Shown: piece by piece, positions 1 through 64,000 of the stretch
Layout: each line of letters opens with the position of its first letter
Position numbering within the stretch: position 1 is the stretch's first letter
DNA from: Bacteroidaceae bacterium
Lineage (GTDB): Bacteria; Bacteroidota; Bacteroidia; Bacteroidales; Bacteroidaceae
Assembly: GCA_017442855.1 (NCBI GenBank)
Contig: JAFSPM010000026.1
Span: 1-64,000, forward strand
DNA length: 64,000 nucleotides
Direction of reading: 5' to 3'
Made by a program: the position numbers and the translations under genes
The notes under the pieces: generated by a model
Seen by the model: only the letters and a program-made list of their open reading frames with translations
Told to the model about the DNA's origin: nothing
The model's database searches: none

Positions 1-48
1 TAACTCCTCCCCATGCAAAGGGGAGGTGTCCGCAGGACGGAGGGGTAA
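1..48. repeat. 48-bp dispersed palindromic repeat, copy 1
   Basis: This is a 48-bp unit built from two hairpin halves: CCTCCCC/GGGGAGG, then TCCGCAGGACGGA, ending in GGGGTAA. It is identical to the unit at 93-140 and clearly related to units at 42866-42913 and 50817-50864. It lies outside any credible gene. It resembles a REP/BIME-like or MITE-like family; its function is unknown. Confidence 0.85.
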
Positions 49-92
49 ACCCTCAAGGGAACAGCATAAAAGGCAAAGCAGAAGTACCTTTA

Positions 93-140
93 TAACTCCT
101 CCCCATGCAAAGGGGAGGTGTCCGCAGGACGGAGGGGTAA
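93..140. repeat. 48-bp dispersed palindromic repeat, copy 2
   Basis: Base-for-base the same 48-bp unit as at 1-48, in the same orientation, 44 bp further on. The short open frame across both units (26-241) has no protein-like features and appears to be a by-product of the repeat. The promoter for the SPFH operon begins about 65 bp downstream. Confidence 0.85.
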
Positions 141-205
141 TATATATAAGGTGCAGGCGATTATTTCGGTCGTCTGCATTTTTTTGTTGTTTTTTTGCGA
201 AAATA

Positions 206-238
206 TTTGGAGATATCATTTTTATTTTACTATCTTTG
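206..238 (+). promoter_or_regulatory. Bacteroidota-type promoter of the SPFH operon
   Basis: A TTTG -33 element (206-209) is followed after 21 bp by a TATCTTTG -7 element (231-238), matching the Bacteroidota primary sigma consensus TTTG-N19-21-TAnnTTTG. The predicted start site is about 40 bp before the ATG at 285. Confidence 0.7.
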
Positions 239-284
239 TGATATCAAAATAATATCAAACTAAACTAATTTAAAAATAACAACT

Positions 285-1238
285 ATGGGAACAAAAGAAA
301 TTAATTACCAGGGTGCGACATTGAACGGCTTCGCTATGCTGTTCTTCAATCTGTTGTTAACTATAGCAGGCATCGCTGCCATAGTATTGTTCATTATTTA
401 CGGCAATTGGTGGCTCATCGTTGCAGGACCTGTAGCTCTCATTGTTTCGTTCTTTCTCTGGGCTGGTTTTGTAATGCTGGAACCTAACGAGGCACGTGTG
501 CTCACCTTCTTCGGTAAGTATCGTGGTACTTTTACAAAGACGGGTTATTACTGGATTAACCCCTTCATGAGTACCAAGAAGCTGTCGCTCCGTGCCAGAA
601 ATCTCGATGCACAACCTATCAAGGTAAATGACAAGACGGGTAACCCCATCATGATAGGCTTGGTGCTGGTATGGAAGCTGAAGGATACGTATAAGGCAAT
701 GTTTGAGATTGATGCACAGACCATGGCGCAGAGCAATGTGAAGCCCGACCAGATAACAGCTGGTGTGGCTGGCATGATGAAGGCACTGGAGCAGTTTGTG
801 CAGGTGCAGAGCGATGCCGCTTTGCGTCAGGTAGCCGGACAGTATGCTTATGATGATACCGACGATAAGAAAAACGAACTGACCTTGCGTGGTGGTGGTG
901 ATGAAATCAACCAACAATTGGAAGACAAGCTGAATGAGCGCTTGGCATTGGCAGGTATTGAGGTGGTAGAAGCTCGCATCAACTACCTGGCATATGCTCC
1001 TGAAATTGCTGCAGTGATGTTACGTCGTCAACAAGCAGCTGCCATTATCACTGCCCGCGAGAAGATTGTAGAAGGAGCTGTGTCAATGGTGAAGATGGCA
1101 CTCGATAAACTCTCTGCCGAAGGTGTTGTTGAGTTGGACGATGAGAAGAAGGCGGCTATGGTAAGTAACCTCATGGTAGTGCTCTGTGGCGATGATGCTG
1201 CTCAGCCTGTAGTGAATACCGGTACACTGAATCATTAA
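285..1238 (+). CDS. SPFH/Band 7 domain membrane protein
   Basis: A 317-residue stomatin/prohibitin/flotillin-family protein, probably a scaffold in membrane microdomains. Two hydrophobic segments (about residues 17-39 and 42-64) are followed by an SPFH domain starting at the typical LEPNEARVLTFFGKYRGT (about 65-82). A helical region with RQQAAAIITAREKIVEGA (about 250-267) follows and fits the oligomerising C-terminal part of the family. It is the first gene of a three-gene operon with a ribbon-helix-helix protein and a small membrane protein. The ATG at 285 fits the promoter at 206-238. The family call is firm; its physiological role is not known from sequence. Confidence 0.88.
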   Translation: MGTKEINYQGATLNGFAMLFFNLLLTIAGIAAIVLFIIYGNWWLIVAGPVALIVSFFLWAGFVMLEPNEARVLTFFGKYRGTFTKTGYYWINPFMSTKKLSLRARNLDAQPIKVNDKTGNPIMIGLVLVWKLKDTYKAMFEIDAQTMAQSNVKPDQITAGVAGMMKALEQFVQVQSDAALRQVAGQYAYDDTDDKKNELTLRGGGDEINQQLEDKLNERLALAGIEVVEARINYLAYAPEIAAVMLRRQQAAAIITAREKIVEGAVSMVKMALDKLSAEGVVELDDEKKAAMVSNLMVVLCGDDAAQPVVNTGTLNH

Positions 1239-1258
1239 TTACGCTAATCGACTGAAGC

Positions 1259-1453
1259 ATGTCAAAGAAGGAAAACATGACCAAAAGCTTTGTGCTACGT
1301 GTCGATGCGGAAACCATGAACGCCATCGAGGCGTGGGCAGCTGATGAGTTCCGTTCCACCAATGGACAGCTGCAATGGATTATCAACGAAGCGTTGCGCA
1401 AAAGCGGTAGAATAAAAAAAACGAAGAACAATGAGGTGGAAGAGACTGTTTAA
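1259..1453 (+). CDS. Arc-like ribbon-helix-helix small protein
   Basis: A 64-residue basic protein with the pattern KSFVLRVDAETMNAIEAWA...FRSTNGQLQWIINEALRK, a beta strand followed by two helices as in Arc/MetJ-type ribbon-helix-helix DNA-binding proteins. It sits 20 bp downstream of the SPFH gene, and its last 23 bp overlap the next gene, so the three are probably translated together. It may autoregulate the operon or bind another target; nothing in the sequence decides this. Confidence 0.75.
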   Translation: MSKKENMTKSFVLRVDAETMNAIEAWAADEFRSTNGQLQWIINEALRKSGRIKKTKNNEVEETV

Positions 1454-1934
1454 CGAACAAAGACCGTCGGAGGTGTATAACCTCCGATTGCCGGTAACGT
1501 GGACCGACCGCATCTTGGAGTTTGTAGCTCTGCTCCTGCTACTGGCCATGTGGGTGGTGGCTGCTGTGCTTTGGAGAGAGATGGCAGGTGGTGAAGTAGC
1601 CCTTCACATGAACTTGGAGGGTGAGGTTGATCAAACGGGTGACCCATCATCGCTCCTCATCATGACGGGGTGTTGGACATTTGTGATGTTGCTGGTGGGC
1701 TTTTCTGCCTATCGTCCACGTTTGATGAATCCCTCTACCCGCATCACCACCGTGAAGCAACTGAAGTTAGCAGTTACCCAAGTAAGGGGCATGAATATCA
1801 TCTTGGGCATCATGGGCATCTGCCTGCTGGTGTCTATGGCTTATGAAACCCCTGTGTGGGTACTCATCCCAGCAGGACTATTGTTCATCGAGGTAATGAC
1901 TTTTAGCATCTTGATAAAGAGAGCTGGGAAGTGA
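1431..1934 (+). CDS. Small membrane protein, DUF1648-like
   Basis: A 167-residue protein with four likely transmembrane helices (about residues 29-48, 73-92, 118-137 and 141-160). The segment VALHMNLEGEVDQTGDPSSLL between helices 1 and 2 resembles the 'lP.HfnlaGe.d..G....l' pattern of DUF1648 membrane proteins. It overlaps the preceding ribbon-helix-helix gene by 23 bp, which indicates translational coupling. Its function is unknown; the context suggests it works with the SPFH membrane scaffold. Confidence 0.65.
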   Translation: MRWKRLFNEQRPSEVYNLRLPVTWTDRILEFVALLLLLAMWVVAAVLWREMAGGEVALHMNLEGEVDQTGDPSSLLIMTGCWTFVMLLVGFSAYRPRLMNPSTRITTVKQLKLAVTQVRGMNIILGIMGICLLVSMAYETPVWVLIPAGLLFIEVMTFSILIKRAGK

Positions 1935-1962
1935 ATGTTTTTTATTTAAATAAGGAAGACAA

Positions 1963-2457
1963 ATGGAAGTTATTCAGAGTTTTACTATTGACCATACGCA
2001 CTTAAAGCCGGGCATCTACGTGTCACGCGAAGACAAGGACTTTACTACTTTTGACCTGCGTATCACAGAACCGAATAAGGAACCAGCTGTAGCTCCATCA
2101 GCCATGCACAGTATGGAACACCTGATGGCCACTTGGTTTCGTAATAGTGAGGTAAAGGAGGATGTGGTGTATGTAGGCCCTATGGGTTGCCTTACGGGTA
2201 TGTATATCATCATGACAGGTACTTACACTGTGGAGGATATGCGTCGCTTGACTATCGAATGCCTCAAATGGATACTTACTCAGACGGAAGTACCTGCAAC
2301 AACACCCGAAACATGTGGCAACTATCTGCTTCACGACCTACCTATGTGCCACTGGGAGAGCAAACGTTATCTGGACCGTCTTGAGCACGATTTCCATAGC
2401 GAATACACCAAGCTCCATATTACCCTTGACGACGGTAAGGTATTTGCTGATGCATAG
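1963..2457 (+). CDS. luxS: S-ribosylhomocysteine lyase LuxS
   Basis: LuxS cleaves S-ribosylhomocysteine to homocysteine and DPD, the precursor of autoinducer-2, in the activated methyl cycle. The 164-residue length is normal. The zinc site is visible as HSMEH (H49, H53) plus C118 in PETCGNYLLHDL. The catalytic cysteine is C76 in GPMGCLTGMYI. The usual HTVEH appears as HSMEH, but both histidines and the glutamate are intact. It starts 28 bp after the DUF1648-like gene and may be co-transcribed with it. It converges with the hypothetical gene at 2500. Confidence 0.97.
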   Translation: MEVIQSFTIDHTHLKPGIYVSREDKDFTTFDLRITEPNKEPAVAPSAMHSMEHLMATWFRNSEVKEDVVYVGPMGCLTGMYIIMTGTYTVEDMRRLTIECLKWILTQTEVPATTPETCGNYLLHDLPMCHWESKRYLDRLEHDFHSEYTKLHITLDDGKVFADA

Positions 2458-2499
2458 CGAATAGTGTCAGAGGCTGTGTTTGAAGAATCAATTGTGAAA

Positions 2500-2994
2500 C
2501 TATGGCTTGCCCGATTTCATAATGGCTACCACTTCGTCAAAATAGTTGATGATATCTTCAAAATCAGGATGAGATTTAGGTACGATGATAGACAGATAGG
2601 TCTCATTGCCCTTAATCACCACATCCTTGGTGTGGATATGATATAGATCGCTATGGGTGTAGTTTGTAAACCAGCTTCTGAACATTCTGTTTCTGAGATG
2701 CTGCTTGCCATCATGAAATTCGCAGAAATAGAGCAAGTAATAAGGGTTTTGTTTGAAGAATTCCTCGATTATGCAAAACACCGTCTCACGAATATTATCG
2801 TCTTTTGCCGAAGGTTCTGCAAAGCTGTTGTCCAACCCTAACCAATAGCCAATTGTATAGCTATATTCATTTTCTAAAGAAAATCCAATGGAAATAGTAG
2901 CACCACCTTGAGAGACGAAACAATATGAAGTGCCGTCAAAATAAACCTTATAAGGAGCATTTTGATTGATTACTGAGATGTCAAGCGGTCTCAT
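2500..2994 (-). CDS. Conserved hypothetical protein, possibly DUF6169-like
   Basis: A 164-residue cytoplasmic protein without signal peptide or membrane segment. The N-terminal half is beta-rich (PYKVYFDGTSYCFVSQGGATISIGFSL), followed by a helical part and a second sheet (DVVIKGNETYLSIIVPKSH). The layout recalls small Bacteroidota proteins of the DUF6169 group, but I cannot confirm that without a profile search. It overlaps the upstream 57-residue gene by 14 bp, so the pair forms an operon driven by the promoter at 3192-3222. Confidence 0.6.
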   Translation of the reverse strand: MRPLDISVINQNAPYKVYFDGTSYCFVSQGGATISIGFSLENEYSYTIGYWLGLDNSFAEPSAKDDNIRETVFCIIEEFFKQNPYYLLYFCEFHDGKQHLRNRMFRSWFTNYTHSDLYHIHTKDVVIKGNETYLSIIVPKSHPDFEDIINYFDEVVAIMKSGKP

Positions 2995-3154
2995 AAACGG
3001 CTTTTTCTTCAGCTACTTGAGTGACTACTACCTGCTGCTCACTATATTTTCTGTGCAGTTCTTCATGCCAACGCTGTTGAGCTTCTACACGCCGTTCTAG
3101 AATCTCTATAAGTTTTTCCCTGGAAGGGATTTTGTATTTTTTCTTTGTTTCCAT
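2981..3154 (-). CDS. Small charged coiled-coil protein
   Basis: A 57-residue protein beginning METKKKYKIPSREKLIEILE, almost entirely charged helix with heptad-like spacing through about residue 50. The ATG at 3154 is preferred over an in-frame TTG at 3169. The promoter -7 box at 3199-3192 leaves about 30 bp of leader for the ATG. Its last bases overlap the start of the next gene (2994), consistent with coupled translation. No family is recognised. It may be a partner or toxin-antitoxin-like companion of its neighbour, but there is no specific evidence. Confidence 0.55.
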   Translation of the reverse strand: METKKKYKIPSREKLIEILERRVEAQQRWHEELHRKYSEQQVVVTQVAEEKAVYETA

Positions 3155-3191
3155 TTTTGTATGATACAATTAATTGTTAATAATCATGGCA

Positions 3192-3222
3192 CAAAGATAC
3201 GACATTATTTTCTATCTCCAAA
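3192..3222 (-). promoter_or_regulatory. Promoter of the two-gene hypothetical operon
   Basis: On the minus strand TTTG (3222-3219), a 19-bp spacer and TATCTTTG (3199-3192) give a full match to the Bacteroidota promoter consensus. The start site is predicted near 3185, about 30 bp before the ATG at 3154. Confidence 0.8.
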
Positions 3223-3289
3223 CAATTGCCCGTAAAATGTTCAAATGCAGTAGCAGCAACCACAGAATAGTAGATACTGCTAACAAAAC

Positions 3290-3376
3290 ATCTTCCGCTA
3301 CTTCCGCTAAATCAAAATAGTTGTTTATTTGTATGTGTTATTATGGCGGAAGAAGTAGCGGAAGAAGCGGAAGAAA
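3290..3376. repeat. Imperfect inverted repeat of GCGGAAG/CTTCCGC blocks
   Basis: Two CTTCCGCT blocks (3291-3307) face three GCGGAAG blocks (3344-3372) across about 35 bp. The blocks themselves are short tandem copies. There is no gene here. The array sits between the promoter at 3222 and the terminator at 3371-3408 and may be a decayed or slippage-generated repeat. Confidence 0.5.
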
Positions 3377-3408
3377 AAAGAACAGCAGCACCTATCTGGG
3401 TGCTGCTG
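3371..3408 (-). terminator. Rho-independent terminator of the M64 peptidase gene
   Basis: CAGCAGCACC and GGTGCTGCTG (3383-3408) form a GC-rich hairpin with a short loop. Read on the minus strand it is followed by TTCTTTTTTC. It lies 22 bp after the stop codon of the gene at 3431-6013. Confidence 0.85.
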
Positions 3409-3430
3409 AATGTTATATGATAGGGCATAA

Positions 3431-6013
3431 TCAATGCTTTCCTATCTCTGATGATGGATAGTTGTAGAATACAGGAGGTGCACCAAGTTGTGTTTTGCTT
3501 GCAACAGGCTTCTCCACATAGTTCCTGGTTGTTGCCTTAGCTGCAATTGCTGCCAAGTTCTTCTTGTCATATTCCAAGAACGATTCGAACGAATAATCTT
3601 CTCCAGCCAACTTCATAATGCGCTGATAAATAGCCCAACGTGAGGGAGCATTAAACTCCTCGTTATACGGATTTGTTCCATGCATAATACTATAGTCTGT
3701 AGGCCTGTATATTCCATAAGTGCAATAAGCAGCAGCTCCCTCATATACACCTATTTTCTCAATGTCATAATCATGGTTTGAAATAAAATCCTTCCAGACA
3801 ACTTCACTCGGGTTGCTATGGTAATCAATATTCAGTAACTTGCCCCTTTGATGCTCCTCATCGAGAAGCGCCCATTCATCTTGAGGATATACACGATTAC
3901 CCGTTTCGTCAGCTTCGTAATACTCATCAGCAAGAAGACCAAAGCCATGCCCTCCTGCTTCATGTCTAATATCACTCATCATGTCAACAGCAAATCCGCC
4001 ATCAGGGCCTAATCCGTCTCTTGAAGAACTAAGTGCAATAGAAAAACCATCTTCAAACATAGCTGTATGGACACGACAAGAAAAATTGCTGTGTAGTATT
4101 ACAATTGATGTTACATCCGATAGAGAATTGTTCAGCTCATTAACTTTTAATACATAAGGACGAATATATTCATCATTTGAAGAAAAGAATCCCCCATCTT
4201 CAGTTATATGTAATCCAGTGCTCTCTCCTAATAATTCATTCTCAGAAACAACAACTACATAATAAACATCAAAATAGTCACGGAAAGAAGTGTATGGTTC
4301 TATACCAAAGAAATAATCCATGGCTTTTTTCATTGTTTCCTCATAAGTGCCGTCATTTATAAGTCTATCTGAAAAAGCCTCACCCATTATAACCAGTTTA
4401 ATCCCATTTCCTTTAGAATGTTTCTGTAAAACCACAACATTACCATCCTTGGAAAAATCAGTAGATGTATAAAGATTATAGGTAAGTCCATATCCATCTT
4501 GTTGGAATAGAATAGGATTACATGTTTTCCACATATCTGAATTAATAAGTTCTTGAGATATTTCTCCTGTTAGCCTATTACCTGATATCATAAGTTCTTC
4601 TAAATTAACAAGATTGGATAGTGAAACAGGAATGCTGCCTGTGAGATTGTTATATACTAGTCTTAAATCTTTTAATTCTATAAGATTTCCCAACCATTCT
4701 GGAATTGAACCTGAAAGTTGATTATAATGAAGCCATAATATCTTTATTTTTTTTAAATTTGAAAGAGACTCTGGTATTTGGCCTGTAAGTTGGTTACAAT
4801 CCATTGTCAATTCAGTCAATTCAGTTAATTCTCCTATTGATTCTGGAATACTACCTGATAGCTGATTAACTCTAAGCCATAATTTCTCTAACTTCTTTAG
4901 ATTTCCAATGCTTTCAGGAATCTCTCCTGTAAGATTGTTGCCGGACAAGCCTAAATATTTTAGGTTTATTAAAGAACAAACGCTTTCAGGAAAGTTGCCA
5001 GTAAGATTATTGTCACCTAAATCCAATGTTGTAACATATCCTTGATCGTCAGTAAACACACCATGCCATTCTTTCAATGGTTTATCACTTCCCCAATTTT
5101 GATTGTTTGTCCAATGAGCACCATCTGTGGCATTATATAAATCTATCAAAGCCTGTCGTTCTAGAATCTTTTGGTCATCTTCCTGTTTAAGGATAGCATC
5201 AGTATCAAGACCAGAGAAGTTCTTAATGGTGGCTCTTGTAATTGTGATAGACTCATTACTTTTCTTTTCTAAGAAAAACTCTTCTCCTGTTCCTGCTTTC
5301 TTTCCTCTTATCTCTATTGTTATACCACTTTCCAATGTCATTACTGGAACGGGGAAATAGAATACAGATGGTGAGTCAGATTTTAAATCTACATCACATG
5401 GTATTAAAGAAGATGTCATTTGACTATCACCATCTAACTTAAGCAGTGGGGTCTCTGCACTTAAATCAATGGTCCCTTTACCTGCAATAACCTCTCCTTT
5501 ATTGCCTTTTAGAGTAATTGAGGTTACCTTGTTTTTGCCAGTAAGAGAGATTTTGATGACACCCACCACTTGCTTGAACATAAAGGAATTGGTTGTACTT
5601 ATCGCAACCATAGGGAGTGAAGATTCTTTTTCTTTAACCCACCCGTTATAAAGTTGAATGTGCAGCAGGTTTTTGTTACTTGTATCAACAGCATCTTGAC
5701 TATATGGATAGAAAGCGTAAAACTTGCTACCTTTTACGGTGTTGCCGGTAAAAGAGGCATTTCCTCCATCCGACTGATTGAGGGTGTATATTTCTACATC
5801 CTGAGTATCACTATAAACTCCAATGCTGTTACCTTTATCCCAAAGCATAGCATTATTGTCGCCCAAGTGAGTGCGGGTAGTGGCCAAATCAGCCATACCA
5901 ACAGTTATTTGATTAAATGAAGTTAGGCTGTCTTTCTTATCAAAGATATCCTCTGTACAGCTGACGAAAGCCAATGCCATAAGAGAAAACAGAGTGTATT
6001 TTATTCTTTTCAT
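3431..6013 (-). CDS. Lipoprotein with fimbrillin-like, LRR and M64 peptidase domains
   Basis: An 860-residue surface lipoprotein with lipobox AFVSC (Cys19). Residues about 30-270 resemble a fimbrillin-like beta domain (FYAFYPYSQDA and related). Residues about 285-490 contain plant-type leucine-rich repeats (L..L..L.L..N.LTG.IPES). Residues about 515-860 form a metallopeptidase of the M64 (IgA peptidase) type, with HEAGGHGFGLLADEY at 684-698. The zinc motif reads HExxxH rather than HExxH. It follows the Big2/LRR lipoprotein by only 20 bp, so both are likely one operon. The probable role is extracellular proteolysis with the LRR binding a partner; the target is unknown. Confidence 0.85.
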   Translation of the reverse strand: MKRIKYTLFSLMALAFVSCTEDIFDKKDSLTSFNQITVGMADLATTRTHLGDNNAMLWDKGNSIGVYSDTQDVEIYTLNQSDGGNASFTGNTVKGSKFYAFYPYSQDAVDTSNKNLLHIQLYNGWVKEKESSLPMVAISTTNSFMFKQVVGVIKISLTGKNKVTSITLKGNKGEVIAGKGTIDLSAETPLLKLDGDSQMTSSLIPCDVDLKSDSPSVFYFPVPVMTLESGITIEIRGKKAGTGEEFFLEKKSNESITITRATIKNFSGLDTDAILKQEDDQKILERQALIDLYNATDGAHWTNNQNWGSDKPLKEWHGVFTDDQGYVTTLDLGDNNLTGNFPESVCSLINLKYLGLSGNNLTGEIPESIGNLKKLEKLWLRVNQLSGSIPESIGELTELTELTMDCNQLTGQIPESLSNLKKIKILWLHYNQLSGSIPEWLGNLIELKDLRLVYNNLTGSIPVSLSNLVNLEELMISGNRLTGEISQELINSDMWKTCNPILFQQDGYGLTYNLYTSTDFSKDGNVVVLQKHSKGNGIKLVIMGEAFSDRLINDGTYEETMKKAMDYFFGIEPYTSFRDYFDVYYVVVVSENELLGESTGLHITEDGGFFSSNDEYIRPYVLKVNELNNSLSDVTSIVILHSNFSCRVHTAMFEDGFSIALSSSRDGLGPDGGFAVDMMSDIRHEAGGHGFGLLADEYYEADETGNRVYPQDEWALLDEEHQRGKLLNIDYHSNPSEVVWKDFISNHDYDIEKIGVYEGAAAYCTYGIYRPTDYSIMHGTNPYNEEFNAPSRWAIYQRIMKLAGEDYSFESFLEYDKKNLAAIAAKATTRNYVEKPVASKTQLGAPPVFYNYPSSEIGKH

Positions 6014-6033
6014 AATTCTTCCTCCTTATTTGT

Positions 6034-8340
6034 TTAGTTTCCCCATCCTTGGTTTTCTTCACCAAAACCTTCGATGCCACCATCAACACTAGTTGCTTTG
6101 ACGGTTACTGAGCATGTAGCAGTCTTGTTGCCATCCTTTGTAGTTACTGTGATGGTGGCATTGCCAGCTGCTACGGCGGTTACTTTTCCATTGGCATCAA
6201 CTGTAGCCACACTTGTATTGTTGCTGCTCCATGAAACGTTCTTGTCAGTGGCATCAGAAGGAGCAACTGTAGCAGATAGTGACTCTGTAGCACCAACAGT
6301 AAGTTCTAATGAAGACTTGTTGAGCGAAACACCTATAACAGCTATTGTAGCTGGTGCAGCTGCTTTGACGGTCACCGTACAAGTTGCCGTCTTGCTGCCA
6401 TCTTTTGTGGTTACGGTGATGGTCGCATTACCAGCGGCAACGGCAGTTACCTTTCCATTGGCATCAACGGTTGCCACACTTGTATTGTTGCTACTCCAAG
6501 TAACACTCTTGTCAGTTGCGTTTTCTGGAGTTACAGTTGCTGTTAATGCTTCCGTATCACCAATAGTAAGTTCTAATGAGGACTTGTTGAGCGTAACACC
6601 AGTCACAGCAACAGTAGCCGCTTTGACGGTCACCGTACATGTAGCATTTTTACCGCCATCTGTTGTCATAACTGTGATAGTGGCATTGCCAGTGATCACA
6701 GCTGTTACCTTACCGTTAGCATCAATAGCAGCCACGCTGGTATTGCTGCTGCTCCAAGTAACGTCCTTGTTTGTTGCATCTGATGGGGCAATGGTAGCAG
6801 TAAGTGTTTCAGATCCACCAACAGTTAATTCCAGAGAAGTCTTGTTGAGAGAAACACCAGTCACAGCTACAGTAGCCGTTTTGACGGTTACGGCACAAGT
6901 AGCAGTCTTACCTCCATCCTTTGTTGTGACAGTAATGGTGGCTCTTCCTGGAGCTATCGCTTTCACGACGCCATTATCTATAGTAGCTACATTGGAGTCA
7001 CTGCTTGACCATGTAACGGTTTTCTTCGAAGCGTCAGCTGGTGCCACAGTAGCAGTGAGTGTGGCTGTTTCTCCTACTGTAAGTTCAAGAGTGGTCTTGT
7101 CTATAGACACTCCGGTAACAGGTTTCGTAATCTCCACCTCCTTTTCCAATTCAATACCACCTTGCTGCTTTAATTCTGGTTCTTCCTTTAGGTTCTTCCA
7201 CATGTCAGACTCTTGCAAATCTGTGGAAATCTCTCCTGATAGCTTATTGTCTGAAATGTCGAGGTTTTCTAATTTGTCCAACTTGCCAAGTTCATCTGGA
7301 ACGGAGCCAGTCAGATTATTACCACCCAAATCAAGGTTGGATAGTTTTGTAAGATTACCTACCTCTGGAGGAATAGATCCTGATATGTTGTTATCTCCTA
7401 AATCAAGGTTAGTTAGGTTGGTAAGATTACCTACTTCTGGAGGAATAGAACCTGATATATTATTATCACTTAAATCCAGGTTAGTAAGATTTGTGAGGTT
7501 ACCAACGGCTGTAGGAATAGAACCTGAAATGCTGTTATTGCTCAGATTAATGTAGGTTAATGTGGTTAGGTTCCCAATCTCAGAGGGGATTGATCCAGAA
7601 ATCTGGTTGCCACTCATATCAAGTTCTTTCAGTCCACCCATAATGGATAAGTTCTCTTCGGCACGGGTTGTGGCTTCTTCATCATTAGCCCCACGAGTAT
7701 TAGCATCGTTCTCTTCGGCACGAGTATCTGCCTCTGATAATGCACGAGTCACTGCCAAGGTCTCTCCTAAGGATGCAGGTATCTTGCCTTTCAGGTTGTT
7801 GCTCTTTAGGTTGATACTGGAAATCTTGTTTCCATTCATGGTTATACCGTACCAATCTTTCAATTCTGCTTCTGTGTTCCAACCAGTCTTGTTGGTCCAT
7901 GATGAACCGCCTAAACTGTCATAGATCTTTTTCAAGACAGCTTTTTGACGTACGATATAGTCCAAGTCAACCGTCAAGGTAAGGGTAGCCGTCTTGTTGC
8001 CATCAACCGTAGTGACGGTAATTTTAACGGTACCAGGTTTCTTGGCTGTAATCTTACCCTCGTTATCTACTGTGGCGATATTGCTGTCGCTACTACTCCA
8101 AGTAACATTCTTGTTCACTGCAGTAGAAGGAGTAACCGTAGCCGTAACGGTCTCAGAAGTACCTTCCACCAATGTGAGAGTTGTTTTGCTGATAGAAACG
8201 CCTGTTACTGCCGTTGATGTTGGCGTGGTGGGTGTAGTAGGTGCTGCTGGCATACCACTTGACCCGCCTGAATCGCCTCCACAGGAGGCGAAGGCTATCA
8301 GCAGAGAGACAGCATAGGCTAATTGTTTTATGACTTTCAT
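6034..8340 (-). CDS. Big2/leucine-rich-repeat surface lipoprotein
   Basis: A 768-residue lipoprotein with lipobox IAFASC (Cys20) and a T/P-rich linker. A Big2 Ig-like domain (about 46-124) precedes plant-type LRRs (about 140-370). Four more Big2 domains follow (408-487, 493-572, 579-659, 668-748). An insertion rich in TRAEEN/ANTRG (about 195-225) interrupts the LRR region. The ATG at 8340 is preferred over an in-frame start 60 bp upstream because only it begins with a proper signal peptide. It is first in an operon with the M64 peptidase. A surface-exposed binding protein is likely. Confidence 0.85.
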   Translation of the reverse strand: MKVIKQLAYAVSLLIAFASCGGDSGGSSGMPAAPTTPTTPTSTAVTGVSISKTTLTLVEGTSETVTATVTPSTAVNKNVTWSSSDSNIATVDNEGKITAKKPGTVKITVTTVDGNKTATLTLTVDLDYIVRQKAVLKKIYDSLGGSSWTNKTGWNTEAELKDWYGITMNGNKISSINLKSNNLKGKIPASLGETLAVTRALSEADTRAEENDANTRGANDEEATTRAEENLSIMGGLKELDMSGNQISGSIPSEIGNLTTLTYINLSNNSISGSIPTAVGNLTNLTNLDLSDNNISGSIPPEVGNLTNLTNLDLGDNNISGSIPPEVGNLTKLSNLDLGGNNLTGSVPDELGKLDKLENLDISDNKLSGEISTDLQESDMWKNLKEEPELKQQGGIELEKEVEITKPVTGVSIDKTTLELTVGETATLTATVAPADASKKTVTWSSSDSNVATIDNGVVKAIAPGRATITVTTKDGGKTATCAVTVKTATVAVTGVSLNKTSLELTVGGSETLTATIAPSDATNKDVTWSSSNTSVAAIDANGKVTAVITGNATITVMTTDGGKNATCTVTVKAATVAVTGVTLNKSSLELTIGDTEALTATVTPENATDKSVTWSSNNTSVATVDANGKVTAVAAGNATITVTTKDGSKTATCTVTVKAAAPATIAVIGVSLNKSSLELTVGATESLSATVAPSDATDKNVSWSSNNTSVATVDANGKVTAVAAGNATITVTTKDGNKTATCSVTVKATSVDGGIEGFGEENQGWGN
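6095..7130 (-). repeat. Four tandem Big2-domain repeats, about 255-264 bp each
   Basis: The four C-terminal Big2 modules are similar at DNA as well as protein level, with recurrent stretches such as GCTTTGACGGT and CAGTTACCTTTCC on the plus strand. The last two modules are nearly identical over VDANGKVTAVAAGNATITV. Such arrays can gain or lose units by recombination. Confidence 0.8.
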
Positions 8341-8379
8341 AGCATAATACGTATGTCTCTCAGTGCCAAGAGACAATTT

Positions 8380-8412
8380 AAACAAAAAGAAGCGTGGCAC
8401 TGACTATGCCAC
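8380..8412 (-). terminator. Candidate attenuator/terminator before the LRR gene
   Basis: On the minus strand GTGGCA-7 nt-TGCCAC (8412-8394) is followed by GCTTCTTTTTGTTT. This is a short but typical intrinsic terminator lying upstream of the start codon at 8340. Its right arm (CAGTGCCA, 8402-8395) is also exactly complementary to TGGCACTG at 8368-8361, so a competing pairing exists. Confidence 0.55.
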
Positions 8413-8600
8413 ACTGAGAATGAAGGTCCTAGGAAAACCTGTAATACGAATATGGTAATAGCAGCCCACGCTATATCGTGAGAACCACTATGCCCTCTCT
8501 CGTATTACGTAAATGAAAATTTCCTAGGTTTTCATTCTACGAGTAAAGCATAACGCCTCTAATAATAATCCACAATGTCTTGAAGGATTTGCATCCTTCA
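8380..8600 (-). ncRNA. Long structured leader RNA or 6S-like small RNA
   Basis: The minus-strand transcript predicted from about 8600 can fold into one long interrupted hairpin spanning 8552-8405. Its arms are TATGC/GCATA, GAATGAA/TTCATTC, CCTAGGAAA/TTTCCTAGG, GTAATACGA/TCGTATTAC, and an apical CTCACG/CGTGGG. A small hairpin (8581-8598) sits at the 5' end and a terminator-like hairpin at the 3' end. No promoter is visible between the terminator and the LRR gene, which favours a regulated leader. The rod shape and size of about 200 nt also fit 6S RNA. Structure is seen; identity is inference. Confidence 0.5.
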
Positions 8601-8604
8601 CTTG

Positions 8605-8612
8605 CAAAGATA
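8605..8612 (-). promoter_or_regulatory. -7 box for the structured leader
   Basis: TATCTTTG on the minus strand (8612-8605) is a perfect -7 element, although no clear TTTG lies 19-21 bp upstream. Transcription would start near 8599, at the base of a GAAGGAT/ATCCTTC hairpin. Confidence 0.55.
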
Positions 8613-8732
8613 AAGATTGTTTTTGAATTATAGATAAAAACAGGAAGAAAAATGATGGAACAATAATTATTACTATAATAAGAAAGTATTGGTAGAAACA
8701 ATTCTTTCTAGAGAAGAATTGGAAGATTTACG

Positions 8733-8760
8733 TTCAAGGTCGCAAATTTGCGACCTTGAA
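8733..8760. repeat. Perfect 28-bp palindrome
   Basis: TTCAAGGTCGCAAA (8733-8746) is followed directly by its exact reverse complement (8747-8760), with no spacer. It is unlike a terminator, since no T-run follows on either side. It could be an operator, a recombination site or a mobile palindrome. Confidence 0.85.
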
Positions 8761-8917
8761 GCATCGCATCGGTTTTTGAGAATATAAGGGCTTGCTACGG
8801 GCTCGCGAATCTTTTGGCATTGATATTTTCAAGTGATAGGTCAGGGGGAGAAGATACGTAGATGACGGGGTGCAGATGCTTAGCAAGAAGGGGACGAGGT
8901 GCTGGCTTGCCATTTTT

Positions 8918-9001
8918 TAGCGGGCGCTAAAAGATATCGTAGCGGACGCTATGAATAACCGTAGCGAACGACACAAATAATCGTGGCGAACGCTAAAGAC
9001 C
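8918..9001. repeat. 22-bp tandem repeat array, four units
   Basis: Units begin at 8918, 8940, 8962 and 8984 and share TAGCGgaCGCTA...aaTCG. Each unit has an internal near-palindrome TAGCG-CGCTA. The fourth unit is incomplete. There are no unique spacers, so this is not a CRISPR array. Confidence 0.8.
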
Positions 9002-9160
9002 AGTTTAGTATCTACTATTATAGGACGCAATAACTAAAACAGGGGGAGTTTCGTTGCAATATCTTCTAAGGGTTGTTCCAAAACTAGTTATAGATGGCAC
9101 TAAAGCTTGCTATTACAGAGGGGAAAGCTTGCCACCATTGGCCGCAATATCTGCTATGGG

Positions 9161-9204
9161 TCATCGCAGTATCTGCCATACCCCCATAGGAGATACTGCG
9201 ATGA
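9161..9204. repeat. 14-bp perfect inverted repeat
   Basis: TCATCGCAGTATCT (9161-9174) and its reverse complement (9191-9204) are separated by 16 bp. A weaker outer pair ATGGGTC/GACCCAT (9156-9162 and 9225-9231) and the AAGCTTG blocks near 9125 and 9237 suggest a larger decayed palindromic element of about 130 bp. Confidence 0.65.
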
Positions 9205-9274
9205 CAGTAAGGAGGCTTTGGAGCGACCCATGGCAAAGCTTGCGACGAGTGATAGAAAGCATTCCTTTGAAAAA

Positions 9275-9308
9275 GACATAAAAATCCCCGTCCGAATGGG
9301 CGGGGATT
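9275..9308 (-). terminator. Terminator of the DUF1080/Gfo operon
   Basis: AATCCCCG (9283-9290) pairs with CGGGGATT (9301-9308). On the minus strand the hairpin runs into TTTATGTCTTTTTC. It lies about 20 bp after the stop of the DUF1080 gene. Confidence 0.8.
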
Positions 9309-9329
9309 CTTGTTATCAAAAGGGTGGGA

Positions 9330-10193
9330 TTAGTCCATTACCTTTACCTTGATGTTGCGGAACCAAACATCATCGCCATGATCCTGGAAGCCGATGAAGC
9401 CCTCGTGGTTGTCGCCACCCAGGTTGTTCAGCAAGTTGAATGCCACTGGCCAAGCCTCTTCGCTGAATTTACTTGCCTGCAGCATCTCAGTCCAACGTGG
9501 AGTCCACAAGTGATATTCAACCACGTTCTCACCATTCTGCTGGTGCAGCACGGTGCCCTTGAATACCATGATAGAACCAGTGTTCCACTCGCCAGCTGGC
9601 TTAGCATTCTGTGGCTTAGCAGGAATCATGTCATACAGAGAAGCTGCCTGACGGTTGCCATCCTTACCCATCTTTGCATCTGGGTGGTTAGCGTTGTCGA
9701 GCACCTGATACTCAGGAGCTGAGATATAGATAGGCTCGAACTCACCTGGCTTGCCCTCTACTGGTACTTCCTGTGCCAGTACGAAGATACCAGAGTTACC
9801 ACCCTTAGAAATCTTGTACTCAAAAGTCAGCTCGAAGTTCTTGAACTTGTGGGCGAAAATAATGTCGCCACCTTCGTTGGTCTGACCTTCGCCAGTACCT
9901 GAACCGTTGAACTTGATGCAGCCATCTTCGATGACCCAGCGAGCAGGAACATTCTCCTTGCCATAACCACGCCAGCCGTTGAAAGTCTTGCCATCAAAGA
10001 TAGTGATGTAGCCATCAGCGTCAGTAGGCAACTCTAAAGCTTGGGTTTCTGCACCGTTAGGAGTAGTTGATACATTAATCGTAGTTGTTGTTGCTGCTTC
10101 AGCATCGTCAGCACTCTTCTGCTGACCACCGCAAGCGGTAAATGCAGCTGCCATTACCATGCAGCCTGCTACTGTAAATAAACTTTTTTTCAT
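9330..10193 (-). CDS. DUF1080 (3-keto-disaccharide hydrolase-like) lipoprotein
   Basis: A 287-residue lipoprotein (lipobox AFTAC, Cys21) made of one DUF1080 concanavalin-like domain: ITIFDGKTFNGWRGYG near 60, FELTFEYKISKGGNSGIFVLAQ near 120, and EYQVLDNANHPDAKMG near 155. Members of this family hydrolyse 3-keto-glycosides after an oxidoreductase has oxidised the sugar C3. The two Gfo/Idh/MocA genes directly upstream in the same operon fit that chemistry. The ATG at 10193 is chosen because it begins the signal peptide; an in-frame start at 10220 would add nine non-signal residues. The exact substrate is unknown. Confidence 0.88.
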   Translation of the reverse strand: MKKSLFTVAGCMVMAAAFTACGGQQKSADDAEAATTTTINVSTTPNGAETQALELPTDADGYITIFDGKTFNGWRGYGKENVPARWVIEDGCIKFNGSGTGEGQTNEGGDIIFAHKFKNFELTFEYKISKGGNSGIFVLAQEVPVEGKPGEFEPIYISAPEYQVLDNANHPDAKMGKDGNRQAASLYDMIPAKPQNAKPAGEWNTGSIMVFKGTVLHQQNGENVVEYHLWTPRWTEMLQASKFSEEAWPVAFNLLNNLGGDNHEGFIGFQDHGDDVWFRNIKVKVMD

Positions 10194-10236
10194 TTCTTTA
10201 ATTATAATTACTTTAAACAAATATCCCTAATCACTT

Positions 10237-11724
10237 TTATCTTGGCATGTCAACCAGTTTCCAGCCTTCACGGTAGTTGTGCTTGATAAGCTCGCGGGCA
10301 AACTGCTGAGCATTTACCGGGTCGGTATAGACCTTGTTGAACTTAGGATCACCATCCACTACCTTGAAGTCGTCTTTCTTGACAATTCTGATTTCTTCGT
10401 TAGGACCAATGTTGGTGAACTCCATGTTCTCGCCATCCCACAACAGTTCCTTGTTCAGGGTCTGCAGACGAACTGCCAGCACACCCATTACAACCACTTC
10501 ATTCAGTGGACCGGAGATATTGAAGTTTGACTTGGTCTCCACCCTGTTCTCAGGACTTTCCTTGCAAGCACGTATCCAATCCTGCTCGTGTCCACCGCTC
10601 ATGGCGTTTTCTACCCTGCGGCATACCTTCGGAGCGTTAGGCACACGGCCTGAGAGCAGCCAAGGATTCTGACCGTAGCAGCTGCAGATCAGCGTATCTT
10701 TTGTTCCGTGGAAGATGCAAAGGCCACCATTGCCTGGCATCAGTTCCTTACCTTCTGGGAAACCAGCTGGACGATCAGGCAAGATACCTCCGTCATACCA
10801 ATAAACATCAACTTCCGGCATAGCTACCTTAGGCATGTTGTCGCGTGCAGGGAAGGTGAATTTCACACGCTGTGCGTTTGGAGCGCAGTCGGCCAACAGT
10901 AGGGTAGAAGAACCTTGTATCTTAGTTGGATAACCCAACTTCAGAGCAGCAACTACCGGCTGCATGATGTGGCAAGCCATATCACCCAAGGCACCGGTGC
11001 CATAGTCCCACCATCCACGCCAGTTCCAAGGATGATAAACCTCATGGAAAGGACGAAGCTTTGCAGGACCGGTGAACAAATCCCAGTCAAGGGTCTTAGG
11101 CGGACGCATTGCTACTTCAGGCGCATTCAGACCTTGTGGCCATATAGGGCGGTTGGTAGCACACTCTACCTTGGTAACCTCACCAATCTCACCATTCCAT
11201 ATCCATTCGCAAATCAGGTCGGTGCCTTCGGAAGAAGAGCCTTGGTTACCCATCTGGGTTGCCACCTTATATTTGTTAGCCAACTTGGTCAGCAGACGGG
11301 TCTCATATACTGAGTGCGTCATTGGCTTTTGAGTATATACATGCTTACCCATTGTCATGGCATCAGATGTGATGATGGCGTGAGTATGGTCAGCGGTAGC
11401 GCAAAGCACTGCATCGAACGTACTGCCTATCTCATCATACATCTTGCGATAGTCCCAATACTTCTTGGCATTTGGGAAACGAGCCATTACATCTTTTGAA
11501 TACTTCCAGTCAACATCGCAAAGAGCTACGATGTTATCTGTTTTTTCCATGTTTTTGATATTGCTGTTACCCATGCCACCAATACCTACAGCTGCGATGT
11601 TCAGCTTGTCTGTTGGAGGGATGTGTCCGTAACTCTTACCTAAAATAATGTTAGGCGCAATTGTAAATCCTGCAAAAGCGGCTGCACCGGTTTTCAGGAA
11701 ACTTCTTCTTGATAAGTTTGTCAT
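10237..11724 (-). CDS. Tat-exported Gfo/Idh/MocA family oxidoreductase
   Basis: A 495-residue NAD(P)-dependent sugar oxidoreductase. A twin-arginine signal SRRSFLKTGAAAFAG (residues 5-19) sends it folded to the periplasm. The Rossmann motif GIGGMG lies at 47-52. The family's catalytic lysine lies in TQKPMTH (K133; the usual EKP reads QKP). Export suggests a tightly bound cofactor, as in other exported members. It is the middle gene of an operon with a second Gfo/Idh/MocA enzyme (34-bp gap) and DUF1080 (43-bp gap). It probably oxidises or reduces the C3 of a glycoside. Confidence 0.88.
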   Translation of the reverse strand: MTNLSRRSFLKTGAAAFAGFTIAPNIILGKSYGHIPPTDKLNIAAVGIGGMGNSNIKNMEKTDNIVALCDVDWKYSKDVMARFPNAKKYWDYRKMYDEIGSTFDAVLCATADHTHAIITSDAMTMGKHVYTQKPMTHSVYETRLLTKLANKYKVATQMGNQGSSSEGTDLICEWIWNGEIGEVTKVECATNRPIWPQGLNAPEVAMRPPKTLDWDLFTGPAKLRPFHEVYHPWNWRGWWDYGTGALGDMACHIMQPVVAALKLGYPTKIQGSSTLLLADCAPNAQRVKFTFPARDNMPKVAMPEVDVYWYDGGILPDRPAGFPEGKELMPGNGGLCIFHGTKDTLICSCYGQNPWLLSGRVPNAPKVCRRVENAMSGGHEQDWIRACKESPENRVETKSNFNISGPLNEVVVMGVLAVRLQTLNKELLWDGENMEFTNIGPNEEIRIVKKDDFKVVDGDPKFNKVYTDPVNAQQFARELIKHNYREGWKLVDMPR

Positions 11725-11758
11725 ACTTCGTTAATTATAGGTTAATTAAATGTGATTT

Positions 11759-12844
11759 TCATTTGCCTACTGTCTGGTGTAGCAGCCCATAACCGTTGGT
11801 CATGTGGGCACGGCGGTAGCGTATCTGCTCCAGTGTTTCAAGATCGCCGATGGCTGGCAGGTCGTGTGTACGCGCATCAGCTAAGCAGTCCCATGCAAAC
11901 TGTGAAGCCACAGCAGAGTCGCGTAATGACGGGAGGGTCATGTCAAGCTTGCCGTTGCGGATGCTCTGTGCGAACTTCTCAATCATCACGTCGATGTTCT
12001 TGCCACCATAAGGCTTGTTGATGGTAACTGTCTTGGTAATACCACGCAGTTCAACCGTAGCTGTCTTGAAGTCGTGTGTCATGCGGGCAATGCCGTGTGT
12101 ACCAATTAAGTCAATATATGAATTGTGGGTCTGGTCTTTAGACATCTGTCCATAGACGAAACCTTGTGTGATGTCGTAAACGATACCATTTTCGAAGGTG
12201 CCATGAGCTTGCAACCACCAGGGATCCTTGTAGTTCCACATGCGCAATGCCTGCGAATGCATAGTCTTAAACTCGCTCTGGGCATACCAGCGGGTGATGT
12301 CGCAATAGTGCATGCCACAATCGTGGAAAGAAGGACCTTCGGCTTCGTGGCCTTCGCCTGGAGCCAGACCAGGTGTCATGTGGCAGATGCGTATGATGGC
12401 CAATTCGCCTAACTCGCCTTCGTCAATAAATTCTTTCAGCTGATGATGATACCATGAACTGCGCAAGTAGAGGTTGACAGTGGCCAAACGGTCACTTGCA
12501 TCAACAGTTTTCACAAGTTCCCATTCGTCTTCGGGTTTCATGGCGATAGGCTTTTCTGAAATGATGTGCTTGCCATGTGCCAGTGCCTTCAAGATTTGAT
12601 TCTTGCGAGAATCGGCCAAAGCACATAATGCCACTACCTCCACTTCTGGGTCGTTGAACACGTCGTCTTCATTGCCAGTCACCTTGGCGGTGGGGCAATA
12701 GTCGCGTGCCATCTCCTGTGCCTTGTCATAAGGATCACAAATATAAGTAACCTGCCAATTCTTGTTTCTTTGGAACTCGTGTAAATAAAAGCGGCCCATT
12801 CTGCCAAAACCAATAAGGCCTACTTTAATCATGGTATTCTCCAT
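11759..12844 (-). CDS. Cytoplasmic Gfo/Idh/MocA family oxidoreductase
   Basis: A 361-residue NAD(P)-dependent dehydrogenase without signal peptide. Its Rossmann motif GFGRMG lies at 12-17 and its catalytic EKP at 97-99 (ISEKPIAM). The C-terminal domain holds ECxxxxxH-like positions typical of inositol/sugar dehydrogenases (DCGMHYCDITRWY near 195). As first gene of the operon it could recycle the keto-sugar released by the exported partner and DUF1080. A second in-frame ATG at 12832 is also possible. The family is certain; the substrate is unknown. Confidence 0.87.
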   Translation of the reverse strand: MENTMIKVGLIGFGRMGRFYLHEFQRNKNWQVTYICDPYDKAQEMARDYCPTAKVTGNEDDVFNDPEVEVVALCALADSRKNQILKALAHGKHIISEKPIAMKPEDEWELVKTVDASDRLATVNLYLRSSWYHHQLKEFIDEGELGELAIIRICHMTPGLAPGEGHEAEGPSFHDCGMHYCDITRWYAQSEFKTMHSQALRMWNYKDPWWLQAHGTFENGIVYDITQGFVYGQMSKDQTHNSYIDLIGTHGIARMTHDFKTATVELRGITKTVTINKPYGGKNIDVMIEKFAQSIRNGKLDMTLPSLRDSAVASQFAWDCLADARTHDLPAIGDLETLEQIRYRRAHMTNGYGLLHQTVGK

Positions 12845-12879
12845 ACGAAAGGTATTAAATGATGTTTATTTTCCGCTAA

Positions 12880-12887
12880 CAAATTTA
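12880..12887 (-). promoter_or_regulatory. -7 box of the Gfo/DUF1080 operon
   Basis: TAAATTTG on the minus strand (12887-12880) matches TAnnTTTG. The start site would be near 12873, giving a leader of about 30 nt before the ATG at 12844. There is no good TTTG at -33, which fits an activator-dependent promoter. Confidence 0.5.
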
Positions 12888-12925
12888 GCGAACTTACGCG
12901 TACGTATGAATAATCAATATAAAAA

Positions 12926-13001
12926 TGTAGATGACTTAAAATCTTATTTAGCTATTATACAAGTAGATAATAGTTTTAATGATGGGAAAAAATGTAGATG
13001 A
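12926..13001. promoter_or_regulatory. Direct repeats upstream of the Gfo operon, candidate activator sites
   Basis: TGTAGATGA occurs at 12926-12934 and 12993-13001, each preceded by AAAAA. A partial copy, GTAGATAA, lies at 12963-12970. The copies lie 40-115 bp upstream of the -7 box at 12880-12887, between it and the DUF6377 regulator gene. They look like binding sites for a transcription factor. Confidence 0.45.
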
Positions 13002-13021
13002 TTTGGAATATAAAATACGGA

Positions 13022-14635
13022 CTATTTGTTGATGAATTTATCCTCGAATGTGTCTTTGTCGATGGCACGATTACGCATCTTGGTGCGATAATTATAGATG
13101 GTACTGGTAGAGCAACGCAGGAAATTAGCTATCTTTTCACTGTCAGTAATACCCAGTCGGAGCAATGCGTAGATACGTAGTTCTTTGTTCAAAAGAGAGT
13201 CTTGTCTGAGTACAATCCGCTCTTCATCCCTGAGCAATGCATTTAGGTCGGATACAAAAGTAGGGAAGAGGTTCAAGAAAATGGTATCGAAATGATGGTA
13301 TAATGCTTCTGTCTCGGAATCAATCAACGTGGTGGAGCGTAATTTCTTTACCAATTCGTCATAGTGCTTGTTGACCGCCAGACGATAGAGTACATTCTGG
13401 TAGTCACCTATCTTGTCGATATAACCAGAACAGATATTGAAGAACTGACCAATATACTGTTCTTTAATATCGTTGTTCTCCTGTAACAATGAATTGCTTG
13501 AGTGCAATTGGGCGTTCATATCGTTCAGGGTTTCGTTCAGGCGTTGCAGTTCGTCGTTGCTGTCAGCCAAGTCCTTGCGAATGCGCATAATCTTCTTCAG
13601 CTGTTGGAAGATGAAGAATACTGCTGCGATAAGACATACCAGTAAGATGCCACTCAGCACGATGATGTTGATCAATGATTGCTTATCGCTTGCCTCACGG
13701 CGCTGATAGACATCGGTGATGATGGAATAGAAACTAGATACTTGTGTTACGCGGAACTGGATGCCTGCTGTAATGGCATCTTCAAAGGAAGACTGCGCAT
13801 AGCGAAAGGCACGCGCATAGTCACCATCCTGATAAGCCAATTGCGCCAGCTCATAAATGGACTGGTTTTCGCGTGTTACATTATAGAGGTCGGACAACGC
13901 CGAACGAATCAGGTATTTCTTTGCCTCATCACGATCGCCTTGCTGGGCATAGATATTACCAATATTATAAGATATGCGGGCATACAGAGGAGAGAACTTC
14001 TCTACCAGTTCTAACAGTTGATTATAGCCTGCCAAGCGCTGGTTTTCAGGCATACGTTCAACCAGACTGAGGCGGTATTCAATAGATGACTGGTCCTGCG
14101 TAGCGTATAGCGAGTCGCGATAGTTACTTTGCATCAATGCGTCGTCTGGCGAGTCGGAAGTATAGAGGTAATACTGCAGGAACTGGATATTGGCATTGTA
14201 ATACTCAGCGCGCAGGTCTTTGGGAAGCGTTTCCTTGCTGTGCTTACTCAAGATCTGCTCGGCTTGCAGGTACATACCATGCATGGCGTAAGAAGTAGCT
14301 AACTGGAACTCAGCTTGCGTTTGGCGATACTCGTCATTCATACGGATGGCGGTCTCTACTTCCATACGGGCATAGTGGATGGCTGAGTCGAGGTCGAATT
14401 TCCAGTATTCATTGTATAGCTGGTTATAGACCACGTACTTGTTGACATCGTTTAAGTTGGCATAGGAGAGTGCACTGCGGATATCATTGATGCGCTTGAT
14501 TTTCTCTTGTGCATACATTTCCTTATGAGCCACCGAATAGTCCAGTGAATCATACAATGCTTTCAAGTCATCCTTGCCAAACGATGGCAAGCAAACAAGC
14601 ATCAACAACCCCAATATAGCTCTCTTAATAGTCAA
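13022..14635 (-). CDS. DUF6377-family TPR transcriptional regulator
   Basis: A 537-residue membrane-anchored regulator. It has a signal peptide (about 1-20), a periplasmic TPR-like helical region (about 21-310), one transmembrane helix (about 321-345), a cytoplasmic coiled coil (about 346-395) and a C-terminal helix-turn-helix (LLRLGITDSEKIANFLRCSTSTIYNYRTKMRNRA). This is the layout of the Bacteroidota DUF6377 family. The start is a TTG at 14635, directly after the rseP stop codon; an internal ATG 33 bp later would cut the signal peptide. The neighbouring Gfo/DUF1080 operon is a plausible target. Confidence 0.85.
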   Translation of the reverse strand: MTIKRAILGLLMLVCLPSFGKDDLKALYDSLDYSVAHKEMYAQEKIKRINDIRSALSYANLNDVNKYVVYNQLYNEYWKFDLDSAIHYARMEVETAIRMNDEYRQTQAEFQLATSYAMHGMYLQAEQILSKHSKETLPKDLRAEYYNANIQFLQYYLYTSDSPDDALMQSNYRDSLYATQDQSSIEYRLSLVERMPENQRLAGYNQLLELVEKFSPLYARISYNIGNIYAQQGDRDEAKKYLIRSALSDLYNVTRENQSIYELAQLAYQDGDYARAFRYAQSSFEDAITAGIQFRVTQVSSFYSIITDVYQRREASDKQSLINIIVLSGILLVCLIAAVFFIFQQLKKIMRIRKDLADSNDELQRLNETLNDMNAQLHSSNSLLQENNDIKEQYIGQFFNICSGYIDKIGDYQNVLYRLAVNKHYDELVKKLRSTTLIDSETEALYHHFDTIFLNLFPTFVSDLNALLRDEERIVLRQDSLLNKELRIYALLRLGITDSEKIANFLRCSTSTIYNYRTKMRNRAIDKDTFEDKFINK

Positions 14636-15973
14636 CTAAAACAAAAATCTTATAATGTCATTCAAGTTCGCCCATATCAATAGTAGGAACAGAATAGCCA
14701 TACCTACCACCTCAGCGCGCTCCATAAACTTATCACTCGGCTTGCGACGGGCAATGATTTCATAGAGCAGGAACAGCACATGTCCACCATCCAAAGCAGG
14801 GATAGGCAGAATGTTCATAAAAGCTAATATGATGCTCAGGAACGCTGTCATATACCAGAACTGGTGCCAATCCCATGAAGCAGGGAAGATGTTGCCAATG
14901 GTACCAAAACCACCTAACTGTTTAGCTCCTTCCTTAGAGAAGACATACTTCATCTGGTTGACGTACCCCTTCAATGTGTTCACACCCAAAGTAATGCCAG
15001 CCGGGAAGGAAGCAAAGAAACCGTACTCAGTATTGATGACAGGTAATAACCTTGATGTAACGGTAACAGGGTAAACTCCCATCTTGTAGTCATCGTCAGT
15101 GGTGACTGTCAGTTCTTGCTGCACGCCCTTGCGCATGATGGTCAGTTTCACATCGTGGTCATCACTCTTGGCCTCTCTGCGTTGCTGCATCTCTTTCATG
15201 AAATCATCGTATGCCAACGGGCTCTGGCCGTTCATGGCAATGATGCTGTCGCCAGGTTGCATGCCTGCTAATGCCGCAGGAGCTTCTGCCATCAGGCTGT
15301 CCACCACAAATGGCATACGGAAAGCGGTGAAGGTCACGCTATCTTCCATTAGTCGGTTGATCATGTCTTCTGGAATATAGACAGAGGCTTCTTTGCCGTC
15401 GCGCAGTACGGTTACCTGACGGGCATCCACCACGGCCATCAACAGGTCGGTACCCATACGCTCTAACGGTTTGCCATCGGCAGAAATCAGTATGTCGCCA
15501 TCCTGGAAACCTGCATTGTGGGCAGTCTCGTTGAACTGCATACCCAAGGGAGCTTGCTGCACAGGGATGTACGAATCGCCCCAGGTATAGAGGATCATTG
15601 AATAGATGAACAATGCCAACAGGAAGTTGAACAATACACCGCCAATCATGATTAGCAATCGCTGCCATGCTGGCTTGGCACGGAACTCCCAAGGCTGGGC
15701 AGGCTGTTTCATCTGTTCCAGGTCCATGGATTCGTCAATCATGCCGGCTATCTTGACATAGCCACCCAGTGGAATCCAGCCTAAACCATATTCTGTTTCG
15801 CTATTCTTCGGTTTGAATTTAAACAGGGTAAACCAAGGATCGAAAAAAAGTCTGAATTTCTCAACCCTTGTCTTGAATAATTTTGCAAAAAGAAAATGAC
15901 CGCCCTCATGAATCACTACCAGTAACGACAAACTCAGCATCAGCTGGACGGCCTTTATCCAAAATGTTTCCAT
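14636..15973 (-). CDS. rseP: RIP metalloprotease RseP (M50 site-2 protease)
   Basis: A 445-residue intramembrane zinc protease that cleaves membrane-bound anti-sigma factors and signal-peptide remnants in the inner membrane. HEGGH (22-26) lies in the first transmembrane helix. LDGGH in NILPIPALDGGHVLF near residue 395 supplies the third ligand. Two PDZ domains lie between them (FQDGDILISADGKPL, MQPGDSIIAMNGQSP). The usual neighbour dxr is absent; instead the DUF6377 regulator follows with no gap, so the two are translationally coupled. Confidence 0.95.
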   Translation of the reverse strand: METFWIKAVQLMLSLSLLVVIHEGGHFLFAKLFKTRVEKFRLFFDPWFTLFKFKPKNSETEYGLGWIPLGGYVKIAGMIDESMDLEQMKQPAQPWEFRAKPAWQRLLIMIGGVLFNFLLALFIYSMILYTWGDSYIPVQQAPLGMQFNETAHNAGFQDGDILISADGKPLERMGTDLLMAVVDARQVTVLRDGKEASVYIPEDMINRLMEDSVTFTAFRMPFVVDSLMAEAPAALAGMQPGDSIIAMNGQSPLAYDDFMKEMQQRREAKSDDHDVKLTIMRKGVQQELTVTTDDDYKMGVYPVTVTSRLLPVINTEYGFFASFPAGITLGVNTLKGYVNQMKYVFSKEGAKQLGGFGTIGNIFPASWDWHQFWYMTAFLSIILAFMNILPIPALDGGHVLFLLYEIIARRKPSDKFMERAEVVGMAILFLLLIWANLNDIIRFLF

Positions 15974-16030
15974 CTAATTTTGTCTAGTTTGTTAATTCAG
16001 GGTGCGAATATACATATTTTTTTTGGCAAT

Positions 16031-17491
16031 TCATTCAATGCTGTTCAATAAATTCAGTTTTCCGTCATTCACCAGCTTGATGATTAACTCTCCGAAGAGG
16101 GTGTTTTGCCAAGCAAACCAAGCACGGGTAAAGTGACTGGCATCGTCCTTGTGGAACGACTCATGCATAAAGCCAGTGCCAGCGTCGGTGTCCATCAACA
16201 TTTTGATGCACTGCTTGATTTCCTGATCGTCCTGTGAGGTGAAGGCACGCATCATGATGCTCATAGGCCAAGGCATGTCGTGACCGATGTGCGGACCGCC
16301 GATACCTTCTCCTGCCTTGCCTCGGAAGAAGTATGGATTATCCTCACTCCAAACGAAACGACGTGTATTTTGGTAGATGGGGTCGTTGATGTCAACCAGT
16401 CCCAAGTAGGCCATTGAAAGCAAAGAAGGAACGTTGGCGTCGTCCATTAGCAATTGGTTGCCGAAGCCATCAACCTCGTAAGCATACATCTTCCCATATT
16501 TTGGATGGTTGTAGATGGCGTACTGTTGCAGGGCTTGCTGGACCTCATTGGCCAATGAAGTGCACTGTTGTGCCAGGTCGTTGCGTTGGTTAACGTTGGT
16601 CAGTATCTCAGCGGCCTTATTTAAAACATTAACAGCAAAGAAATTGGAAGGCACCAAAAACAAGAATACCGTAGCATCGTCGGAAGGACGGAATGCAGAA
16701 GCAATCAACCCAACTGGCTTTATGGGGGCACCCCAGCCGTCGTTGCTCATGGTATCGAACTGACGTTCGGTGCGACGCATGAAGCGATAGCTGCCCTTGT
16801 TCTCTTTGCGTTGCTGGTCGCGGAAAGTCTTCAGAATGTTCTGGATGGCATCAATCCAAACAGCATCGAATACACTGGTATCGCCTGTCACCTTCCAATA
16901 CTCGTAAGCCAGTCGGATAGGGTAGCACAGCGAGTCGATTTCCCACTTGCGCTCGTGCAGTTCGTCTTTCATGTCTGTCATATCACTCTTCCATTCGCCA
17001 CCGCCAGGAATGGCTTCCATGTTGAAGGCATTGGCAAATGGGTCGATATTGATGCAGGCAAATTGTCGGTTAATGACACCTGCCACCATCTCCTTCAGGT
17101 GGGCATCTTGGTTGGCTAACTGTACGTAAGGCCATACCTGAGCCCCTGAGTCGCGTAACCACATGGCGTGTATGTCACCCGTATAAACAAAGGTGTCTGG
17201 CTTGCCTGTCTGGGCATCTTTGCTGAAATGCACGGTGGTGTCAAGGGTGTTAGGGAAACAGTTGCCAAACATCCAAGCCAATTTAGGATTGGTGAGTTTG
17301 GCTTGCATCTGTTTAATCGTCTGCTCTACTGCCTCTGAACGGAACAGGCGCTTTTCAGCTGCAGGCCGTTGGTCAATATAGGATATGGCATCCACTTTAC
17401 ATTCCAAGGTGTTCATGGTGATGTTGGCCGCACTCAGGGTGAGTGCATTGCCAACAAATGCCACGAACCATAAAGATTTCAATAATTTCAT
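16031..17491 (-). CDS. Secreted GH125 exo-alpha-1,6-mannosidase
   Basis: A 486-residue protein with a signal peptide (cleavage near residue 21, TLSAA). It matches glycoside hydrolase family 125: KLAWMFGNCFPNTLDTTV, GDIHAMWLRDSGAQVWPYV, NIDPFANAFNMEA, and PHIGHDMPWPMSIMMRAFTS near the C-terminus. These metal-independent enzymes remove alpha-1,6-mannose from N-glycan or yeast mannan fragments. It lies 14 bp downstream of the GH9 gene, so the two are co-transcribed. The family call is strong; activity is inferred from the family. Confidence 0.92.
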   Translation of the reverse strand: MKLLKSLWFVAFVGNALTLSAANITMNTLECKVDAISYIDQRPAAEKRLFRSEAVEQTIKQMQAKLTNPKLAWMFGNCFPNTLDTTVHFSKDAQTGKPDTFVYTGDIHAMWLRDSGAQVWPYVQLANQDAHLKEMVAGVINRQFACINIDPFANAFNMEAIPGGGEWKSDMTDMKDELHERKWEIDSLCYPIRLAYEYWKVTGDTSVFDAVWIDAIQNILKTFRDQQRKENKGSYRFMRRTERQFDTMSNDGWGAPIKPVGLIASAFRPSDDATVFLFLVPSNFFAVNVLNKAAEILTNVNQRNDLAQQCTSLANEVQQALQQYAIYNHPKYGKMYAYEVDGFGNQLLMDDANVPSLLSMAYLGLVDINDPIYQNTRRFVWSEDNPYFFRGKAGEGIGGPHIGHDMPWPMSIMMRAFTSQDDQEIKQCIKMLMDTDAGTGFMHESFHKDDASHFTRAWFAWQNTLFGELIIKLVNDGKLNLLNSIE

Positions 17492-17505
17492 GGTTATAGT
17501 TTGGT

Positions 17506-20046
17506 TTATTTGTTACTTATCTGTTGCGCAGCTAAGGCCAGGAACATGTAATGCGATGAACCGCCCCCCAATACATACTCTACCTGCTGCCACAAAAATG
17601 GGAACGTCAGCAATTCTGGGAAGTCGGGACGAATCAGGGCCGTTCCTGATACCACACCACCAGGGATATAGCTCCAGTCGGCACGGTTTAAGCCGTAGCC
17701 AACTGTGACAGACTGAGCGCCAACACCGGAAGCAAACGATGCCTGGTTGGAGCCGGGATGACAACCTAAGATGAAATTCAGTGCATTATAAATGATATCT
17801 TTCGGGAATATCTCTGGGTACGCTGCATTCAAGAAGTAATATTCATAACCAAAACGCTGGATATCCCAGCCTGCGCCCCAGATACTTGGGCGGTATGGAA
17901 CACCGTAAGGTGTTTCGGCTGCCTGCTTATCAAGGTTCTCTTTCTGCGTGGCCAACGCAGACTTAAATGCGGCGGTAAACTGCTTAGCGCGCTTGTCTTT
18001 TCGCATTTCGATAATCTTTGCCACACGGGCCATATACCATCCTGTGCGGGCAATCTGTTGCATCACCACCTGTTGATTGTCCAGTATGAGATCTAAGTAA
18101 GATTGCTGCTGTGTGGTAAGGTACAGTTCTACGGCCGCTTGTAACTTACTGCTCATCTGCCATCCGGTGACTTCCGTCTCGTTGTAAAGAGTGGTGGCAA
18201 TATTCAGACAATGTACGCTCAAAGTGTCATTGAATCCTTTTAGTACCCTGGATACTGCCGCTAACTGAGCAGCTGTGCTCATAGCCCTGCCAGGATTGTC
18301 TTCTGTGAATATCCAACGGTCGTCTTCGTTGCCCTTAATACCATCTGTCATGGCTGCAGCATCACCTAACATAGCATACTGTCTCAGACTGTTACAGATG
18401 ATACCACGATAAAGTCTGCCCAAGGAGATATAGCTGTTAACTACTGTCAATGCGCCATTCTCGATTTGTTGCAGGATATCGTTCTTGCCATCAGGCTGGT
18501 GGATCTCAGTCACATGCTTTATCTGATCGATAGCTGTTACGTCAATGTCTGGATGGAACGCTTCATAAGCCATTGTAAGAATGTATGATTCACCTGCTTG
18601 CGACTCCACACGTAAATCAAAATCGCCAGCGTCGTGCCATCCGCCAACATTTACTCCTGGCACTTCGGCACGCTCAGCATATTTAGTCAGGCCTGGGCGC
18701 TGGTCGTAGCCGTCAATATGGTTACCTACAGGGGCCATCTGTGCATCATCCATGTGGCAGGCATCGTGCCAGACACGATATTTCTCGTTCACACGCATAT
18801 GGCACATCTGTACAGGGAGGAAGTATTCTATAACAGGTTGCCAAACGCCTCTGTCATAAACGTCTTTGCCGATTCTAAACACAGATGATGTAGAGGTACC
18901 ATATTTCACTTGATAAAGACCTGGGTCAGTGATGTCGGTAAAGTCAACTTTCAGGTAGTTGTAACGCAGGAACTTGCCCCATACAGAAGGGCTGATGGTC
19001 TTTACCACCTTTTCTCCATCAGCATCTATCTTGACAAGTTGTGCTTCTGCACGAACTTGATCTCTGCTGTCTGTCTCGATGATAGCCTCTTTGGGCTGGT
19101 TGGGATGATAGCCCACCTGTGAAGTTTGGATGACAGGCTGATAGAGCCAGTTGTAAACAATGTTTGGTGTGATAATCCATTTTACGGCACCCTTGGTGGC
19201 ACCTTCGGCAATATCGCTTCTCAACACAAACCAACCGTTGTTGTGGTTCATTCGTCCATCATACAGCTTGAGGTCTCCGGTTAGTGATTCTACGGTGAGC
19301 TTGCTATAAGGGTCGTCAGGGCGAGAGGTGAATTTCTTACCTACTGCATAGGGCTCACTGATGATGTCATCGGCAATCAGCGGGCTATAGCCAGTAGTGC
19401 CATTCAACTGCTTGGGGTCGGCTAATGGCTTCTTCCCATCGTGGAAGTTGCCGTCGAAGCCAAAGTTTTGCTTGGTGAAAGCCAATGGTGAGTTGGGTTG
19501 CTGAGGATAGATGCCAGTTTGACCATCCATCACCCAAGGCTTGCCAAACAAAGAACCTGGGAAAAACTCAAGATTGAATCCCACTTTTCCCAATAATTCT
19601 TGCGGAACAGGTTTGTCGATATCTACTGTTACTACAATGCTTCCCCCTTGGGCTTCTGTCGTAACCGTATAGTTGAATACATAATCAGGATACACCATAG
19701 GGTTGAAACCTGTCATGTGGCGGGCAGAGTCCGGGAAGCAAAGGGTAGTGATTATCTTGTTGCCTTCTACCTTGCGACTCAGCTGTTTAGGTACAGGTTG
19801 CCACTGACCTGGAGTAGCTTCCATACGAATATCACCATTGGTTGCTACACGGTGTCCATTCATCAAAACACTCACTCCGCCCTGATGTCCTTCTGGGTAG
19901 AAATCATTAAATGCCATCACGTCAACTCCCTGGTTGTTGAAATAGCCAGTTGAGTTAAGCTGAAACTGTTGTGCAGACGTTCTGACTGTGATGGTTGACA
20001 GTATGAATACTGCTAAAAACAAACCTTTTGATTTCATAGTTTTCAA
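17506..20046 (-). CDS. Secreted GH9 glycoside hydrolase with N-terminal Ig-like domain(s)
   Basis: An 846-residue protein with a signal peptide (about 1-25). The large beta-rich N-terminal region (about 26-390) includes an Ig-like CelD_N-type domain (TSQVGYHPNQPKEAIIETDS onward). The GH9 (alpha/alpha)6 barrel follows, with the catalytic HDAGDFD at about residue 470 and a C-terminal acid candidate in LWQQVEYVLGGGS near 822. GH9 enzymes cleave beta-1,4-glucan-type backbones. The extra N-terminal 280 residues are unusual for a plain cellulase. It is first in an operon with GH125. Confidence 0.85.
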   Translation of the reverse strand: MKTMKSKGLFLAVFILSTITVRTSAQQFQLNSTGYFNNQGVDVMAFNDFYPEGHQGGVSVLMNGHRVATNGDIRMEATPGQWQPVPKQLSRKVEGNKIITTLCFPDSARHMTGFNPMVYPDYVFNYTVTTEAQGGSIVVTVDIDKPVPQELLGKVGFNLEFFPGSLFGKPWVMDGQTGIYPQQPNSPLAFTKQNFGFDGNFHDGKKPLADPKQLNGTTGYSPLIADDIISEPYAVGKKFTSRPDDPYSKLTVESLTGDLKLYDGRMNHNNGWFVLRSDIAEGATKGAVKWIITPNIVYNWLYQPVIQTSQVGYHPNQPKEAIIETDSRDQVRAEAQLVKIDADGEKVVKTISPSVWGKFLRYNYLKVDFTDITDPGLYQVKYGTSTSSVFRIGKDVYDRGVWQPVIEYFLPVQMCHMRVNEKYRVWHDACHMDDAQMAPVGNHIDGYDQRPGLTKYAERAEVPGVNVGGWHDAGDFDLRVESQAGESYILTMAYEAFHPDIDVTAIDQIKHVTEIHQPDGKNDILQQIENGALTVVNSYISLGRLYRGIICNSLRQYAMLGDAAAMTDGIKGNEDDRWIFTEDNPGRAMSTAAQLAAVSRVLKGFNDTLSVHCLNIATTLYNETEVTGWQMSSKLQAAVELYLTTQQQSYLDLILDNQQVVMQQIARTGWYMARVAKIIEMRKDKRAKQFTAAFKSALATQKENLDKQAAETPYGVPYRPSIWGAGWDIQRFGYEYYFLNAAYPEIFPKDIIYNALNFILGCHPGSNQASFASGVGAQSVTVGYGLNRADWSYIPGGVVSGTALIRPDFPELLTFPFLWQQVEYVLGGGSSHYMFLALAAQQISNK

Positions 20047-20099
20047 TTTAATTATGGTTGATTTTATTTGTTATAATCGTTTTTTTTACTTTTATTGGC

Positions 20100-20107
20100 C
20101 AAAAGTA
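20100..20107 (-). promoter_or_regulatory. -7 box for the GH9-GH125 operon
   Basis: TACTTTTG on the minus strand (20107-20100) matches TAnnTTTG and would give a leader of about 45 nt. A -33 match is lacking. Confidence 0.45.
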
Positions 20108-20129
20108 CACAAAATAAAATAATAATCGC

Positions 20130-20137
20130 TATCTTTG
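20130..20137 (+). promoter_or_regulatory. -7 box of purB
   Basis: TATCTTTG at 20130-20137 is a perfect -7 element, predicting a start near 20144, about 30 bp before the purB ATG. It is divergent from and close to the GH9 promoter. The -33 element is not evident. Confidence 0.6.
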
Positions 20138-20173
20138 CATCCTAAAATCTATAGAAGAGGTTATTTTTAATAC

Positions 20174-21520
20174 ATGGAATTAGATAAACTGACAGCTATT
20201 TCACCTATCGATGGACGATATAGAGGTAAGACAGAGCCACTTGCTGCATATTTTTCGGAATATGCCCTGATAAAATATCGTGTTCAGGTGGAAGTGGAGT
20301 ATTTCATCACACTTTGTGAGCTTCCTCTCCCTCAATTATCGGGGGTAGATAAACAGCTATTCGAGACTTTGCGTGATATATACCGCAAGTTCTCTGAAGC
20401 TGACGCTGCAAGAATCAAAGAGATTGAAAGTGTGACCAATCATGACGTAAAGGCTGTGGAGTATTTCTTGAAAGAGCAATTCGACAAGATTGGTGGGCTG
20501 GATGCCTATAAAGAATTCATCCATTTCGGATTGACTTCGCAAGATATCAACAATACTTCTGTTCCATTGTCAATTAAAGATGCCTTGAATGAGGTTTTTT
20601 ATCCTGCTTTGCAGGAACTCATCGACCAGTTGGCTGTTTATGCTGATGAATGGAAAGATATTGCCATGTTGGCAAAGACTCATGGTCAGCCAGCTTCACC
20701 TACACGTCTTGGCAAGGAGATAGAAGTGTATGTGTATCGTTTGCAACAGCAACTCGCCTTGTTGAAGGCTTGTCCTATCACAGCCAAGTTTGGTGGAGCA
20801 ACAGGCAACTATAATGCCCACCATGTAGCTTACCCTGCCTATGACTGGAAATCTTTTGGTAATAAGTTTGTAGCTGAGAAATTAGGCTTGCAGCGTGAAC
20901 AGTTTACGACGCAAATATCCAATTATGATAACCTGGCAGCTATATTTGATGCCTTGAGACGTATCAATACAATCATCATGGATCTTGACAGAGACTGCTG
21001 GATGTATATTTCAATGGGCTATTTCCATCAGAAGATTAAGGCAGGTGAAGTTGGCTCAAGCGCTATGCCTCACAAGGTAAATCCTATTGACTTTGAAAAT
21101 TCAGAGGGTAATGTGGGTATTGCCAATGCCATCTATCAGCATTTGGCGATGAAATTACCTGTGTCTCGTTTGCAAAGAGACCTTACTGACTCTACCGTGT
21201 TGCGAAACATTGGTGTCCCAATGGGTCATAGCTTAATTGCTATACAAAGTACTCTGAAGGGATTACGAAAGCTTCTATTAAATCGTGAGGCGATAGATAA
21301 GGATTTGAACGACTGCTGGAGTGTGGTGGCTGAAGCAATTCAGACTATTTTGCGCCGTGAGGCATATCCACACCCATATGAAGCGCTAAAGGCGTTGACT
21401 CGTACAAATGAAGCCATTACCGAAGCATCTATTCATGATTTCATTGAAGGATTGAATGTAAGTGAAAATGTGAAGGAAGAGTTGCGTGCAATTACGCCAA
21501 TGAATTATACAGGTGTTTAA
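20174..21520 (+). CDS. purB: Adenylosuccinate lyase
   Basis: This enzyme performs two fumarate-releasing steps in purine synthesis: SAICAR to AICAR, and adenylosuccinate to AMP. The 448-residue length is normal. The fumarase/aspartase signature GSSAMPHKVNPIDFEN lies near residue 295. The catalytic histidine segment is in KTHGQPASPTRLGKE, and TSQDINNTSVPL is also typical. It starts a plus-strand run with rluB-like and asnS genes, although the 75-bp gap before the next gene may hold a separate signal (a TGGCC/GGCCA hairpin near 21550). Confidence 0.97.
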   Translation: MELDKLTAISPIDGRYRGKTEPLAAYFSEYALIKYRVQVEVEYFITLCELPLPQLSGVDKQLFETLRDIYRKFSEADAARIKEIESVTNHDVKAVEYFLKEQFDKIGGLDAYKEFIHFGLTSQDINNTSVPLSIKDALNEVFYPALQELIDQLAVYADEWKDIAMLAKTHGQPASPTRLGKEIEVYVYRLQQQLALLKACPITAKFGGATGNYNAHHVAYPAYDWKSFGNKFVAEKLGLQREQFTTQISNYDNLAAIFDALRRINTIIMDLDRDCWMYISMGYFHQKIKAGEVGSSAMPHKVNPIDFENSEGNVGIANAIYQHLAMKLPVSRLQRDLTDSTVLRNIGVPMGHSLIAIQSTLKGLRKLLLNREAIDKDLNDCWSVVAEAIQTILRREAYPHPYEALKALTRTNEAITEASIHDFIEGLNVSENVKEELRAITPMNYTGV

Positions 21521-21595
21521 ACAGAAAAATTAATTCGAGAGATAACATTTGGCCGTGAGGCCAGTAGTACAAACAATTTTAACCAGATTAGTAAA

Positions 21596-22966
21596 ATGAT
21601 TTCAGAAGACGAAAAATGGCAGAATGCCGAAAAGAATGGCAATGCCGAAGGTAACTTTTATGAGGGATTCAATCGCGAAGCAAGACAACAGCGAGTTTAC
21701 ACAAATGAAAGGTCTTATAGACCACGTTTCAATCCAAATGCTGACAACTCAAATCGTCCGCAGAGAGCTTACAACAATGGCGGTGATCAGCGTTCTTATC
21801 GTCCTCGTTTCAATAACAATGATGGTGGCGAGCAACGTTCATATCGTCCACGATTCAACAACAATGATGGTGGTGAGCAGCGTCCTTACCGTCCACGCTT
21901 TAATAACAATGATGGTGGCGAGCAACGTTCATACCGCCCTCGTTATAATAACAATGATGGTGGTGAGCAGCGCTCTTATCGTCCACGGTTCAATCAAGGC
22001 AATGGAGGCTATAACTCAGAACGTCCTTACCGTCCACGCTTTAATAACAATGATGAGAATAACGGTGAACAATATTCATTCCGTCCTCGTTACACCAGTG
22101 AGGGTGGTGAACAGCGTTCTTTCCGCCCTCGCCAGAATGGTGGTGGACGTTATGGTAAGCCGCAGGGACGCCCTATGCAACGCAAGGGTGGCAATATAAA
22201 GCCGAATAATCATAGACCCGTTGAATATAGTGAAATTTATGCACCTGATGATGATATTCGTTTGAACAAATTTTTGGCTAATGCTGGAATATGTTCACGC
22301 CGTGAGGCAGATGAATACATTCAGGCTGGTGTGGTTTCCGTCAACGGTGAAGTGGTAAAGGAATTGGGTACCAAGATTAAGCGTGGTGACGAAGTGAGGT
22401 TCCACGAACAACCCGTTTCTATTGAACGCAAGATTTATGTATTACTGAATAAACCAAAGGACTGCGTGACTACAACAGATGATCCTCAGGCACGCAAGAC
22501 CGTGATGGATATTGTGAAGAATGCTTGTCCTGAGCGCATCTATCCTGTTGGCAGACTGGACCGTAATACCACTGGTGTGTTGTTGCTTACCAACGATGGT
22601 GAACTGGCTTCTAAGCTGACGCATCCTAAATATGAGAAGAAAAAGATATACCGTGTTAAATTGGATAAGGATTTGACACAGGATGATATGAATAAGATCG
22701 TTGCAGGTATTGAATTGGAGGATGGTGAGATTCACGCTGACGAGATTGCTTATGCAGATGACACAAAGAAGAACGATATAGGTATCGAAATTCATTCTGG
22801 TAAGAATCGTATTGTTCGTCGTATTTTTGAACACCTTGGATATAAGGTGACGAAACTTGATCGTGTTTTCTTTGCTGGTTTGACCAAGAAAGGCCTGAAA
22901 CGTGGAGACTGGAGATTCCTGACACAGCAGGAAGTGAACTTCCTGCGCATGGGCTCTTTCGCTTAA
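21596..22966 (+). CDS. RluB/RsuA-family rRNA pseudouridine synthase with repeat-rich N-terminus
   Basis: A 456-residue protein. Residues about 35-205 form a low-complexity, arginine-rich region of repeated [15 protein letters not shown] units. An S4 RNA-binding domain follows ([24 protein letters not shown], about 218-280). The RluB/RsuA-type catalytic domain then carries the catalytic Asp in GRLDRNTTG (about 320) and [14 protein letters not shown]. It isomerises a uridine in 23S rRNA. The basic extension probably strengthens RNA binding. It is followed 25 bp later by asnS. Confidence 0.92.
21788..22110 (+). repeat. 45-bp in-frame tandem repeats in the pseudouridine synthase gene
   Basis: The unit encodes 15 residues ([15 protein letters not shown]). 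About four perfectly spaced copies are followed by four variants of 14-17 residues. Silent differences between copies (CGT/CGC, TAT/TAC) show that they are not freshly duplicated. The array is able to change length without breaking the frame. Confidence 0.85.
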
Positions 22967-22991
22967 TATAATAATAAGGTGTAAAAACGAT

Positions 22992-24395
22992 ATGGAAAAT
23001 ATTCGTAGAACAAAAGTGGTGGATGTGCTGAAGCGTACTGACTATGGCGCTTTGGTGAATGTGAAAGGATGGGTACGTACACGTAGAGGCAGCAAGAAGG
23101 TGAACTTTATTGCACTGAACGATGGCTCTATTATTCACAATGTCCAGATTGTCGTTGATTTGGATAATTTCGATGAGAATTTGCTGAAAGACATTACTAC
23201 AGGCGCTTGCCTGAGCGTAAACGGACTACTTACGGAATCTGTAGGCTCTGGTCAGGCAGTGGAGATTCAGGCACGTGAGATAGAAGTGCTCGGCATAGCC
23301 GACAATACATATCCTTTGCAGAAGAAAGGACACTCTATGGAGTTTCTGCGTGAGGTGGCTCACCTGCGTATGCGTACCAATACATTTGGTGCGGTGATGC
23401 GCATCCGTCATAATATGGCGATGGCTATTCACACTTATTTCCATGAGCATGGTTTCTTCTATTTCAATTCGCCTATCATCACGGCAAGCGACTGTGAAGG
23501 AGCCGGTGAGATGTTCCAGGTTACTACACAGAACCTGTATGACCTGAAGAAAGATGAAGAAGGAAAAATCAAGTATGATGACGACTTCTTTGGCAAGATG
23601 ACTTCACTGACAGTGAGTGGGCAGCTGGAGGGTGAAACGGCAGCTACTGCCCTTGGTGCTATCTATACATTCGGTCCTACGTTCCGCGCAGAAAACTCTA
23701 ATACGCCTCGTCACTTGGCTGAGTTCTGGATGGTGGAACCAGAGGTAGCTTTCATCGACCTCAACGATTTGATGGACCTAGAAGAGGACTTTATCAAGTA
23801 TTGCGTGAAGTGGGCACTAGACAACTGTATGGATGATTTGCAGTTCCTCAATAACATGATAGATAAGACATTGATTGAGCGTCTGCAAGGCGTGCTGAAG
23901 GAAGATTTCGTGCGTCTGCCTTATACAGAGGGTATCCGTATTCTCGAAGAAGCTGTTAGGAACGGACATAAGTTTGAGTTCCCTGTATCGTGGGGTACCG
24001 ACTTGGCTTCTGAGCATGAGCGCTATTTGGTGGAGCACCATTTCAAGCGTCCTGTCATTATGATCAACTATCCGAAAGAAATCAAGGCGTTCTACATGAA
24101 GCAGAATGAGGATGGCAAGACTGTCCAGGGTACTGACGTTCTTTTCCCTGCTATTGGTGAAATCATTGGTGGTAGTGTCCGTGAAGAGAACTACGACAAA
24201 CTGATGAGTGAGATCAATCGTCGTGACATCCCAATGAAAGATATGTGGTGGTATCTCGATACCCGTAGATATGGTAGTTGTCCTCACGGCGGTTTTGGTT
24301 TAGGTTTTGAAAGACTTATCCTGTTTGTGACAGGTATGTCTAATATCCGTGACGTGATACCTTATCCACGTACACCACGTAATGCAGATTTTTAA
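22992..24395 (+). CDS. asnS: Asparaginyl-tRNA synthetase
   Basis: A class IIb aminoacyl-tRNA synthetase of 467 residues. It has an N-terminal OB-fold anticodon-binding domain ([25 protein letters not shown]), motif 2 near 234-252 ([21 protein letters not shown] begins here) and motif 3 in [11 protein letters not shown] near the C-terminus. [20 protein letters not shown] is characteristic of AsnRS rather than AspRS. It is closely spaced after the pseudouridine synthase gene. Confidence 0.96.
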
Positions 24396-24404
24396 CATTT
24401 TTTC

Positions 24405-24435
24405 TTGGCTAATTGCTAGAAAAACTGTACCTTTG
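24405..24435 (+). promoter_or_regulatory. Promoter of rplM-rpsI
   Basis: TTGG (24405-24408), a 19-bp spacer and TACCTTTG (24428-24435) form a good promoter just after asnS. It predicts a leader of about 120 nt (24442-24563). Confidence 0.75.
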
Positions 24436-24441
24436 CAAGCC

Positions 24442-24563
24442 GATTATTATCAAGGAAATAAAAAGCGATTGATTCATAGCACTTTGTAGAATTCTTTTGG
24501 CCGAGACCTACAAGGTTATATGATGAAATCTTAGTAGTAACAATTTTAAATTTTTAAATTAGA
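24442..24563 (+). promoter_or_regulatory. 5' leader of rplM, possible ribosomal-protein autoregulation
   Basis: The untranslated leader of about 120 nt has a short ACCT-ACA-AGGT hairpin near 24505-24516 and an A/T-rich stretch before the GTG start codon. Leaders of L13-S9 operons are often autoregulated. The structure here is only weakly visible, so this is an inference. Confidence 0.35.
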
Positions 24564-25025
24564 GTGGATACTTTAAGTTACAAGACCATTTCTGCAAACA
24601 AGACTACGGTAAACAAAGAATGGGTTATCGTAGATGCCACAGACCAGGTGTTAGGCCGTCTGGGTTCAAAAGTTGCGAAGTTGTTGAGAGGTAAGTATAA
24701 ACCTAACTTCACCCCTCACGTAGACTGCGGCGATAATGTGATCATTATCAACGCTGACAAAGTTAAGTTGACTGGTAACAAGTGGAACGGTAGAGTTTAC
24801 CTTTCTTACACAGGTTACCCTGGCGGTCAGAGAGAAATTACTCCTGCCAAGCTGTTGGCTAAGCCTAATGGCGCAGACCGTCTGTTGAGAAGAGTAGTAA
24901 AGGGCATGCTGCCAAAGACCAAGCTGGGTGCACAGATTCTTGGAAATCTCTACATCTATGAAGGTTCTGAGCACAAGCATCAGGCACAGGAGCCTAAGCT
25001 CATTGATATTAACGCACTTAACTAA
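24564..25025 (+). CDS. rplM: 50S ribosomal protein L13
   Basis: L13 (uL13) of the large ribosomal subunit, 153 residues. The start codon is GTG at 24564, giving the usual Bacteroidota beginning MDTLSYKTISANK. Typical segments follow: WVIVDATDQVLGRLGSKVAKLLRGK, GDNVIIINADKVKLTGNKW, and RRVVKGMLPKTKLG. It forms the standard operon with rpsI 9 bp downstream. Confidence 0.97.
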   Translation: MDTLSYKTISANKTTVNKEWVIVDATDQVLGRLGSKVAKLLRGKYKPNFTPHVDCGDNVIIINADKVKLTGNKWNGRVYLSYTGYPGGQREITPAKLLAKPNGADRLLRRVVKGMLPKTKLGAQILGNLYIYEGSEHKHQAQEPKLIDINALN

Positions 25026-25034
25026 TAAGAAGAT

Positions 25035-25421
25035 ATGGAAGTAATTAATGCATTAGGCAGACGCAAAAGTGCTGTTGCACGTATCTTCATGTCAGAAGGT
25101 ACAGGTAAGATTACCATTAACAAGAAAGATTTAGCAGTCTATTTCCCATCATCTATCCTGCAGTTCGTGGTAAAGCAGCCATTGAATAAGTTGGGCGTAG
25201 CAGAGAAATATGACATCAAGGTGAACCTCATTGGCGGTGGCTTTACAGGTCAGTCTCAGGCTCTTCGTTTGGCAATTGCCCGCGCATTGGTAAAGATCAA
25301 TCCAGAAGATAAGAAGACCCTGCGTGCTGAAGGTTTCATGACCCGTGATCCTCGTTCTGTTGAACGTAAGAAGCCAGGTCGTCCAAAGGCTCGTCGTAGA
25401 TTCCAGTTCAGCAAGCGTTAA
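25035..25421 (+). CDS. rpsI: 30S ribosomal protein S9
   Basis: S9 (uS9), 128 residues, starting MEVINALGRRKSAVARIFM. It has the conserved GGGFTGQSQALRLAIARAL and ends with the basic tail RRRFQFSKR that reaches the P-site tRNA. It is co-transcribed with rplM. Confidence 0.97.
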   Translation: MEVINALGRRKSAVARIFMSEGTGKITINKKDLAVYFPSSILQFVVKQPLNKLGVAEKYDIKVNLIGGGFTGQSQALRLAIARALVKINPEDKKTLRAEGFMTRDPRSVERKKPGRPKARRRFQFSKR

Positions 25422-25424
25422 TGT

Positions 25425-25541
25425 GCTGGTGGAGAGAATTTGCGTTTAGCATCTAAACTACCGGGACTCGTAGGTTTAGGCTACCCGGCGGTTGGTTTAG
25501 AAAAACAAAAAAGAAAGTAAACGATTTAAAGAAAATTTCAA
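25425..25541 (+). promoter_or_regulatory. Structured leader upstream of rpsB
   Basis: The gap of about 120 bp before rpsB holds two clear hairpins: GTTTAG-CAT-CTAAAC (25444-25458) and CCGGG...CCCGG (25461-25488). They share GTTTAG-like repeats. An A-rich stretch precedes the ATG. No -7 box is visible inside, so rpsB may be read through from rpsI. A ribosomal protein S2 autoregulatory leader is a reasonable hypothesis. Confidence 0.5.
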
Positions 25542-26384
25542 ATGTCAAGAACAAGTTTTGATACATTACTCGAGGCTGGTTGCCACTTCGGTCATCTTAA
25601 GAGAAAGTGGAACCCAGCGATGGCTCCTTACATATTCATGGAGCGCAATGGTATTCATATCATTGATTTAAATAAGACGGTTGCTAAAGTTGATGAAGCT
25701 GCTGAAGCTATGAAGCAAATCGTCAAGTCAGGAAAAAAGATCCTGTTTGTTGCTACTAAGAAACAAGCTAAGCAGGTTGTAGCTGAGAAAGCTCAATCTG
25801 TTGGCATGCCTTACGTGATTGAGCGTTGGCCAGGCGGTATGCTTACCAACTTCCCAACCATTCGCAAGGCTGTGAAGAAAATGGCTAATATCGATAAATT
25901 AACCAGCGATGGTACTTTCGCTAACCTGTCAAAACGTGAGATCCTGCAGATTTCTCGTCAGCGTGCTAAGTTAGAGAAGAACCTTGGTTCAATTGCAGAC
26001 CTGACTCGTCTGCCTTCTGCTTTGTTCGTAGTTGACGTGATGAAGGAGAATATTGCAGTTCGCGAGGCTAACCGTTTGGGTATTCCTGTATTTGGTATTG
26101 TTGATACCAACTCAGATCCAGACAACATCGATTTCGTTATTCCAGCTAATGATGATGCTACAAAGTCAATCGAAGTAATCCTTGACGCTTGCTGTGCTGC
26201 TATGCAGGAAGGTATCGAAGAGCGTAAGGTTGAGAAGATTGACATGGAAGCTGCTGGTGAGGAAGAAGCTGAGAAGGCTCCTAAGGCTGCTCGTCCAAGA
26301 AGAGCTAAGGCTCGTATGGACAAGCGTGACGAGGATGCACTGAATGCTTCTAAGGCTGCTGACTTCATCAAGGAAGAGGATTGA
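25542..26384 (+). CDS. rpsB: 30S ribosomal protein S2
   Basis: S2 (uS2), 280 residues. Recognisable parts are LLEAGCHFGHLKRKWNPAMAPYI, KKILFVATKKQAKQVV, WPGGMLTNFPTI and FGIVDTNSDPDNIDFVIPANDDA. The C-terminal 50 residues form a charged extension (EEAEKAPKAARPRRAKARMDK) that makes the protein longer than in Proteobacteria; such tails are common in Bacteroidota. The gene is followed by tsf after 30 bp, the conserved order. Confidence 0.97.
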   Translation: MSRTSFDTLLEAGCHFGHLKRKWNPAMAPYIFMERNGIHIIDLNKTVAKVDEAAEAMKQIVKSGKKILFVATKKQAKQVVAEKAQSVGMPYVIERWPGGMLTNFPTIRKAVKKMANIDKLTSDGTFANLSKREILQISRQRAKLEKNLGSIADLTRLPSALFVVDVMKENIAVREANRLGIPVFGIVDTNSDPDNIDFVIPANDDATKSIEVILDACCAAMQEGIEERKVEKIDMEAAGEEEAEKAPKAARPRRAKARMDKRDEDALNASKAADFIKEED

Positions 26385-26414
26385 TTAATTAACCATTAAA
26401 ACAAGTAAAGAATT

Positions 26415-27407
26415 ATGGCTGTAACAATGGCTGATATCACCAAGCTCCGTAAAATGACGGGTGCTGGTATGATGGACTGTAAGAATGCACTGACTCAGGC
26501 AAACAACGATTTTGATGAGGCAGTTAAGATAATCCGTGAGAAGGGTAAGGCAGTAGCTGCTAAGCGTTCTGACCGTGATGCTTCTGAAGGTTGCGTGTTG
26601 GTAAAGGTCGATGGTAACTTTGGTGCTATGATTGCATTGAAGTGCGAGACCGATTTCGTTGCTAACAATGCTGACTTTGTAAAGTTGACTCAAGATATCC
26701 TGGATGCTGCTGTGGCTAACCGTTGCAAGACACTGGACGAGGTGAAGGCTTTGAAGCTGGGTGACCGTACCGTAGCTGAAGCTGTAACCGATCGTAGCGG
26801 TATCACTGGTGAGAAGATGGAGTTGGATGGCTACAATGTGTTGGAAGGTGAGGGTATCTCTACCTACAACCACATGAGCAAGAACTTCCTTTGCACCATG
26901 TGCTTGTTGAACAAGCCTGGTTTTGAGGAGGCTGGTCATGAGGTAGCTCTGCAGATTGCTGCTATGAATCCTGTGGCTGTTGACGAGGCAAGCGTTCCTC
27001 AGTCAGTTAAGGACAATGAGTTGAGTGTGGCTATCCAGAAAACTAAAGACGAACAGGTTCAGAAAGCTGTTGAGGCAGCTTTGAAGAAAGCTGGCTATAA
27101 CCTCTATATCGCTGAGAATGAAGATCACCTGAACGAAGGTATCATGAAGAAGATGATTACTGAGGAGCAGGCTGATGACATCCGTCGCATCAAGAAGGAA
27201 GTGGCTGAGCAGAAAGCTGCAAGTCTGCCTGAGCAGATGATTCAGAACATTGCTAATGGTCGTATGGCTAAGTTCTTCAAGGATGTATGCTTGCTGAAGC
27301 AGGAATACAATAAGGATGCTAAGCTGACCGTTGCAGAGTATCTGCAGAAGTTTGACAAGGATTTGACCGTTGTTGACTTCAAGCGTTTCAACCTGCGTGC
27401 TGAGTAA
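26415..27407 (+). CDS. tsf: Elongation factor Ts
   Basis: EF-Ts, the guanine-nucleotide exchange factor of EF-Tu, 330 residues. It has an N-terminal UBA-like domain (ITKLRKMTGAGMMDCKNALTQA), the EF-Tu-contacting core motif CETDFVANNADFV, and a C-terminal dimerisation part. An ATG five codons downstream is an alternative start. It is followed by a strong terminator. Confidence 0.97.
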   Translation: MAVTMADITKLRKMTGAGMMDCKNALTQANNDFDEAVKIIREKGKAVAAKRSDRDASEGCVLVKVDGNFGAMIALKCETDFVANNADFVKLTQDILDAAVANRCKTLDEVKALKLGDRTVAEAVTDRSGITGEKMELDGYNVLEGEGISTYNHMSKNFLCTMCLLNKPGFEEAGHEVALQIAAMNPVAVDEASVPQSVKDNELSVAIQKTKDEQVQKAVEAALKKAGYNLYIAENEDHLNEGIMKKMITEEQADDIRRIKKEVAEQKAASLPEQMIQNIANGRMAKFFKDVCLLKQEYNKDAKLTVAEYLQKFDKDLTVVDFKRFNLRAE

Positions 27408-27426
27408 TTTATTTTGCATAAGATAA

Positions 27427-27460
27427 AAGGGGGTGCTCTTTTGAGCATCCTCTTTTTTTG
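27427..27460 (+). terminator. Rho-independent terminator of the rpsB-tsf operon
   Basis: GGTGCTC-4 nt-GAGCATCC is followed by TCTTTTTTTG at 27451-27460. This is a classic terminator about 25 bp after the tsf stop. Confidence 0.9.
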
Positions 27461-27476
27461 TTTACTCCTCTATGAA

Positions 27477-27821
27477 TTAGCCTTTTGGCTTGGTCTGTGT
27501 GTATCCTTTTGCAATCAACAAATCGAGTACACGTTGTTTGAAATCACCTTGGATAATAATTTCACCATCTTTGGCTGTACCACCTACGCCACAACTGCTT
27601 TTCAATAGCTTACCTAAGGCTTTCAGGTCATCTTCAGAACCAATAAAGCCTGTAATTAAGGTAACGGTCTTACCTCCACGGTTCTTACGGTCCAGACTCA
27701 CGCGAAGCTTTTGCTGCTGTGGAGGCAGCGTAGTAGCCTTCACCTCTCGTGAAGTCTCATAGTTGAAATTCGGGTTGGTAGAATATACCACATTCAGTCT
27801 GTCTTTCCAATCGTTGTTCAT
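27477..27821 (-). CDS. yciH: SUI1/YciH-family translation factor
   Basis: A 114-residue homologue of eukaryotic eIF1 (SUI1 domain). The core KLRVSLDRKNRGGKTVTLITGF (about 38-59) and CGVGGTAKDGEIIIQGDFKQRVLDLLIAKGY (77-107) match the family closely. In bacteria YciH is thought to act on initiation fidelity. It is a single gene, convergent with tsf and divergent from the FAH gene. Confidence 0.93.
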   Translation of the reverse strand: MNNDWKDRLNVVYSTNPNFNYETSREVKATTLPPQQQKLRVSLDRKNRGGKTVTLITGFIGSEDDLKALGKLLKSSCGVGGTAKDGEIIIQGDFKQRVLDLLIAKGYTQTKPKG

Positions 27822-27885
27822 GGTTATATTTTATTCTTTTCTACAAAAATAAGCAAAAGAATGGTAAGTTGTCAATGAAAAACAG

Positions 27886-27893
27886 TAAATTTG
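27886..27893 (+). promoter_or_regulatory. -7 box upstream of the FAH-family gene
   Basis: TAAATTTG (27886-27893) fits TAnnTTTG and predicts a start near 27900. This supports the ATG at 27915 as the true start of the next gene, rather than the upstream in-frame codon at 27891. Confidence 0.5.
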
Positions 27894-27914
27894 CCTAATA
27901 AACCATCATACATC

Positions 27915-28532
27915 ATGAAGATTATTTGCATTGGCATGAACTATGCCCTCCATAAGGAAGAGCTCGGACATACGGAGGTAACGCCAGAGCCTGTGATATT
28001 TATGAAGCCGGACTCAGCCATCTTGCGCGATGGCAAGCCTTTCTTTTTGCCTGACTTTTCGAATAACCTGCAATATGAAACTGAGGTGGTGGTTCGCATT
28101 AGTCGTTTGGGCAAAGCTATCAGCCCTAAGTTTGTGCGCAGGTATTACGATGCTGTGACAGTGGGTATTGACTTTACTGCCAGAGATTTGCAGAGTCGTT
28201 TTAGGAAAGAAGGGCATCCTTGGGAGTTGAGCAAGGGTTTTGATGAGAGTGCGGCGATAGGTGAGTTCATTCCATTGAGTGAGGTGGGGAATGAGGTGCA
28301 GAACTTGCATTTCCATTTGGATATTGATGGAAATACCGTGCAACAGGGCTTTACGGCTGATATGCTCTTTACGGTAGATGAAATTATTTGCTATGTGAGT
28401 AAGTATATGACCTTGAAGATAGGTGACTTGATTTATACTGGTACACCTGCTGGCGTAGGAAAGGTAGGCGTTGGCAATCATCTGCAGGGTTATTTGGAGG
28501 ATAGGAAATTGCTGGATTTCTGGGTTAGATGA
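27915..28532 (+). CDS. Fumarylacetoacetate hydrolase-family protein
   Basis: A 205-residue single-domain FAH-family enzyme, close in size to YcgM-type acylpyruvate hydrolases/oxaloacetate tautomerases. Visible are GMNYALHKEELG, FMKPDSAILRDG, the metal-binding YETEVVVRISR, DFTARDLQSRFRKEG and the terminal TGTPAGVGKV. It would cleave or tautomerise a 2,4-diketo or oxaloacetate-type acid using Mg2+. It heads a run with ispF, GH78 and the S8 protease. Confidence 0.9.
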   Translation: MKIICIGMNYALHKEELGHTEVTPEPVIFMKPDSAILRDGKPFFLPDFSNNLQYETEVVVRISRLGKAISPKFVRRYYDAVTVGIDFTARDLQSRFRKEGHPWELSKGFDESAAIGEFIPLSEVGNEVQNLHFHLDIDGNTVQQGFTADMLFTVDEIICYVSKYMTLKIGDLIYTGTPAGVGKVGVGNHLQGYLEDRKLLDFWVR

Positions 28533-28568
28533 TCCCTGAATTCAAGAACTAAAAACTCTTAAACTAAA

Positions 28569-29048
28569 ATGAACATACGAGTAGGTTTTGGATACGATGC
28601 GCATCAGTTGGTCGAAGGGCGCGACCTTTGGTTGGGTGGCGTGAAGCTGGAGCATAGTAAGGGCTTACTGGGCCATTCTGATGCTGATGTGTTGATACAT
28701 GCTATCTGCGATGCTTTGTTGGGTGCCGCCAATATGCGTGATATTGGTTACCATTTTCCTGACAGTTCGGCTGATTACAAAGGCATCGACAGTAAGATAT
28801 TGCTGGCTAAGGTGGTAGATCTCATTGCTACCAAAGGCTATCGGGTAGGTAATGTGGATGCCACCGTATGTACTGAACGTCCCAAACTGAATCCACATAT
28901 TCCTGCGATGCAGCAGGTGTTGGCTGAGGTGATGGGTGTGGATACAGACGAAGTGTCCATCAAGGCCACTACCACCGAGAAACTTGGCTTCACAGGCAGG
29001 GAAGAGGGCATTTCTGCCTATGCTACTGTTCTGATAGAGAAAGAATAA
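28569..29048 (+). CDS. ispF: 2-C-methyl-D-erythritol 2,4-cyclodiphosphate synthase
   Basis: IspF closes the cyclodiphosphate ring in the MEP pathway to isoprenoids. The length (159) is normal. The zinc ligands are in GYDAHQL (D10, H12) and LLGHSDADVLIHAICDALLGAA. AMQQVLAEVMG and KATTTEKLGFTGREEGI complete the family pattern. It lies 36 bp after the FAH-family gene and 12 bp before the GH78 gene. Confidence 0.97.
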   Translation: MNIRVGFGYDAHQLVEGRDLWLGGVKLEHSKGLLGHSDADVLIHAICDALLGAANMRDIGYHFPDSSADYKGIDSKILLAKVVDLIATKGYRVGNVDATVCTERPKLNPHIPAMQQVLAEVMGVDTDEVSIKATTTEKLGFTGREEGISAYATVLIEKE

Positions 29049-29060
29049 AACTTAAATACT

Positions 29061-31655
29061 ATGAAAAACTTGAAAACTTTGAGTCTTGTCCTGATGGCGG
29101 TGTTATTGTCGCTGACAGGCTGTGTTACAGAGAATCAGAAAGAGAAGTACAGCTTGACCGAGGCGTTGGATAATTCGGCATGGGATGCTTCGCAGTGGAT
29201 ATCCGTAGCTGATGCTCCTGTGGTCCAGGGTGTTGTTTGGGAACCAGGCAACTGGCGAGCTGCCGATGGTGCCAATTGGTTCGTATCAACTGTTAAGAAC
29301 GATAAGAAGATAACTAAAGCCATCTGGATGACCACCGCACTGGGTGTATATGAACTCTATGTGAATGGCGAGGCTGTTGGCGACGAAGTGCTGAAGCCTG
29401 GTTTTACCCATTATGCCAAGACCAAGCGCTCTTTTACCTACGATATCACTTCTATGTTGGAGAAGAAAGCTGGTAGCGAAAATATGCTGTCTGTACAAGT
29501 AACGCCAGGCTGGTGGGGCGACAAGATTATTACTCCTGCAGGTCATGACGGTATGATTGGTAAGAAATGTGCCTTTAGAGGTGTGTTGCAGCTCACTTAT
29601 GCTGATGGTACCACTCAGCTCCTTGGCTCTGACACGGAAAATTGGAAGGCTGGTATTGCTGGTCCTGTGAAGCATGCTGGCATCTTTGACGGTGAGGAGT
29701 ATGATGCCCGTGAGCCAATGGGTTACTTGGTTGCTGATCAGTTCAAAGCTCCAGAGGTTAATACGGAGTTCAAAGGCGAGATTCTCCCTTCTGCTGGTGC
29801 AGAGGTTTATATGCGCCATGATCTAGTAATCAATCCTGTCAAGACATACGTTTGGAAAGATATAGAGAATGTTCAGGAAGAAGAGTTCGGTAAGGTAGTT
29901 ATTAGCAGAGAATATACAGTTGGTGAGGAAATCACCTTGGAAGCAGGTGAGACCTTGGTAGTTGACTTTGGTCAGAATGCTGCTGCTGTTCCTTCTTTTG
30001 TTTTCAAGGCTGCTGAAGGTACTACACTTACATGTCTTCCTGGCGAGATACTAAACGATGGTAATGGTGCCAAGAGTCGTGGTATGGATGGCCCGGAGGG
30101 CAGTGTACATCGCGATAACCTGCGTATCGCCACCGCTGGAGGTATGGTGCTTTCTTATACCTTTGCCAATAATGAAGATTTTGTGTCATATTATCCGCAT
30201 TGTACCTTCTTCGGCTACCGCTATGCCTCCATTACGGCAACTGACCAGGTGACTATCAAGTCATTGCAATCTATTCCAGTAACCTCTATTGCTGAGTCAT
30301 TGGAAACAGGTGTGATAACCACAGGCAATGAATCAGTGAACAAGTTGATTTCAAATACCCTTTGGGGACAGCGTTCAAACTACCTGTCAGTGCCCACCGA
30401 TTGTCCACAACGCAACGAACGTCTGGGTTGGACGGCAGATACACAGGTGTTCACAGAGACAGGAACATTCTTCGCCAATACCGACAACTTCTTCCACAAG
30501 TGGATGCGTGACATGCGCGACTCACAGAGTGAGACGGGAGCTTTCCCTGGAGTGGCTCCTACTGCTCAATATGGTGAGAATATGATGCGACTGGGTTGGG
30601 CTGATGCTGGTATCATCGTACCTTGGACTGTTTGGAAGCAGTTTGGTGATACCAGTATCATCGACGAGAACTGGGAGGCGATGAACCGCTTTATGAACCA
30701 CGTAAATGAAACCCATTATGACCATACAGCATTGAGTGCAGAGAATGGTAATTACCAGTGGGGTGACTGGCTGAGCTATGAGCCATTGGAGAGTTGTGGC
30801 GGAGGTGCATTCAAAGAGACGCCTAAGGGCAGAGTGCCATTGGATGATGCCATTACCTATTGGAGTTACTTGGGCGCTTCTTATTGGTTGATTGATGCTG
30901 AGATGATGCGCGATATGGCAGTGGCTACCAAACGTGATGCTACTGTTTACCAACGTATGGCAAATGATGCCAGGACATACATCAAGGTTTTATTCTTGAA
31001 TCCAGATGGAAGCTTCAAAGTTGATATACTGAACACTATGCAGACCCCGGCGTTGTTTGCTTTGAAAAACAATCTGGCGGAGGAGAGTACAGCGAAGAAT
31101 AATATTATTGCTCGCTTGCGCAAGAACTTTGAAGAGCATGATAACTGCTTGCAAACAGGTTTCTTAGGCACTTCCATCCTGATGCAGACGTTGACAGATA
31201 ACGGCATGGGTGACATTGCCTATGAGTTGCTCCTTCAGCGTAAGAACCCCAGTTGGCTCTATTCTGTTGATAATGGTGCTACCACCATCTGGGAACGTTG
31301 GAATAGTTATATGTTGGATAAAGGTATGGGGCCTCAAGGCATGAACAGCTTTAATCACTATGCCTACGGTGCTGTATGTGCCTGGTTGTGGGAAACAGTT
31401 GCCGGGATTGCTGCTGATCCAGAAAAACCAGGTTTCAAGCATATCATCATGAAGCCATTGCCTGATAAACGCTTGGGACATCTGGAAGCTAATTACCAAT
31501 CCGCTGCTGGCTTGATCCGTAGTGCTTGGAAATATGAAGGAGACCAGTGGATTTGGGAGTTTACGATTCCTAAGGGAGCAACAGCAACGGTTACCTTGCC
31601 TGGGGAGACTGAATCGAAGGAATATCAGGCAGGAACTTATAAGGTTACTAAATAA
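29061..31655 (+). CDS. GH78 alpha-L-rhamnosidase lipoprotein
   Basis: An 864-residue lipoprotein (lipobox LTGC near residue 21). N-terminal beta-sandwich domains (WMTTALGVYELYVNGEAVGDEVLKPG, about 90-120) are typical of bacterial rhamnosidases. The (alpha/alpha)6 catalytic barrel contains DCPQRNERLGWTADTQVF near 447, NGNYQWGDWLSYEP near 565 and TIWERWNSY near 745, where the acidic catalytic residues of GH78 lie. A beta-sandwich follows at the C-terminus. It removes terminal L-rhamnose from plant or bacterial glycans. It is tightly spaced after ispF, so probably transcribed with it. Confidence 0.92.
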   Translation: MKNLKTLSLVLMAVLLSLTGCVTENQKEKYSLTEALDNSAWDASQWISVADAPVVQGVVWEPGNWRAADGANWFVSTVKNDKKITKAIWMTTALGVYELYVNGEAVGDEVLKPGFTHYAKTKRSFTYDITSMLEKKAGSENMLSVQVTPGWWGDKIITPAGHDGMIGKKCAFRGVLQLTYADGTTQLLGSDTENWKAGIAGPVKHAGIFDGEEYDAREPMGYLVADQFKAPEVNTEFKGEILPSAGAEVYMRHDLVINPVKTYVWKDIENVQEEEFGKVVISREYTVGEEITLEAGETLVVDFGQNAAAVPSFVFKAAEGTTLTCLPGEILNDGNGAKSRGMDGPEGSVHRDNLRIATAGGMVLSYTFANNEDFVSYYPHCTFFGYRYASITATDQVTIKSLQSIPVTSIAESLETGVITTGNESVNKLISNTLWGQRSNYLSVPTDCPQRNERLGWTADTQVFTETGTFFANTDNFFHKWMRDMRDSQSETGAFPGVAPTAQYGENMMRLGWADAGIIVPWTVWKQFGDTSIIDENWEAMNRFMNHVNETHYDHTALSAENGNYQWGDWLSYEPLESCGGGAFKETPKGRVPLDDAITYWSYLGASYWLIDAEMMRDMAVATKRDATVYQRMANDARTYIKVLFLNPDGSFKVDILNTMQTPALFALKNNLAEESTAKNNIIARLRKNFEEHDNCLQTGFLGTSILMQTLTDNGMGDIAYELLLQRKNPSWLYSVDNGATTIWERWNSYMLDKGMGPQGMNSFNHYAYGAVCAWLWETVAGIAADPEKPGFKHIIMKPLPDKRLGHLEANYQSAAGLIRSAWKYEGDQWIWEFTIPKGATATVTLPGETESKEYQAGTYKVTK

Positions 31656-31726
31656 AGATTCCTACATCGTGTGACGGATCCTATGATGAGGGAAGTTGCA
31701 GTAGGAAGTATGTGGAATATACAAAT

Positions 31727-33091
31727 ATGAAAAGATTTTTGATTGTTTTTAGTTTGCTGGCTTTTGTGACCAGCATAAGTATGAGTGCGCAGGATACATT
31801 GCGTTACCATATAGATTTAAAAGACAAAAAGGCTACCAAGTTCAGTCTGAAACATCCAGAGAAATTCCTCTCTGCTAAAGCTTTGCAACGCCGATTGAAA
31901 CAAAATATTCAGGTGGATTCTGCCGACTTGCCTGTGCCTGATTCGTATATCAAGGCCATCCGGCAAACAGGAGTAAAGGTGTTGGTCACCAGCAAGTGGG
32001 AGAATTTTGTGACGGTGTCATGTAATGATACAACCAAGATTGACCAGATTCGTGCGTTGCCGTTTGTCAAGAGTGCCACTAAAGTATGGAAAGCACCAGC
32101 CGATGCTATTGCTTCGTCACGCAGAGACACCATCATCAGCGAACTGACGGTAAATCCTGATACTATCTATGGTACTGCTTTCGGACAGATTCATGTTAGC
32201 AAGGGTGACCTCTTGCACGAAGCAGGTTTCAAAGGACAGGGCATGACTATTGCTGTGGTGGATGGCGGTTTCCATAATTTCGACCGCATTCCTGCTTTGG
32301 ATAATGTGAAGGTGTTGGGTACAAAGGATTTTGTAGATGGTGATGCCGATATCTTTGCCGAATCAACTCATGGCCTGAGCGTGCTTTCTTGCATGGCAAC
32401 CAACAAGCCTGGTGTGATGATAGGTACGGCCCCGGAAGCTTCTTATTGGCTCTTGCGAAGTGAGGATTCTGATTCAGAATACCCCGTAGAGCAAGATTAT
32501 TGGATAGCCGCAGTTGAGTATGCCGACAGTGTGGGAGTAGATTTGATCAATACTTCTTTAGGATATAATGAATTTGACGATTCTACTATGGATTTCAAGC
32601 TGAGAGATCTGGATGGACATCGTTCAGTCATCTCCCGTGCAGCAAGCCGCTTGGCCGATAAAGGTATCATCCTGGTGTGTAGTGCGGGTAACTCAGGTAA
32701 TTCTGTTTGGAAGAAAATCACTCCTCCTGGCGATGCTGACAATGTCTTGACAGTAGGAGCCATCGTGTGGCAGACAGGTGTCATAGCTTCTTTCTCTTCT
32801 GTCGGTAATACGCAAGACGGACGTGTTAAACCCGATGTGGTGGCAGCTGGTGTAAGGGCAGATGTCATCAATTCGCATGGCAGTCAGGGCAAGGCCAATG
32901 GAACCTCTTTCGCTTCTCCTATCATGTGTGGTATGGTGGCTTGTCTGTGGCAGGCTTGTCCTACATTGACAGCTAAAGAAGTGATCGAGTTGGTACGACA
33001 CTCGGGCGATCGTGCAGCTTATCCAGATAATGTTTATGGCTATGGCATACCTGATATGTGGCAAGCCTACCAAAACTATCTCAATCGATAG
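31727..33091 (+). CDS. Secreted S8 (subtilisin-like) serine protease
   Basis: A 454-residue protein with signal peptide MKRFLIVFSLLAFVTSISMSA and a propeptide-like N-terminal region (KFSLKHPEKFLSAKALQRR). The catalytic triad is visible as Asp in AVVDGGFHNFD, His in STHGLSVLSCMA and Ser in GTSFASPIMCGMVACLWQ. The ATG at 31727 is preferred over one 15 bp upstream because the signal peptide starts there. Its stop is 3 bp before xseA. It is probably periplasmic or exported. Confidence 0.92.
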   Translation: MKRFLIVFSLLAFVTSISMSAQDTLRYHIDLKDKKATKFSLKHPEKFLSAKALQRRLKQNIQVDSADLPVPDSYIKAIRQTGVKVLVTSKWENFVTVSCNDTTKIDQIRALPFVKSATKVWKAPADAIASSRRDTIISELTVNPDTIYGTAFGQIHVSKGDLLHEAGFKGQGMTIAVVDGGFHNFDRIPALDNVKVLGTKDFVDGDADIFAESTHGLSVLSCMATNKPGVMIGTAPEASYWLLRSEDSDSEYPVEQDYWIAAVEYADSVGVDLINTSLGYNEFDDSTMDFKLRDLDGHRSVISRAASRLADKGIILVCSAGNSGNSVWKKITPPGDADNVLTVGAIVWQTGVIASFSSVGNTQDGRVKPDVVAAGVRADVINSHGSQGKANGTSFASPIMCGMVACLWQACPTLTAKEVIELVRHSGDRAAYPDNVYGYGIPDMWQAYQNYLNR

Positions 33092-33094
33092 TCT

Positions 33095-34384
33095 ATGGAA
33101 CCAATAACGCTGTATGAACTGAACGAGTTGGTGAAGCAAACACTCGAACTGGGCATGCCTGATACCTATTGGGTGCAGGCTGAGCTTAGCGAGGTGCGTG
33201 TCAACAGTGGCCATTGCTATGTAGAGTTCGTACAAAAAGACCGTCGAAGTAACAGCTTGGTGGCGAAGGCACGTGGTGTTATCTGGAGAAATGTTTATGC
33301 AGCTTTAAAACCCTATTTTGAACAAACGACAGGTCAATTATTTACCGCTGGCATCAAGGTACAGGTGGAAGTCAGTGTGTCGTTTCATGAGTTATATGGC
33401 TATTCCCTCACAGTAACTGATATTGACCCCTCTTATACGATGGGCGATATGGCTCGCAAACGTCAGGAGATTTTGCGCCAGTTGCAGGAAGAAGGGGTGT
33501 TGGAGCTCAATAAAGAGCTGGAGATGCCTATGTTGCCCCAGCGTATTGCCGTCATCTCATCGGCTACCGCAGCTGGCTATGGCGACTTCTCTAATCAATT
33601 GTCAAACAATGCAAGAGGATTCTATTTCCATACCGAGCTGTTCCCTGCCATTATGCAAGGCGATGGGGTAGAGCAATCTATCCTACAGGCTTTAGACGAT
33701 ATCTATGCACGTGAACAAGAGTTCGATGTGGTTGTCATCATACGAGGAGGGGGAGCTACCTCTGATTTAACAGGCTTTGATACTTACAATCTGGCTGCTG
33801 CTGTGGCACAATTCCCCCTGCCTGTTATCACAGGCATAGGCCATGAGCGCGATGATACCGTAATAGATATGGTATCGCACACACGTGTGAAAACCCCTAC
33901 GGCAGCTGCCGAATTCCTGATAGGTAGGATGCAGGAAGCTGCAGATGAGTTGGCTTTTCTGGCTCAACGATTGAACAAGGGCGTGAGTCTGTTGATCTAT
34001 GAAAGCAAAGAGTCGCTATTGCGCCTACAGACACGCATCCCTGCTAAGGCGATGCAAAGGGTAGCTGATGGTAAACTCTACCTGCAAAATGCCAAACACC
34101 GTATTTTGCAAGGAGCCATGACGCAGGTAAGCCGTCAGCGACAAGCATTGCCTCCATTGCAGCTCCTCTTGCAAATGGCTATCCCTCAAGTGGAGAAATG
34201 TCGATACCAACTCATGCTCTTACGGCAGAAAGTGGTGGATGCTTCGCCTGACAAACTATTGACTAAGGGTTATAGCATCACCCTCAAGAATGGTAAGGTG
34301 GTAAAAGATGCCAACTTGCTAAAAACCGGCGATGAAATTGTTACCCGCCTCAAACAAGGAGAAATAACCTCAATAGTAAAATAA
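33095..34384 (+). CDS. xseA: Exodeoxyribonuclease VII large subunit
   Basis: XseA forms with XseB an ATP-independent exonuclease that degrades single-stranded DNA. The 429 residues comprise an N-terminal OB-fold (YWVQAELSEVRVNSGHCYVEFVQKD) and the catalytic region (RIAVISSATAAGYGDFSNQL, VVVIIRGGGATSDLTGFDTYNLA, ITGIGHERDDTVIDMVSHTRVKTPTAAAEF). A coiled coil and the terminal LTKGYSITLKNGKVV follow. xseB comes directly after (1-bp gap). Confidence 0.96.
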   Translation: MEPITLYELNELVKQTLELGMPDTYWVQAELSEVRVNSGHCYVEFVQKDRRSNSLVAKARGVIWRNVYAALKPYFEQTTGQLFTAGIKVQVEVSVSFHELYGYSLTVTDIDPSYTMGDMARKRQEILRQLQEEGVLELNKELEMPMLPQRIAVISSATAAGYGDFSNQLSNNARGFYFHTELFPAIMQGDGVEQSILQALDDIYAREQEFDVVVIIRGGGATSDLTGFDTYNLAAAVAQFPLPVITGIGHERDDTVIDMVSHTRVKTPTAAAEFLIGRMQEAADELAFLAQRLNKGVSLLIYESKESLLRLQTRIPAKAMQRVADGKLYLQNAKHRILQGAMTQVSRQRQALPPLQLLLQMAIPQVEKCRYQLMLLRQKVVDASPDKLLTKGYSITLKNGKVVKDANLLKTGDEIVTRLKQGEITSIVK

Positions 34385-34385
34385 T

Positions 34386-34577
34386 ATGAAAGAAGAAACT
34401 TATTCTCATGCTTTGGCGCGATTGCAAAAGATAGTCGCCCAAATAGATAATGGTGAGTTGGAGATTGACCAGCTGGCCGACAAAATCAAGGAAGCCAATG
34501 CCATTATAGCCTTTTGCAATGACAAACTGACCAAAGCGGATGAGGAAATTAAAAAATTATCACAAGAAAAGCAGTAA
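34386..34577 (+). CDS. xseB: Exodeoxyribonuclease VII small subunit
   Basis: A 63-residue helical protein of usual XseB size, with the pattern YSHALARLQKIVAQIDNGELEIDQLADKIKEA. It lies directly behind xseA, as in most bacteria. It coats the XseA coiled coils to build the active complex. Confidence 0.93.
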   Translation: MKEETYSHALARLQKIVAQIDNGELEIDQLADKIKEANAIIAFCNDKLTKADEEIKKLSQEKQ

Positions 34578-34594
34578 ATGTGATTAATTATTAC

Positions 34595-34602
34595 TACTTT
34601 TG
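34595..34602 (+). promoter_or_regulatory. -7 box of ilvE
   Basis: TACTTTTG (34595-34602) matches TAnnTTTG, 44 bp before the ilvE ATG. It is embedded in an AT-rich near-palindrome GATTAATTA...TAATTATC (34582-34614) that could be an operator. Confidence 0.55.
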
Positions 34603-34645
34603 CAACTAATTATCACAAAAGAAAAGTAACTTAACAGCTTAAGAT

Positions 34646-35665
34646 ATGAACGAGATTGATTGGAAGAACCTGTCTTTCGGATATATGAAGACAGACTACA
34701 ACGTGAGAATTTATTACCGTAACGGTAAGTGGGGTGAAATCGAGACATGCAGCGAAGAGACCATACCTTTGCACATGGCTGCTACCTGCCTGCATTATGG
34801 ACAGGAGTGTTTCGAGGGCTTGAAGGCCTATCGTTGCAAGGATGGTAAGGTCCGTATCTTCCGCGTAGAAGAGAATGCGGCTCGCATGCAATCCACTTGC
34901 GATGGAATCCTGATGCCTCAATTGCCTACTGAGACATTTGTAGAAGCTGTCAAGAAGGTGGTCAAGCTCAACGAGCGTTTCATACCTCCTTACGAGTCGG
35001 GTGCCACCCTCTACATCCGTCCGTTGCTGATTGGCATCAGTGCCCAGGTAGGTGTGCATCCTGCATCTGAATATCTGTTCTTGATATTTGTCACTCCTGT
35101 AGGTCCTTATTTCAAGGGCGGTTTCGCCACCAATCCATACGTTATCATCCGTGAGCACGACCGTTCTGCTCCTTTGGGTACAGGTATCTATAAAGTGGGA
35201 GGCAACTATGCTGCCAGTCTTACTGCCAACAAGAAAGCACACGACTTGGGCTATAGCTGTGAGTTCTATCTCGATGCCAAGGAGAAGAAATACATGGATG
35301 AGTGTGGTGCTGCCAATTTCTTCGGAATCAAGAACAATACATACGTTACCCCGAAGTCAACCTCCATTCTGCCATCTATCACCAACAAGAGCTTGATGCA
35401 GTTGGCTGAAGACTTGGGCTTGAAAGTGGAACGTCGTCAGATACCTGAAGAAGAACTGGCTACCTTCGAAGAGGCAGGTGCTTGTGGCACAGCTGCGGTA
35501 ATCAGTCCTATCTCATACATTGATGACCTTGACACCAAGCAGCGTTTCACCTTCAGCAAGGATGGCAAGCCTGGTCCTATCTCTACCAAGCTCTACAATA
35601 AGTTGCGTGCCATCCAGTATGGCGACGAGCCTGATGTACATGGATGGGTGACTGTGCTCGACTGA
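34646..35665 (+). CDS. ilvE: Branched-chain amino acid aminotransferase
   Basis: A 339-residue PLP-dependent transaminase of fold type IV that converts 2-oxo acids and glutamate into leucine, isoleucine and valine. The PLP lysine is K183 in [14 protein letters not shown]. Other family landmarks are [35 protein letters not shown] and [12 protein letters not shown]. Its length fits the class II (eukaryote/Bacteroidota-like) group. trmB follows after 1 bp. Confidence 0.95.
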
Positions 35666-35666
35666 T

Positions 35667-36425
35667 ATGGGCAAGGGAAAATTGCAGAAATTCGCTGATA
35701 TGGAAAGCTATCCTCATGTTTTCCAATATCCTTATTCTGTGGCGGAAGACCATCCGTTTGAGATGAAAGGAAAATGGAATGAGGCGTTTTTCCATAACGA
35801 ACATCCAATAATATTAGAGTTGGGATGCGGACGAGCCGAATATACCCTCGGTTTGGCGCGTCTCAACCCTTTGTGTAATTATATAGCTGTAGATATTAAG
35901 GGAGCCCGAATGTGGACGGGAGCAAAGCAGTCGTTACAGGAAGGCTTGAAGAATGTGGCGTTCCTGCGTACCAACATAGAGATTATCGACCGCTTCTTTG
36001 CGCCTGGCGAGGTGAGCGAGATTTGGCTTACCTTCCCTGACCCGCAAATGAAGAAGGTTACCAAGCGACTGACCTCCACCGACTTCCTGAAGCGTTATCG
36101 CCGTTTTGTAAAGGACGGAGGTTTAATACACCTTAAAACTGATAGTAATTTTATGTTTACCTATACTCGTCTGTTGGTAGAATTAAATATGTTGCCCCAA
36201 AAAGCAATGACTAACGACTTATACCATAGTGGGTTGGCAGATGATGTCTTATCCATCAGAACATATTACGAACAACAATGGCTTGATCGTGGCATCACTA
36301 TTAAGTATATAGCCTTTGGCTTACCTCAAAATGGTGACTTGCAGGAACCTGATGTAGAAATAGAACTTGACGATTATCGCAGCTATAACCGTAGCAAGCG
36401 CAGTTCTCTACAGACTGCTAAATGA
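35667..36425 (+). CDS. trmB: tRNA (guanine-N7-)-methyltransferase
   Basis: TrmB methylates G46 of tRNAs using S-adenosylmethionine. The 252-residue protein has the SAM-binding [20 protein letters not shown] (about 50-69), the acidic [10 protein letters not shown], and the characteristic [17 protein letters not shown] followed by [10 protein letters not shown]. The start codon lies 1 bp after the ilvE stop, so the two are co-transcribed. Confidence 0.95.
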
Positions 36426-36461
36426 TAATTCTCATTTTTTAATTCTTAATTCTCAATCCAA

Positions 36462-37559
36462 ATGACCTTATATCCAAATCTAATAAAAGACGCCCTTAAG
36501 ACCGTTCGCTATCCAGGCACAGGTAAAGACCTGGTAGAAGCCGATATGATAGCCGATAACATGCGCATTGACGGTATGTCAGTCAGTTTCTCTATCGTTT
36601 TTGAGAAACTCACTGACCCTTTCAAGAACTCCATCCTCAAAGCAGCTGAAAAAGCTATCCATGCATACATTTCACCCGATGTGCAGGTATCCATTACTGC
36701 CGAGAGCAAACAGGCTCCTCGTCCCGAAGTAGGTCAGTTATTGCCAGGCGTGAAGAACATCATTGGCGTTTCTTCAGGCAAGGGAGGTGTGGGCAAGAGC
36801 ACTGTAGCCGCCAATTTGGCTGTGGCTTTGGCTCGTATGGGGTTCAATGTAGGCTTGCTCGATGCCGATATCTTCGGTCCTTCGGTACCCAAGATGTTCC
36901 AGGTGGAGCAGACACAGATCTTTTCCGTTCACAAAGAGGGTAGGGACTTAATCATGCCTGTTGAGAAGTATGGTGTTAAATTATTGTCTATCGGCTTCTT
37001 CGTTGATCCTGAACAGGCCACTTTGTGGCGTGGAGGTATGGCGAGCAATGCGTTGAAGCAACTTATTGGCGATGCCGACTGGGGCGACCTCGATTACTTT
37101 GTCATCGACCTGCCTCCTGGCACCAGCGACATCCATCTTACCATCGTGCAGACTATTGCCCTCACGGGTGCCATTGTGGTGAGCACGCCGCAAGAAGTGG
37201 CGTTGGCTGATGCACGCAAGGGCATTAATATGTTTACCAACGATAAGGTCAATGTGCCCATCTTGGGCTTGGTGGAGAACATGGCGTGGTTCACTCCTGC
37301 CGAGCTGCCCGACAACAAATACTACATCTTTGGCAAAGAAGGTGTGAAGCACCTGGCAGAAGAGATGAAGGTGTCTTTGCTGGGTCAGATTCCTATCGTG
37401 CAAAGCATCTGCGAGAGTGGCGATGCTGGTAAACCGGCAGCCTTAGACAGTAGCACCGCCACGGGCATTGCCTTCATGCAGTTGGCTACGGCGGTAGTGC
37501 GCCAAGTGGATAAACGCAACCTTGAACAAGCTCCTACACACATCGTAGAGATGCACTAA
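36462..37559 (+). CDS. mrp: Mrp/ApbC-family Fe-S cluster carrier ATPase
   Basis: A 365-residue P-loop ATPase with an N-terminal MIP18-like domain (about 1-85). The deviant Walker A GKGGVGKST lies at 106-114, and DLPPGTSDIHLTI and ENMAWFTPAEL are family motifs. It transfers Fe-S clusters to apoproteins. The CxxC pair that bridges the cluster in many Mrp proteins is absent here: after ENMAWF the sequence reads TPAELPDNKYYIFG. The family is certain; the cluster-carrier role is inferred with that caveat. Confidence 0.92.
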   Translation: MTLYPNLIKDALKTVRYPGTGKDLVEADMIADNMRIDGMSVSFSIVFEKLTDPFKNSILKAAEKAIHAYISPDVQVSITAESKQAPRPEVGQLLPGVKNIIGVSSGKGGVGKSTVAANLAVALARMGFNVGLLDADIFGPSVPKMFQVEQTQIFSVHKEGRDLIMPVEKYGVKLLSIGFFVDPEQATLWRGGMASNALKQLIGDADWGDLDYFVIDLPPGTSDIHLTIVQTIALTGAIVVSTPQEVALADARKGINMFTNDKVNVPILGLVENMAWFTPAELPDNKYYIFGKEGVKHLAEEMKVSLLGQIPIVQSICESGDAGKPAALDSSTATGIAFMQLATAVVRQVDKRNLEQAPTHIVEMH

Positions 37560-37584
37560 ACAACTCACCTAAACCTTCATTGCC

Positions 37585-39441
37585 ATGAAACGTTTTTTAC
37601 TATCTATCATCCTTCTTATTGGCCTGGTTACTCAGGCGAAATCAGCTGAAGTTTTGGTAGAAGCAGAAAGCTTTGCCAATAAAGGTGGCTGGGTAGTAGA
37701 TCAACAGTTCATGGATTTGATGGGCTCTCCTTATTTGTTGGCTCATGGATTAGGCAGTCCTGTCAATGATGCTTCTACAGAAGTGTCTTTTCCAGAGAAA
37801 GGTACCTATTATGTCTATGTACGGACTTATAATTGGACTTCACCTTGGTATGATGGTACAGGACCAGGGAAGTTTACCCTTTATGTGGGTGATAAGCGCC
37901 TTACCGCTACTTTGGGTTGTGAAGGTTCGGCATGGGAATGGCAAGCTGCTGGTAAGGTGATGGTTAATGACCTGAAAACCATAGTGCGACTGCACGATCT
38001 CACAGGCTTTGACGGACGGTGTGATGCCCTCTTTTTCACCACCGACCCTAATACATTACCACCTTCCGACCTCGAACAATTAACTGACTATCGCAGAAAA
38101 GCATTAGGCATTCCAGATGTGGCACCTAAGGCAGGTGACTTCGACCTAGTAGTGGTGGGTGCAGGCATTGCTGGCATCAGTGCCGCTGTTTCAGCTGCCC
38201 GCTTAGGTTGCAAGGTGGCTCTGATTAATGACCGTCCTGTCATCGGTGGCAATAATAGTTCTGAGATCCGTGTTCACATGGGCGGACGGTTAGAGGTAGG
38301 CCCTTATAAGAACCTTGGTAATCTTCAAAAGGAATTTACGCCATCGAATGGTGGAAATGCCCAACCGGCATCCAACTATGAAGATGACAAGAAGATGCAA
38401 TGGATACTGAAAGAAAAGAATGTGAGCCTTTTCCTGAACTATCGGGTAACTAAGGTTACCATGGATGGTAATAAGATTGCTTCTGTTACAGCCCAACACA
38501 TCGAACAGGGTACGGAATTGTCTTTTTGTGCTCCGGTCTTTTCTGATTGCACGGGTGATGGAACCGTTGGCGCCTTGGCAGGTGCCGATTATAGGATGGG
38601 GCGTGAAGGAAAAGCCGACTTCAATGAGAGTATTGCTCCAGATGAGGCTGATAAGTTGACAATGGGAGCCTCTGTTCAGTGGTACTCCGAAGACAATCAG
38701 AAACCTTGCAAATTCCCGGAGTTTGAATATGGGGTACACTTCAATGAGCAGAATGCCGAGCAGGTCACGATGGGAGAGTGGACATGGGAAACAGGGATGA
38801 ACCTCAATCAGATTACCGACTTTGAGCGCATCCGTGACTATGGCATGTTGGTGGTATATTCCAATTGGAGCTTCCTAAAGAATCATTTGAAGGATAATTC
38901 ATCCTATAAGAGCCGCAAACTGGGTTGGGTGGCTTATATTGCTGGCAAACGCGAATCACGCCGTTTGATGGGGGATTATATCTTGAAGCAAGATGATATC
39001 GACAAGAATATGAGGCACGAAGATGCCTCCTTCACTACTTCCTGGAGCATCGATCTGCATTGGCAAGATCCTGACAATGAAGAGAAATTCCCTGGAAATG
39101 CTTTCAAGGCAGTCACCAAGCATCATGTCATCCATCTCTATGCTGTGCCTTATCGTTGTCTGTATTCCCGTAATATCGACAACCTCTTTATGGCAGGCCG
39201 AAACATCAGTGTTACTCATGTAGCCTTGGGAACGGTACGTGTGATGCGCACCACAGGTATGATGGGTGAAGTGGTGGGCATGGCTGCTTCCATCTGCAAA
39301 GAGCATCATACTACCCCTCGTGGCGTTTATCGTCTATATCTTCCTCAGCTAAAAGAATTAATGAAAGCTGGTGTCGGTGAGCAACTTCCCAATAACCAGC
39401 TTTACAACTTAGGCGACACTTTAGGAGATTGGTTGGAATAA
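37585..39441 (+). CDS. Secreted FAD-dependent oxidoreductase with N-terminal beta-domain
   Basis: A 618-residue protein with signal peptide MKRFLLSIILLIGLVTQAKS. A carbohydrate-binding-like beta sandwich (about 21-165, VEAESFANKGGWVVD...) is followed by an FAD-dependent oxidoreductase domain of the FAD_oxidored type. The dinucleotide-binding motif VVVGAGIAGISAAVSAARLG lies near 192-211, with NSSEIRVHMGG and LFMAGRNISVTHVALGTVRVMRT towards the end. Related proteins are common in polysaccharide-degrading Bacteroidota; the substrate may be a sugar or sugar acid. It follows mrp by 25 bp. Confidence 0.87.
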   Translation: MKRFLLSIILLIGLVTQAKSAEVLVEAESFANKGGWVVDQQFMDLMGSPYLLAHGLGSPVNDASTEVSFPEKGTYYVYVRTYNWTSPWYDGTGPGKFTLYVGDKRLTATLGCEGSAWEWQAAGKVMVNDLKTIVRLHDLTGFDGRCDALFFTTDPNTLPPSDLEQLTDYRRKALGIPDVAPKAGDFDLVVVGAGIAGISAAVSAARLGCKVALINDRPVIGGNNSSEIRVHMGGRLEVGPYKNLGNLQKEFTPSNGGNAQPASNYEDDKKMQWILKEKNVSLFLNYRVTKVTMDGNKIASVTAQHIEQGTELSFCAPVFSDCTGDGTVGALAGADYRMGREGKADFNESIAPDEADKLTMGASVQWYSEDNQKPCKFPEFEYGVHFNEQNAEQVTMGEWTWETGMNLNQITDFERIRDYGMLVVYSNWSFLKNHLKDNSSYKSRKLGWVAYIAGKRESRRLMGDYILKQDDIDKNMRHEDASFTTSWSIDLHWQDPDNEEKFPGNAFKAVTKHHVIHLYAVPYRCLYSRNIDNLFMAGRNISVTHVALGTVRVMRTTGMMGEVVGMAASICKEHHTTPRGVYRLYLPQLKELMKAGVGEQLPNNQLYNLGDTLGDWLE

Positions 39442-39465
39442 AAATCATTTGTCACTCTTAAACAC

Positions 39466-39473
39466 TACTTTTG
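39466..39473 (+). promoter_or_regulatory. -7 box of the tyrosine recombinase gene
   Basis: TACTTTTG (39466-39473) predicts transcription from about 39480. This leaves about 25 nt before the ATG at 39505 and rules out the upstream in-frame TTG at 39481 as a normal start. Confidence 0.5.
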
Positions 39474-39504
39474 TTCCGTATTGTTTAACCTAATTTTAAA
39501 TGAT

Positions 39505-40542
39505 ATGGAACATTTTTATTTTTATCGGTCCGATGCCGCTATTTCAGCTGGCATCGTTGACTACTTCGAGTTTGCCTTTCAGGAGGCGAAACGTAAGGAG
39601 GATTGTGGCAAGTACAGTTCGGCAAGTCAACTGCGCATTGCTCTCCAGCACCTCCGCCACTTTCTCAAAGGTCGTTCCCTCATGCTGGCCGACCTGCATC
39701 CCACGTTGGTAGCCGACTTCTGCGATTACCTGGTGAGCCTCCGTCTCAGTGGCGGCACAGTGGGCCTATACATCAACGCCTTGCGAGGTGTGTATCATCG
39801 TGCTGTGAAAGAACACTTGGTGATGGACAGCCATCCGTTTAGCAACTTGCGTTTCAGTAAGCCATCCACCTCTCAACCTGTTCTTTCAGAGAAGGATATG
39901 TCGCGTTTTATCACCCTATCTGTGAAACCCTGTAGTTGGCAATGGCTCACCCACCGATTCTGCAGCTGTAGCTATTACCTCTGTGGCATGCCTCCCGTCG
40001 ATCTCATTCGCCTGCGTTGGTCACAGATTGACTTGGTGCACAACCGACTTATCTACAACCGTCAGAAGACAGGTCATGGAGCAATGCTCAAACTCAGCGG
40101 AGAAGCCAAATTCATTTTGTTGGAATTCAGGCAGATGTATGAGCATAGACACCAGTTGAAACAGCAAGGGTGGGGACATTGTAAATGCATGGACACCTGG
40201 ATGAATGGCTTTGTGTTTCCTTTTCTTGGCACAGTCAATAGAGTTGAGTCCTATCATCAGTTGAAGAATACTGAGCGAATCATGAATCATTGCTTGAAGA
40301 AGCTGGGTGCCAAGATTAACTTGCCCCATCTTTCTCTCTATGCCTTCCGCCGTGCTTGGGCAACCACCGCTTATATCGACTACAAAGCCGATATGAGCGA
40401 CATATCACATGGTTTAGGTCATGCCAATGTGCGCACCACCTATTTATATATACAGCAACTTGACCACACAAGTTTCTTCCATCTGCAAGATAAAATGATG
40501 AGAGGTCTTCGTAAGAGAGTGGAGCAATTACAAACGAAATAA
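39505..40542 (+). CDS. Tyrosine recombinase at the head of the fimbrial locus
   Basis: A 345-residue phage-integrase-family protein. It has an N-terminal SAM-like DNA-binding domain (about 25-110) and a catalytic domain with box II FRRAWATTAY, ISHGLGHANVRTTYLYIQ (catalytic His and Tyr) and a basic tail. The segment that usually holds the first catalytic Arg reads YYLCGMPPVDLIRLRW, where Bacteroidota relatives often have LRGM. The HxxRH box reads YAFRR, so two catalytic positions look changed. It lies just before a gap with inverted recombinase-like sites and a fimbrial operon, fitting a local DNA invertase. Confidence 0.85.
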   Translation: MEHFYFYRSDAAISAGIVDYFEFAFQEAKRKEDCGKYSSASQLRIALQHLRHFLKGRSLMLADLHPTLVADFCDYLVSLRLSGGTVGLYINALRGVYHRAVKEHLVMDSHPFSNLRFSKPSTSQPVLSEKDMSRFITLSVKPCSWQWLTHRFCSCSYYLCGMPPVDLIRLRWSQIDLVHNRLIYNRQKTGHGAMLKLSGEAKFILLEFRQMYEHRHQLKQQGWGHCKCMDTWMNGFVFPFLGTVNRVESYHQLKNTERIMNHCLKKLGAKINLPHLSLYAFRRAWATTAYIDYKADMSDISHGLGHANVRTTYLYIQQLDHTSFFHLQDKMMRGLRKRVEQLQTK

Positions 40543-40543
40543 A

Positions 40544-40575
40544 AGACATCCCCTTTTTCCTATAGGGGGATGTCT
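40544..40575 (-). terminator. Hairpin with left recombination-like core
   Basis: AGACATCCCC (40544-40553) and GGGGGATGTCT (40565-40575) enclose TTTTTCCTATA. On the minus strand the hairpin continues into TTTATTTCG, so it can stop leftward transcripts. The same block has the arm-spacer-arm form of a tyrosine-recombinase core site, and its spacer recurs inverted at 40703-40715. Confidence 0.6.
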
Positions 40576-40604
40576 AATTTGTGCAAATTAAGACATTTTT
40601 CTTT
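40570..40604 (+). terminator. Terminator of the recombinase gene
   Basis: GATGTCTAATTTG-TG-CAAATTAAGACAT is a near-perfect hairpin followed directly by TTTTCTTT (plus strand). Its left arm ATGTCT is shared with the hairpin at 40544-40575, so only one can form at a time. Confidence 0.6.
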
Positions 40605-40614
40605 AAATCTCAAA
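40584..40614 (-). promoter_or_regulatory. Leftward promoter inside the invertible segment
   Basis: On the minus strand TTTG (40614-40611), a 19-bp spacer and TTAATTTG (40591-40584) form a near-consensus promoter, with one mismatch in the -7 box. It faces the recombinase gene. No comparable promoter faces the fimbrial operon in the present orientation. Confidence 0.5.
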
Positions 40615-40695
40615 ACAAAAAAGGACAATTTTCGTCTAAATAACAAAAAAAATCGGCTTTTTTCTTAAAGAATAGGAAAAATAGACAATAATTAT

Positions 40696-40719
40696 GTCTC
40701 CTTATAGGAAAAAGGAGAC
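40696..40719. repeat. Hairpin with right recombination-like core
   Basis: GTCTCCTT (40696-40703) and AAGGAGAC (40712-40719) flank ATAGGAAA. The block read on the minus strand repeats the 13-bp core of the left site at 40552-40564. A partial extra core (ATAGGAAAAA) occurs at 40672-40681. Confidence 0.65.
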
Positions 40720-40767
40720 TAATATTCTTATTAGGTTGATGGTTTAGTTGAAAGTAACGTAAGAATA

Positions 40768-41841
40768 ATGCCATTGATGAAGCAATCATTAAGATACAGA
40801 TTACACATGCATCTGACAGTACTGATGTTTCTTATCACGTCAGCACTGCCTTTGCATATATATGCTGCAGAACCCCTGGGGCAGCTGCATGTAAGTCGTG
40901 TATCTACCTATACCAAAGACGGTCAGTCGCATCTGTATATGCACTTTGTCTATAGTACAGATATCTTGAACAATGACCAGACCCTCTATGTAAGTCCCAT
41001 ACTTAAAGATGGCGTCCACAGCTACCAGCTTCCAGCTATGGTGATTGATAGTCAGAGTAAGAAGGTCCGCTTCCGTGACCAGGATGTCATTGTGGTGACA
41101 GATGAGCCTTACGGCAATTTCATTTTCGAAATTGACTACATCATCAACTACGAACCCTGGATGGATGAGGCCTCCCTCTGTTTTGAGAGCAAGGAGTTTA
41201 AGCAGGGCGAGTTCCAGAAGGAATACCTGGATTGTGTAGTAGATCATCTGAAAGAGTATGTTGACAAGCTAAAGAATGCTCCACTCAATCCTTATAAGGT
41301 GGCGCTTCGCACCAACCTCCTGTTGCCTTTGCTCAACATAGGTATGGAGGTTCCCATTGGCAACCGCTGGTCGGTAGGTGTAGATTGGTACAACTTCTGG
41401 CTGTTCCGTAACGATGACCATAAGAACAGCATTCAGCTGCAGTTCCTCTCCGTCGAAGGCCGCTACTGGCTGGGCAAGAAGCACAGGGCAGGAGAAGAAA
41501 ACCGCAAGTACCGACTACAAGGCCACTCGGTGGGTGCTTTCGTAGCCACAGGCAAGTACGACTTCGAGCATAACTACAAGGGCGACCAAGGTGAGTTCAT
41601 TGCAGGTGGTTTCGACTATCTCTATGCAATGCCTATTTGCAGAGGCAGGATGCACCTCGAGTTCTCTCTGGCAGTAGGCTTCCTGCGTGCCTCTGCCTAC
41701 TCCTACCATGTTTACCAGCCAGGCGGCAAGGGCTATTACGACGACAAGAACTTCCGCGATGTGACACGCTATGTGGGTCCCCTCAAGGCTTCTGTGGCCT
41801 TGGTGGTACCATTACGTTATTCAAAAAAAACAAATAGATGA
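40768..41841 (+). CDS. DUF3575-type protein of the fimbrial operon
   Basis: A 357-residue exported protein with signal peptide ending near ALPLHIYAAEP. The N-terminal half is a beta-rich domain. The C-terminal half (ALRTNLLLPLLNIGMEVPIGNRWSVGVDWYNFWL..., about 180-357) matches DUF3575, an outer-membrane-barrel-like domain. Proteins of this type commonly precede Mfa/Fim-type fimbrial genes in Bacteroidota and may be assembly or anchoring factors. An alternative ATG lies at 40777. The last four bases overlap the next gene (ATGA), showing coupling. Confidence 0.8.
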   Translation: MPLMKQSLRYRLHMHLTVLMFLITSALPLHIYAAEPLGQLHVSRVSTYTKDGQSHLYMHFVYSTDILNNDQTLYVSPILKDGVHSYQLPAMVIDSQSKKVRFRDQDVIVVTDEPYGNFIFEIDYIINYEPWMDEASLCFESKEFKQGEFQKEYLDCVVDHLKEYVDKLKNAPLNPYKVALRTNLLLPLLNIGMEVPIGNRWSVGVDWYNFWLFRNDDHKNSIQLQFLSVEGRYWLGKKHRAGEENRKYRLQGHSVGAFVATGKYDFEHNYKGDQGEFIAGGFDYLYAMPICRGRMHLEFSLAVGFLRASAYSYHVYQPGGKGYYDDKNFRDVTRYVGPLKASVALVVPLRYSKKTNR

Positions 41842-42857
41842 AGAAGGTATTAATATATATATGGTGTATCACGCTGACAATGCTTGCCAGTTGCGACCGT
41901 ATGCCGCTCTACGAGATGGAGAAGAGGGTAGATTTGGAGCTGGAGTTGAATCTGGATCTCGATCTTGACATCGCTGTCGATGTAGATGTCGATGTGGCAG
42001 TGGAGACCATGATAGAAATACCCGAAATGATGCAGGTAGGTTTCTATACGCCAGACGGCGAGGTGTTGCGTAATACCCAGTTTGTTGGACCTGATGGTGG
42101 CGCCATTACTACCCCTCCCGGCACCTATCGCATGGTCATCTATTCATTTGGAAATGAATACACCCAGGTGCGAGGCGAGGGTAGTGTCAACACCCTGGAG
42201 GCCTTTACCAGCGATATCACGGCCACCAAGATGTCTGTTTTGCAGAGAGCCCTGCAGGCATCCAAGGCCAACACCCGTGCTGATGGCGATGCCGATACGC
42301 GCGACGAGGATGAGCAGCCCACAGGTCCTATCATCTATGCGCCCGACCACCTGCTGGTGACGGTGCAAGAGGTGACCATCCCCGAGTTCACCCAGGAGAG
42401 GCAGACCATCACCATTAACTCTACGGTGCAGACCATCTGCGAAACCTACACCTTTGAGGTGCATACCCTGATAGGTGCTGAGTATATAGAGAGTTGCGAG
42501 GCTTTTGTCACCAACCAGGCAAGAACCAGTTTCTTTGGACGAGGTGAAATCAGTCAAGAGCCAGCCACCATCTGTTTCCCAGTAGGTGTGAATCGCAGAA
42601 CAGGTTTCCTTTACACCACGTTCAATACTTTTGGCAAGCTGCCTGGTGAGAGTAAGGCCTACATACACTTTGTTATTCGTGATACAAGTGGCCAAGAGTA
42701 TTATTTCAGTACTGAAATCACCGATCAGTTTGAGAAACCTGACCATCATATCGTGATTGAAGAACCCGTTGAGGTGCCCGAGCCAGAGACGACTGGTGGT
42801 ATAGCCCCCACCGTAGAAGAATGGAATGAAGAGAACCATAATGTTGACATTGGCTAA
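41838..42857 (+). CDS. DUF5119-type fimbrial lipoprotein
   Basis: A 339-residue lipoprotein (lipobox MLASC, Cys19). Right after the signal comes a striking alternating acidic/hydrophobic stretch (residues 31-57, pattern DLELEL..DLDLDID..VDVDVDV). A beta-rich domain then follows, typical of DUF5119 proteins, and an acidic P-E-rich tail. By position between the DUF3575 gene and the fimbrillin it is probably a fimbrial anchor or accessory subunit (Mfa2/FimB-like). Translation is coupled to the preceding gene. Confidence 0.75.
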   Translation: MKKVLIYIWCITLTMLASCDRMPLYEMEKRVDLELELNLDLDLDIAVDVDVDVAVETMIEIPEMMQVGFYTPDGEVLRNTQFVGPDGGAITTPPGTYRMVIYSFGNEYTQVRGEGSVNTLEAFTSDITATKMSVLQRALQASKANTRADGDADTRDEDEQPTGPIIYAPDHLLVTVQEVTIPEFTQERQTITINSTVQTICETYTFEVHTLIGAEYIESCEAFVTNQARTSFFGRGEISQEPATICFPVGVNRRTGFLYTTFNTFGKLPGESKAYIHFVIRDTSGQEYYFSTEITDQFEKPDHHIVIEEPVEVPEPETTGGIAPTVEEWNEENHNVDIG

Positions 42858-42865
42858 TCCCCAAA

Positions 42866-42913
42866 GTTCCTCCCCCTGCAAAGGGGAGGTGTCGCAAAGC
42901 GACGGAGGGGTAA
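42866..42913. repeat. 48-bp dispersed palindromic repeat, copy 3 (variant)
   Basis: It keeps CCTCCCC, GCAAAGGGGAGGTGTC and GGAGGGGTAA of copies 1 and 2; the second half reads GTCGCAAAGCGAC instead of GTCCGCAGGAC. The half-hairpin is preserved by compensating changes. It lies between the DUF5119 gene and the fimbrillin. Confidence 0.8.
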
Positions 42914-42964
42914 AAAAATAACGAGATATTAAAATTAATATTAACAATTTAAAAATTTGTGTTT

Positions 42965-43993
42965 ATGAAAAAGTATTTATTTTTAGTTTCTGTAGCTGCT
43001 CTCACATTCTCGAGTTGCTCTGATCAGTCCACCGAGTTCGTTGGTGACAGCGTTGCTAAGCAAGCTCGTGAAATTTCGTTCAGCCCTGTGGCAAGGCCAA
43101 CTACTCGTACAGCTGCTGATACATATCAGTATGCTATTGATGGTCCTACATTCCCAACCGACCTAAACATGTATGTAGCTGCTTATCAAGTTGCGCCTAC
43201 TGCTACTAACTATTTCGCTGGTACGCAGTTTACTTACAGCGGTTCATCCAATATTTGGAATGGCGCTACAAAGCGCTACTGGCCATTGTCTCCTGCTTAC
43301 ATTAATTTCTTAGCTTATGCCAATGTAACAGGAACTGCTAATTTCAATGCTACAAATTATGCATCAGGCGCAGTAATTTCTCAGTCAGACAACTCTTCTG
43401 CTCAGACTGACCTGATGTATGCCATTGGTAATGGTGCAGTAACCAAGTCTGGTAACGACCTGACTTTCCCTGCTGCTAACGTTCCAATGGAATTCAAGCA
43501 CGCTCAGGGATGGATTGATTTCTATGTTAAAGCTTATTCTGATGTGGAAACTGCCATTACTGTTAACAGCATTACGCTGAAGGGCGCTAAGTATGCAGGT
43601 ACTTACACTATCACACACACTAACTATAATGCCGATAGTGATCAAGAAGTATCTGGTGCATGGTCTGGTCTTGCCGCTGCTAAGGATGCAGCAGTTCCGG
43701 GTTGGAATGCAACTGCTTTGACGACAAGCCTTGTAGAAGTTAGCCATGGTTTGATGGTTTGCCCTGATGACGATGATGCTACCAACGACTGGACAAGCTT
43801 TGTTATCAACTACACAGTAGATAGTAAGACTTATGACTTTGAATACCTAGCTCCTGCTGCTCCGGGCGCAAATGTTGATCAGGCTAAGCACTATGTTTAC
43901 AACATTACCTTCAAACTGCACGAGATTCTCGTAGCAGCAACAGTCGCAGACTGGACTGATGTTACTGCTACTAATGTAACTGTTGATGAGTAA
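42965..43993 (+). CDS. Fimbrillin-family major subunit (lipoprotein)
   Basis: A 342-residue lipoprotein (lipobox LTFSSC, Cys19 of the ATG version). Fimbrillin hallmarks are the early ISFSPVARPTTRT with arginine cleavage candidates, the YWPLSPAYINFLAYANV segment, PMEFKHAQGWIDFYVKAYSD, and a final beta strand ending YVYNITFKLHEILVAATVADW. Type V pilins of this fold polymerise by strand exchange after Arg-specific cleavage. The ATG at 42965 is preferred to an upstream GTG at 42959. It is the likely shaft pilin of this locus. Confidence 0.85.
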   Translation: MKKYLFLVSVAALTFSSCSDQSTEFVGDSVAKQAREISFSPVARPTTRTAADTYQYAIDGPTFPTDLNMYVAAYQVAPTATNYFAGTQFTYSGSSNIWNGATKRYWPLSPAYINFLAYANVTGTANFNATNYASGAVISQSDNSSAQTDLMYAIGNGAVTKSGNDLTFPAANVPMEFKHAQGWIDFYVKAYSDVETAITVNSITLKGAKYAGTYTITHTNYNADSDQEVSGAWSGLAAAKDAAVPGWNATALTTSLVEVSHGLMVCPDDDDATNDWTSFVINYTVDSKTYDFEYLAPAAPGANVDQAKHYVYNITFKLHEILVAATVADWTDVTATNVTVDE

Positions 43994-44032
43994 TCAAGTG
44001 CAATCATAAGTTTTAGCAAGAACTGGCTTATT

Positions 44033-44096
44033 AAGCCAGCAGGGGCTCGATACCCCTGCTGGTAACAAAGCCTCGAAAGAGGCATACGCTCTATGA
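44033..44096 (+). repeat. Structured direct repeat DR1
   Basis: CCAGCAGGGG-loop-CCCCTGCTGG is followed by TAACAAA and GCCTC-GAAA-GAGGC, a stem closed by a GNRA tetraloop. The same arrangement recurs at 44331-44400. It lies 40 bp after the fimbrillin stop. Confidence 0.8.
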
Positions 44097-44330
44097 CATA
44101 CTGACACAGATTTTTAGCCGCAAAATTTTGTGGAAAGGACAATATTGTTGGTGCCAAGTGACTTCTCTGCGACCCACCAGGAAACTGATGATGGACAGCA
44201 ATGGTTGAGATTTAGATTTTGTTTGATTGAAAATGATTGGTTAGTATAGGGCAATCATTAAACTTTTTGCGGCACTCCGACTGAATATCTCAGCCGAGGT
44301 GTTTTGTTTTCTGTGTCAGCATTGAGGAAA
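44097..44330. other. Nested inverted-repeat interval between DR1 and DR2
   Basis: There is no gene here. Outer inverted repeat CTGACACAGA (44101-44110)/TCTGTGTCAG (44310-44319) and inner GCCGCAAAA (44117-44125)/TTTTGCGGC (44265-44273) enclose further hairpins (AATGATTG/CAATCATT at 44232-44259; CACTCCGACTGA.../...GAGGTG at 44274-44301). It looks like an RNA or a small palindromic mobile element. Confidence 0.55.
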
Positions 44331-44400
44331 AGCCAGCAGGGTCTGAACCCCCTGCTGGTAACAAAGCCTCGAAAGAGGCAAAGAGAATAGCTCTTTGAAA
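44331..44400 (+). repeat. Structured direct repeat DR2
   Basis: A second copy of the DR1 arrangement: CCAGCAGGG...CCCTGCTGG, TAACAAA and GCCTCGAAAGAGGC, here followed by AAAGAG-5 nt-CTCTTT. The hairpin stems are conserved while loop bases differ, suggesting a conserved structure. Confidence 0.8.
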
Positions 44401-44481
44401 TATTGTTGGATAGAATAAGGAGGAATTCAGAAATTTTCGCTATCTTCGCATCGTAAACAAAGAAGAAACTTTTTTTGAGTT

Positions 44482-44724
44482 ATGACAGCGTTAGAATTAA
44501 ATGCGGAATTGTATCGGGCTATGGCCGAAATTGCCGATGATGAAACCTTGCTTAACAAAGTGCTGACTTATGTCAAGAAACTGGCTGTAAAGAAGGAAGA
44601 GGGCGTAACTGCTTCTCCAGAATTGCAAGCTGATATAGAAAAAGCTCGACAAGAGTTAGAAGAAGGTAAAACCTTAGGTTTCAACAGTGCTAACGAAGCA
44701 CAAAAGTGGATGGAGGCTATATGA
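44482..44724 (+). CDS. Antitoxin of a YoeB-type toxin-antitoxin pair
   Basis: An 80-residue acidic, helical protein (MTALELNAELYRAMAEIADDETLLNKVLTYVKKL). It resembles small antitoxins paired with RelE/YoeB toxins in Bacteroidota, rather than the classic YefM fold. Its stop overlaps the toxin start (ATGA). A TATCTTCG box at 44441-44448 may be its promoter. Expected to neutralise the toxin and autoregulate the pair; the assignment rests mainly on the neighbour. Confidence 0.75.
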   Translation: MTALELNAELYRAMAEIADDETLLNKVLTYVKKLAVKKEEGVTASPELQADIEKARQELEEGKTLGFNSANEAQKWMEAI

Positions 44725-44996
44725 GCTATCGCATAGAGTTTTCTCAGAAAGCCCAGAAAGTGATAAAGAAATGGAAAAAGTCAAATCCTGTTTCTTTCAA
44801 GAAGCTTTATGACCTTTTGCCCGAATTGGAGGAACATCCTCGTACAGGTTCTGCTCATCCTGAACCATTAGTAGGTGGTAAGAATATCACTTACTCAAGA
44901 CGTTTGTCTGGTCGTGATCGTGTTATTTATGATGTTTATGATGACCGTGTTGTAGTGCTTGTTATTAGTGTAGAAGGACATTACGAAGACAAATAA
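44721..44996 (+). CDS. Txe/YoeB-family mRNA interferase toxin
   Basis: A 91-residue RelE-superfamily toxin. The YoeB landmarks are present: EFSQKAQKVIKKWKKSNP, GSAHPEPLVGGKN, SRRLSGRDRVIYDVYDD and the terminal GHYEDK with the conserved His-Tyr. Such toxins cut mRNA at the ribosome. The ATG at 44721, overlapping the antitoxin stop by four bases, is chosen over one 15 bp upstream. The position between fimbrial genes is unusual. Confidence 0.88.
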   Translation: MSYRIEFSQKAQKVIKKWKKSNPVSFKKLYDLLPELEEHPRTGSAHPEPLVGGKNITYSRRLSGRDRVIYDVYDDRVVVLVISVEGHYEDK

Positions 44997-45028
44997 CTAA
45001 TCCTCGAAACTTTATTTTATCCAATGAT

Positions 45029-45060
45029 ACCGCCAAGGCGAAAGCCCTGACGGTTTTTAT
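45029..45060 (+). terminator. Terminator behind the toxin-antitoxin pair
   Basis: ACCGCCAAGG-CGAAAG-CCCTGACGGT forms an imperfect GC-rich hairpin followed by TTTTTATTTATTT. It lies 32 bp after the toxin stop. Confidence 0.75.
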
Positions 45061-45086
45061 TTATTTGATGAAAAAGAAAACAAGAT

Positions 45087-46127
45087 ATGAATTGGATGAA
45101 ACGACATTTTAAATATATTAATATGGTGTGGGCTAGCATTCTGCTCTTAGGCAGCTGCACCAGCGAGAGTGGCACGGGTACCCCCGATGTCACCCCAACA
45201 CCTGTAAAGACAGATACACAACACGAAATACAATTACAAGTTACTGATAGAAAAGCGAATACACGTGCTTTGGTTAATAGCGAATCAGACTTGCGCTCAT
45301 CAAACATTCGCATTGATGCCTTTTTTCACAATACTACAACAACATATCTGAACAATAGCAAACTTAAATATGTTACTGATGCGTGGAAATTTGTAGATAA
45401 TGCTAATGCTGATGCTGTTTTAACTTACTATTGGCCTATTGCAGGTTCTGTTCATACGGCTACTGGAGCGAGTTCTCTGGATTTCGCAGGATATTACCCA
45501 TACGATTACACAAATAATAGACCTACTACAAATTCGCATGTGACGCTGGGAACCTATAATACAACAGATGGTATCAATTTTTCCTGTTCTAATTTGCCAC
45601 TTCCTGGAGATCAGGGATCTTTAGACGAATTCTTATATGCTTTTGTTCCTGAACAAACCAGTAATAGTAATTCTGGAACTGTAAATCTTGCCCTTCAGCA
45701 TCCTTTTTCAAAAATAAGTTTCCAAGTATCAAGGGCATATATTAACCTAACCTTAAACAGCGTTACTATCAGTGGTTTTAAAAGATCAGGTAGTTTCAAT
45801 TATAAAAATAATCCTCAATGGCTACCTTCTGGTGATTCATATAATAATTTCACAATGACTGTTTCTAAAAGTTATGGTTCTAGTTATTCTTTCCCAGATG
45901 CGATAGGAGGACCTTATATTGTTATTCCTCAGTCTGCTGATTTGACTTTTACAATTAATGCTACTTGGGCAGGGTGGAGTCCTTCTACTAAAAATATAGA
46001 AATTCCGGTACATGTTGAATGGTTACCCAATACCTCCTATACATACCATTTAGATTTGGATGCGACTAACTTCAGTGTTTCTGTTGAAGCGTGGGGAACG
46101 AATACAGACTATCCTTTAAATTACTAA
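45087..46127 (+). CDS. Fimbrillin-family lipoprotein, minor subunit
   Basis: A 346-residue lipoprotein (lipobox LLLGSC near residue 24). Fimbrillin features are RKANTRALVNSESDLRSSNIRIDAFF near 55-80, LDFAGYYPYDYTNN, LALQHPFSKISFQVSRAYINLTLNSVTISGFKRSGSF and a last strand ending in NTSYTYHLDLDATNFSVSVEAW. It is probably an accessory pilin that links shaft and tip. Its stop lies 5 bp before the adhesin gene. It is more AT-rich than the core genes. Confidence 0.82.
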   Translation: MNWMKRHFKYINMVWASILLLGSCTSESGTGTPDVTPTPVKTDTQHEIQLQVTDRKANTRALVNSESDLRSSNIRIDAFFHNTTTTYLNNSKLKYVTDAWKFVDNANADAVLTYYWPIAGSVHTATGASSLDFAGYYPYDYTNNRPTTNSHVTLGTYNTTDGINFSCSNLPLPGDQGSLDEFLYAFVPEQTSNSNSGTVNLALQHPFSKISFQVSRAYINLTLNSVTISGFKRSGSFNYKNNPQWLPSGDSYNNFTMTVSKSYGSSYSFPDAIGGPYIVIPQSADLTFTINATWAGWSPSTKNIEIPVHVEWLPNTSYTYHLDLDATNFSVSVEAWGTNTDYPLNY

Positions 46128-46132
46128 GACGT

Positions 46133-48994
46133 ATGAAGAAACTAGCAATATTTATTACCATATTAACAACTCTGCTTACTTCTTGTAGCGGCGATGAATT
46201 CATGAGTGGAATTGAAAGTGATTATATCTTTTTCAACGTGGGTCAAAGCGATATAGTTTCTGTATCTGAGGCTGACACTCGAAGTATTGCTATGGATACG
46301 AAAATAGAAACAGAGAAACCTTTTTATCTATCTACAACAGTAGAAAAGGGTATTTACAAGTTGGATTCTGAAAAAGCTTCCACGCGTGGCTCTTTGATAT
46401 CATCACCTGCAAGTCTCAGTCTTGGAGTTTCTGAATTCAGAAGTAATGATGAAGCAGTAACAGCTATGCAAAATCTAAATCCTACATATAGTGCTTCTAC
46501 AACACCTGCATACACCACTAATGTTCCATGGGAAGCTGCAGCCTATGCTGATACTCCTTCAACATACAAATTTTACGCATACTATCCTTATGGTGGAGCA
46601 TCTGATGGCGTTTCGTTGAATAGCGGTAATAAATCCTTGACATATAATGCTACTGGCATCACTGTTGCCAACCAACCAGACTTGATGACAGCTTATGCTG
46701 AATCGTCTTATACCAGAAGTGGTGTAAATTTAGAATTAAAGCATCGCCTTTGTGGCATCCGAATTACGATAGGATCTGCCTGGAGATCGGGATGGCGAAT
46801 AAACTCCATAAGTTTTGGAAATATTGCTTATGCGGGAACGGTGGATATCAATGGCTCTTGGAGTAGTCTCACAACAGGAAATTATTCTGTGACAGGCTTA
46901 ACTGAAGCAGATGCGACGTGTGAAGATGCAGCAGCTTATTTGATGATGATTCCTCAAGATGTAAGTTCTTCTACTATCACTATTGGAGTGACGAACGGTA
47001 GCGATACTGGCTCATTAAATGCTACTCTTTCAGGAACATGGAGAGAAGGGGAAACTGTTACTTATACAGTTACATGGGGTGATGACGATGTGATACTGTC
47101 AGCTTTGTATATGCGGTGGACTCCAACAGATGGCAGTGCGGCTGTTGACGGACCTGTCACACAATATGAATATGGGCAGAGCTTTGGTGTGTTTGCAGTT
47201 GATAACGCTACTAAAAAAGTCGTTTATATAAACCAACCTATGACAGCTGAAACAACGGGTGTATCACCTAATCTTTCGGGATCAAATGCAGTAAAAAGAA
47301 CCTATACTTATTATGTCTATTATCCATATCAAGCGGTAAACCCAACAGCTTATGCTGTAGATCAAACCTTAAGTGATCCTCTCCCTTCGGCCTTTGATTT
47401 TTTCAATTCAAATTACTTTATCACGAATTGGTCTGTGCAAACAGACCAGAACACATACGGACAGGTAGTAAGATCGGATCTGCAAATCGGGAAAGTTAAT
47501 GGCGCCGAAGCCCCTGAAAGGCCTGTAAGGGCAGAGATGAACCATGTGATGGGGTTGGCAAAAGTCATGCTGAAGACCACATCAGAAAGTTCAATAGTCA
47601 GAACTTATACATCAAAGGCAGCACCTCATACTGCATACTCCGAAGAAAGTGGGGCGGAATATCAAAAAACGGCAACATCTGCGTTGGCTGCAGATTCCCC
47701 ACAGAACGCTTTGTATGCGGCCGGAAATCTGTGGCGAGTAGTAAAAGCTACGGGGGAAAGCACTAGCGATGGGACTGTAACTTTAAAGTCTGAGCAGACA
47801 GATCAAGATAAGTGGACTGAGGGTAATATCTCTTTCGACGGTATTGGTTACGGGAAAATCAAAAGTGAAAATGCCACAAGCCAACGGCATTTTGCCTGGG
47901 TAGCGGAATTTTACTACAATGGAACCGGTTCTGACGATATAGGCTATAGTGATGGCGCTTATTATGTACTTGAGGCTCCCTATGAAGGTGACTATAAGTT
48001 GGAAGTTTATGGCGCTCAAGGAGGTGACGGACGCCAATGGAATACATATACTCATGTAAATAATTCCGGTGGCAAAGGTGGCTATTCTTATGGTGTGGTC
48101 AGTTTAAATGCTGGAGATAGACTATATGTTTGTGTCGGAGGACGCGGCAGATGGGCAAAAAGTGTAAAAAATGAGCATGCCCCCGGAGGTTTTAATGGTG
48201 GAGGTTATGGGGGTACTGAGAATGAAGACCACCCGGAAAATGCTGCTGGTGGCGGTGGCGCTACGCATATTGCCACGTCACTTCAGGGAACAGGCGTGTT
48301 GTCAGAATATTCCTCATATCAAGATGACGTGTTGATTGTTGCCGGCGGTGGCGGTGGCGCTTCCGGGTGTTTCCAGAAAAACTGGGCCGAGTATATAGCA
48401 TGGCATCCATATGATAATCTGACAGGCAACCCGACATACGCAGATATTCAAAATGCACATATAGAATATTATTTCAATCAGTTTACGACCCCGGAATTAA
48501 TGACAACTTATTATCAGTATGATTATCGGAATAATTATGTGGGAGGCGAGAGTCCTTATGCTGCAACTTGGGGAGCACTACTTCCTGCCCAGCAAAAGAT
48601 CATCATAGATGAAACTATATATGCATGTTTTGGCGGACAAGGCGGTGGTGGAAATAACCCCGGAACTGCCACTTTCTGGCCAGACAGAGAAAATGGTGAA
48701 AAGGCTGGTAAGAGGGCTGTCGGAGGGCCTGTATCTCCGGATGGGACAGCTTATTTTGGAAGAGGTAAGGATGGTTATGAACCACCAGATCATAGTGGCA
48801 ATGTCGGCGGCACCGGCGGTGGCGGTGGCGGCTGGTATGGCGGATATTATAAGGGAACGATTTCAAACCCTGTGCCGGCAGCAGGCGCTGGTGGTTCTGG
48901 ATATATAAAGAGCACCTTGACTGAATCAGGAGGCACTACTGGAGAACGGGAAGGTCAGGGATTTGCTAGAATTACATACATACCGTTACCGTAA
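46133..48994 (+). CDS. Fimbrillin fused to an ALK-like glycine-rich domain, probable tip adhesin
   Basis: A 953-residue lipoprotein (lipobox LLTSC near residue 18). Two fimbrillin-like regions (about 60-325 and 330-600) each contain a YYVYYPY/FYAYYPYGG segment. A C-terminal glycine-rich domain (about 610-950) follows: EVYGAQGGDG, GGKGGYSYGVVSLNAGDRLYV, GGGGATHIATS, VLIVAGGGGGASG, GGQGGGG, GGTGGGGGGWYGG and AGGSGYIKST. This order matches the glycine-rich domain of ALK/LTK receptors (Pfam Gly_rich). The ATG at 46133 starts the signal peptide. Position and layout suggest a tip adhesin; the ligand is unknown. Confidence 0.82.
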   Translation: MKKLAIFITILTTLLTSCSGDEFMSGIESDYIFFNVGQSDIVSVSEADTRSIAMDTKIETEKPFYLSTTVEKGIYKLDSEKASTRGSLISSPASLSLGVSEFRSNDEAVTAMQNLNPTYSASTTPAYTTNVPWEAAAYADTPSTYKFYAYYPYGGASDGVSLNSGNKSLTYNATGITVANQPDLMTAYAESSYTRSGVNLELKHRLCGIRITIGSAWRSGWRINSISFGNIAYAGTVDINGSWSSLTTGNYSVTGLTEADATCEDAAAYLMMIPQDVSSSTITIGVTNGSDTGSLNATLSGTWREGETVTYTVTWGDDDVILSALYMRWTPTDGSAAVDGPVTQYEYGQSFGVFAVDNATKKVVYINQPMTAETTGVSPNLSGSNAVKRTYTYYVYYPYQAVNPTAYAVDQTLSDPLPSAFDFFNSNYFITNWSVQTDQNTYGQVVRSDLQIGKVNGAEAPERPVRAEMNHVMGLAKVMLKTTSESSIVRTYTSKAAPHTAYSEESGAEYQKTATSALAADSPQNALYAAGNLWRVVKATGESTSDGTVTLKSEQTDQDKWTEGNISFDGIGYGKIKSENATSQRHFAWVAEFYYNGTGSDDIGYSDGAYYVLEAPYEGDYKLEVYGAQGGDGRQWNTYTHVNNSGGKGGYSYGVVSLNAGDRLYVCVGGRGRWAKSVKNEHAPGGFNGGGYGGTENEDHPENAAGGGGATHIATSLQGTGVLSEYSSYQDDVLIVAGGGGGASGCFQKNWAEYIAWHPYDNLTGNPTYADIQNAHIEYYFNQFTTPELMTTYYQYDYRNNYVGGESPYAATWGALLPAQQKIIIDETIYACFGGQGGGGNNPGTATFWPDRENGEKAGKRAVGGPVSPDGTAYFGRGKDGYEPPDHSGNVGGTGGGGGGWYGGYYKGTISNPVPAAGAGGSGYIKSTLTESGGTTGEREGQGFARITYIPLP

Positions 48995-49325
48995 GAAAGA
49001 AACAGAATTGGCATAATAGGTCATCGCTCTATAACTTACCGCTATACAAACATCTGCAGGATGTGATTAAGTTGATTAAAGACGTTTGTGTAACGAACAT
49101 ACATGTTTTAGTAACAATATAAAATCGTTGCTTGGCAACTGGGACAAATGCCGTTAATATTCTTCGTGAGAAGAGAAGTCCCAAAATTTTGAATTTCATC
49201 AGGCTACTCTCCATGATTCTATGGGTTAGCCTCACTATTTATTCGCATTGCCTGTGACCTGTAAATAGGTCGGCTGCTAATGGGAGCGCCCATAACAGTA
49301 GCTCATTCCTCGTGATGAAGCGTGC
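48995..49325. other. Gene-free interval after the adhesin gene
   Basis: No convincing gene. Several small hairpins are visible: GACCT-AGGTC (49256-49271), ATGGG-AGCG-CCCAT (49279-49292) and GGCTA...TAGCC (49202-49231). A 68-codon minus-strand frame (49029-49235) lacks protein-like character. Confidence 0.5.
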
Positions 49326-49361
49326 AGGAAAAAAGGGGGTGCCTTCGTAAAGGCTCCCCTT
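49326..49361 (-). terminator. Terminator-like hairpin behind the recombinase fragment
   Basis: AAGGGG-GT-GCCTT-CGTA-AAGGC-T-CCCCTT (49333-49361) is a strong hairpin. On the minus strand it is followed by a T-run (CCCCCTTTTTTCC). It can end transcripts of the fragment at 49444-49617 or, on the plus strand, of the fimbrial operon. Confidence 0.65.
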
Positions 49362-49443
49362 AACTTTTGGACAGTTTAATCACTTAAAGATGTTGCCTGC
49401 ACAATAAAGAAAAGTGCAATAAAAGATTTGGCAATTTGATGGA

Positions 49444-49617
49444 TTATTTACTTTGCAATTGTTCTACTCGCTTACGAAGACCTCTCATCATTTTATCATG
49501 CAGATGAAAGAAACTTGTGTGGTCAAGTTGTTGTATATAGTTCTCGGACGGATGATAGCAAATATCGTGACCAGTATCAGCTGCTACTCTTGATATTGAT
49601 CCTGATAAGACTGCCAT
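49444..49617 (-). pseudogene. Truncated tyrosine recombinase tail, inverted copy
   Basis: The minus strand encodes 57 residues from ATG 49617. The last 32 or so (YIQQLDHTSFFHLHDKMMRG..., ending EQLQSK) repeat the C-terminus of the recombinase at 39505-40542, with the catalytic Tyr kept and a GH before it. DNA identity over 49444-49539 versus 40447-40542 is high, near nine in ten bases by eye. Everything upstream of the box around the catalytic His is missing. It is a remnant of a second recombinase copy in opposite orientation at the far end of the fimbrial locus. Confidence 0.85.
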
Positions 49618-49732
49618 AATATATTATTATTGATTTAGTAACATAGTGGCAATATGCTTGTTATTTGCTTGATGCTTAGCTGCTTTGTTTAAGTGTGGCT
49701 TTTCCGTGAAGTTATACTGATTAGAGGTAATG

Positions 49733-49815
49733 CAAAACAACTTGTTTTGGGTTGGTTAACTACCTTCTAACACCTCATAGGAAACCTCTTAACGCCACCA
49801 AAACAACTTGTTTTG
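49733..49815. repeat. Pair of identical 17-bp palindromes
   Basis: CAAAACAACTTGTTTTG occurs at 49733-49749 and 49799-49815. Each is a perfect palindrome around a central C. The 49-bp interval holds GGTTAAC and ATAGGAAA (49778-49785), the latter also part of the recombinase-like core. They may be protein-binding or recombination sites. The rest of 49618-49904 shows no gene. Confidence 0.7.
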
Positions 49816-49904
49816 CTGTAGCGTATTACTTTTCTTTGAGGAGGAAGGCAGATACTTGACTCTGACAGTGCTTCCCCCTTTTTATTGTAGAATAGTTTAT
49901 CAAG

Positions 49905-50780
49905 TTACTTGCTCAGGATAAACGAACCAGAACCAATCAGATTGCCATCGGCAAAGATATCTACGCGATAGTTGCCTGCATAAAGCACCTCGTTAACGTC
50001 CCAATAAACGGTGATGGCCTGCTCCTCACCAGTATATTCGATATACTTCTTGATAGAATATGCCAACTGTCGGTTTTCGTAGGTAAAGGTGTCGTTGCGG
50101 TCTTTCGTCAGTACGTCGTTATCTGGCTTGCTGATACGTACATACACGGTCTTTTCTCCTGCCTGTGCCGTTATGTTACGGGCAATGCTGAAGCTCACGC
50201 GTAGCTTCTGCACATCTTTCACCTTCTTAGCTTCTTTGCCACGCTTGTTCTGAGGGAAGACCGAGATGTTGGTAGCATCCAACTGAGCGGCCAATGTTAC
50301 CTGCTTAGTAAGGTTTTTGCGCTCTTCGCTCAATGAGCTGACCTGACGGCTGGCCTGCTCGTATTTCTCCGTCACCTCGGCAATCTGCACACGCTGTTGC
50401 TCCGTCAGTCGGTTCAGCGAGTCGATTTGGTTCACATAGCCCACCATTACCTTGCGCAAAGTAGCCAGTTCGTTTTTTAATCGGCGTATCTCTGTGGCAT
50501 TGGTGGTCTTCACAGTACGTAACTCCTCCAACAGGCGCTGGGTCTTGAGCTGTTCCTGCTCCAGCAACTGTGCCAGCGAGTCGTTGGCCACTGTCATCTT
50601 CAGTTCGTCATACTGCTGAACGAAACTGGTATAATCGTTTTCCAGGTCTTCCTTCTCTAATTTGAATTCCTCCTGCATCTCTCTGTTAGCCTGCTTCTCG
50701 TTAAACAGCAAGTAAGTTACTCCTGCCAATGCGGCAATCAGAAGGACACCAATAATGCCTATCAAAGTATTTTTCTTCAT
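49905..50780 (-). CDS. Membrane-anchored coiled-coil protein, hypothetical
   Basis: A 291-residue protein with an N-terminal membrane anchor (about 7-26, GIIGVLLIAALAGVTYLLF). A long heptad-rich coiled coil follows (about 32-165), then a beta-sandwich-like C-terminal domain (about 185-291: KLRVSFSIARNITAQAGEKTVYVRISKPDNDVL, AITVYWDVNEVLYAGNYRVDIFADGNLIGSGSF). It was not assigned to a named family. The periplasmic domain could bind a partner on a spring-like stalk. Transcribed from its own promoter at 50882-50911, with the 48-bp repeat inside its leader. Confidence 0.75.
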   Translation of the reverse strand: MKKNTLIGIIGVLLIAALAGVTYLLFNEKQANREMQEEFKLEKEDLENDYTSFVQQYDELKMTVANDSLAQLLEQEQLKTQRLLEELRTVKTTNATEIRRLKNELATLRKVMVGYVNQIDSLNRLTEQQRVQIAEVTEKYEQASRQVSSLSEERKNLTKQVTLAAQLDATNISVFPQNKRGKEAKKVKDVQKLRVSFSIARNITAQAGEKTVYVRISKPDNDVLTKDRNDTFTYENRQLAYSIKKYIEYTGEEQAITVYWDVNEVLYAGNYRVDIFADGNLIGSGSFILSK

Positions 50781-50816
50781 AATATTGAATAATTTACAAT
50801 AAAAATCGTTTCAAAA

Positions 50817-50864
50817 TAACTCCTCCCCATGCAAAGGGGAGGTCCCCGAAGGGGGGAGGGGTAA
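50817..50864. repeat. 48-bp dispersed palindromic repeat, copy 4 (variant)
   Basis: The first 27 bases equal copies 1 and 2 (TAACTCCTCCCC...GGGGAGGT); the second half reads CCCCGAAGGGGGGAGGGGTAA. It falls inside the predicted 5' leader of the coiled-coil gene. Confidence 0.8.
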
Positions 50865-50881
50865 CATCCCCTTTATCGGTG

Positions 50882-50911
50882 CAAAGATAGTACAAAGAAA
50901 TGAAAAACAAA
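50882..50911 (-). promoter_or_regulatory. Promoter of the coiled-coil gene
   Basis: TTTG (50911-50908), an 18-bp spacer and TATCTTTG (50889-50882) on the minus strand. The start near 50875 gives a 95-nt leader that contains the repeat at 50817-50864. Confidence 0.65.
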
Positions 50912-50937
50912 AAAGCTGCGCCAAATAGACGCAGCTT
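50905..50937 (-). terminator. Terminator of mdh
   Basis: AAGCTGCG (50913-50920) pairs with CGCAGCTT (50930-50937). On the minus strand the hairpin is followed by TTTTTTGTTTTTC. It overlaps the promoter of the next gene. Confidence 0.88.
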
Positions 50938-50968
50938 CTAAGATGTTTTAACTATCACCGACCCAAAA

Positions 50969-51955
50969 TTAGAGGTTAGGATTCTCTTTGTTCCACTCGG
51001 CGATAGGAGGAATGATGTTCAGGGTTACCAGCTCATCACGCATCTTCTGCAGGTGCTCGTATGATGCGTTCAATGCAGCCATTTCCTCTGCTGTACCCTC
51101 AGGCTTGGTGAAGTGTACGCCGTCCTTGTCGATGACGGTTGGCATAGCCATCATCACATTCTCAAAGCCAAATGCCTTTACGAAGCAGCCAGCTGGCCAA
51201 GTGAATGGTTCGCCACCCATAGCACCCTCAATCATCTTCACAGCCTGGTATGCAGGGCTCTGGAATGATGAGCGGCCACGCAGTTTGATGATGTTGCTAC
51301 CACCCTGGATAGTCATGTGCTTGATTTCAGCCCAACGCTCTGCTGACAGAGGCAGCTCGCACAGAGGCTTGCCATCAATCTTTGCCTTGCTGGCGAATAC
51401 AGCCATCTGCTCGCCGTGGCCACCATAGGTGTAAGCATTGGTCACCTTGTCCTGCTGTACGCCGAACTCCAGTGCCAACTGCTGCTGCAAGCGGGTAGAG
51501 TCAAGCGCTGCCAGTGAAGTCAGCTGGTTTGGCTTCAAGCCAGAGTGAATCAGAGCGGTCAGTGCCGTTACGTCAGCTGGGTTGAAGATCACCACCACAT
51601 GCTTTACGTCAGGACAGTATTTCTTGATGTTCTCACCGAAGTCAGCTGCAATTTGGCAGTTGCCCTTGAGTAAGTCTTCGCGAGTCATGCCCTCTTTACG
51701 GGGAGCACCACCAGAGGAGATAATGTATTTAGCACCAGTAAATGCCTCAGCTGCATCAACCGTATAAGAAAGGTTGGCACCTGGGAATGCACAATGACAC
51801 ATCTCATCGTAAACGCCATGAACGCCTGGCTCATAGATGTCATACAGACAAATGTTGGGAGTCAGTCCCAGCATGAGCACACTCTGCACCATGTTAGAGC
51901 CAATCATACCGCCGGCACCAACAATGACTAATTTTTCGTCAGTTAAGAACTTCAT
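50969..51955 (-). CDS. mdh: Malate dehydrogenase
   Basis: A 328-residue NAD-dependent lactate/malate dehydrogenase-family enzyme interconverting malate and oxaloacetate. It has the Rossmann motif VGAGGMIGSNMVQ (about 12-24), the substrate-binding loop SSGGAPRKEGMTREDLLKGN, LDSTRLQQQLA, and the catalytic histidine region TYGGHGEQMAVFAS. The sequence is of the distinct Bacteroidota MDH type. It has its own -7 box (TAAATTTG, 52015-52008) and terminator, so it is a single-gene unit. Confidence 0.92.
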   Translation of the reverse strand: MKFLTDEKLVIVGAGGMIGSNMVQSVLMLGLTPNICLYDIYEPGVHGVYDEMCHCAFPGANLSYTVDAAEAFTGAKYIISSGGAPRKEGMTREDLLKGNCQIAADFGENIKKYCPDVKHVVVIFNPADVTALTALIHSGLKPNQLTSLAALDSTRLQQQLALEFGVQQDKVTNAYTYGGHGEQMAVFASKAKIDGKPLCELPLSAERWAEIKHMTIQGGSNIIKLRGRSSFQSPAYQAVKMIEGAMGGEPFTWPAGCFVKAFGFENVMMAMPTVIDKDGVHFTKPEGTAEEMAALNASYEHLQKMRDELVTLNIIPPIAEWNKENPNL

Positions 51956-52007
51956 AATTTATACCGTTATTTAATTGTTAATGATTATCGGTTTTGTATA
52001 TCACTTG

Positions 52008-52015
52008 CAAATTTA
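52008..52015 (-). promoter_or_regulatory. -7 box of mdh
   Basis: TAAATTTG on the minus strand (52015-52008) fits TAnnTTTG. The predicted leader is about 45 nt; -33 is weak. Confidence 0.5.
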
Positions 52016-52082
52016 TGAAAAACCTGCGATAATAGCATCGTTTATCACAGATATTTAATAAAAATTTCACTTCACCCTTTGC

Positions 52083-52949
52083 TTATCGCGCATCAGCTCC
52101 CCACATCATCTTGCTTCGCAGGGTGTTGAAGTATTGGTGGTCAAACCTTTTTACCAGTTTCACCGAGTAGGGCGCTCGTGAGATACGCAGGCGGGTCTGC
52201 TCGTCGCACGATTCACTCCTGCCATCCACAGATACGAGGAAGTTATGGCTACGGCTTTCCACTTCCAAAGTAATCTCCCAGTCGTCACGTACTACCAACG
52301 GACGGCAGTTCAAACTATGAGGTGCCACAGGGGTAATCACCATCGTCTTGCTCTGAGGCGCAATCACAGGACCACCCACACTCAACGAATAACCCGTCGA
52401 GCCTGTTGGTGTAGCGATTATCAATCCGTCGGCCTGATAAGTGTTCAGGTGCTCATGGTTAATGTATGCCTTGATGCTGATCATCGACGAACTGTCGTGC
52501 TTCAGTATTGCCACCTCGTTCAGGGCAAATGGGGGAATGCTCAGCGATTTGTTGGTGGTCAGCTGCAACACGGCACGTTCCTCAATCTTGTAGTGGTTGG
52601 CATAAATCTCATCAATGGTCACATCCATCTCTTCTGGCAGTATGTCGGCCAGGAAACCCAGTCGCCCCGTGTTGATGCCCAAGATAGGTATGTTGCGGCT
52701 ACCCACTATGCTGGCAGCTTTCAGGAAGGTGCCATCACCCCCTAAGCTAACCACCATATCGGCCTCAAAGGCCTTCCCCTCGAAGCGCTCGTTAGCAGGG
52801 ATACTCAAGTGTTGCTCGCGCTCCAGGAACTCAGCAAAAGCCTTTTCCACCACTATCTTAGCCTTGTAGTGGCGCAACAAGCCCAACAGGTGTTCGGCAT
52901 GCGCTGACTTCTCGCTCTGATAGATATTGCCAATGATTGCAAACTTCAT
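52083..52949 (-). CDS. nadK: NAD kinase
   Basis: NadK phosphorylates NAD to NADP. The 288 residues contain the diacylglycerol-kinase-fold motif [14 protein letters not shown] (about 67-80), [11 protein letters not shown], the NAD-binding [10 protein letters not shown], and [19 protein letters not shown]. The gene is divergent from radA with closely packed promoters between them. Confidence 0.96.
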
Positions 52950-52976
52950 AACAAATTCTTTGTTCTAATGATTTAG

Positions 52977-53007
52977 TTGCAAAGATAGAAATAAATCCGT
53001 AACTTTG
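52977..53007. promoter_or_regulatory. Divergent promoters of nadK and radA
   Basis: Plus strand: TTG (52977-52979), 20 bp, TAACTTTG (53000-53007), starting about 17 bp before radA. Minus strand: TATCTTTG (52987-52980), starting about 25 bp before nadK. The two elements overlap, so their use may be mutually exclusive. Confidence 0.65.
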
Positions 53008-53030
53008 CATATTAATCAGGAAATAAAAGA

Positions 53031-54416
53031 ATGGCAAAAGATAAAACTGCATACGTTTGCTCGAATTGTGGCTATGACTCACCGAAATGGTTGGGTAAGT
53101 GCCCTTCGTGCGGACAATGGAACACGTTTCAGGAGGTGGTGATACACAAGGAAGCGTCTGCCAAAAGTGCCAGCGTGAACTTAGTGCATGATGCTTTGGT
53201 AAGTACACGGCCAGTGAGACTGCGTGACATCGAGGCTTCTGCTGAGCCACGTATTGACATGCACGACGAAGAACTGAACCGTGTGTTGGGTGGCGGATTG
53301 GTGAAAGGATCGCTGGTGTTGCTGGGTGGTGAGCCTGGCATTGGAAAGAGTACGCTGGTGATGCAAACGGTGTTGCAGATGCCTGAAAAACGGATTCTCT
53401 ATGTGAGTGGGGAGGAGAGTCAGCGACAACTGAAGCTGCGTGCCGACCGCTTGCAACGGTCATCGGTCAATGACGATGGTTGTTTGATTCTTTGTGAGAC
53501 AAATCTGGAGCAGATATTCAAACACATCAAGGAGGTAGAGCCGGATATTGTGATTATTGACTCCATTCAAACCATCTATACGGAACTGGTGGATTCGTCT
53601 CCTGGCAATATCACTCAGGTGCGCGAGTGTGCGGCTGCTATCTTGCGATTCGCTAAGGAGAGTCATACGGCTGTAATCCTAATTGGGCATATTAATAAAG
53701 AGGGAACGATAGCTGGTCCTAAGATATTGGAACACATTGTGGATACTGTGTTGCAGTTTGAGGGTGACCAGCATTATATGTATCGCATTTTGCGGAGTAA
53801 CAAGAACCGTTTTGGTAGTACTGATGAACTGGGTATCTACGAGATGCGTCAAGATGGGTTGCGTCAGGTGAGCAACCCGTCTGAGTTGTTGCTGAACCAA
53901 GAGCATGAGGGGATGAGTGGCATCGCCATTGCTGGTGCTATTGAGGGTGTGAGGCCTTTGCTCATAGAGGTACAGGCGTTGGTGAGCAGTGCGGTGTATG
54001 GCTACCCCCAGCGTTCTGCCACAGGTTTCGACTTGCGAAGGATGAATATGCTGTTGGCGGTATTGGAAAAGCGTGTGGGCTTCAAACTGGCACAGAAGGA
54101 TGTGTTCCTCAATATCGCTGGTGGCTTGCGAGTCAACGATACGGCGATTGACTTGGCTGTTATCAGTGCTATCCTGTCGAGCAATATGGATGCAGCTATT
54201 GAACCTGGTGTATGTATGGCAGGCGAGATTGGCCTGAGTGGCGAGATTCGTCCTGTGAGCCGTATCATGCAACGCATCAGTGAGGCGCAGAAGTTGGGCT
54301 TTAAACGTTTCATTTTGCCGAAGAAGAATATGCAGGGCTTGGATGTCACGCACCTGCAGATGGAATTGGTGCCGGTAAGGAAGGTGGAGGAGGCGTTTCG
54401 CATTTTGTTCGGATGA
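53031..54416 (+). CDS. radA: DNA repair protein RadA
   Basis: RadA (Sms) promotes branch migration in homologous recombination. The 461 residues start with a zinc finger (C10, C13, C24, C27: VCSNCGYDSPKWLGKCPSC). They continue with Walker A GEPGIGKST (100-108), the RadA signature SNKNRFGSTDELG, and a C-terminal Lon-like domain (AIDLAVISAILSSN). The last four bases overlap the next gene. Confidence 0.97.
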   Translation: MAKDKTAYVCSNCGYDSPKWLGKCPSCGQWNTFQEVVIHKEASAKSASVNLVHDALVSTRPVRLRDIEASAEPRIDMHDEELNRVLGGGLVKGSLVLLGGEPGIGKSTLVMQTVLQMPEKRILYVSGEESQRQLKLRADRLQRSSVNDDGCLILCETNLEQIFKHIKEVEPDIVIIDSIQTIYTELVDSSPGNITQVRECAAAILRFAKESHTAVILIGHINKEGTIAGPKILEHIVDTVLQFEGDQHYMYRILRSNKNRFGSTDELGIYEMRQDGLRQVSNPSELLLNQEHEGMSGIAIAGAIEGVRPLLIEVQALVSSAVYGYPQRSATGFDLRRMNMLLAVLEKRVGFKLAQKDVFLNIAGGLRVNDTAIDLAVISAILSSNMDAAIEPGVCMAGEIGLSGEIRPVSRIMQRISEAQKLGFKRFILPKKNMQGLDVTHLQMELVPVRKVEEAFRILFG

Positions 54417-55963
54417 CAATTGAGTATCAAATAAGGGTGTTGCCCGAGGTGGCGGCTGATAGTGACAAGATTAAGCGCTATCTGTTGGAAGAGAAGGGCG
54501 TAGAGGGTATCAATGCGATAAGGATATTGAAGCGAAGCATTGATGCCCGACAACGTACTATTTTTGTTAACCTCACCGTGCGGACATACATCAACGAACA
54601 ACCCGAGGAACTGGCCTATACACCTGTGCAATATCAAGATGTTTCGGACAAGCCACAAGTAGTAGTGGTTGGAGCGGGACCAGGTGGGTTGTTCGCTGCT
54701 TTACGCCTGATTGAGTTGGGCTTGCGACCTATTGTGATTGAGCGAGGCAAGGATGTGCATCAAAGGAAATTGGATATAGCTAATATATCTCGTAATCAAA
54801 CTGTTGATGATGAATCAAACTATAGCTTTGGCGAAGGTGGCGCTGGCGCTTATTCTGATGGAAAGCTCTATACCCGTAGCAAGAAGCGTGGCAATGTGGA
54901 GAAGATTCTCAATGTTTTCTGCCAGCATGGTGCATCGACTGATATCTTGGTGGATGCGCACCCGCATATCGGTACCGACAAGTTGCCTGGGGTCATTGAG
55001 AACATGAGGAATACCATCCTCCGTTGTGGGGGAGAGGTGCATTTCCAAACACGCATGGATGCCATCATTATCCGACAGAACAAGGTGGTGGGCATTCACA
55101 CCCAAACGGGTGAGGAGTTTAGAGGACCTGTCATCTTGGCTACAGGACATTCTGCCCGTGATGTCTATGGGTGGTTGTATGCCAATGGCGTAGAAATAGA
55201 GGCAAAAGGTATTGCCGTGGGTGTGCGGTTGGAGCATCCTGCCCATCGTATCGACCAGATACAGTATCATCGTGGCGAGGGTAGGGGCAAGTACCTGCCT
55301 GCGGCTGAATATAGTTTCGTCACCCAGGTAAGAGGCAGAGGCGTTTACAGCTTCTGCATGTGTCCGGGTGGTATTGTGGTGCCAGCGGCTACAGGACCTG
55401 AGCAGATTGTGGTAAATGGCATGAGTCCGAGTCATCGCAACACGGCGTGGAGCAATAGTGGAATGGTGGTGGAATTGCGACCGGAAGACATCGACGATTT
55501 GGATGATACTCCGTTGAAGATGATGAGGTATCAAGCTGATTTGGAACGTCTGTGTTGGATGCAGGGCAACTACAAGCAAACGGCTCCTGCACAACGTATG
55601 GCCGATTTCGTGAATGGCCGATTGGGAAGCAGTTTGCCGGAGAGTAGCTATGCTCCGGGATTGATGCCTTCGCCCCTCCATTTCTGGATGCCTGAAATCA
55701 TTGCTGACCGCTTGCGTGATGGTTTCCGCCATTTTGGCAAGCAGAGTCATGGATTCCTTACCAATGAGGCTATCGTGATAGGTGTTGAGACGCGTACTTC
55801 TGCGCCTGTTCGCATCTTACGCAACAACGATTCGCTTCAGCATGTGCGGGTGCAGGGCTTGTTCCCATGCGGCGAGGGGGCCGGTTACGCTGGTGGTATA
55901 GTTTCAGCTGCCATTGATGGGGAACGTTGCGCTGAAGCCTGCTTGCAGTATTTAGACAACTAA
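54413..55963 (+). CDS. COG2509-type FAD-dependent dehydrogenase
   Basis: A 516-residue flavoprotein with an N-terminal helper domain (about 1-75, EYQIRVLPEVAADSDKIKRYLLEEKG). The FAD-binding motif VVVVGAGPGGLFAALRLIELG lies at about 82-102, with FGEGGAGAYSDGKLYTR and LATGHSARDVYGWL. The end FPCGEGAGYAGGIVSAAIDGERCAE is typical of the COG2509 family, whose function is not established. It overlaps radA by four bases and is followed by the regulator gene after 1 bp. Confidence 0.88.
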   Translation: MTIEYQIRVLPEVAADSDKIKRYLLEEKGVEGINAIRILKRSIDARQRTIFVNLTVRTYINEQPEELAYTPVQYQDVSDKPQVVVVGAGPGGLFAALRLIELGLRPIVIERGKDVHQRKLDIANISRNQTVDDESNYSFGEGGAGAYSDGKLYTRSKKRGNVEKILNVFCQHGASTDILVDAHPHIGTDKLPGVIENMRNTILRCGGEVHFQTRMDAIIIRQNKVVGIHTQTGEEFRGPVILATGHSARDVYGWLYANGVEIEAKGIAVGVRLEHPAHRIDQIQYHRGEGRGKYLPAAEYSFVTQVRGRGVYSFCMCPGGIVVPAATGPEQIVVNGMSPSHRNTAWSNSGMVVELRPEDIDDLDDTPLKMMRYQADLERLCWMQGNYKQTAPAQRMADFVNGRLGSSLPESSYAPGLMPSPLHFWMPEIIADRLRDGFRHFGKQSHGFLTNEAIVIGVETRTSAPVRILRNNDSLQHVRVQGLFPCGEGAGYAGGIVSAAIDGERCAEACLQYLDN

Positions 55964-55964
55964 G

Positions 55965-56558
55965 ATGGAAAAAGAAATTGCGATAATAGACAATAACTCG
56001 TTGGCCAGGTTAGGCTTGGAGAATCTGTTGGAGGAGATTGTTCCTGATTACACTGTCAGAACCTTTGGCTCGTATGCCGAACTGATGGCCGATACGCCGG
56101 ATATGTTTGTGCATTACTTTGTGTCTATTCAGATTTATTTGGAGCATACCTCTTTTTTCATGCGTAAGAAGTACCAGACAGTGGTACTTTGTAACGAGGA
56201 AACACAGGCACAGCTACCTAAGGGCGTGCTCTCGCTCAATATCAATCAGGATGAACAGCATTTGGTGAAGTCCATTTTGAAATTACACCAATACGGACAC
56301 CAACAAGGACACCCCCTGCCGATGCATGCACCAACACAGATGCCTCTGCAAAACAACTTGTCGATGCGTGAGATTGAAGTACTGAGTTTGGTGGCCCGTG
56401 GCTTTATAAATAAGGAGATTGCTGACAAGCTGAATATCAGTCTCGCAACAGTCATCACACATCGCAAGAATATTACTGAGAAATTGGGCATTAAGACTGT
56501 CTCTGGCCTTACTATTTATGCCGTTATGTGTGGGTATGTAGAAGCCGACTCTATCTAA
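55965..56558 (+). CDS. NarL/LuxR-type regulator with degenerate receiver
   Basis: A 197-residue protein with a response-regulator-like N-terminal domain (about 1-110) and a LuxR/NarL helix-turn-helix at the C-terminus (LSMREIEVLSLVARGFINKEIADKLNISLATVITHRKNITEKLGI). The receiver keeps only D9 of the acidic pair. Where the phosphorylated Asp should lie it reads HYFVSIQIYLEH, so it is unlikely to be phosphorylated. The next gene is a TonB-dependent receptor 78 bp on, a likely target. No sensor kinase lies nearby. Confidence 0.88.
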   Translation: MEKEIAIIDNNSLARLGLENLLEEIVPDYTVRTFGSYAELMADTPDMFVHYFVSIQIYLEHTSFFMRKKYQTVVLCNEETQAQLPKGVLSLNINQDEQHLVKSILKLHQYGHQQGHPLPMHAPTQMPLQNNLSMREIEVLSLVARGFINKEIADKLNISLATVITHRKNITEKLGIKTVSGLTIYAVMCGYVEADSI

Positions 56559-56636
56559 AAATTCATCATTTATGGGGATTGTGGGTGTTGCAGTTTTCCT
56601 CTTACTTTGCAGCGGAAAACTAAAGCGAAGTATTAT

Positions 56637-59057
56637 ATGAAGAAATTATTGATGACCATTTCGCTGGCTTTGCTTACAGGACAAGCATTTGCCAACGGTA
56701 TCTTAGTAAAAGAATCCGATCCTGTACAGGGCGACACCATAACACGTGTGGCCGATATCGAAGAAATCGTGGTGGTTGCCACCCCTAAAGAGAATACGCG
56801 TTTGCGTCAGCAAACCCTCTCATCCTCTTCTTTTTCCAACGCTGAGATCAGGGCAAGGGGAGTGATTTCCATCAAATCATTCTCTGCTCAAGTACCCAAT
56901 CTCTACATACCGACCTACGGCTCTAAATTAACCACATCCACATATATACGAGGCATAGGCTCTCGTATAAACACTCCTGCCGTAGGTTTGTATGTAGATA
57001 ATATACCTTATTTAAATAAGAATGCGTTCGACTTCAATTTTGCTGAAATCGACCGTGTGGATGTGTTGCGTGGTCCTCAGGGTACCCTTTATGGACGTAA
57101 CACCATGGGTGGCTTGATTCGTGTTTATACTAAGTCGCCGTTCGACTATCAGGGCACCGACCTACAGTTGGGTGCGGCATCGCACAACTATTTCAAGGGT
57201 TCTGTTACTCATTATCATCGCATCTCTGATAAGTTCGCTTTCTCAGGTGGATTTTATTTCGACCATCAAGGTGGCTTCTTTAGGAATGTGGCAAAAAACG
57301 ATGAAAATGTTGATAAGGGTAATGAATATGGTGGTCGCCTGCGTGCCATCTACCTACCTACTGCCAATACTAAAATAGACTTCAACATCAATTACGAATA
57401 TATTAAGCAGGGTGCTTATCCTTACGAATATATGGGTACCATCAACAAGGTAGGGATATCGGTCACTCCAGGGTTGACTATCGGCAAGGTGGCTTATAAT
57501 CGCGATGGTGACTATAAACGTCACTTGCTGAATATGGGGCTAAATGTTGAACATCAAGCCAGCCGTTTCATTTTCAATAGTGTTACTGGTTTTCAATTTG
57601 TGAAGGATGATATGAATATGGATCAGGATTACACCCCATTGGACATCTTTACCTTGAATCAAAAGCAGAACTCAAAGACCATTTCTCAGGAGTTTGTGTT
57701 CAAGTCGAAGCCTGGTAGTCATTGGGAATGGACCTCAGGTTTTAGTGGTTTCTACCAGTGGCTTAAGACACAGGGGCCTGTCATCTTCCAGAAAGATGGC
57801 ATACAATCACTGATAGAAGACCATGTAAACAATGTGTTTATCCGCTTACGTGAGCAGAACCCACGTATGCCTGAGATGGTATTGGATGTTACCGACAGTC
57901 AGATCAATATCTCTGGAGATTTTGACACACCTACTGCCAACGTAGCTATCTACCACCAGTCCACTATTAACGACCTGGGTGTAAAAGGCCTTTCTCTCAC
58001 CTTAGGTGCTCGTATGGAGTACGAGAAGATTTGGATGGACTATACCTCGGCTGGTCCTATGACCTTCGATTTCAACATCCCTATGTTGGCACGCATGCCT
58101 CAGATGGCAGCTGTAGCTGCACAGCTAAAGGGGGTGCAGATTAATCCTGCATTTACCGGCAAACTGAGCGATGACAACTGGGAGTTCTTGCCTAAGATTG
58201 CCATTATGTATGCCTTTAATACACGCAACAATATTTATTTCAGCGCATCGAAGGGTTATCGCTCTGGTGGTTATAACTTCCAGATGTTTTCTGACTTGAT
58301 TCAGAGTAAGATGTCGTCTGATATGACAGCTGCCATCAATGAGAAGAGTGGTGGTATGATGAGTCAGATGGGAGGGGAGGCGTTTGCGGAACGAACTGTT
58401 GACTATGATGTAAAAGGCACTGTGGCTTACAAGCCCGAGCGTTCTTGGAACTTCGAACTGGGTACGCACCTCACTTCTGCCAATGGTAGGTTGCTGGCTG
58501 ATTTGGCTGTATTCCTTATCGACACTCATGACCAGCAATTGGCACAGTTTGCTTCCAGTGGTTTGGGACGTATTACCGTCAATGCCGGCAAGAGTCGCAG
58601 CTATGGTGCCGAGGCTTCCCTGCGTTGGCAGGCAACCGATGTTTTATTGTTTACTGCGAATTATGGATATACACATGCTACCTTCCGTGATATTGGTTCT
58701 TTTGTTGATCTTAAAGACAAATATGTGCCTTTCGTACCTCAGCATACTTTGATGTTGGGTGGTCAGTACGTATTCACTTTGAAGGATGGCTACTTCGTAG
58801 ATAACATCATACTGAATGCCGACTATCGTGGTGCTGGTCGCATCTATTGGGATGTGCAGAACGAATTTAGTCAGGATTTCTATGGCACCCTCAATGCCCG
58901 CTTGGCTTTCCTGCACAAAGGTTCAGAAGTTGCTGCTTGGGCGAACAATATATTTAATAAGGACTATGATGCTTTCTTCTTTGAGAGCATGAATAATTTG
59001 TTCCGTCAGCGTGGAACACCTGTTCAAGTAGGCGTTGACCTGCGATTGAGATTTTAA
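56637..59057 (+). CDS. TonB-dependent outer-membrane receptor
   Basis: An 806-residue receptor with signal peptide MKKLLMTISLALLTGQAFA. A TonB box-like region (DIEEIVVVATPK) precedes a plug domain (SAQVPNLYIPTYGS, VDVLRGPQGTLYGRNTMGGLIRVYTK) and a 22-strand-type barrel ending in VQVGVDLRLRF. It lacks the carboxypeptidase-like N-terminal extension of SusC proteins and resembles iron/heme or cobalamin-type receptors. The ATG at 56637 is chosen as start of the signal peptide. Ligand unknown; the upstream LuxR-type gene may regulate it. Confidence 0.92.
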   Translation: MKKLLMTISLALLTGQAFANGILVKESDPVQGDTITRVADIEEIVVVATPKENTRLRQQTLSSSSFSNAEIRARGVISIKSFSAQVPNLYIPTYGSKLTTSTYIRGIGSRINTPAVGLYVDNIPYLNKNAFDFNFAEIDRVDVLRGPQGTLYGRNTMGGLIRVYTKSPFDYQGTDLQLGAASHNYFKGSVTHYHRISDKFAFSGGFYFDHQGGFFRNVAKNDENVDKGNEYGGRLRAIYLPTANTKIDFNINYEYIKQGAYPYEYMGTINKVGISVTPGLTIGKVAYNRDGDYKRHLLNMGLNVEHQASRFIFNSVTGFQFVKDDMNMDQDYTPLDIFTLNQKQNSKTISQEFVFKSKPGSHWEWTSGFSGFYQWLKTQGPVIFQKDGIQSLIEDHVNNVFIRLREQNPRMPEMVLDVTDSQINISGDFDTPTANVAIYHQSTINDLGVKGLSLTLGARMEYEKIWMDYTSAGPMTFDFNIPMLARMPQMAAVAAQLKGVQINPAFTGKLSDDNWEFLPKIAIMYAFNTRNNIYFSASKGYRSGGYNFQMFSDLIQSKMSSDMTAAINEKSGGMMSQMGGEAFAERTVDYDVKGTVAYKPERSWNFELGTHLTSANGRLLADLAVFLIDTHDQQLAQFASSGLGRITVNAGKSRSYGAEASLRWQATDVLLFTANYGYTHATFRDIGSFVDLKDKYVPFVPQHTLMLGGQYVFTLKDGYFVDNIILNADYRGAGRIYWDVQNEFSQDFYGTLNARLAFLHKGSEVAAWANNIFNKDYDAFFFESMNNLFRQRGTPVQVGVDLRLRF

Positions 59058-59061
59058 TAAT

Positions 59062-60024
59062 TTAATTATTCATAGCGTGACAGTGCGGGCACACTCCCTT
59101 TTTGCGGAGCTTTTGTCCGCATTGTCCACATCTATAGGGGTAGCTTAGCGTGCGTAGCCACAAACGGCGAAGGAACATAGCGGTGAACAGGGCGATAAAG
59201 AAATAGCCCAGGTAAAGATGGGTGGTGAGCATGAAGAACAGGTAACAGAAGATACAAGCTGCCATGAGTCCCACTAAGTAGTATAACACACTCCAACCCG
59301 ATAAGTGGCGGAAGATTTCGCTCACAGCTGCAATGCCTGCGATGATGATGAGCCACAGACTACCTATGAATAAGGTGAGTATCCAAGGCAATTCCCATGG
59401 TGAGAACGTGGGATTGTAATAGAAGGTTTCCCAGGTGTCTGGGGAAAAGAGCTGCATGGTCTCGTAAAGCGTGGCGCTGAAGGCCACCACCAGACAGAGG
59501 AATAGCGGATACATGCTGTCTATATCGTTAAACCACACCAACTTAAACGGCTCTCTCTGGTAGTCTCTTACCAAGAAGAAAGCGATGAATATTGCCATCA
59601 TAAAAGCGAGGACGGCTTTGTTGGTGCCGCTGAAAACGTGGATGGCCTGTGAGATACTGTCAGTAGGAACAAACTGATGCTTTAGGTCTTTCTCGTACAC
59701 CCATCCTTGCACACCATCAGAGTGAGCTAACTTCACCCAGATGCTGTCGTTCACATCGGTAGTATCCTTTTTTATTTCTGCCACCACCACACGATCTCCT
59801 TTATATAACATGTTGATGCAGTTCTGTAGGGGTAGGCATGCCAGGTTCAACGAGTCGCTCAATAGCTCCAGGTTGACGCCAGGGGCATAGTGTCGTTCGT
59901 AGAGCATGGTCAGTGAGTCACGTGTTTGCTGACTAAGCTCTTCATCCAACAACATATTTCGATAGGGGTAATGGCAACTTGCCAAACCTACCAGCAACAG
60001 CAATATGAATACACAATGCTTCAA
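59062..60024 (-). CDS. Membrane protein with lipobox, SH3-like region and zinc ribbon
   Basis: A 320-residue protein starting with a lipoprotein-like signal (LVGLASC, Cys17). An SH3b-like extracytoplasmic segment (DRVVVAEIKKDTTDVNDSIWVKLAHSDGVQGWVYEKDL, about 78-115) and four or five transmembrane helices (about 135-300) follow. It ends in a cytoplasmic zinc ribbon CGQCG...CPHC. The combination is unusual and no function can be assigned. It overlaps the U32 gene by four bases and ends 4 bp from the TonB receptor gene (convergent). Confidence 0.75.
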   Translation of the reverse strand: MKHCVFILLLLVGLASCHYPYRNMLLDEELSQQTRDSLTMLYERHYAPGVNLELLSDSLNLACLPLQNCINMLYKGDRVVVAEIKKDTTDVNDSIWVKLAHSDGVQGWVYEKDLKHQFVPTDSISQAIHVFSGTNKAVLAFMMAIFIAFFLVRDYQREPFKLVWFNDIDSMYPLFLCLVVAFSATLYETMQLFSPDTWETFYYNPTFSPWELPWILTLFIGSLWLIIIAGIAAVSEIFRHLSGWSVLYYLVGLMAACIFCYLFFMLTTHLYLGYFFIALFTAMFLRRLWLRTLSYPYRCGQCGQKLRKKGVCPHCHAMNN

Positions 60025-61934
60025 CTTATCACTACTTTCATTATGCAGTTTTTGCAGTCAAATACCAATCTGAACTTCTTTCCGTCCAGACTTTGCAGGT
60101 AGTATGGCTCTTTATAGGGCGACTTCCCGTTTTGTTTGGTGGGGCACCAGCCCATAGCAAAGCGGATGCAATGCTTACAGAACATTACTACGGCTTTGTC
60201 AACAGACTGTTTCTCAAAGGCATCATCCATTTGCGTCACTCCGTGACCAGCATAGAACTCTCGTGCCTTGTTGTTCATCACGTTGCCCAAATAAGTTAGA
60301 GTGGGTTGCACATAAGGATGTTCTGTCTGGTGCCATTCCGATATCTCTTGGCGGTAATTAGCCATTCGCACTCGTGTCAGTTTGTCAATGACTTGGCGAC
60401 GCCAATCGGACAATAACGAGGAGGGGATGAAATATTCGTTGACCATTGACCGTTGACTGCGTCCTATTTTATCGCGACTCGGCCAACCATGCGAGCCTGT
60501 TGGCTCTCGCTGCTCCAAAAAGTGACCATTGACCGTTGTATAAACAGTGTTGCCAAGCTTGGAGAGTTGTCGGATAATGTTCTCCTGTTGAGGCTTCTCG
60601 GCCAACTGTTTCTCACAAGGGAAGGAGAGGGTAGCTACATTGTCATCCTCATCGATGGCACTTAGGGAAAAGCCATTGGGTGTTTCACCCAGTTGCCAGC
60701 TAATGCCAATCTTTCGTTCGGCACAGCGTTTCGACAACAGTTGTTCGAATTGCTGGTCCAGGTTGCGGAAAAGCACCGTCTTAGGTGACAAGCCTTCCAC
60801 TTTGTTGGGCAAGAACAGGCGATTCTGCTCCACACGGTTCACGCGGAAGCCCTGTAGTTTTCCTTCACTATCCAAGAAGCAAAGACCGTCGCCATTGTTG
60901 AACGGCTTCACACCTGCAACGATAATTTGATTGCCTCGCACTTCCTTTACACGTCCCATCTCTTCACCCATCGCTTTGGGAGTGTTAAACTGGGCAATGT
61001 CACCTTGTCGTCCCTCAAGGAAATAGTGTGTGAAACCACGGTTAAAGCTTTTCACCAGATTGGGTGTGAAACTATATTCGCATTTGCCTGATGAGGCCTT
61101 GCGATATTCCGTTCTGCGTTGTAATATCTCGTCTATCTGTTGACGATAAGCAGCTGTTACATTTTTTACATAGCCTACATCTTTCAGTCGGCCTTCTATT
61201 TTGAACGAGCTGACACCTGCATCCATTAACTGCTCCAGCATGTCCAATTGATTCATGTCCTTTAGCGATAACAGGTGCTTCTCGTGGATGATTTTCTTGC
61301 CATCAGCATCGATAAGGTTGAAGGGAAGTCGGCAGAACTGTGCACACTCCCCACGGTTGGCACTACGGCCAAAGCAGGCTTGTGAGGCATAGCATTGTCC
61401 GCTATAGCTTACACACAGGGCACCATGTACAAATACCTCTAATGCTACATCAGGACATGCTTGATGTATATCTTTGATCTCTTGCAGTGATAATTCTCTT
61501 GCCAAGACTATCTGACGAAAACCGGCCTTGGCCAAGAACTGCACCTTTCCTATGGTGCGGTTGTCCATCTGCGTACTGGCGTGTAGGGGGATAGGGGGGA
61601 GTTTCAAACGTGTAATGCCCATGTCCTGCACAATCAGTGCATCCACATGAATGCGGTACAACTCCCATATCAGTTGCTCTGTCTCTGTCAGTTCACTGTC
61701 GGTCAGTATGGTATTTAGCGTTACGTAGATGCGGACGTTGAAGAGGTGGGCATATTCCACCAACTTGGCAATGTCTTCAACAGAATTACCAGCTGCTGCC
61801 CTTGCCCCGAATTTTGGAGCACCTATGTACACAGCATCTGCTCCGTGGTCTATTGCCGCTATGCCACACTCCAAGTCCTTGGCTGGCGACAGGAGTTCAA
61901 CAGACCGTTGACCGTAGTTAGTGGATTGTTTCAA
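60021..61934 (-). CDS. Peptidase U32-family protein (RlhA/YdcP-like)
   Basis: A 637-residue protein with a U32 domain (ELLSPAKDLECGIAAIDHGADAVYIG) and the four cysteines expected to hold an Fe-S cluster (C181, C187, C197, C201 in GQCYASQACFGRSANRGECAQFC). A C-terminal extension of about 330 residues includes DUF3656-like sequence. Enzymes of this group, such as E. coli RlhA, hydroxylate 23S rRNA rather than act as peptidases. C-terminal CKHC/CKNC pairs could bind a metal. It overlaps metA by 17 bp and the zinc-ribbon gene by 4 bp, so the three form an operon. Confidence 0.88.
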   Translation of the reverse strand: MKQSTNYGQRSVELLSPAKDLECGIAAIDHGADAVYIGAPKFGARAAAGNSVEDIAKLVEYAHLFNVRIYVTLNTILTDSELTETEQLIWELYRIHVDALIVQDMGITRLKLPPIPLHASTQMDNRTIGKVQFLAKAGFRQIVLARELSLQEIKDIHQACPDVALEVFVHGALCVSYSGQCYASQACFGRSANRGECAQFCRLPFNLIDADGKKIIHEKHLLSLKDMNQLDMLEQLMDAGVSSFKIEGRLKDVGYVKNVTAAYRQQIDEILQRRTEYRKASSGKCEYSFTPNLVKSFNRGFTHYFLEGRQGDIAQFNTPKAMGEEMGRVKEVRGNQIIVAGVKPFNNGDGLCFLDSEGKLQGFRVNRVEQNRLFLPNKVEGLSPKTVLFRNLDQQFEQLLSKRCAERKIGISWQLGETPNGFSLSAIDEDDNVATLSFPCEKQLAEKPQQENIIRQLSKLGNTVYTTVNGHFLEQREPTGSHGWPSRDKIGRSQRSMVNEYFIPSSLLSDWRRQVIDKLTRVRMANYRQEISEWHQTEHPYVQPTLTYLGNVMNNKAREFYAGHGVTQMDDAFEKQSVDKAVVMFCKHCIRFAMGWCPTKQNGKSPYKEPYYLQSLDGKKFRLVFDCKNCIMKVVIS

Positions 61935-62835
61935 TATCGTAAGGTGTTTCCTGATATACGTAATAGTTCAGCCAGTTGGTGAACAATAAGTTGGCGTGGG
62001 CACGCCATCTCACAATCACACCTTGTTCTGGATCGTCATTGCTGTAGTAGTTGAGTGGCATGTTGATGGGTAGTCCCTTGCCTAAGTCGCGACGATACTC
62101 AGTGTCCAAAGTCATGGGCGAGTACTCCGAATGTCCAGTTACGAAAAACTCCCTACCACCACGGGCCATCACCATGTGTACGCCTGATACGGTCGACTCA
62201 GAGAGCAGTGTCAGTTCGGGAACCTTCAAGATATCCTCCTTGCGAATCTCCGTATGGCGACTGTGTGGTACAAAGAAACGATCGTCGAAACCACGGAAGA
62301 TAGGACATAGTGGGTCGAGTGCATAATGCTCAAATACTCCAAACATTTTTTTGTCCAACTGGTACTTGGGCACTCCATAGAAATGATACAAACCTGCCTG
62401 AGCAGCCCAACAGATATACAATGTTGATGTGACATGCGTGCGAGCCCAGTCGAAAATGTCCGTAAGCTCATCCCAGTAGGTCACATCTTCATACTCAATC
62501 TGTTCTACTGGTGCACCCGTGATTATCATGCCGTCATACTTATGATGGCGCATCTCCTCGAAGTCAGTGTAGAACATTCTCATGTGCTCCACAGGTGTAT
62601 TCTTTGAGGTATGGCTCTTGATTTTCATCAACGACAGCTCAATCTGAAGGGGAGAGTTGGAAAGCAGACGTATCAGGTCTGTTTCCGTAGTAATCTTCAG
62701 GGGCATCAGGTTCAGCACGACAATACGCAAAGGACGAATATCCTGCGATCCCGCCCTAAGGTCATCCATCACGAATATGTTTTCTTTCTTCAGCAGATCT
62801 ACTGCCGGCAATGTCTTGGGTATATTAAGAGGCAT
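61918..62835 (-). CDS. metA: Homoserine O-acetyltransferase (MetA family)
   Basis: A 305-residue MetA-family enzyme that acylates homoserine in methionine synthesis. The catalytic Cys142 lies in TLYICWAAQAGLYHFYG, and the His/Glu pair in VTGHSEYSP. Residue 111 is Glu (GAPVEQIEYEDV); in this family Glu here goes with acetyl-CoA use, Gly with succinyl-CoA, so the product is probably O-acetylhomoserine. The gene is first in an operon with the U32 and zinc-ribbon genes. Confidence 0.93.
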   Translation of the reverse strand: MPLNIPKTLPAVDLLKKENIFVMDDLRAGSQDIRPLRIVVLNLMPLKITTETDLIRLLSNSPLQIELSLMKIKSHTSKNTPVEHMRMFYTDFEEMRHHKYDGMIITGAPVEQIEYEDVTYWDELTDIFDWARTHVTSTLYICWAAQAGLYHFYGVPKYQLDKKMFGVFEHYALDPLCPIFRGFDDRFFVPHSRHTEIRKEDILKVPELTLLSESTVSGVHMVMARGGREFFVTGHSEYSPMTLDTEYRRDLGKGLPINMPLNYYSNDDPEQGVIVRWRAHANLLFTNWLNYYVYQETPYDIETIH

Positions 62836-62858
62836 AGTTCATTTGCTTTATTTGATTG

Positions 62859-62894
62859 CAAAGGTACGTTTTTTTATTTTATTTCTTATCTTTG
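62859..62894. promoter_or_regulatory. Divergent -7 boxes of metA and the TSCPD gene
   Basis: Minus strand TACCTTTG (62866-62859) serves metA with a leader of about 17 nt. Plus strand TATCTTTG (62887-62894) serves the TSCPD gene with a leader of about 20 nt. -33 elements are weak on both strands. Confidence 0.55.
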
Positions 62895-62921
62895 CACCAT
62901 AATAAAAATACTATCACCATT

Positions 62922-63170
62922 ATGGCACATTATTCTTTCATCCCTCAAGGCGTTTGTTCTCAGCGTATCGACTTCGATATAGAAGAAGGCAAGTTGCACA
63001 ATGTTGTATTCACCAAAGGTTGTCCAGGCAATCTTAAGGCTATCCCCAAACTCGTAGAGGGTGCAGATGCTAAATGGGTAGCTGATACCCTTCGTGGCAA
63101 TACTTGTGGTGACAAACCCACCTCTTGTGCTGATCAGTTTGCCAACGCCATTGACCAGGCATTGCAGTAA
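62922..63170 (+). CDS. TSCPD-domain small protein
   Basis: An 82-residue protein that is one TSCPD domain (TIGR03905-like): FIPQGVCSQRIDFDIEEGKLHNVVFTKGCPGNLKAIPKL and a C-terminal CGDKPTSCADQFANAI. The domain also occurs at the end of B12-dependent ribonucleotide reductases, and its cysteines probably bind zinc. Stand-alone versions have no established function. The ATG at 62922 is selected because the -7 box at 62887-62894 lies after the upstream in-frame codon at 62856. Confidence 0.88.
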   Translation: MAHYSFIPQGVCSQRIDFDIEEGKLHNVVFTKGCPGNLKAIPKLVEGADAKWVADTLRGNTCGDKPTSCADQFANAIDQALQ

Positions 63171-63213
63171 AGTTGCTTAGCCGTATCAGACAGTCAGGAA
63201 TCTCTGCAAATGG

Positions 63214-64000
63214 TTATTCGTAGCCGTAGTTTTGGGTGATGTTTGGATTTAAAGTCAGTACATCACCAGGAATGGGGAAGACGGTGGTGAAGCCGCTATC
63301 TTCATTGGGTATTTGCGGACGACTGGAGTAGGGACGTGTAAACTGTCCGAAGCGGATGAGGTCTTGGCGTCGCCAACCTTCCCAGGCTAGTTCTAACTGG
63401 CGTTCTGCCAGGATATTCTCCAAAGTTGCTTTGCGGTAGTCCATATTTGAACGAACTCGTACAGCATTCATCTCTGCGTCACCATCCTGTCCGTTGCGTA
63501 CCTTCGCCTCGCTCTTCATCAATAATACGTCGGCATAGCGGAACAGTACAATGTCGTTGTGCATCAATTTTCCGTCTTTGGTAGAAGTGTAGTCCACTGC
63601 ATATTTTTTCATTCTGGCACCAGCTAACGCTTCGTATTTATCCCCTGTCATGTCTAACTTGATGACTTCTGGATGATAGGTCAGCGGTTCACCGTTCTGC
63701 ATAATGACGGGGTTGCCCTCATTGTCATATACCGTACCATAATAATAGGTGGAACCCAAACGAATATCCCATTTCTCATCATCGAAAAAACCGAATGTTT
63801 CCAGTGCCTCTATAGTGGCACTTGCTCCGTTTTCCCCACTCATGCCGTAAATTCCTGCATGACGGTAGTGATAAGAGCGGAACAGGTTCTGCATCTGGTT
63901 AGTATAGAAGCTCGGATCCATCGGAATTGTGAAAATATTCTCTATGGAAGTCTCGTTATGTACGCTAAAGCAATTTTCCATATTATCTTCAAGACCATAG
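63214..64000 (-). CDS. RagB/SusD-family protein, 3' part (cut by window edge)
   Basis: The frame stays open to the right edge of the window, so the N-terminal half lies outside; at least 262 residues are visible. The C-terminal SusD pattern is clear: DIVLFRYADVLLMKSEAKVRNG, MNAVRVRSNMDYRKATLENILAERQLELAWEGWRRQDLIRFG and FPIPGDVLTLNPNITQNYGY. SusD proteins are surface glycan-binding lipoproteins that act with a SusC transporter, whose gene is expected just beyond the window. The ATG at 63981 is internal, not the true start. Confidence 0.93.
   Translation of the reverse strand, partial: YGLEDNMENCFSVHNETSIENIFTIPMDPSFYTNQMQNLFRSYHYRHAGIYGMSGENGASATIEALETFGFFDDEKWDIRLGSTYYYGTVYDNEGNPVIMQNGEPLTYHPEVIKLDMTGDKYEALAGARMKKYAVDYTSTKDGKLMHNDIVLFRYADVLLMKSEAKVRNGQDGDAEMNAVRVRSNMDYRKATLENILAERQLELAWEGWRRQDLIRFGQFTRPYSSRPQIPNEDSGFTTVFPIPGDVLTLNPNITQNYGYE

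Follow-up and report, generated by a model that had tools for sequence, protein, structure and literature searches.

A candidate invertible promoter, assembled in the OFF orientation, between a divergent tyrosine recombinase gene and a fimbrial operon of a Bacteroidaceae bacterium

In the 64,000-nt stretch of Bacteroidaceae DNA analysed here (hereafter the window), a tyrosine recombinase gene is followed by two hairpin sites in opposite orientation and then by a fimbrial operon, which raises the question of whether the short segment between the sites is a promoter that can be flipped. A preliminary description had proposed such a phase-variable promoter in its OFF orientation, and we consider this reading, an inverton controlling the fimbrial operon and assembled OFF, highly probable. 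The host assembly comprises 49 contigs (2.76 Mb, 80% complete), and the features on which the argument draws are the following.

39481 to 40542, plus strand: tyrosine recombinase gene, likely an invertase (TTG start at 39481 or ATG at 39502; PF13102 47.4 bits, PF00589 38.4 bits, both above cut-off)
40544 to 40575, no strand assigned: putative left recombination site, a hairpin dyad around the core at 40552-40564
40565 to 40702, no strand assigned: putative invertible segment of 138 bp, bounded by the two cores
40584 to 40614, minus strand: promoter match TTTG-19-TTAATTTG, one mismatch, facing the recombinase gene (OFF)
40693 to 40722, no strand assigned: putative right recombination site, a hairpin dyad around the core at 40703-40715
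40768 to 41841, plus strand: first gene of the operon, DUF3575 (PF12099 65.4 bits)
41838 to 42857, plus strand: DUF5119 lipoprotein-like gene (PF17145 80.4 bits)
42959 to 43993, plus strand: fimbrillin-like gene, Mfa_like_1 (PF13149 76.4 bits)
45087 to 46127, plus strand: open frame within the operon without a Pfam match at E 0.001, possibly a further subunit
46091 to 48994, plus strand: fimbrillin-like protein with a C-terminal glycine-rich domain (PF13149 86.2 bits, PF12810 80.6 bits)

The 13-bp core CCTTTTTCCTATA is present as two identical, opposed copies, at 40552-40564 (plus) and 40703-40715 (minus), exactly where the preliminary description had placed them, and a mismatch-free search of the 49 contigs returned no further exact copy in the 2.76-Mb assembly; a control search with the core letters read backwards likewise gave one forward and one reverse match. 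The described flanking by recombinase gene (left) and fimbrial operon (right) also holds, with the recombinase stop codon ending at 40542, 9 nt from the left core, and 52 nt lying between the right core and the first fimbrial ATG (40768). Each site has the arm-spacer-arm form attributed to it, folding as a DNA hairpin of -10.1 (left) or -7.3 kcal/mol (right) that was equalled by 0 of 200 shuffles in either case, with outer arms that differ between the two. The inverted repeat by itself is weak and only moderately unusual, given that 2000 shuffles of the 225-bp gap equalled it four times and that three other repeat pairs in the 64-kb window, 60-400 nt apart, reach an equal or higher score. Under a stricter definition of dyad pairs (6-nt arms, 6-13-nt spacer, at least 12 nt common in inverted orientation, 50-500 nt apart), the window contains this pair only, and 60 block-shuffled windows contained none. 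The core had also been called new: a 22-nt degenerate pattern around it was absent from all others of the 157 genus genomes and matched no viral contig; the search for the bare 13-mer covered its own genome. A second repeat pair is formed by a 10-nt extra piece of the core (ATAGGAAAAA) at 40672-40681, within the segment and ahead of the right site.

Between the cores, the leftward promoter element matches the consensus printed in PMC8748976 with one mismatch, as had been described, and it lies 13 nt inside a site and points outward. It is not unusual for a segment of these 138 bp to contain such a one-mismatch motif, which appeared in 359 of 2000 shuffles when both strands were counted and in 321 when the minus strand was counted by itself. 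Less common is an outward match at a distance of 8-20 nt from a site (3% of 200 shuffles). No rightward match with at most one mismatch was found in 40540-40768, and none with at most two mismatches in 40681-40790; a rightward two-mismatch match with a 22-nt spacer lies inside the segment, at 40578-40611. After in silico inversion, 84 nt separate the end of the -7 box from the ATG at 40768, which corresponds to a leader RNA of about 77 nt with an assumed start about 7 nt past the box, close to the leader of about 80 nt that had been predicted.

Downstream of the sites, the genes constitute the set of a type V (Mfa-like) pilus operon, identified from the genes alone, with PF12099, PF17145 and PF13149 (twice) all above cut-off. 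The product of 46091-48994 is possibly the tip subunit. Among 14 control genomes, a DUF3575 match was obtained in one, Bacteroides ihuae. Two further elements lie among the fimbrial genes, namely a YoeB-like toxin gene at 44706-44996 on the plus strand (PF06769 40.2 bits) and a perfect 32-nt direct repeat (44053-44084 and 44349-44380) that separates two operon genes.

A second switch of like layout occupies about 98.0-99.3 kb of the same contig. Its recombinase aligns with that of the window at 31% identity and is followed by inverted repeats of 32 nt, 88% complementary and 125 nt apart, which share with the window sites CTCC/GGAG arms around an A/T-rich centre. Its operon starts at L026:3506 with a protein that matches DUF3868 slightly below cut-off, and further on encodes a relative of the window DUF3575 protein and an Mfa-like protein. 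The promoter match of this second switch (TTAG-20-TAAATTTG, one mismatch) lies 12 nt from the repeat and faces the operon, whereas that of the window faces the recombinase gene, and hence the two switches appear to have been assembled ON and OFF, respectively. Homology between the inner segments of the two loci was considered and rejected, since their alignment was no better than that of shuffles in either orientation; as the segments are not detectably alike, the opposite orientation of the two switches is read from the promoter matches alone. In the leader of the second switch, between site and operon, an extra hairpin with 15-nt arms (87% complementary) occurs at L026:3445-3475.

Similar arrangements recur across the genus. 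A three-row recombinase profile (E <= 1e-25) matched in 127 of 157 genus genomes, and we examined the 30 loci returned for the best recombinase matches, which include the second locus of this genome, for an inverted-repeat pair starting between 60 nt upstream and 250 nt downstream of the end of the recombinase frame. Such repeats lie beside the recombinase stop in 25 of these best 30 loci, the exceptions being L069, L073, L074, L076 and L077. Approaching from the target side, we read up to 3.6 kb upstream of the 40 best-scoring (hence not random) DUF3575 matches, four of which had less than 1.8 kb available at contig ends: a same-strand recombinase was found upstream in 13 of these best 40 regions, with repeats beside its stop in seven of the 13. 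Across the 32 switches obtained in these two ways (25 plus 7 loci), 20 have a promoter match that points outward and lies at a distance of 8-20 nt from a repeat, compared to 0.44 expected from shuffles, and 12 have none so placed. The window promoter, 13 nt from its site and directed towards the recombinase gene, fits this placing. The direction of the 20 matches is towards the recombinase (OFF) in 18 cases and away from it (ON) in two, an excess that agrees with the 4 of 96 cases given as predominantly ON in passages of PMC8748976. Spacing between the repeats is 256-316 nt in 31 of the 32 switches and 125 nt in the second locus of this genome, next to the 138 bp of the window segment.

Fimbrial genes are known to follow 15 of the switches (L052-L059 and the seven DUF3575 regions), and only four of these carry the promoter match, one ON (L052) and three OFF (L057, L082 and L087). 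The other 16 of the 20 promoter-bearing switches come from the 17 remaining loci, among which the target was examined for L060 only, and support for the promoter placing is thus drawn mostly from loci outside these 15. The recombinases L053-L060 form one tree group (support 100/100). Six of these eight precede a DUF3575 operon, L056 (whose listed frames of at least 180 aa include no DUF3575) precedes an Mfa-like gene and L060 precedes a leucine-rich-repeat protein, so that seven of the eight closest recombinases outside this genome have fimbrial targets.

Taken together, the recurrence of the layout in the same assembly and in genus loci, along with a promoter placed as in 20 of 32 related switches, supports an invertible, phase-variable promoter in its OFF orientation, as originally proposed. 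The sites, recombinase gene, promoter match and operon are present in the DNA; from them we infer inversion, its catalysis by this recombinase at these sites, and expression in the ON state. Most likely, the tyrosine recombinase encoded beside the segment flips the 138 bp through strand exchange within the identical core. When OFF, the promoter would face the recombinase gene, and the DUF3575/DUF5119/Mfa-like operon itself lacks a good promoter match; when ON, the promoter would point at the operon, giving a leader of about 77-84 nt. Type V pilus-like fimbriae would then be phase-variable.

The alternative that survives best is a locked or decaying inverton, i.e. a former phase switch that has lost inversion and left the operon either fixed OFF or driven otherwise, which we hold to be unlikely. 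The unlike outer arms of the two sites would fit such decay, as would the very long branch of the window recombinase in the tree (4.03). The place of this recombinase and its paralogue in the tree is unsure because of long branches. Two residues point the same way in an alignment of 31 recombinases (the window and 30 relatives): the position before the box-I GM is Cys in the window (Arg in 21, Gln in eight and Cys in two of the 31), and Arg284 stands where the other 30 carry His. However, the recombinase frame is intact, Arg187, Lys189, Arg283, His307 and Tyr316 are invariant across this alignment, and both sites have the same core. The missing box-I Arg was also considered as proof of a dead enzyme and rejected as such, since all eight L053-L060 recombinases carry Gln there; IntDOT is a comparable case. 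Within the alignment, Gln at this position is thus common to the whole of a mostly fimbria-linked group, and Cys is shared by the window recombinase and L052.

An inverted, truncated copy of the recombinase 3' end is found beyond the operon (49444-49539, minus strand, 91% over 96 nt), and the operon is accordingly framed by inverted copies of this 3' stretch. The protein match of this remnant extends to 49596 and includes no intact gene. While a truncated copy could itself be taken as a sign of decay, the differences between the remnant and the recombinase 3' end are mostly silent (six of eight codons; P = 0.0007 against 17.9% of single changes being silent, and 0.004 against 25%), which suggests selection on the recombinase protein, at least formerly. 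A second inverton next to the remnant was considered as well and rejected, as no repeat pair was detected in 48995-49480 at the setting used.

Much less probable is that both hairpins are ordinary transcription terminators that share letters by chance and take no part in recombination. The left hairpin would indeed be strong as minus-strand RNA (-16.5 kcal/mol) and is followed on that strand by TTTTATTT, but the right one has no outward T run on the plus strand and is located upstream of the operon, and an inverted 13-bp core shared beside a recombinase gene is the very layout that recurs in relatives. Within the preferred reading of an invertible promoter, a tentative and rather doubtful refinement, computed for this locus only, would have the flip exchange hairpins as well as promoter, so that one recombination event would move the promoter and break a terminator. 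In the OFF state, the left hairpin could halt the leftward transcript and so keep it from entering the recombinase gene in antisense; in the inverted form, the hairpin that the exchanged arms leave to the fimbrial leader would be weak (-3.7). Among the 32 relatives, only L087 comes close to this contrast (-16.1 vs -6.0), and the means (-6.4 vs -9.6) follow the opposite trend; the hairpin swap was hence rejected as a general mechanism, and would be a local refinement at most rather than a feature of the family.

The least credible alternative is that the sites are attachment-site remnants of an integrated element with the recombinase as its integrase: tyrosine recombinases do include integrases, but matches to the NCBIfam XerC, XerD and integron integrase models are weak and far below cut-off (40 bits against 335, 35.9 against 329.6 and 29 against 265), no named integrase family is reached at its cut-off, the sites are inverted and only 138 bp apart, and a recombinase with inverted repeats lies ahead of fimbrial genes in other genomes too.

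Close relatives of the window recombinase are scarce. At E <= 1e-40, a search of 158 genus genomes returned the recombinase itself alone, and at 1e-22 a search of 399 family genomes returned six others at 28-32% identity; a PDB sequence search gave no match. Scans of the genome contigs with the recombinase and the DUF3575 protein produced three and 16 pattern matches, respectively, none of them upheld by tblastn. At the DNA level, the locus was recovered across 99 genus genomes from its own genome and, as 25-46-nt pieces only, from three others. The locus would bring a divergent recombinase, and with it a divergent type of site, into the set of switches by which fimbriae of Bacteroidales are turned on and off. 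With one switch apparently assembled OFF and another ON, the genome offers a pair open to experiment: is each flipped independently of the other, and does each recombinase act on the sites of the other? More broadly, wherever the motif is recognisable (20 of 32 switches here), ON and OFF might be read from assemblies by where the promoter lies with respect to the sites.

Invertible fimbrial promoters are familiar from Escherichia coli, where fimS is flipped by the tyrosine recombinases FimB and FimE. By this general mechanism, fimS would work similarly to the window switch, with an unrelated pilus type and promoter. Nearer at hand, the L053-L060 loci resemble the window in having a recombinase, repeats 9-43 nt past its stop and then DUF3575 (six of eight) or Mfa-like (one of eight) genes, and differ from it in sites mostly of the TTACTnCGTAAGTAAC type, 276-312 nt between repeats and 24% recombinase identity (one aligned). 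A phase-variable Bacteroides fragilis locus for a fimbria-related outer-surface protein, described in a passage of PMC12632263 that cites Weinacht et al. 2004, is alike by its description in tyrosine recombinase, DNA inversion and fimbrial target. The preliminary description was also right that invertible promoters beside recombinases are known in Bacteroidota: passages of PMC8748976 place such promoters immediately downstream of the invertase gene, and according to those of PMC11892184, three inverton groups have fimbrillin genes among the genes enriched downstream of them. As characterized in these passages, Bacteroidales invertons with an adjacent invertase share with the window a short inverted-repeat segment directly after the invertase gene, an internal promoter matching TTTG / TANNTTTG and surface-gene targets. 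Overall, the switch is probably of this known kind, and unlike the invertons described there, the window locus carries a divergent recombinase and site, which appear to be what is new here.
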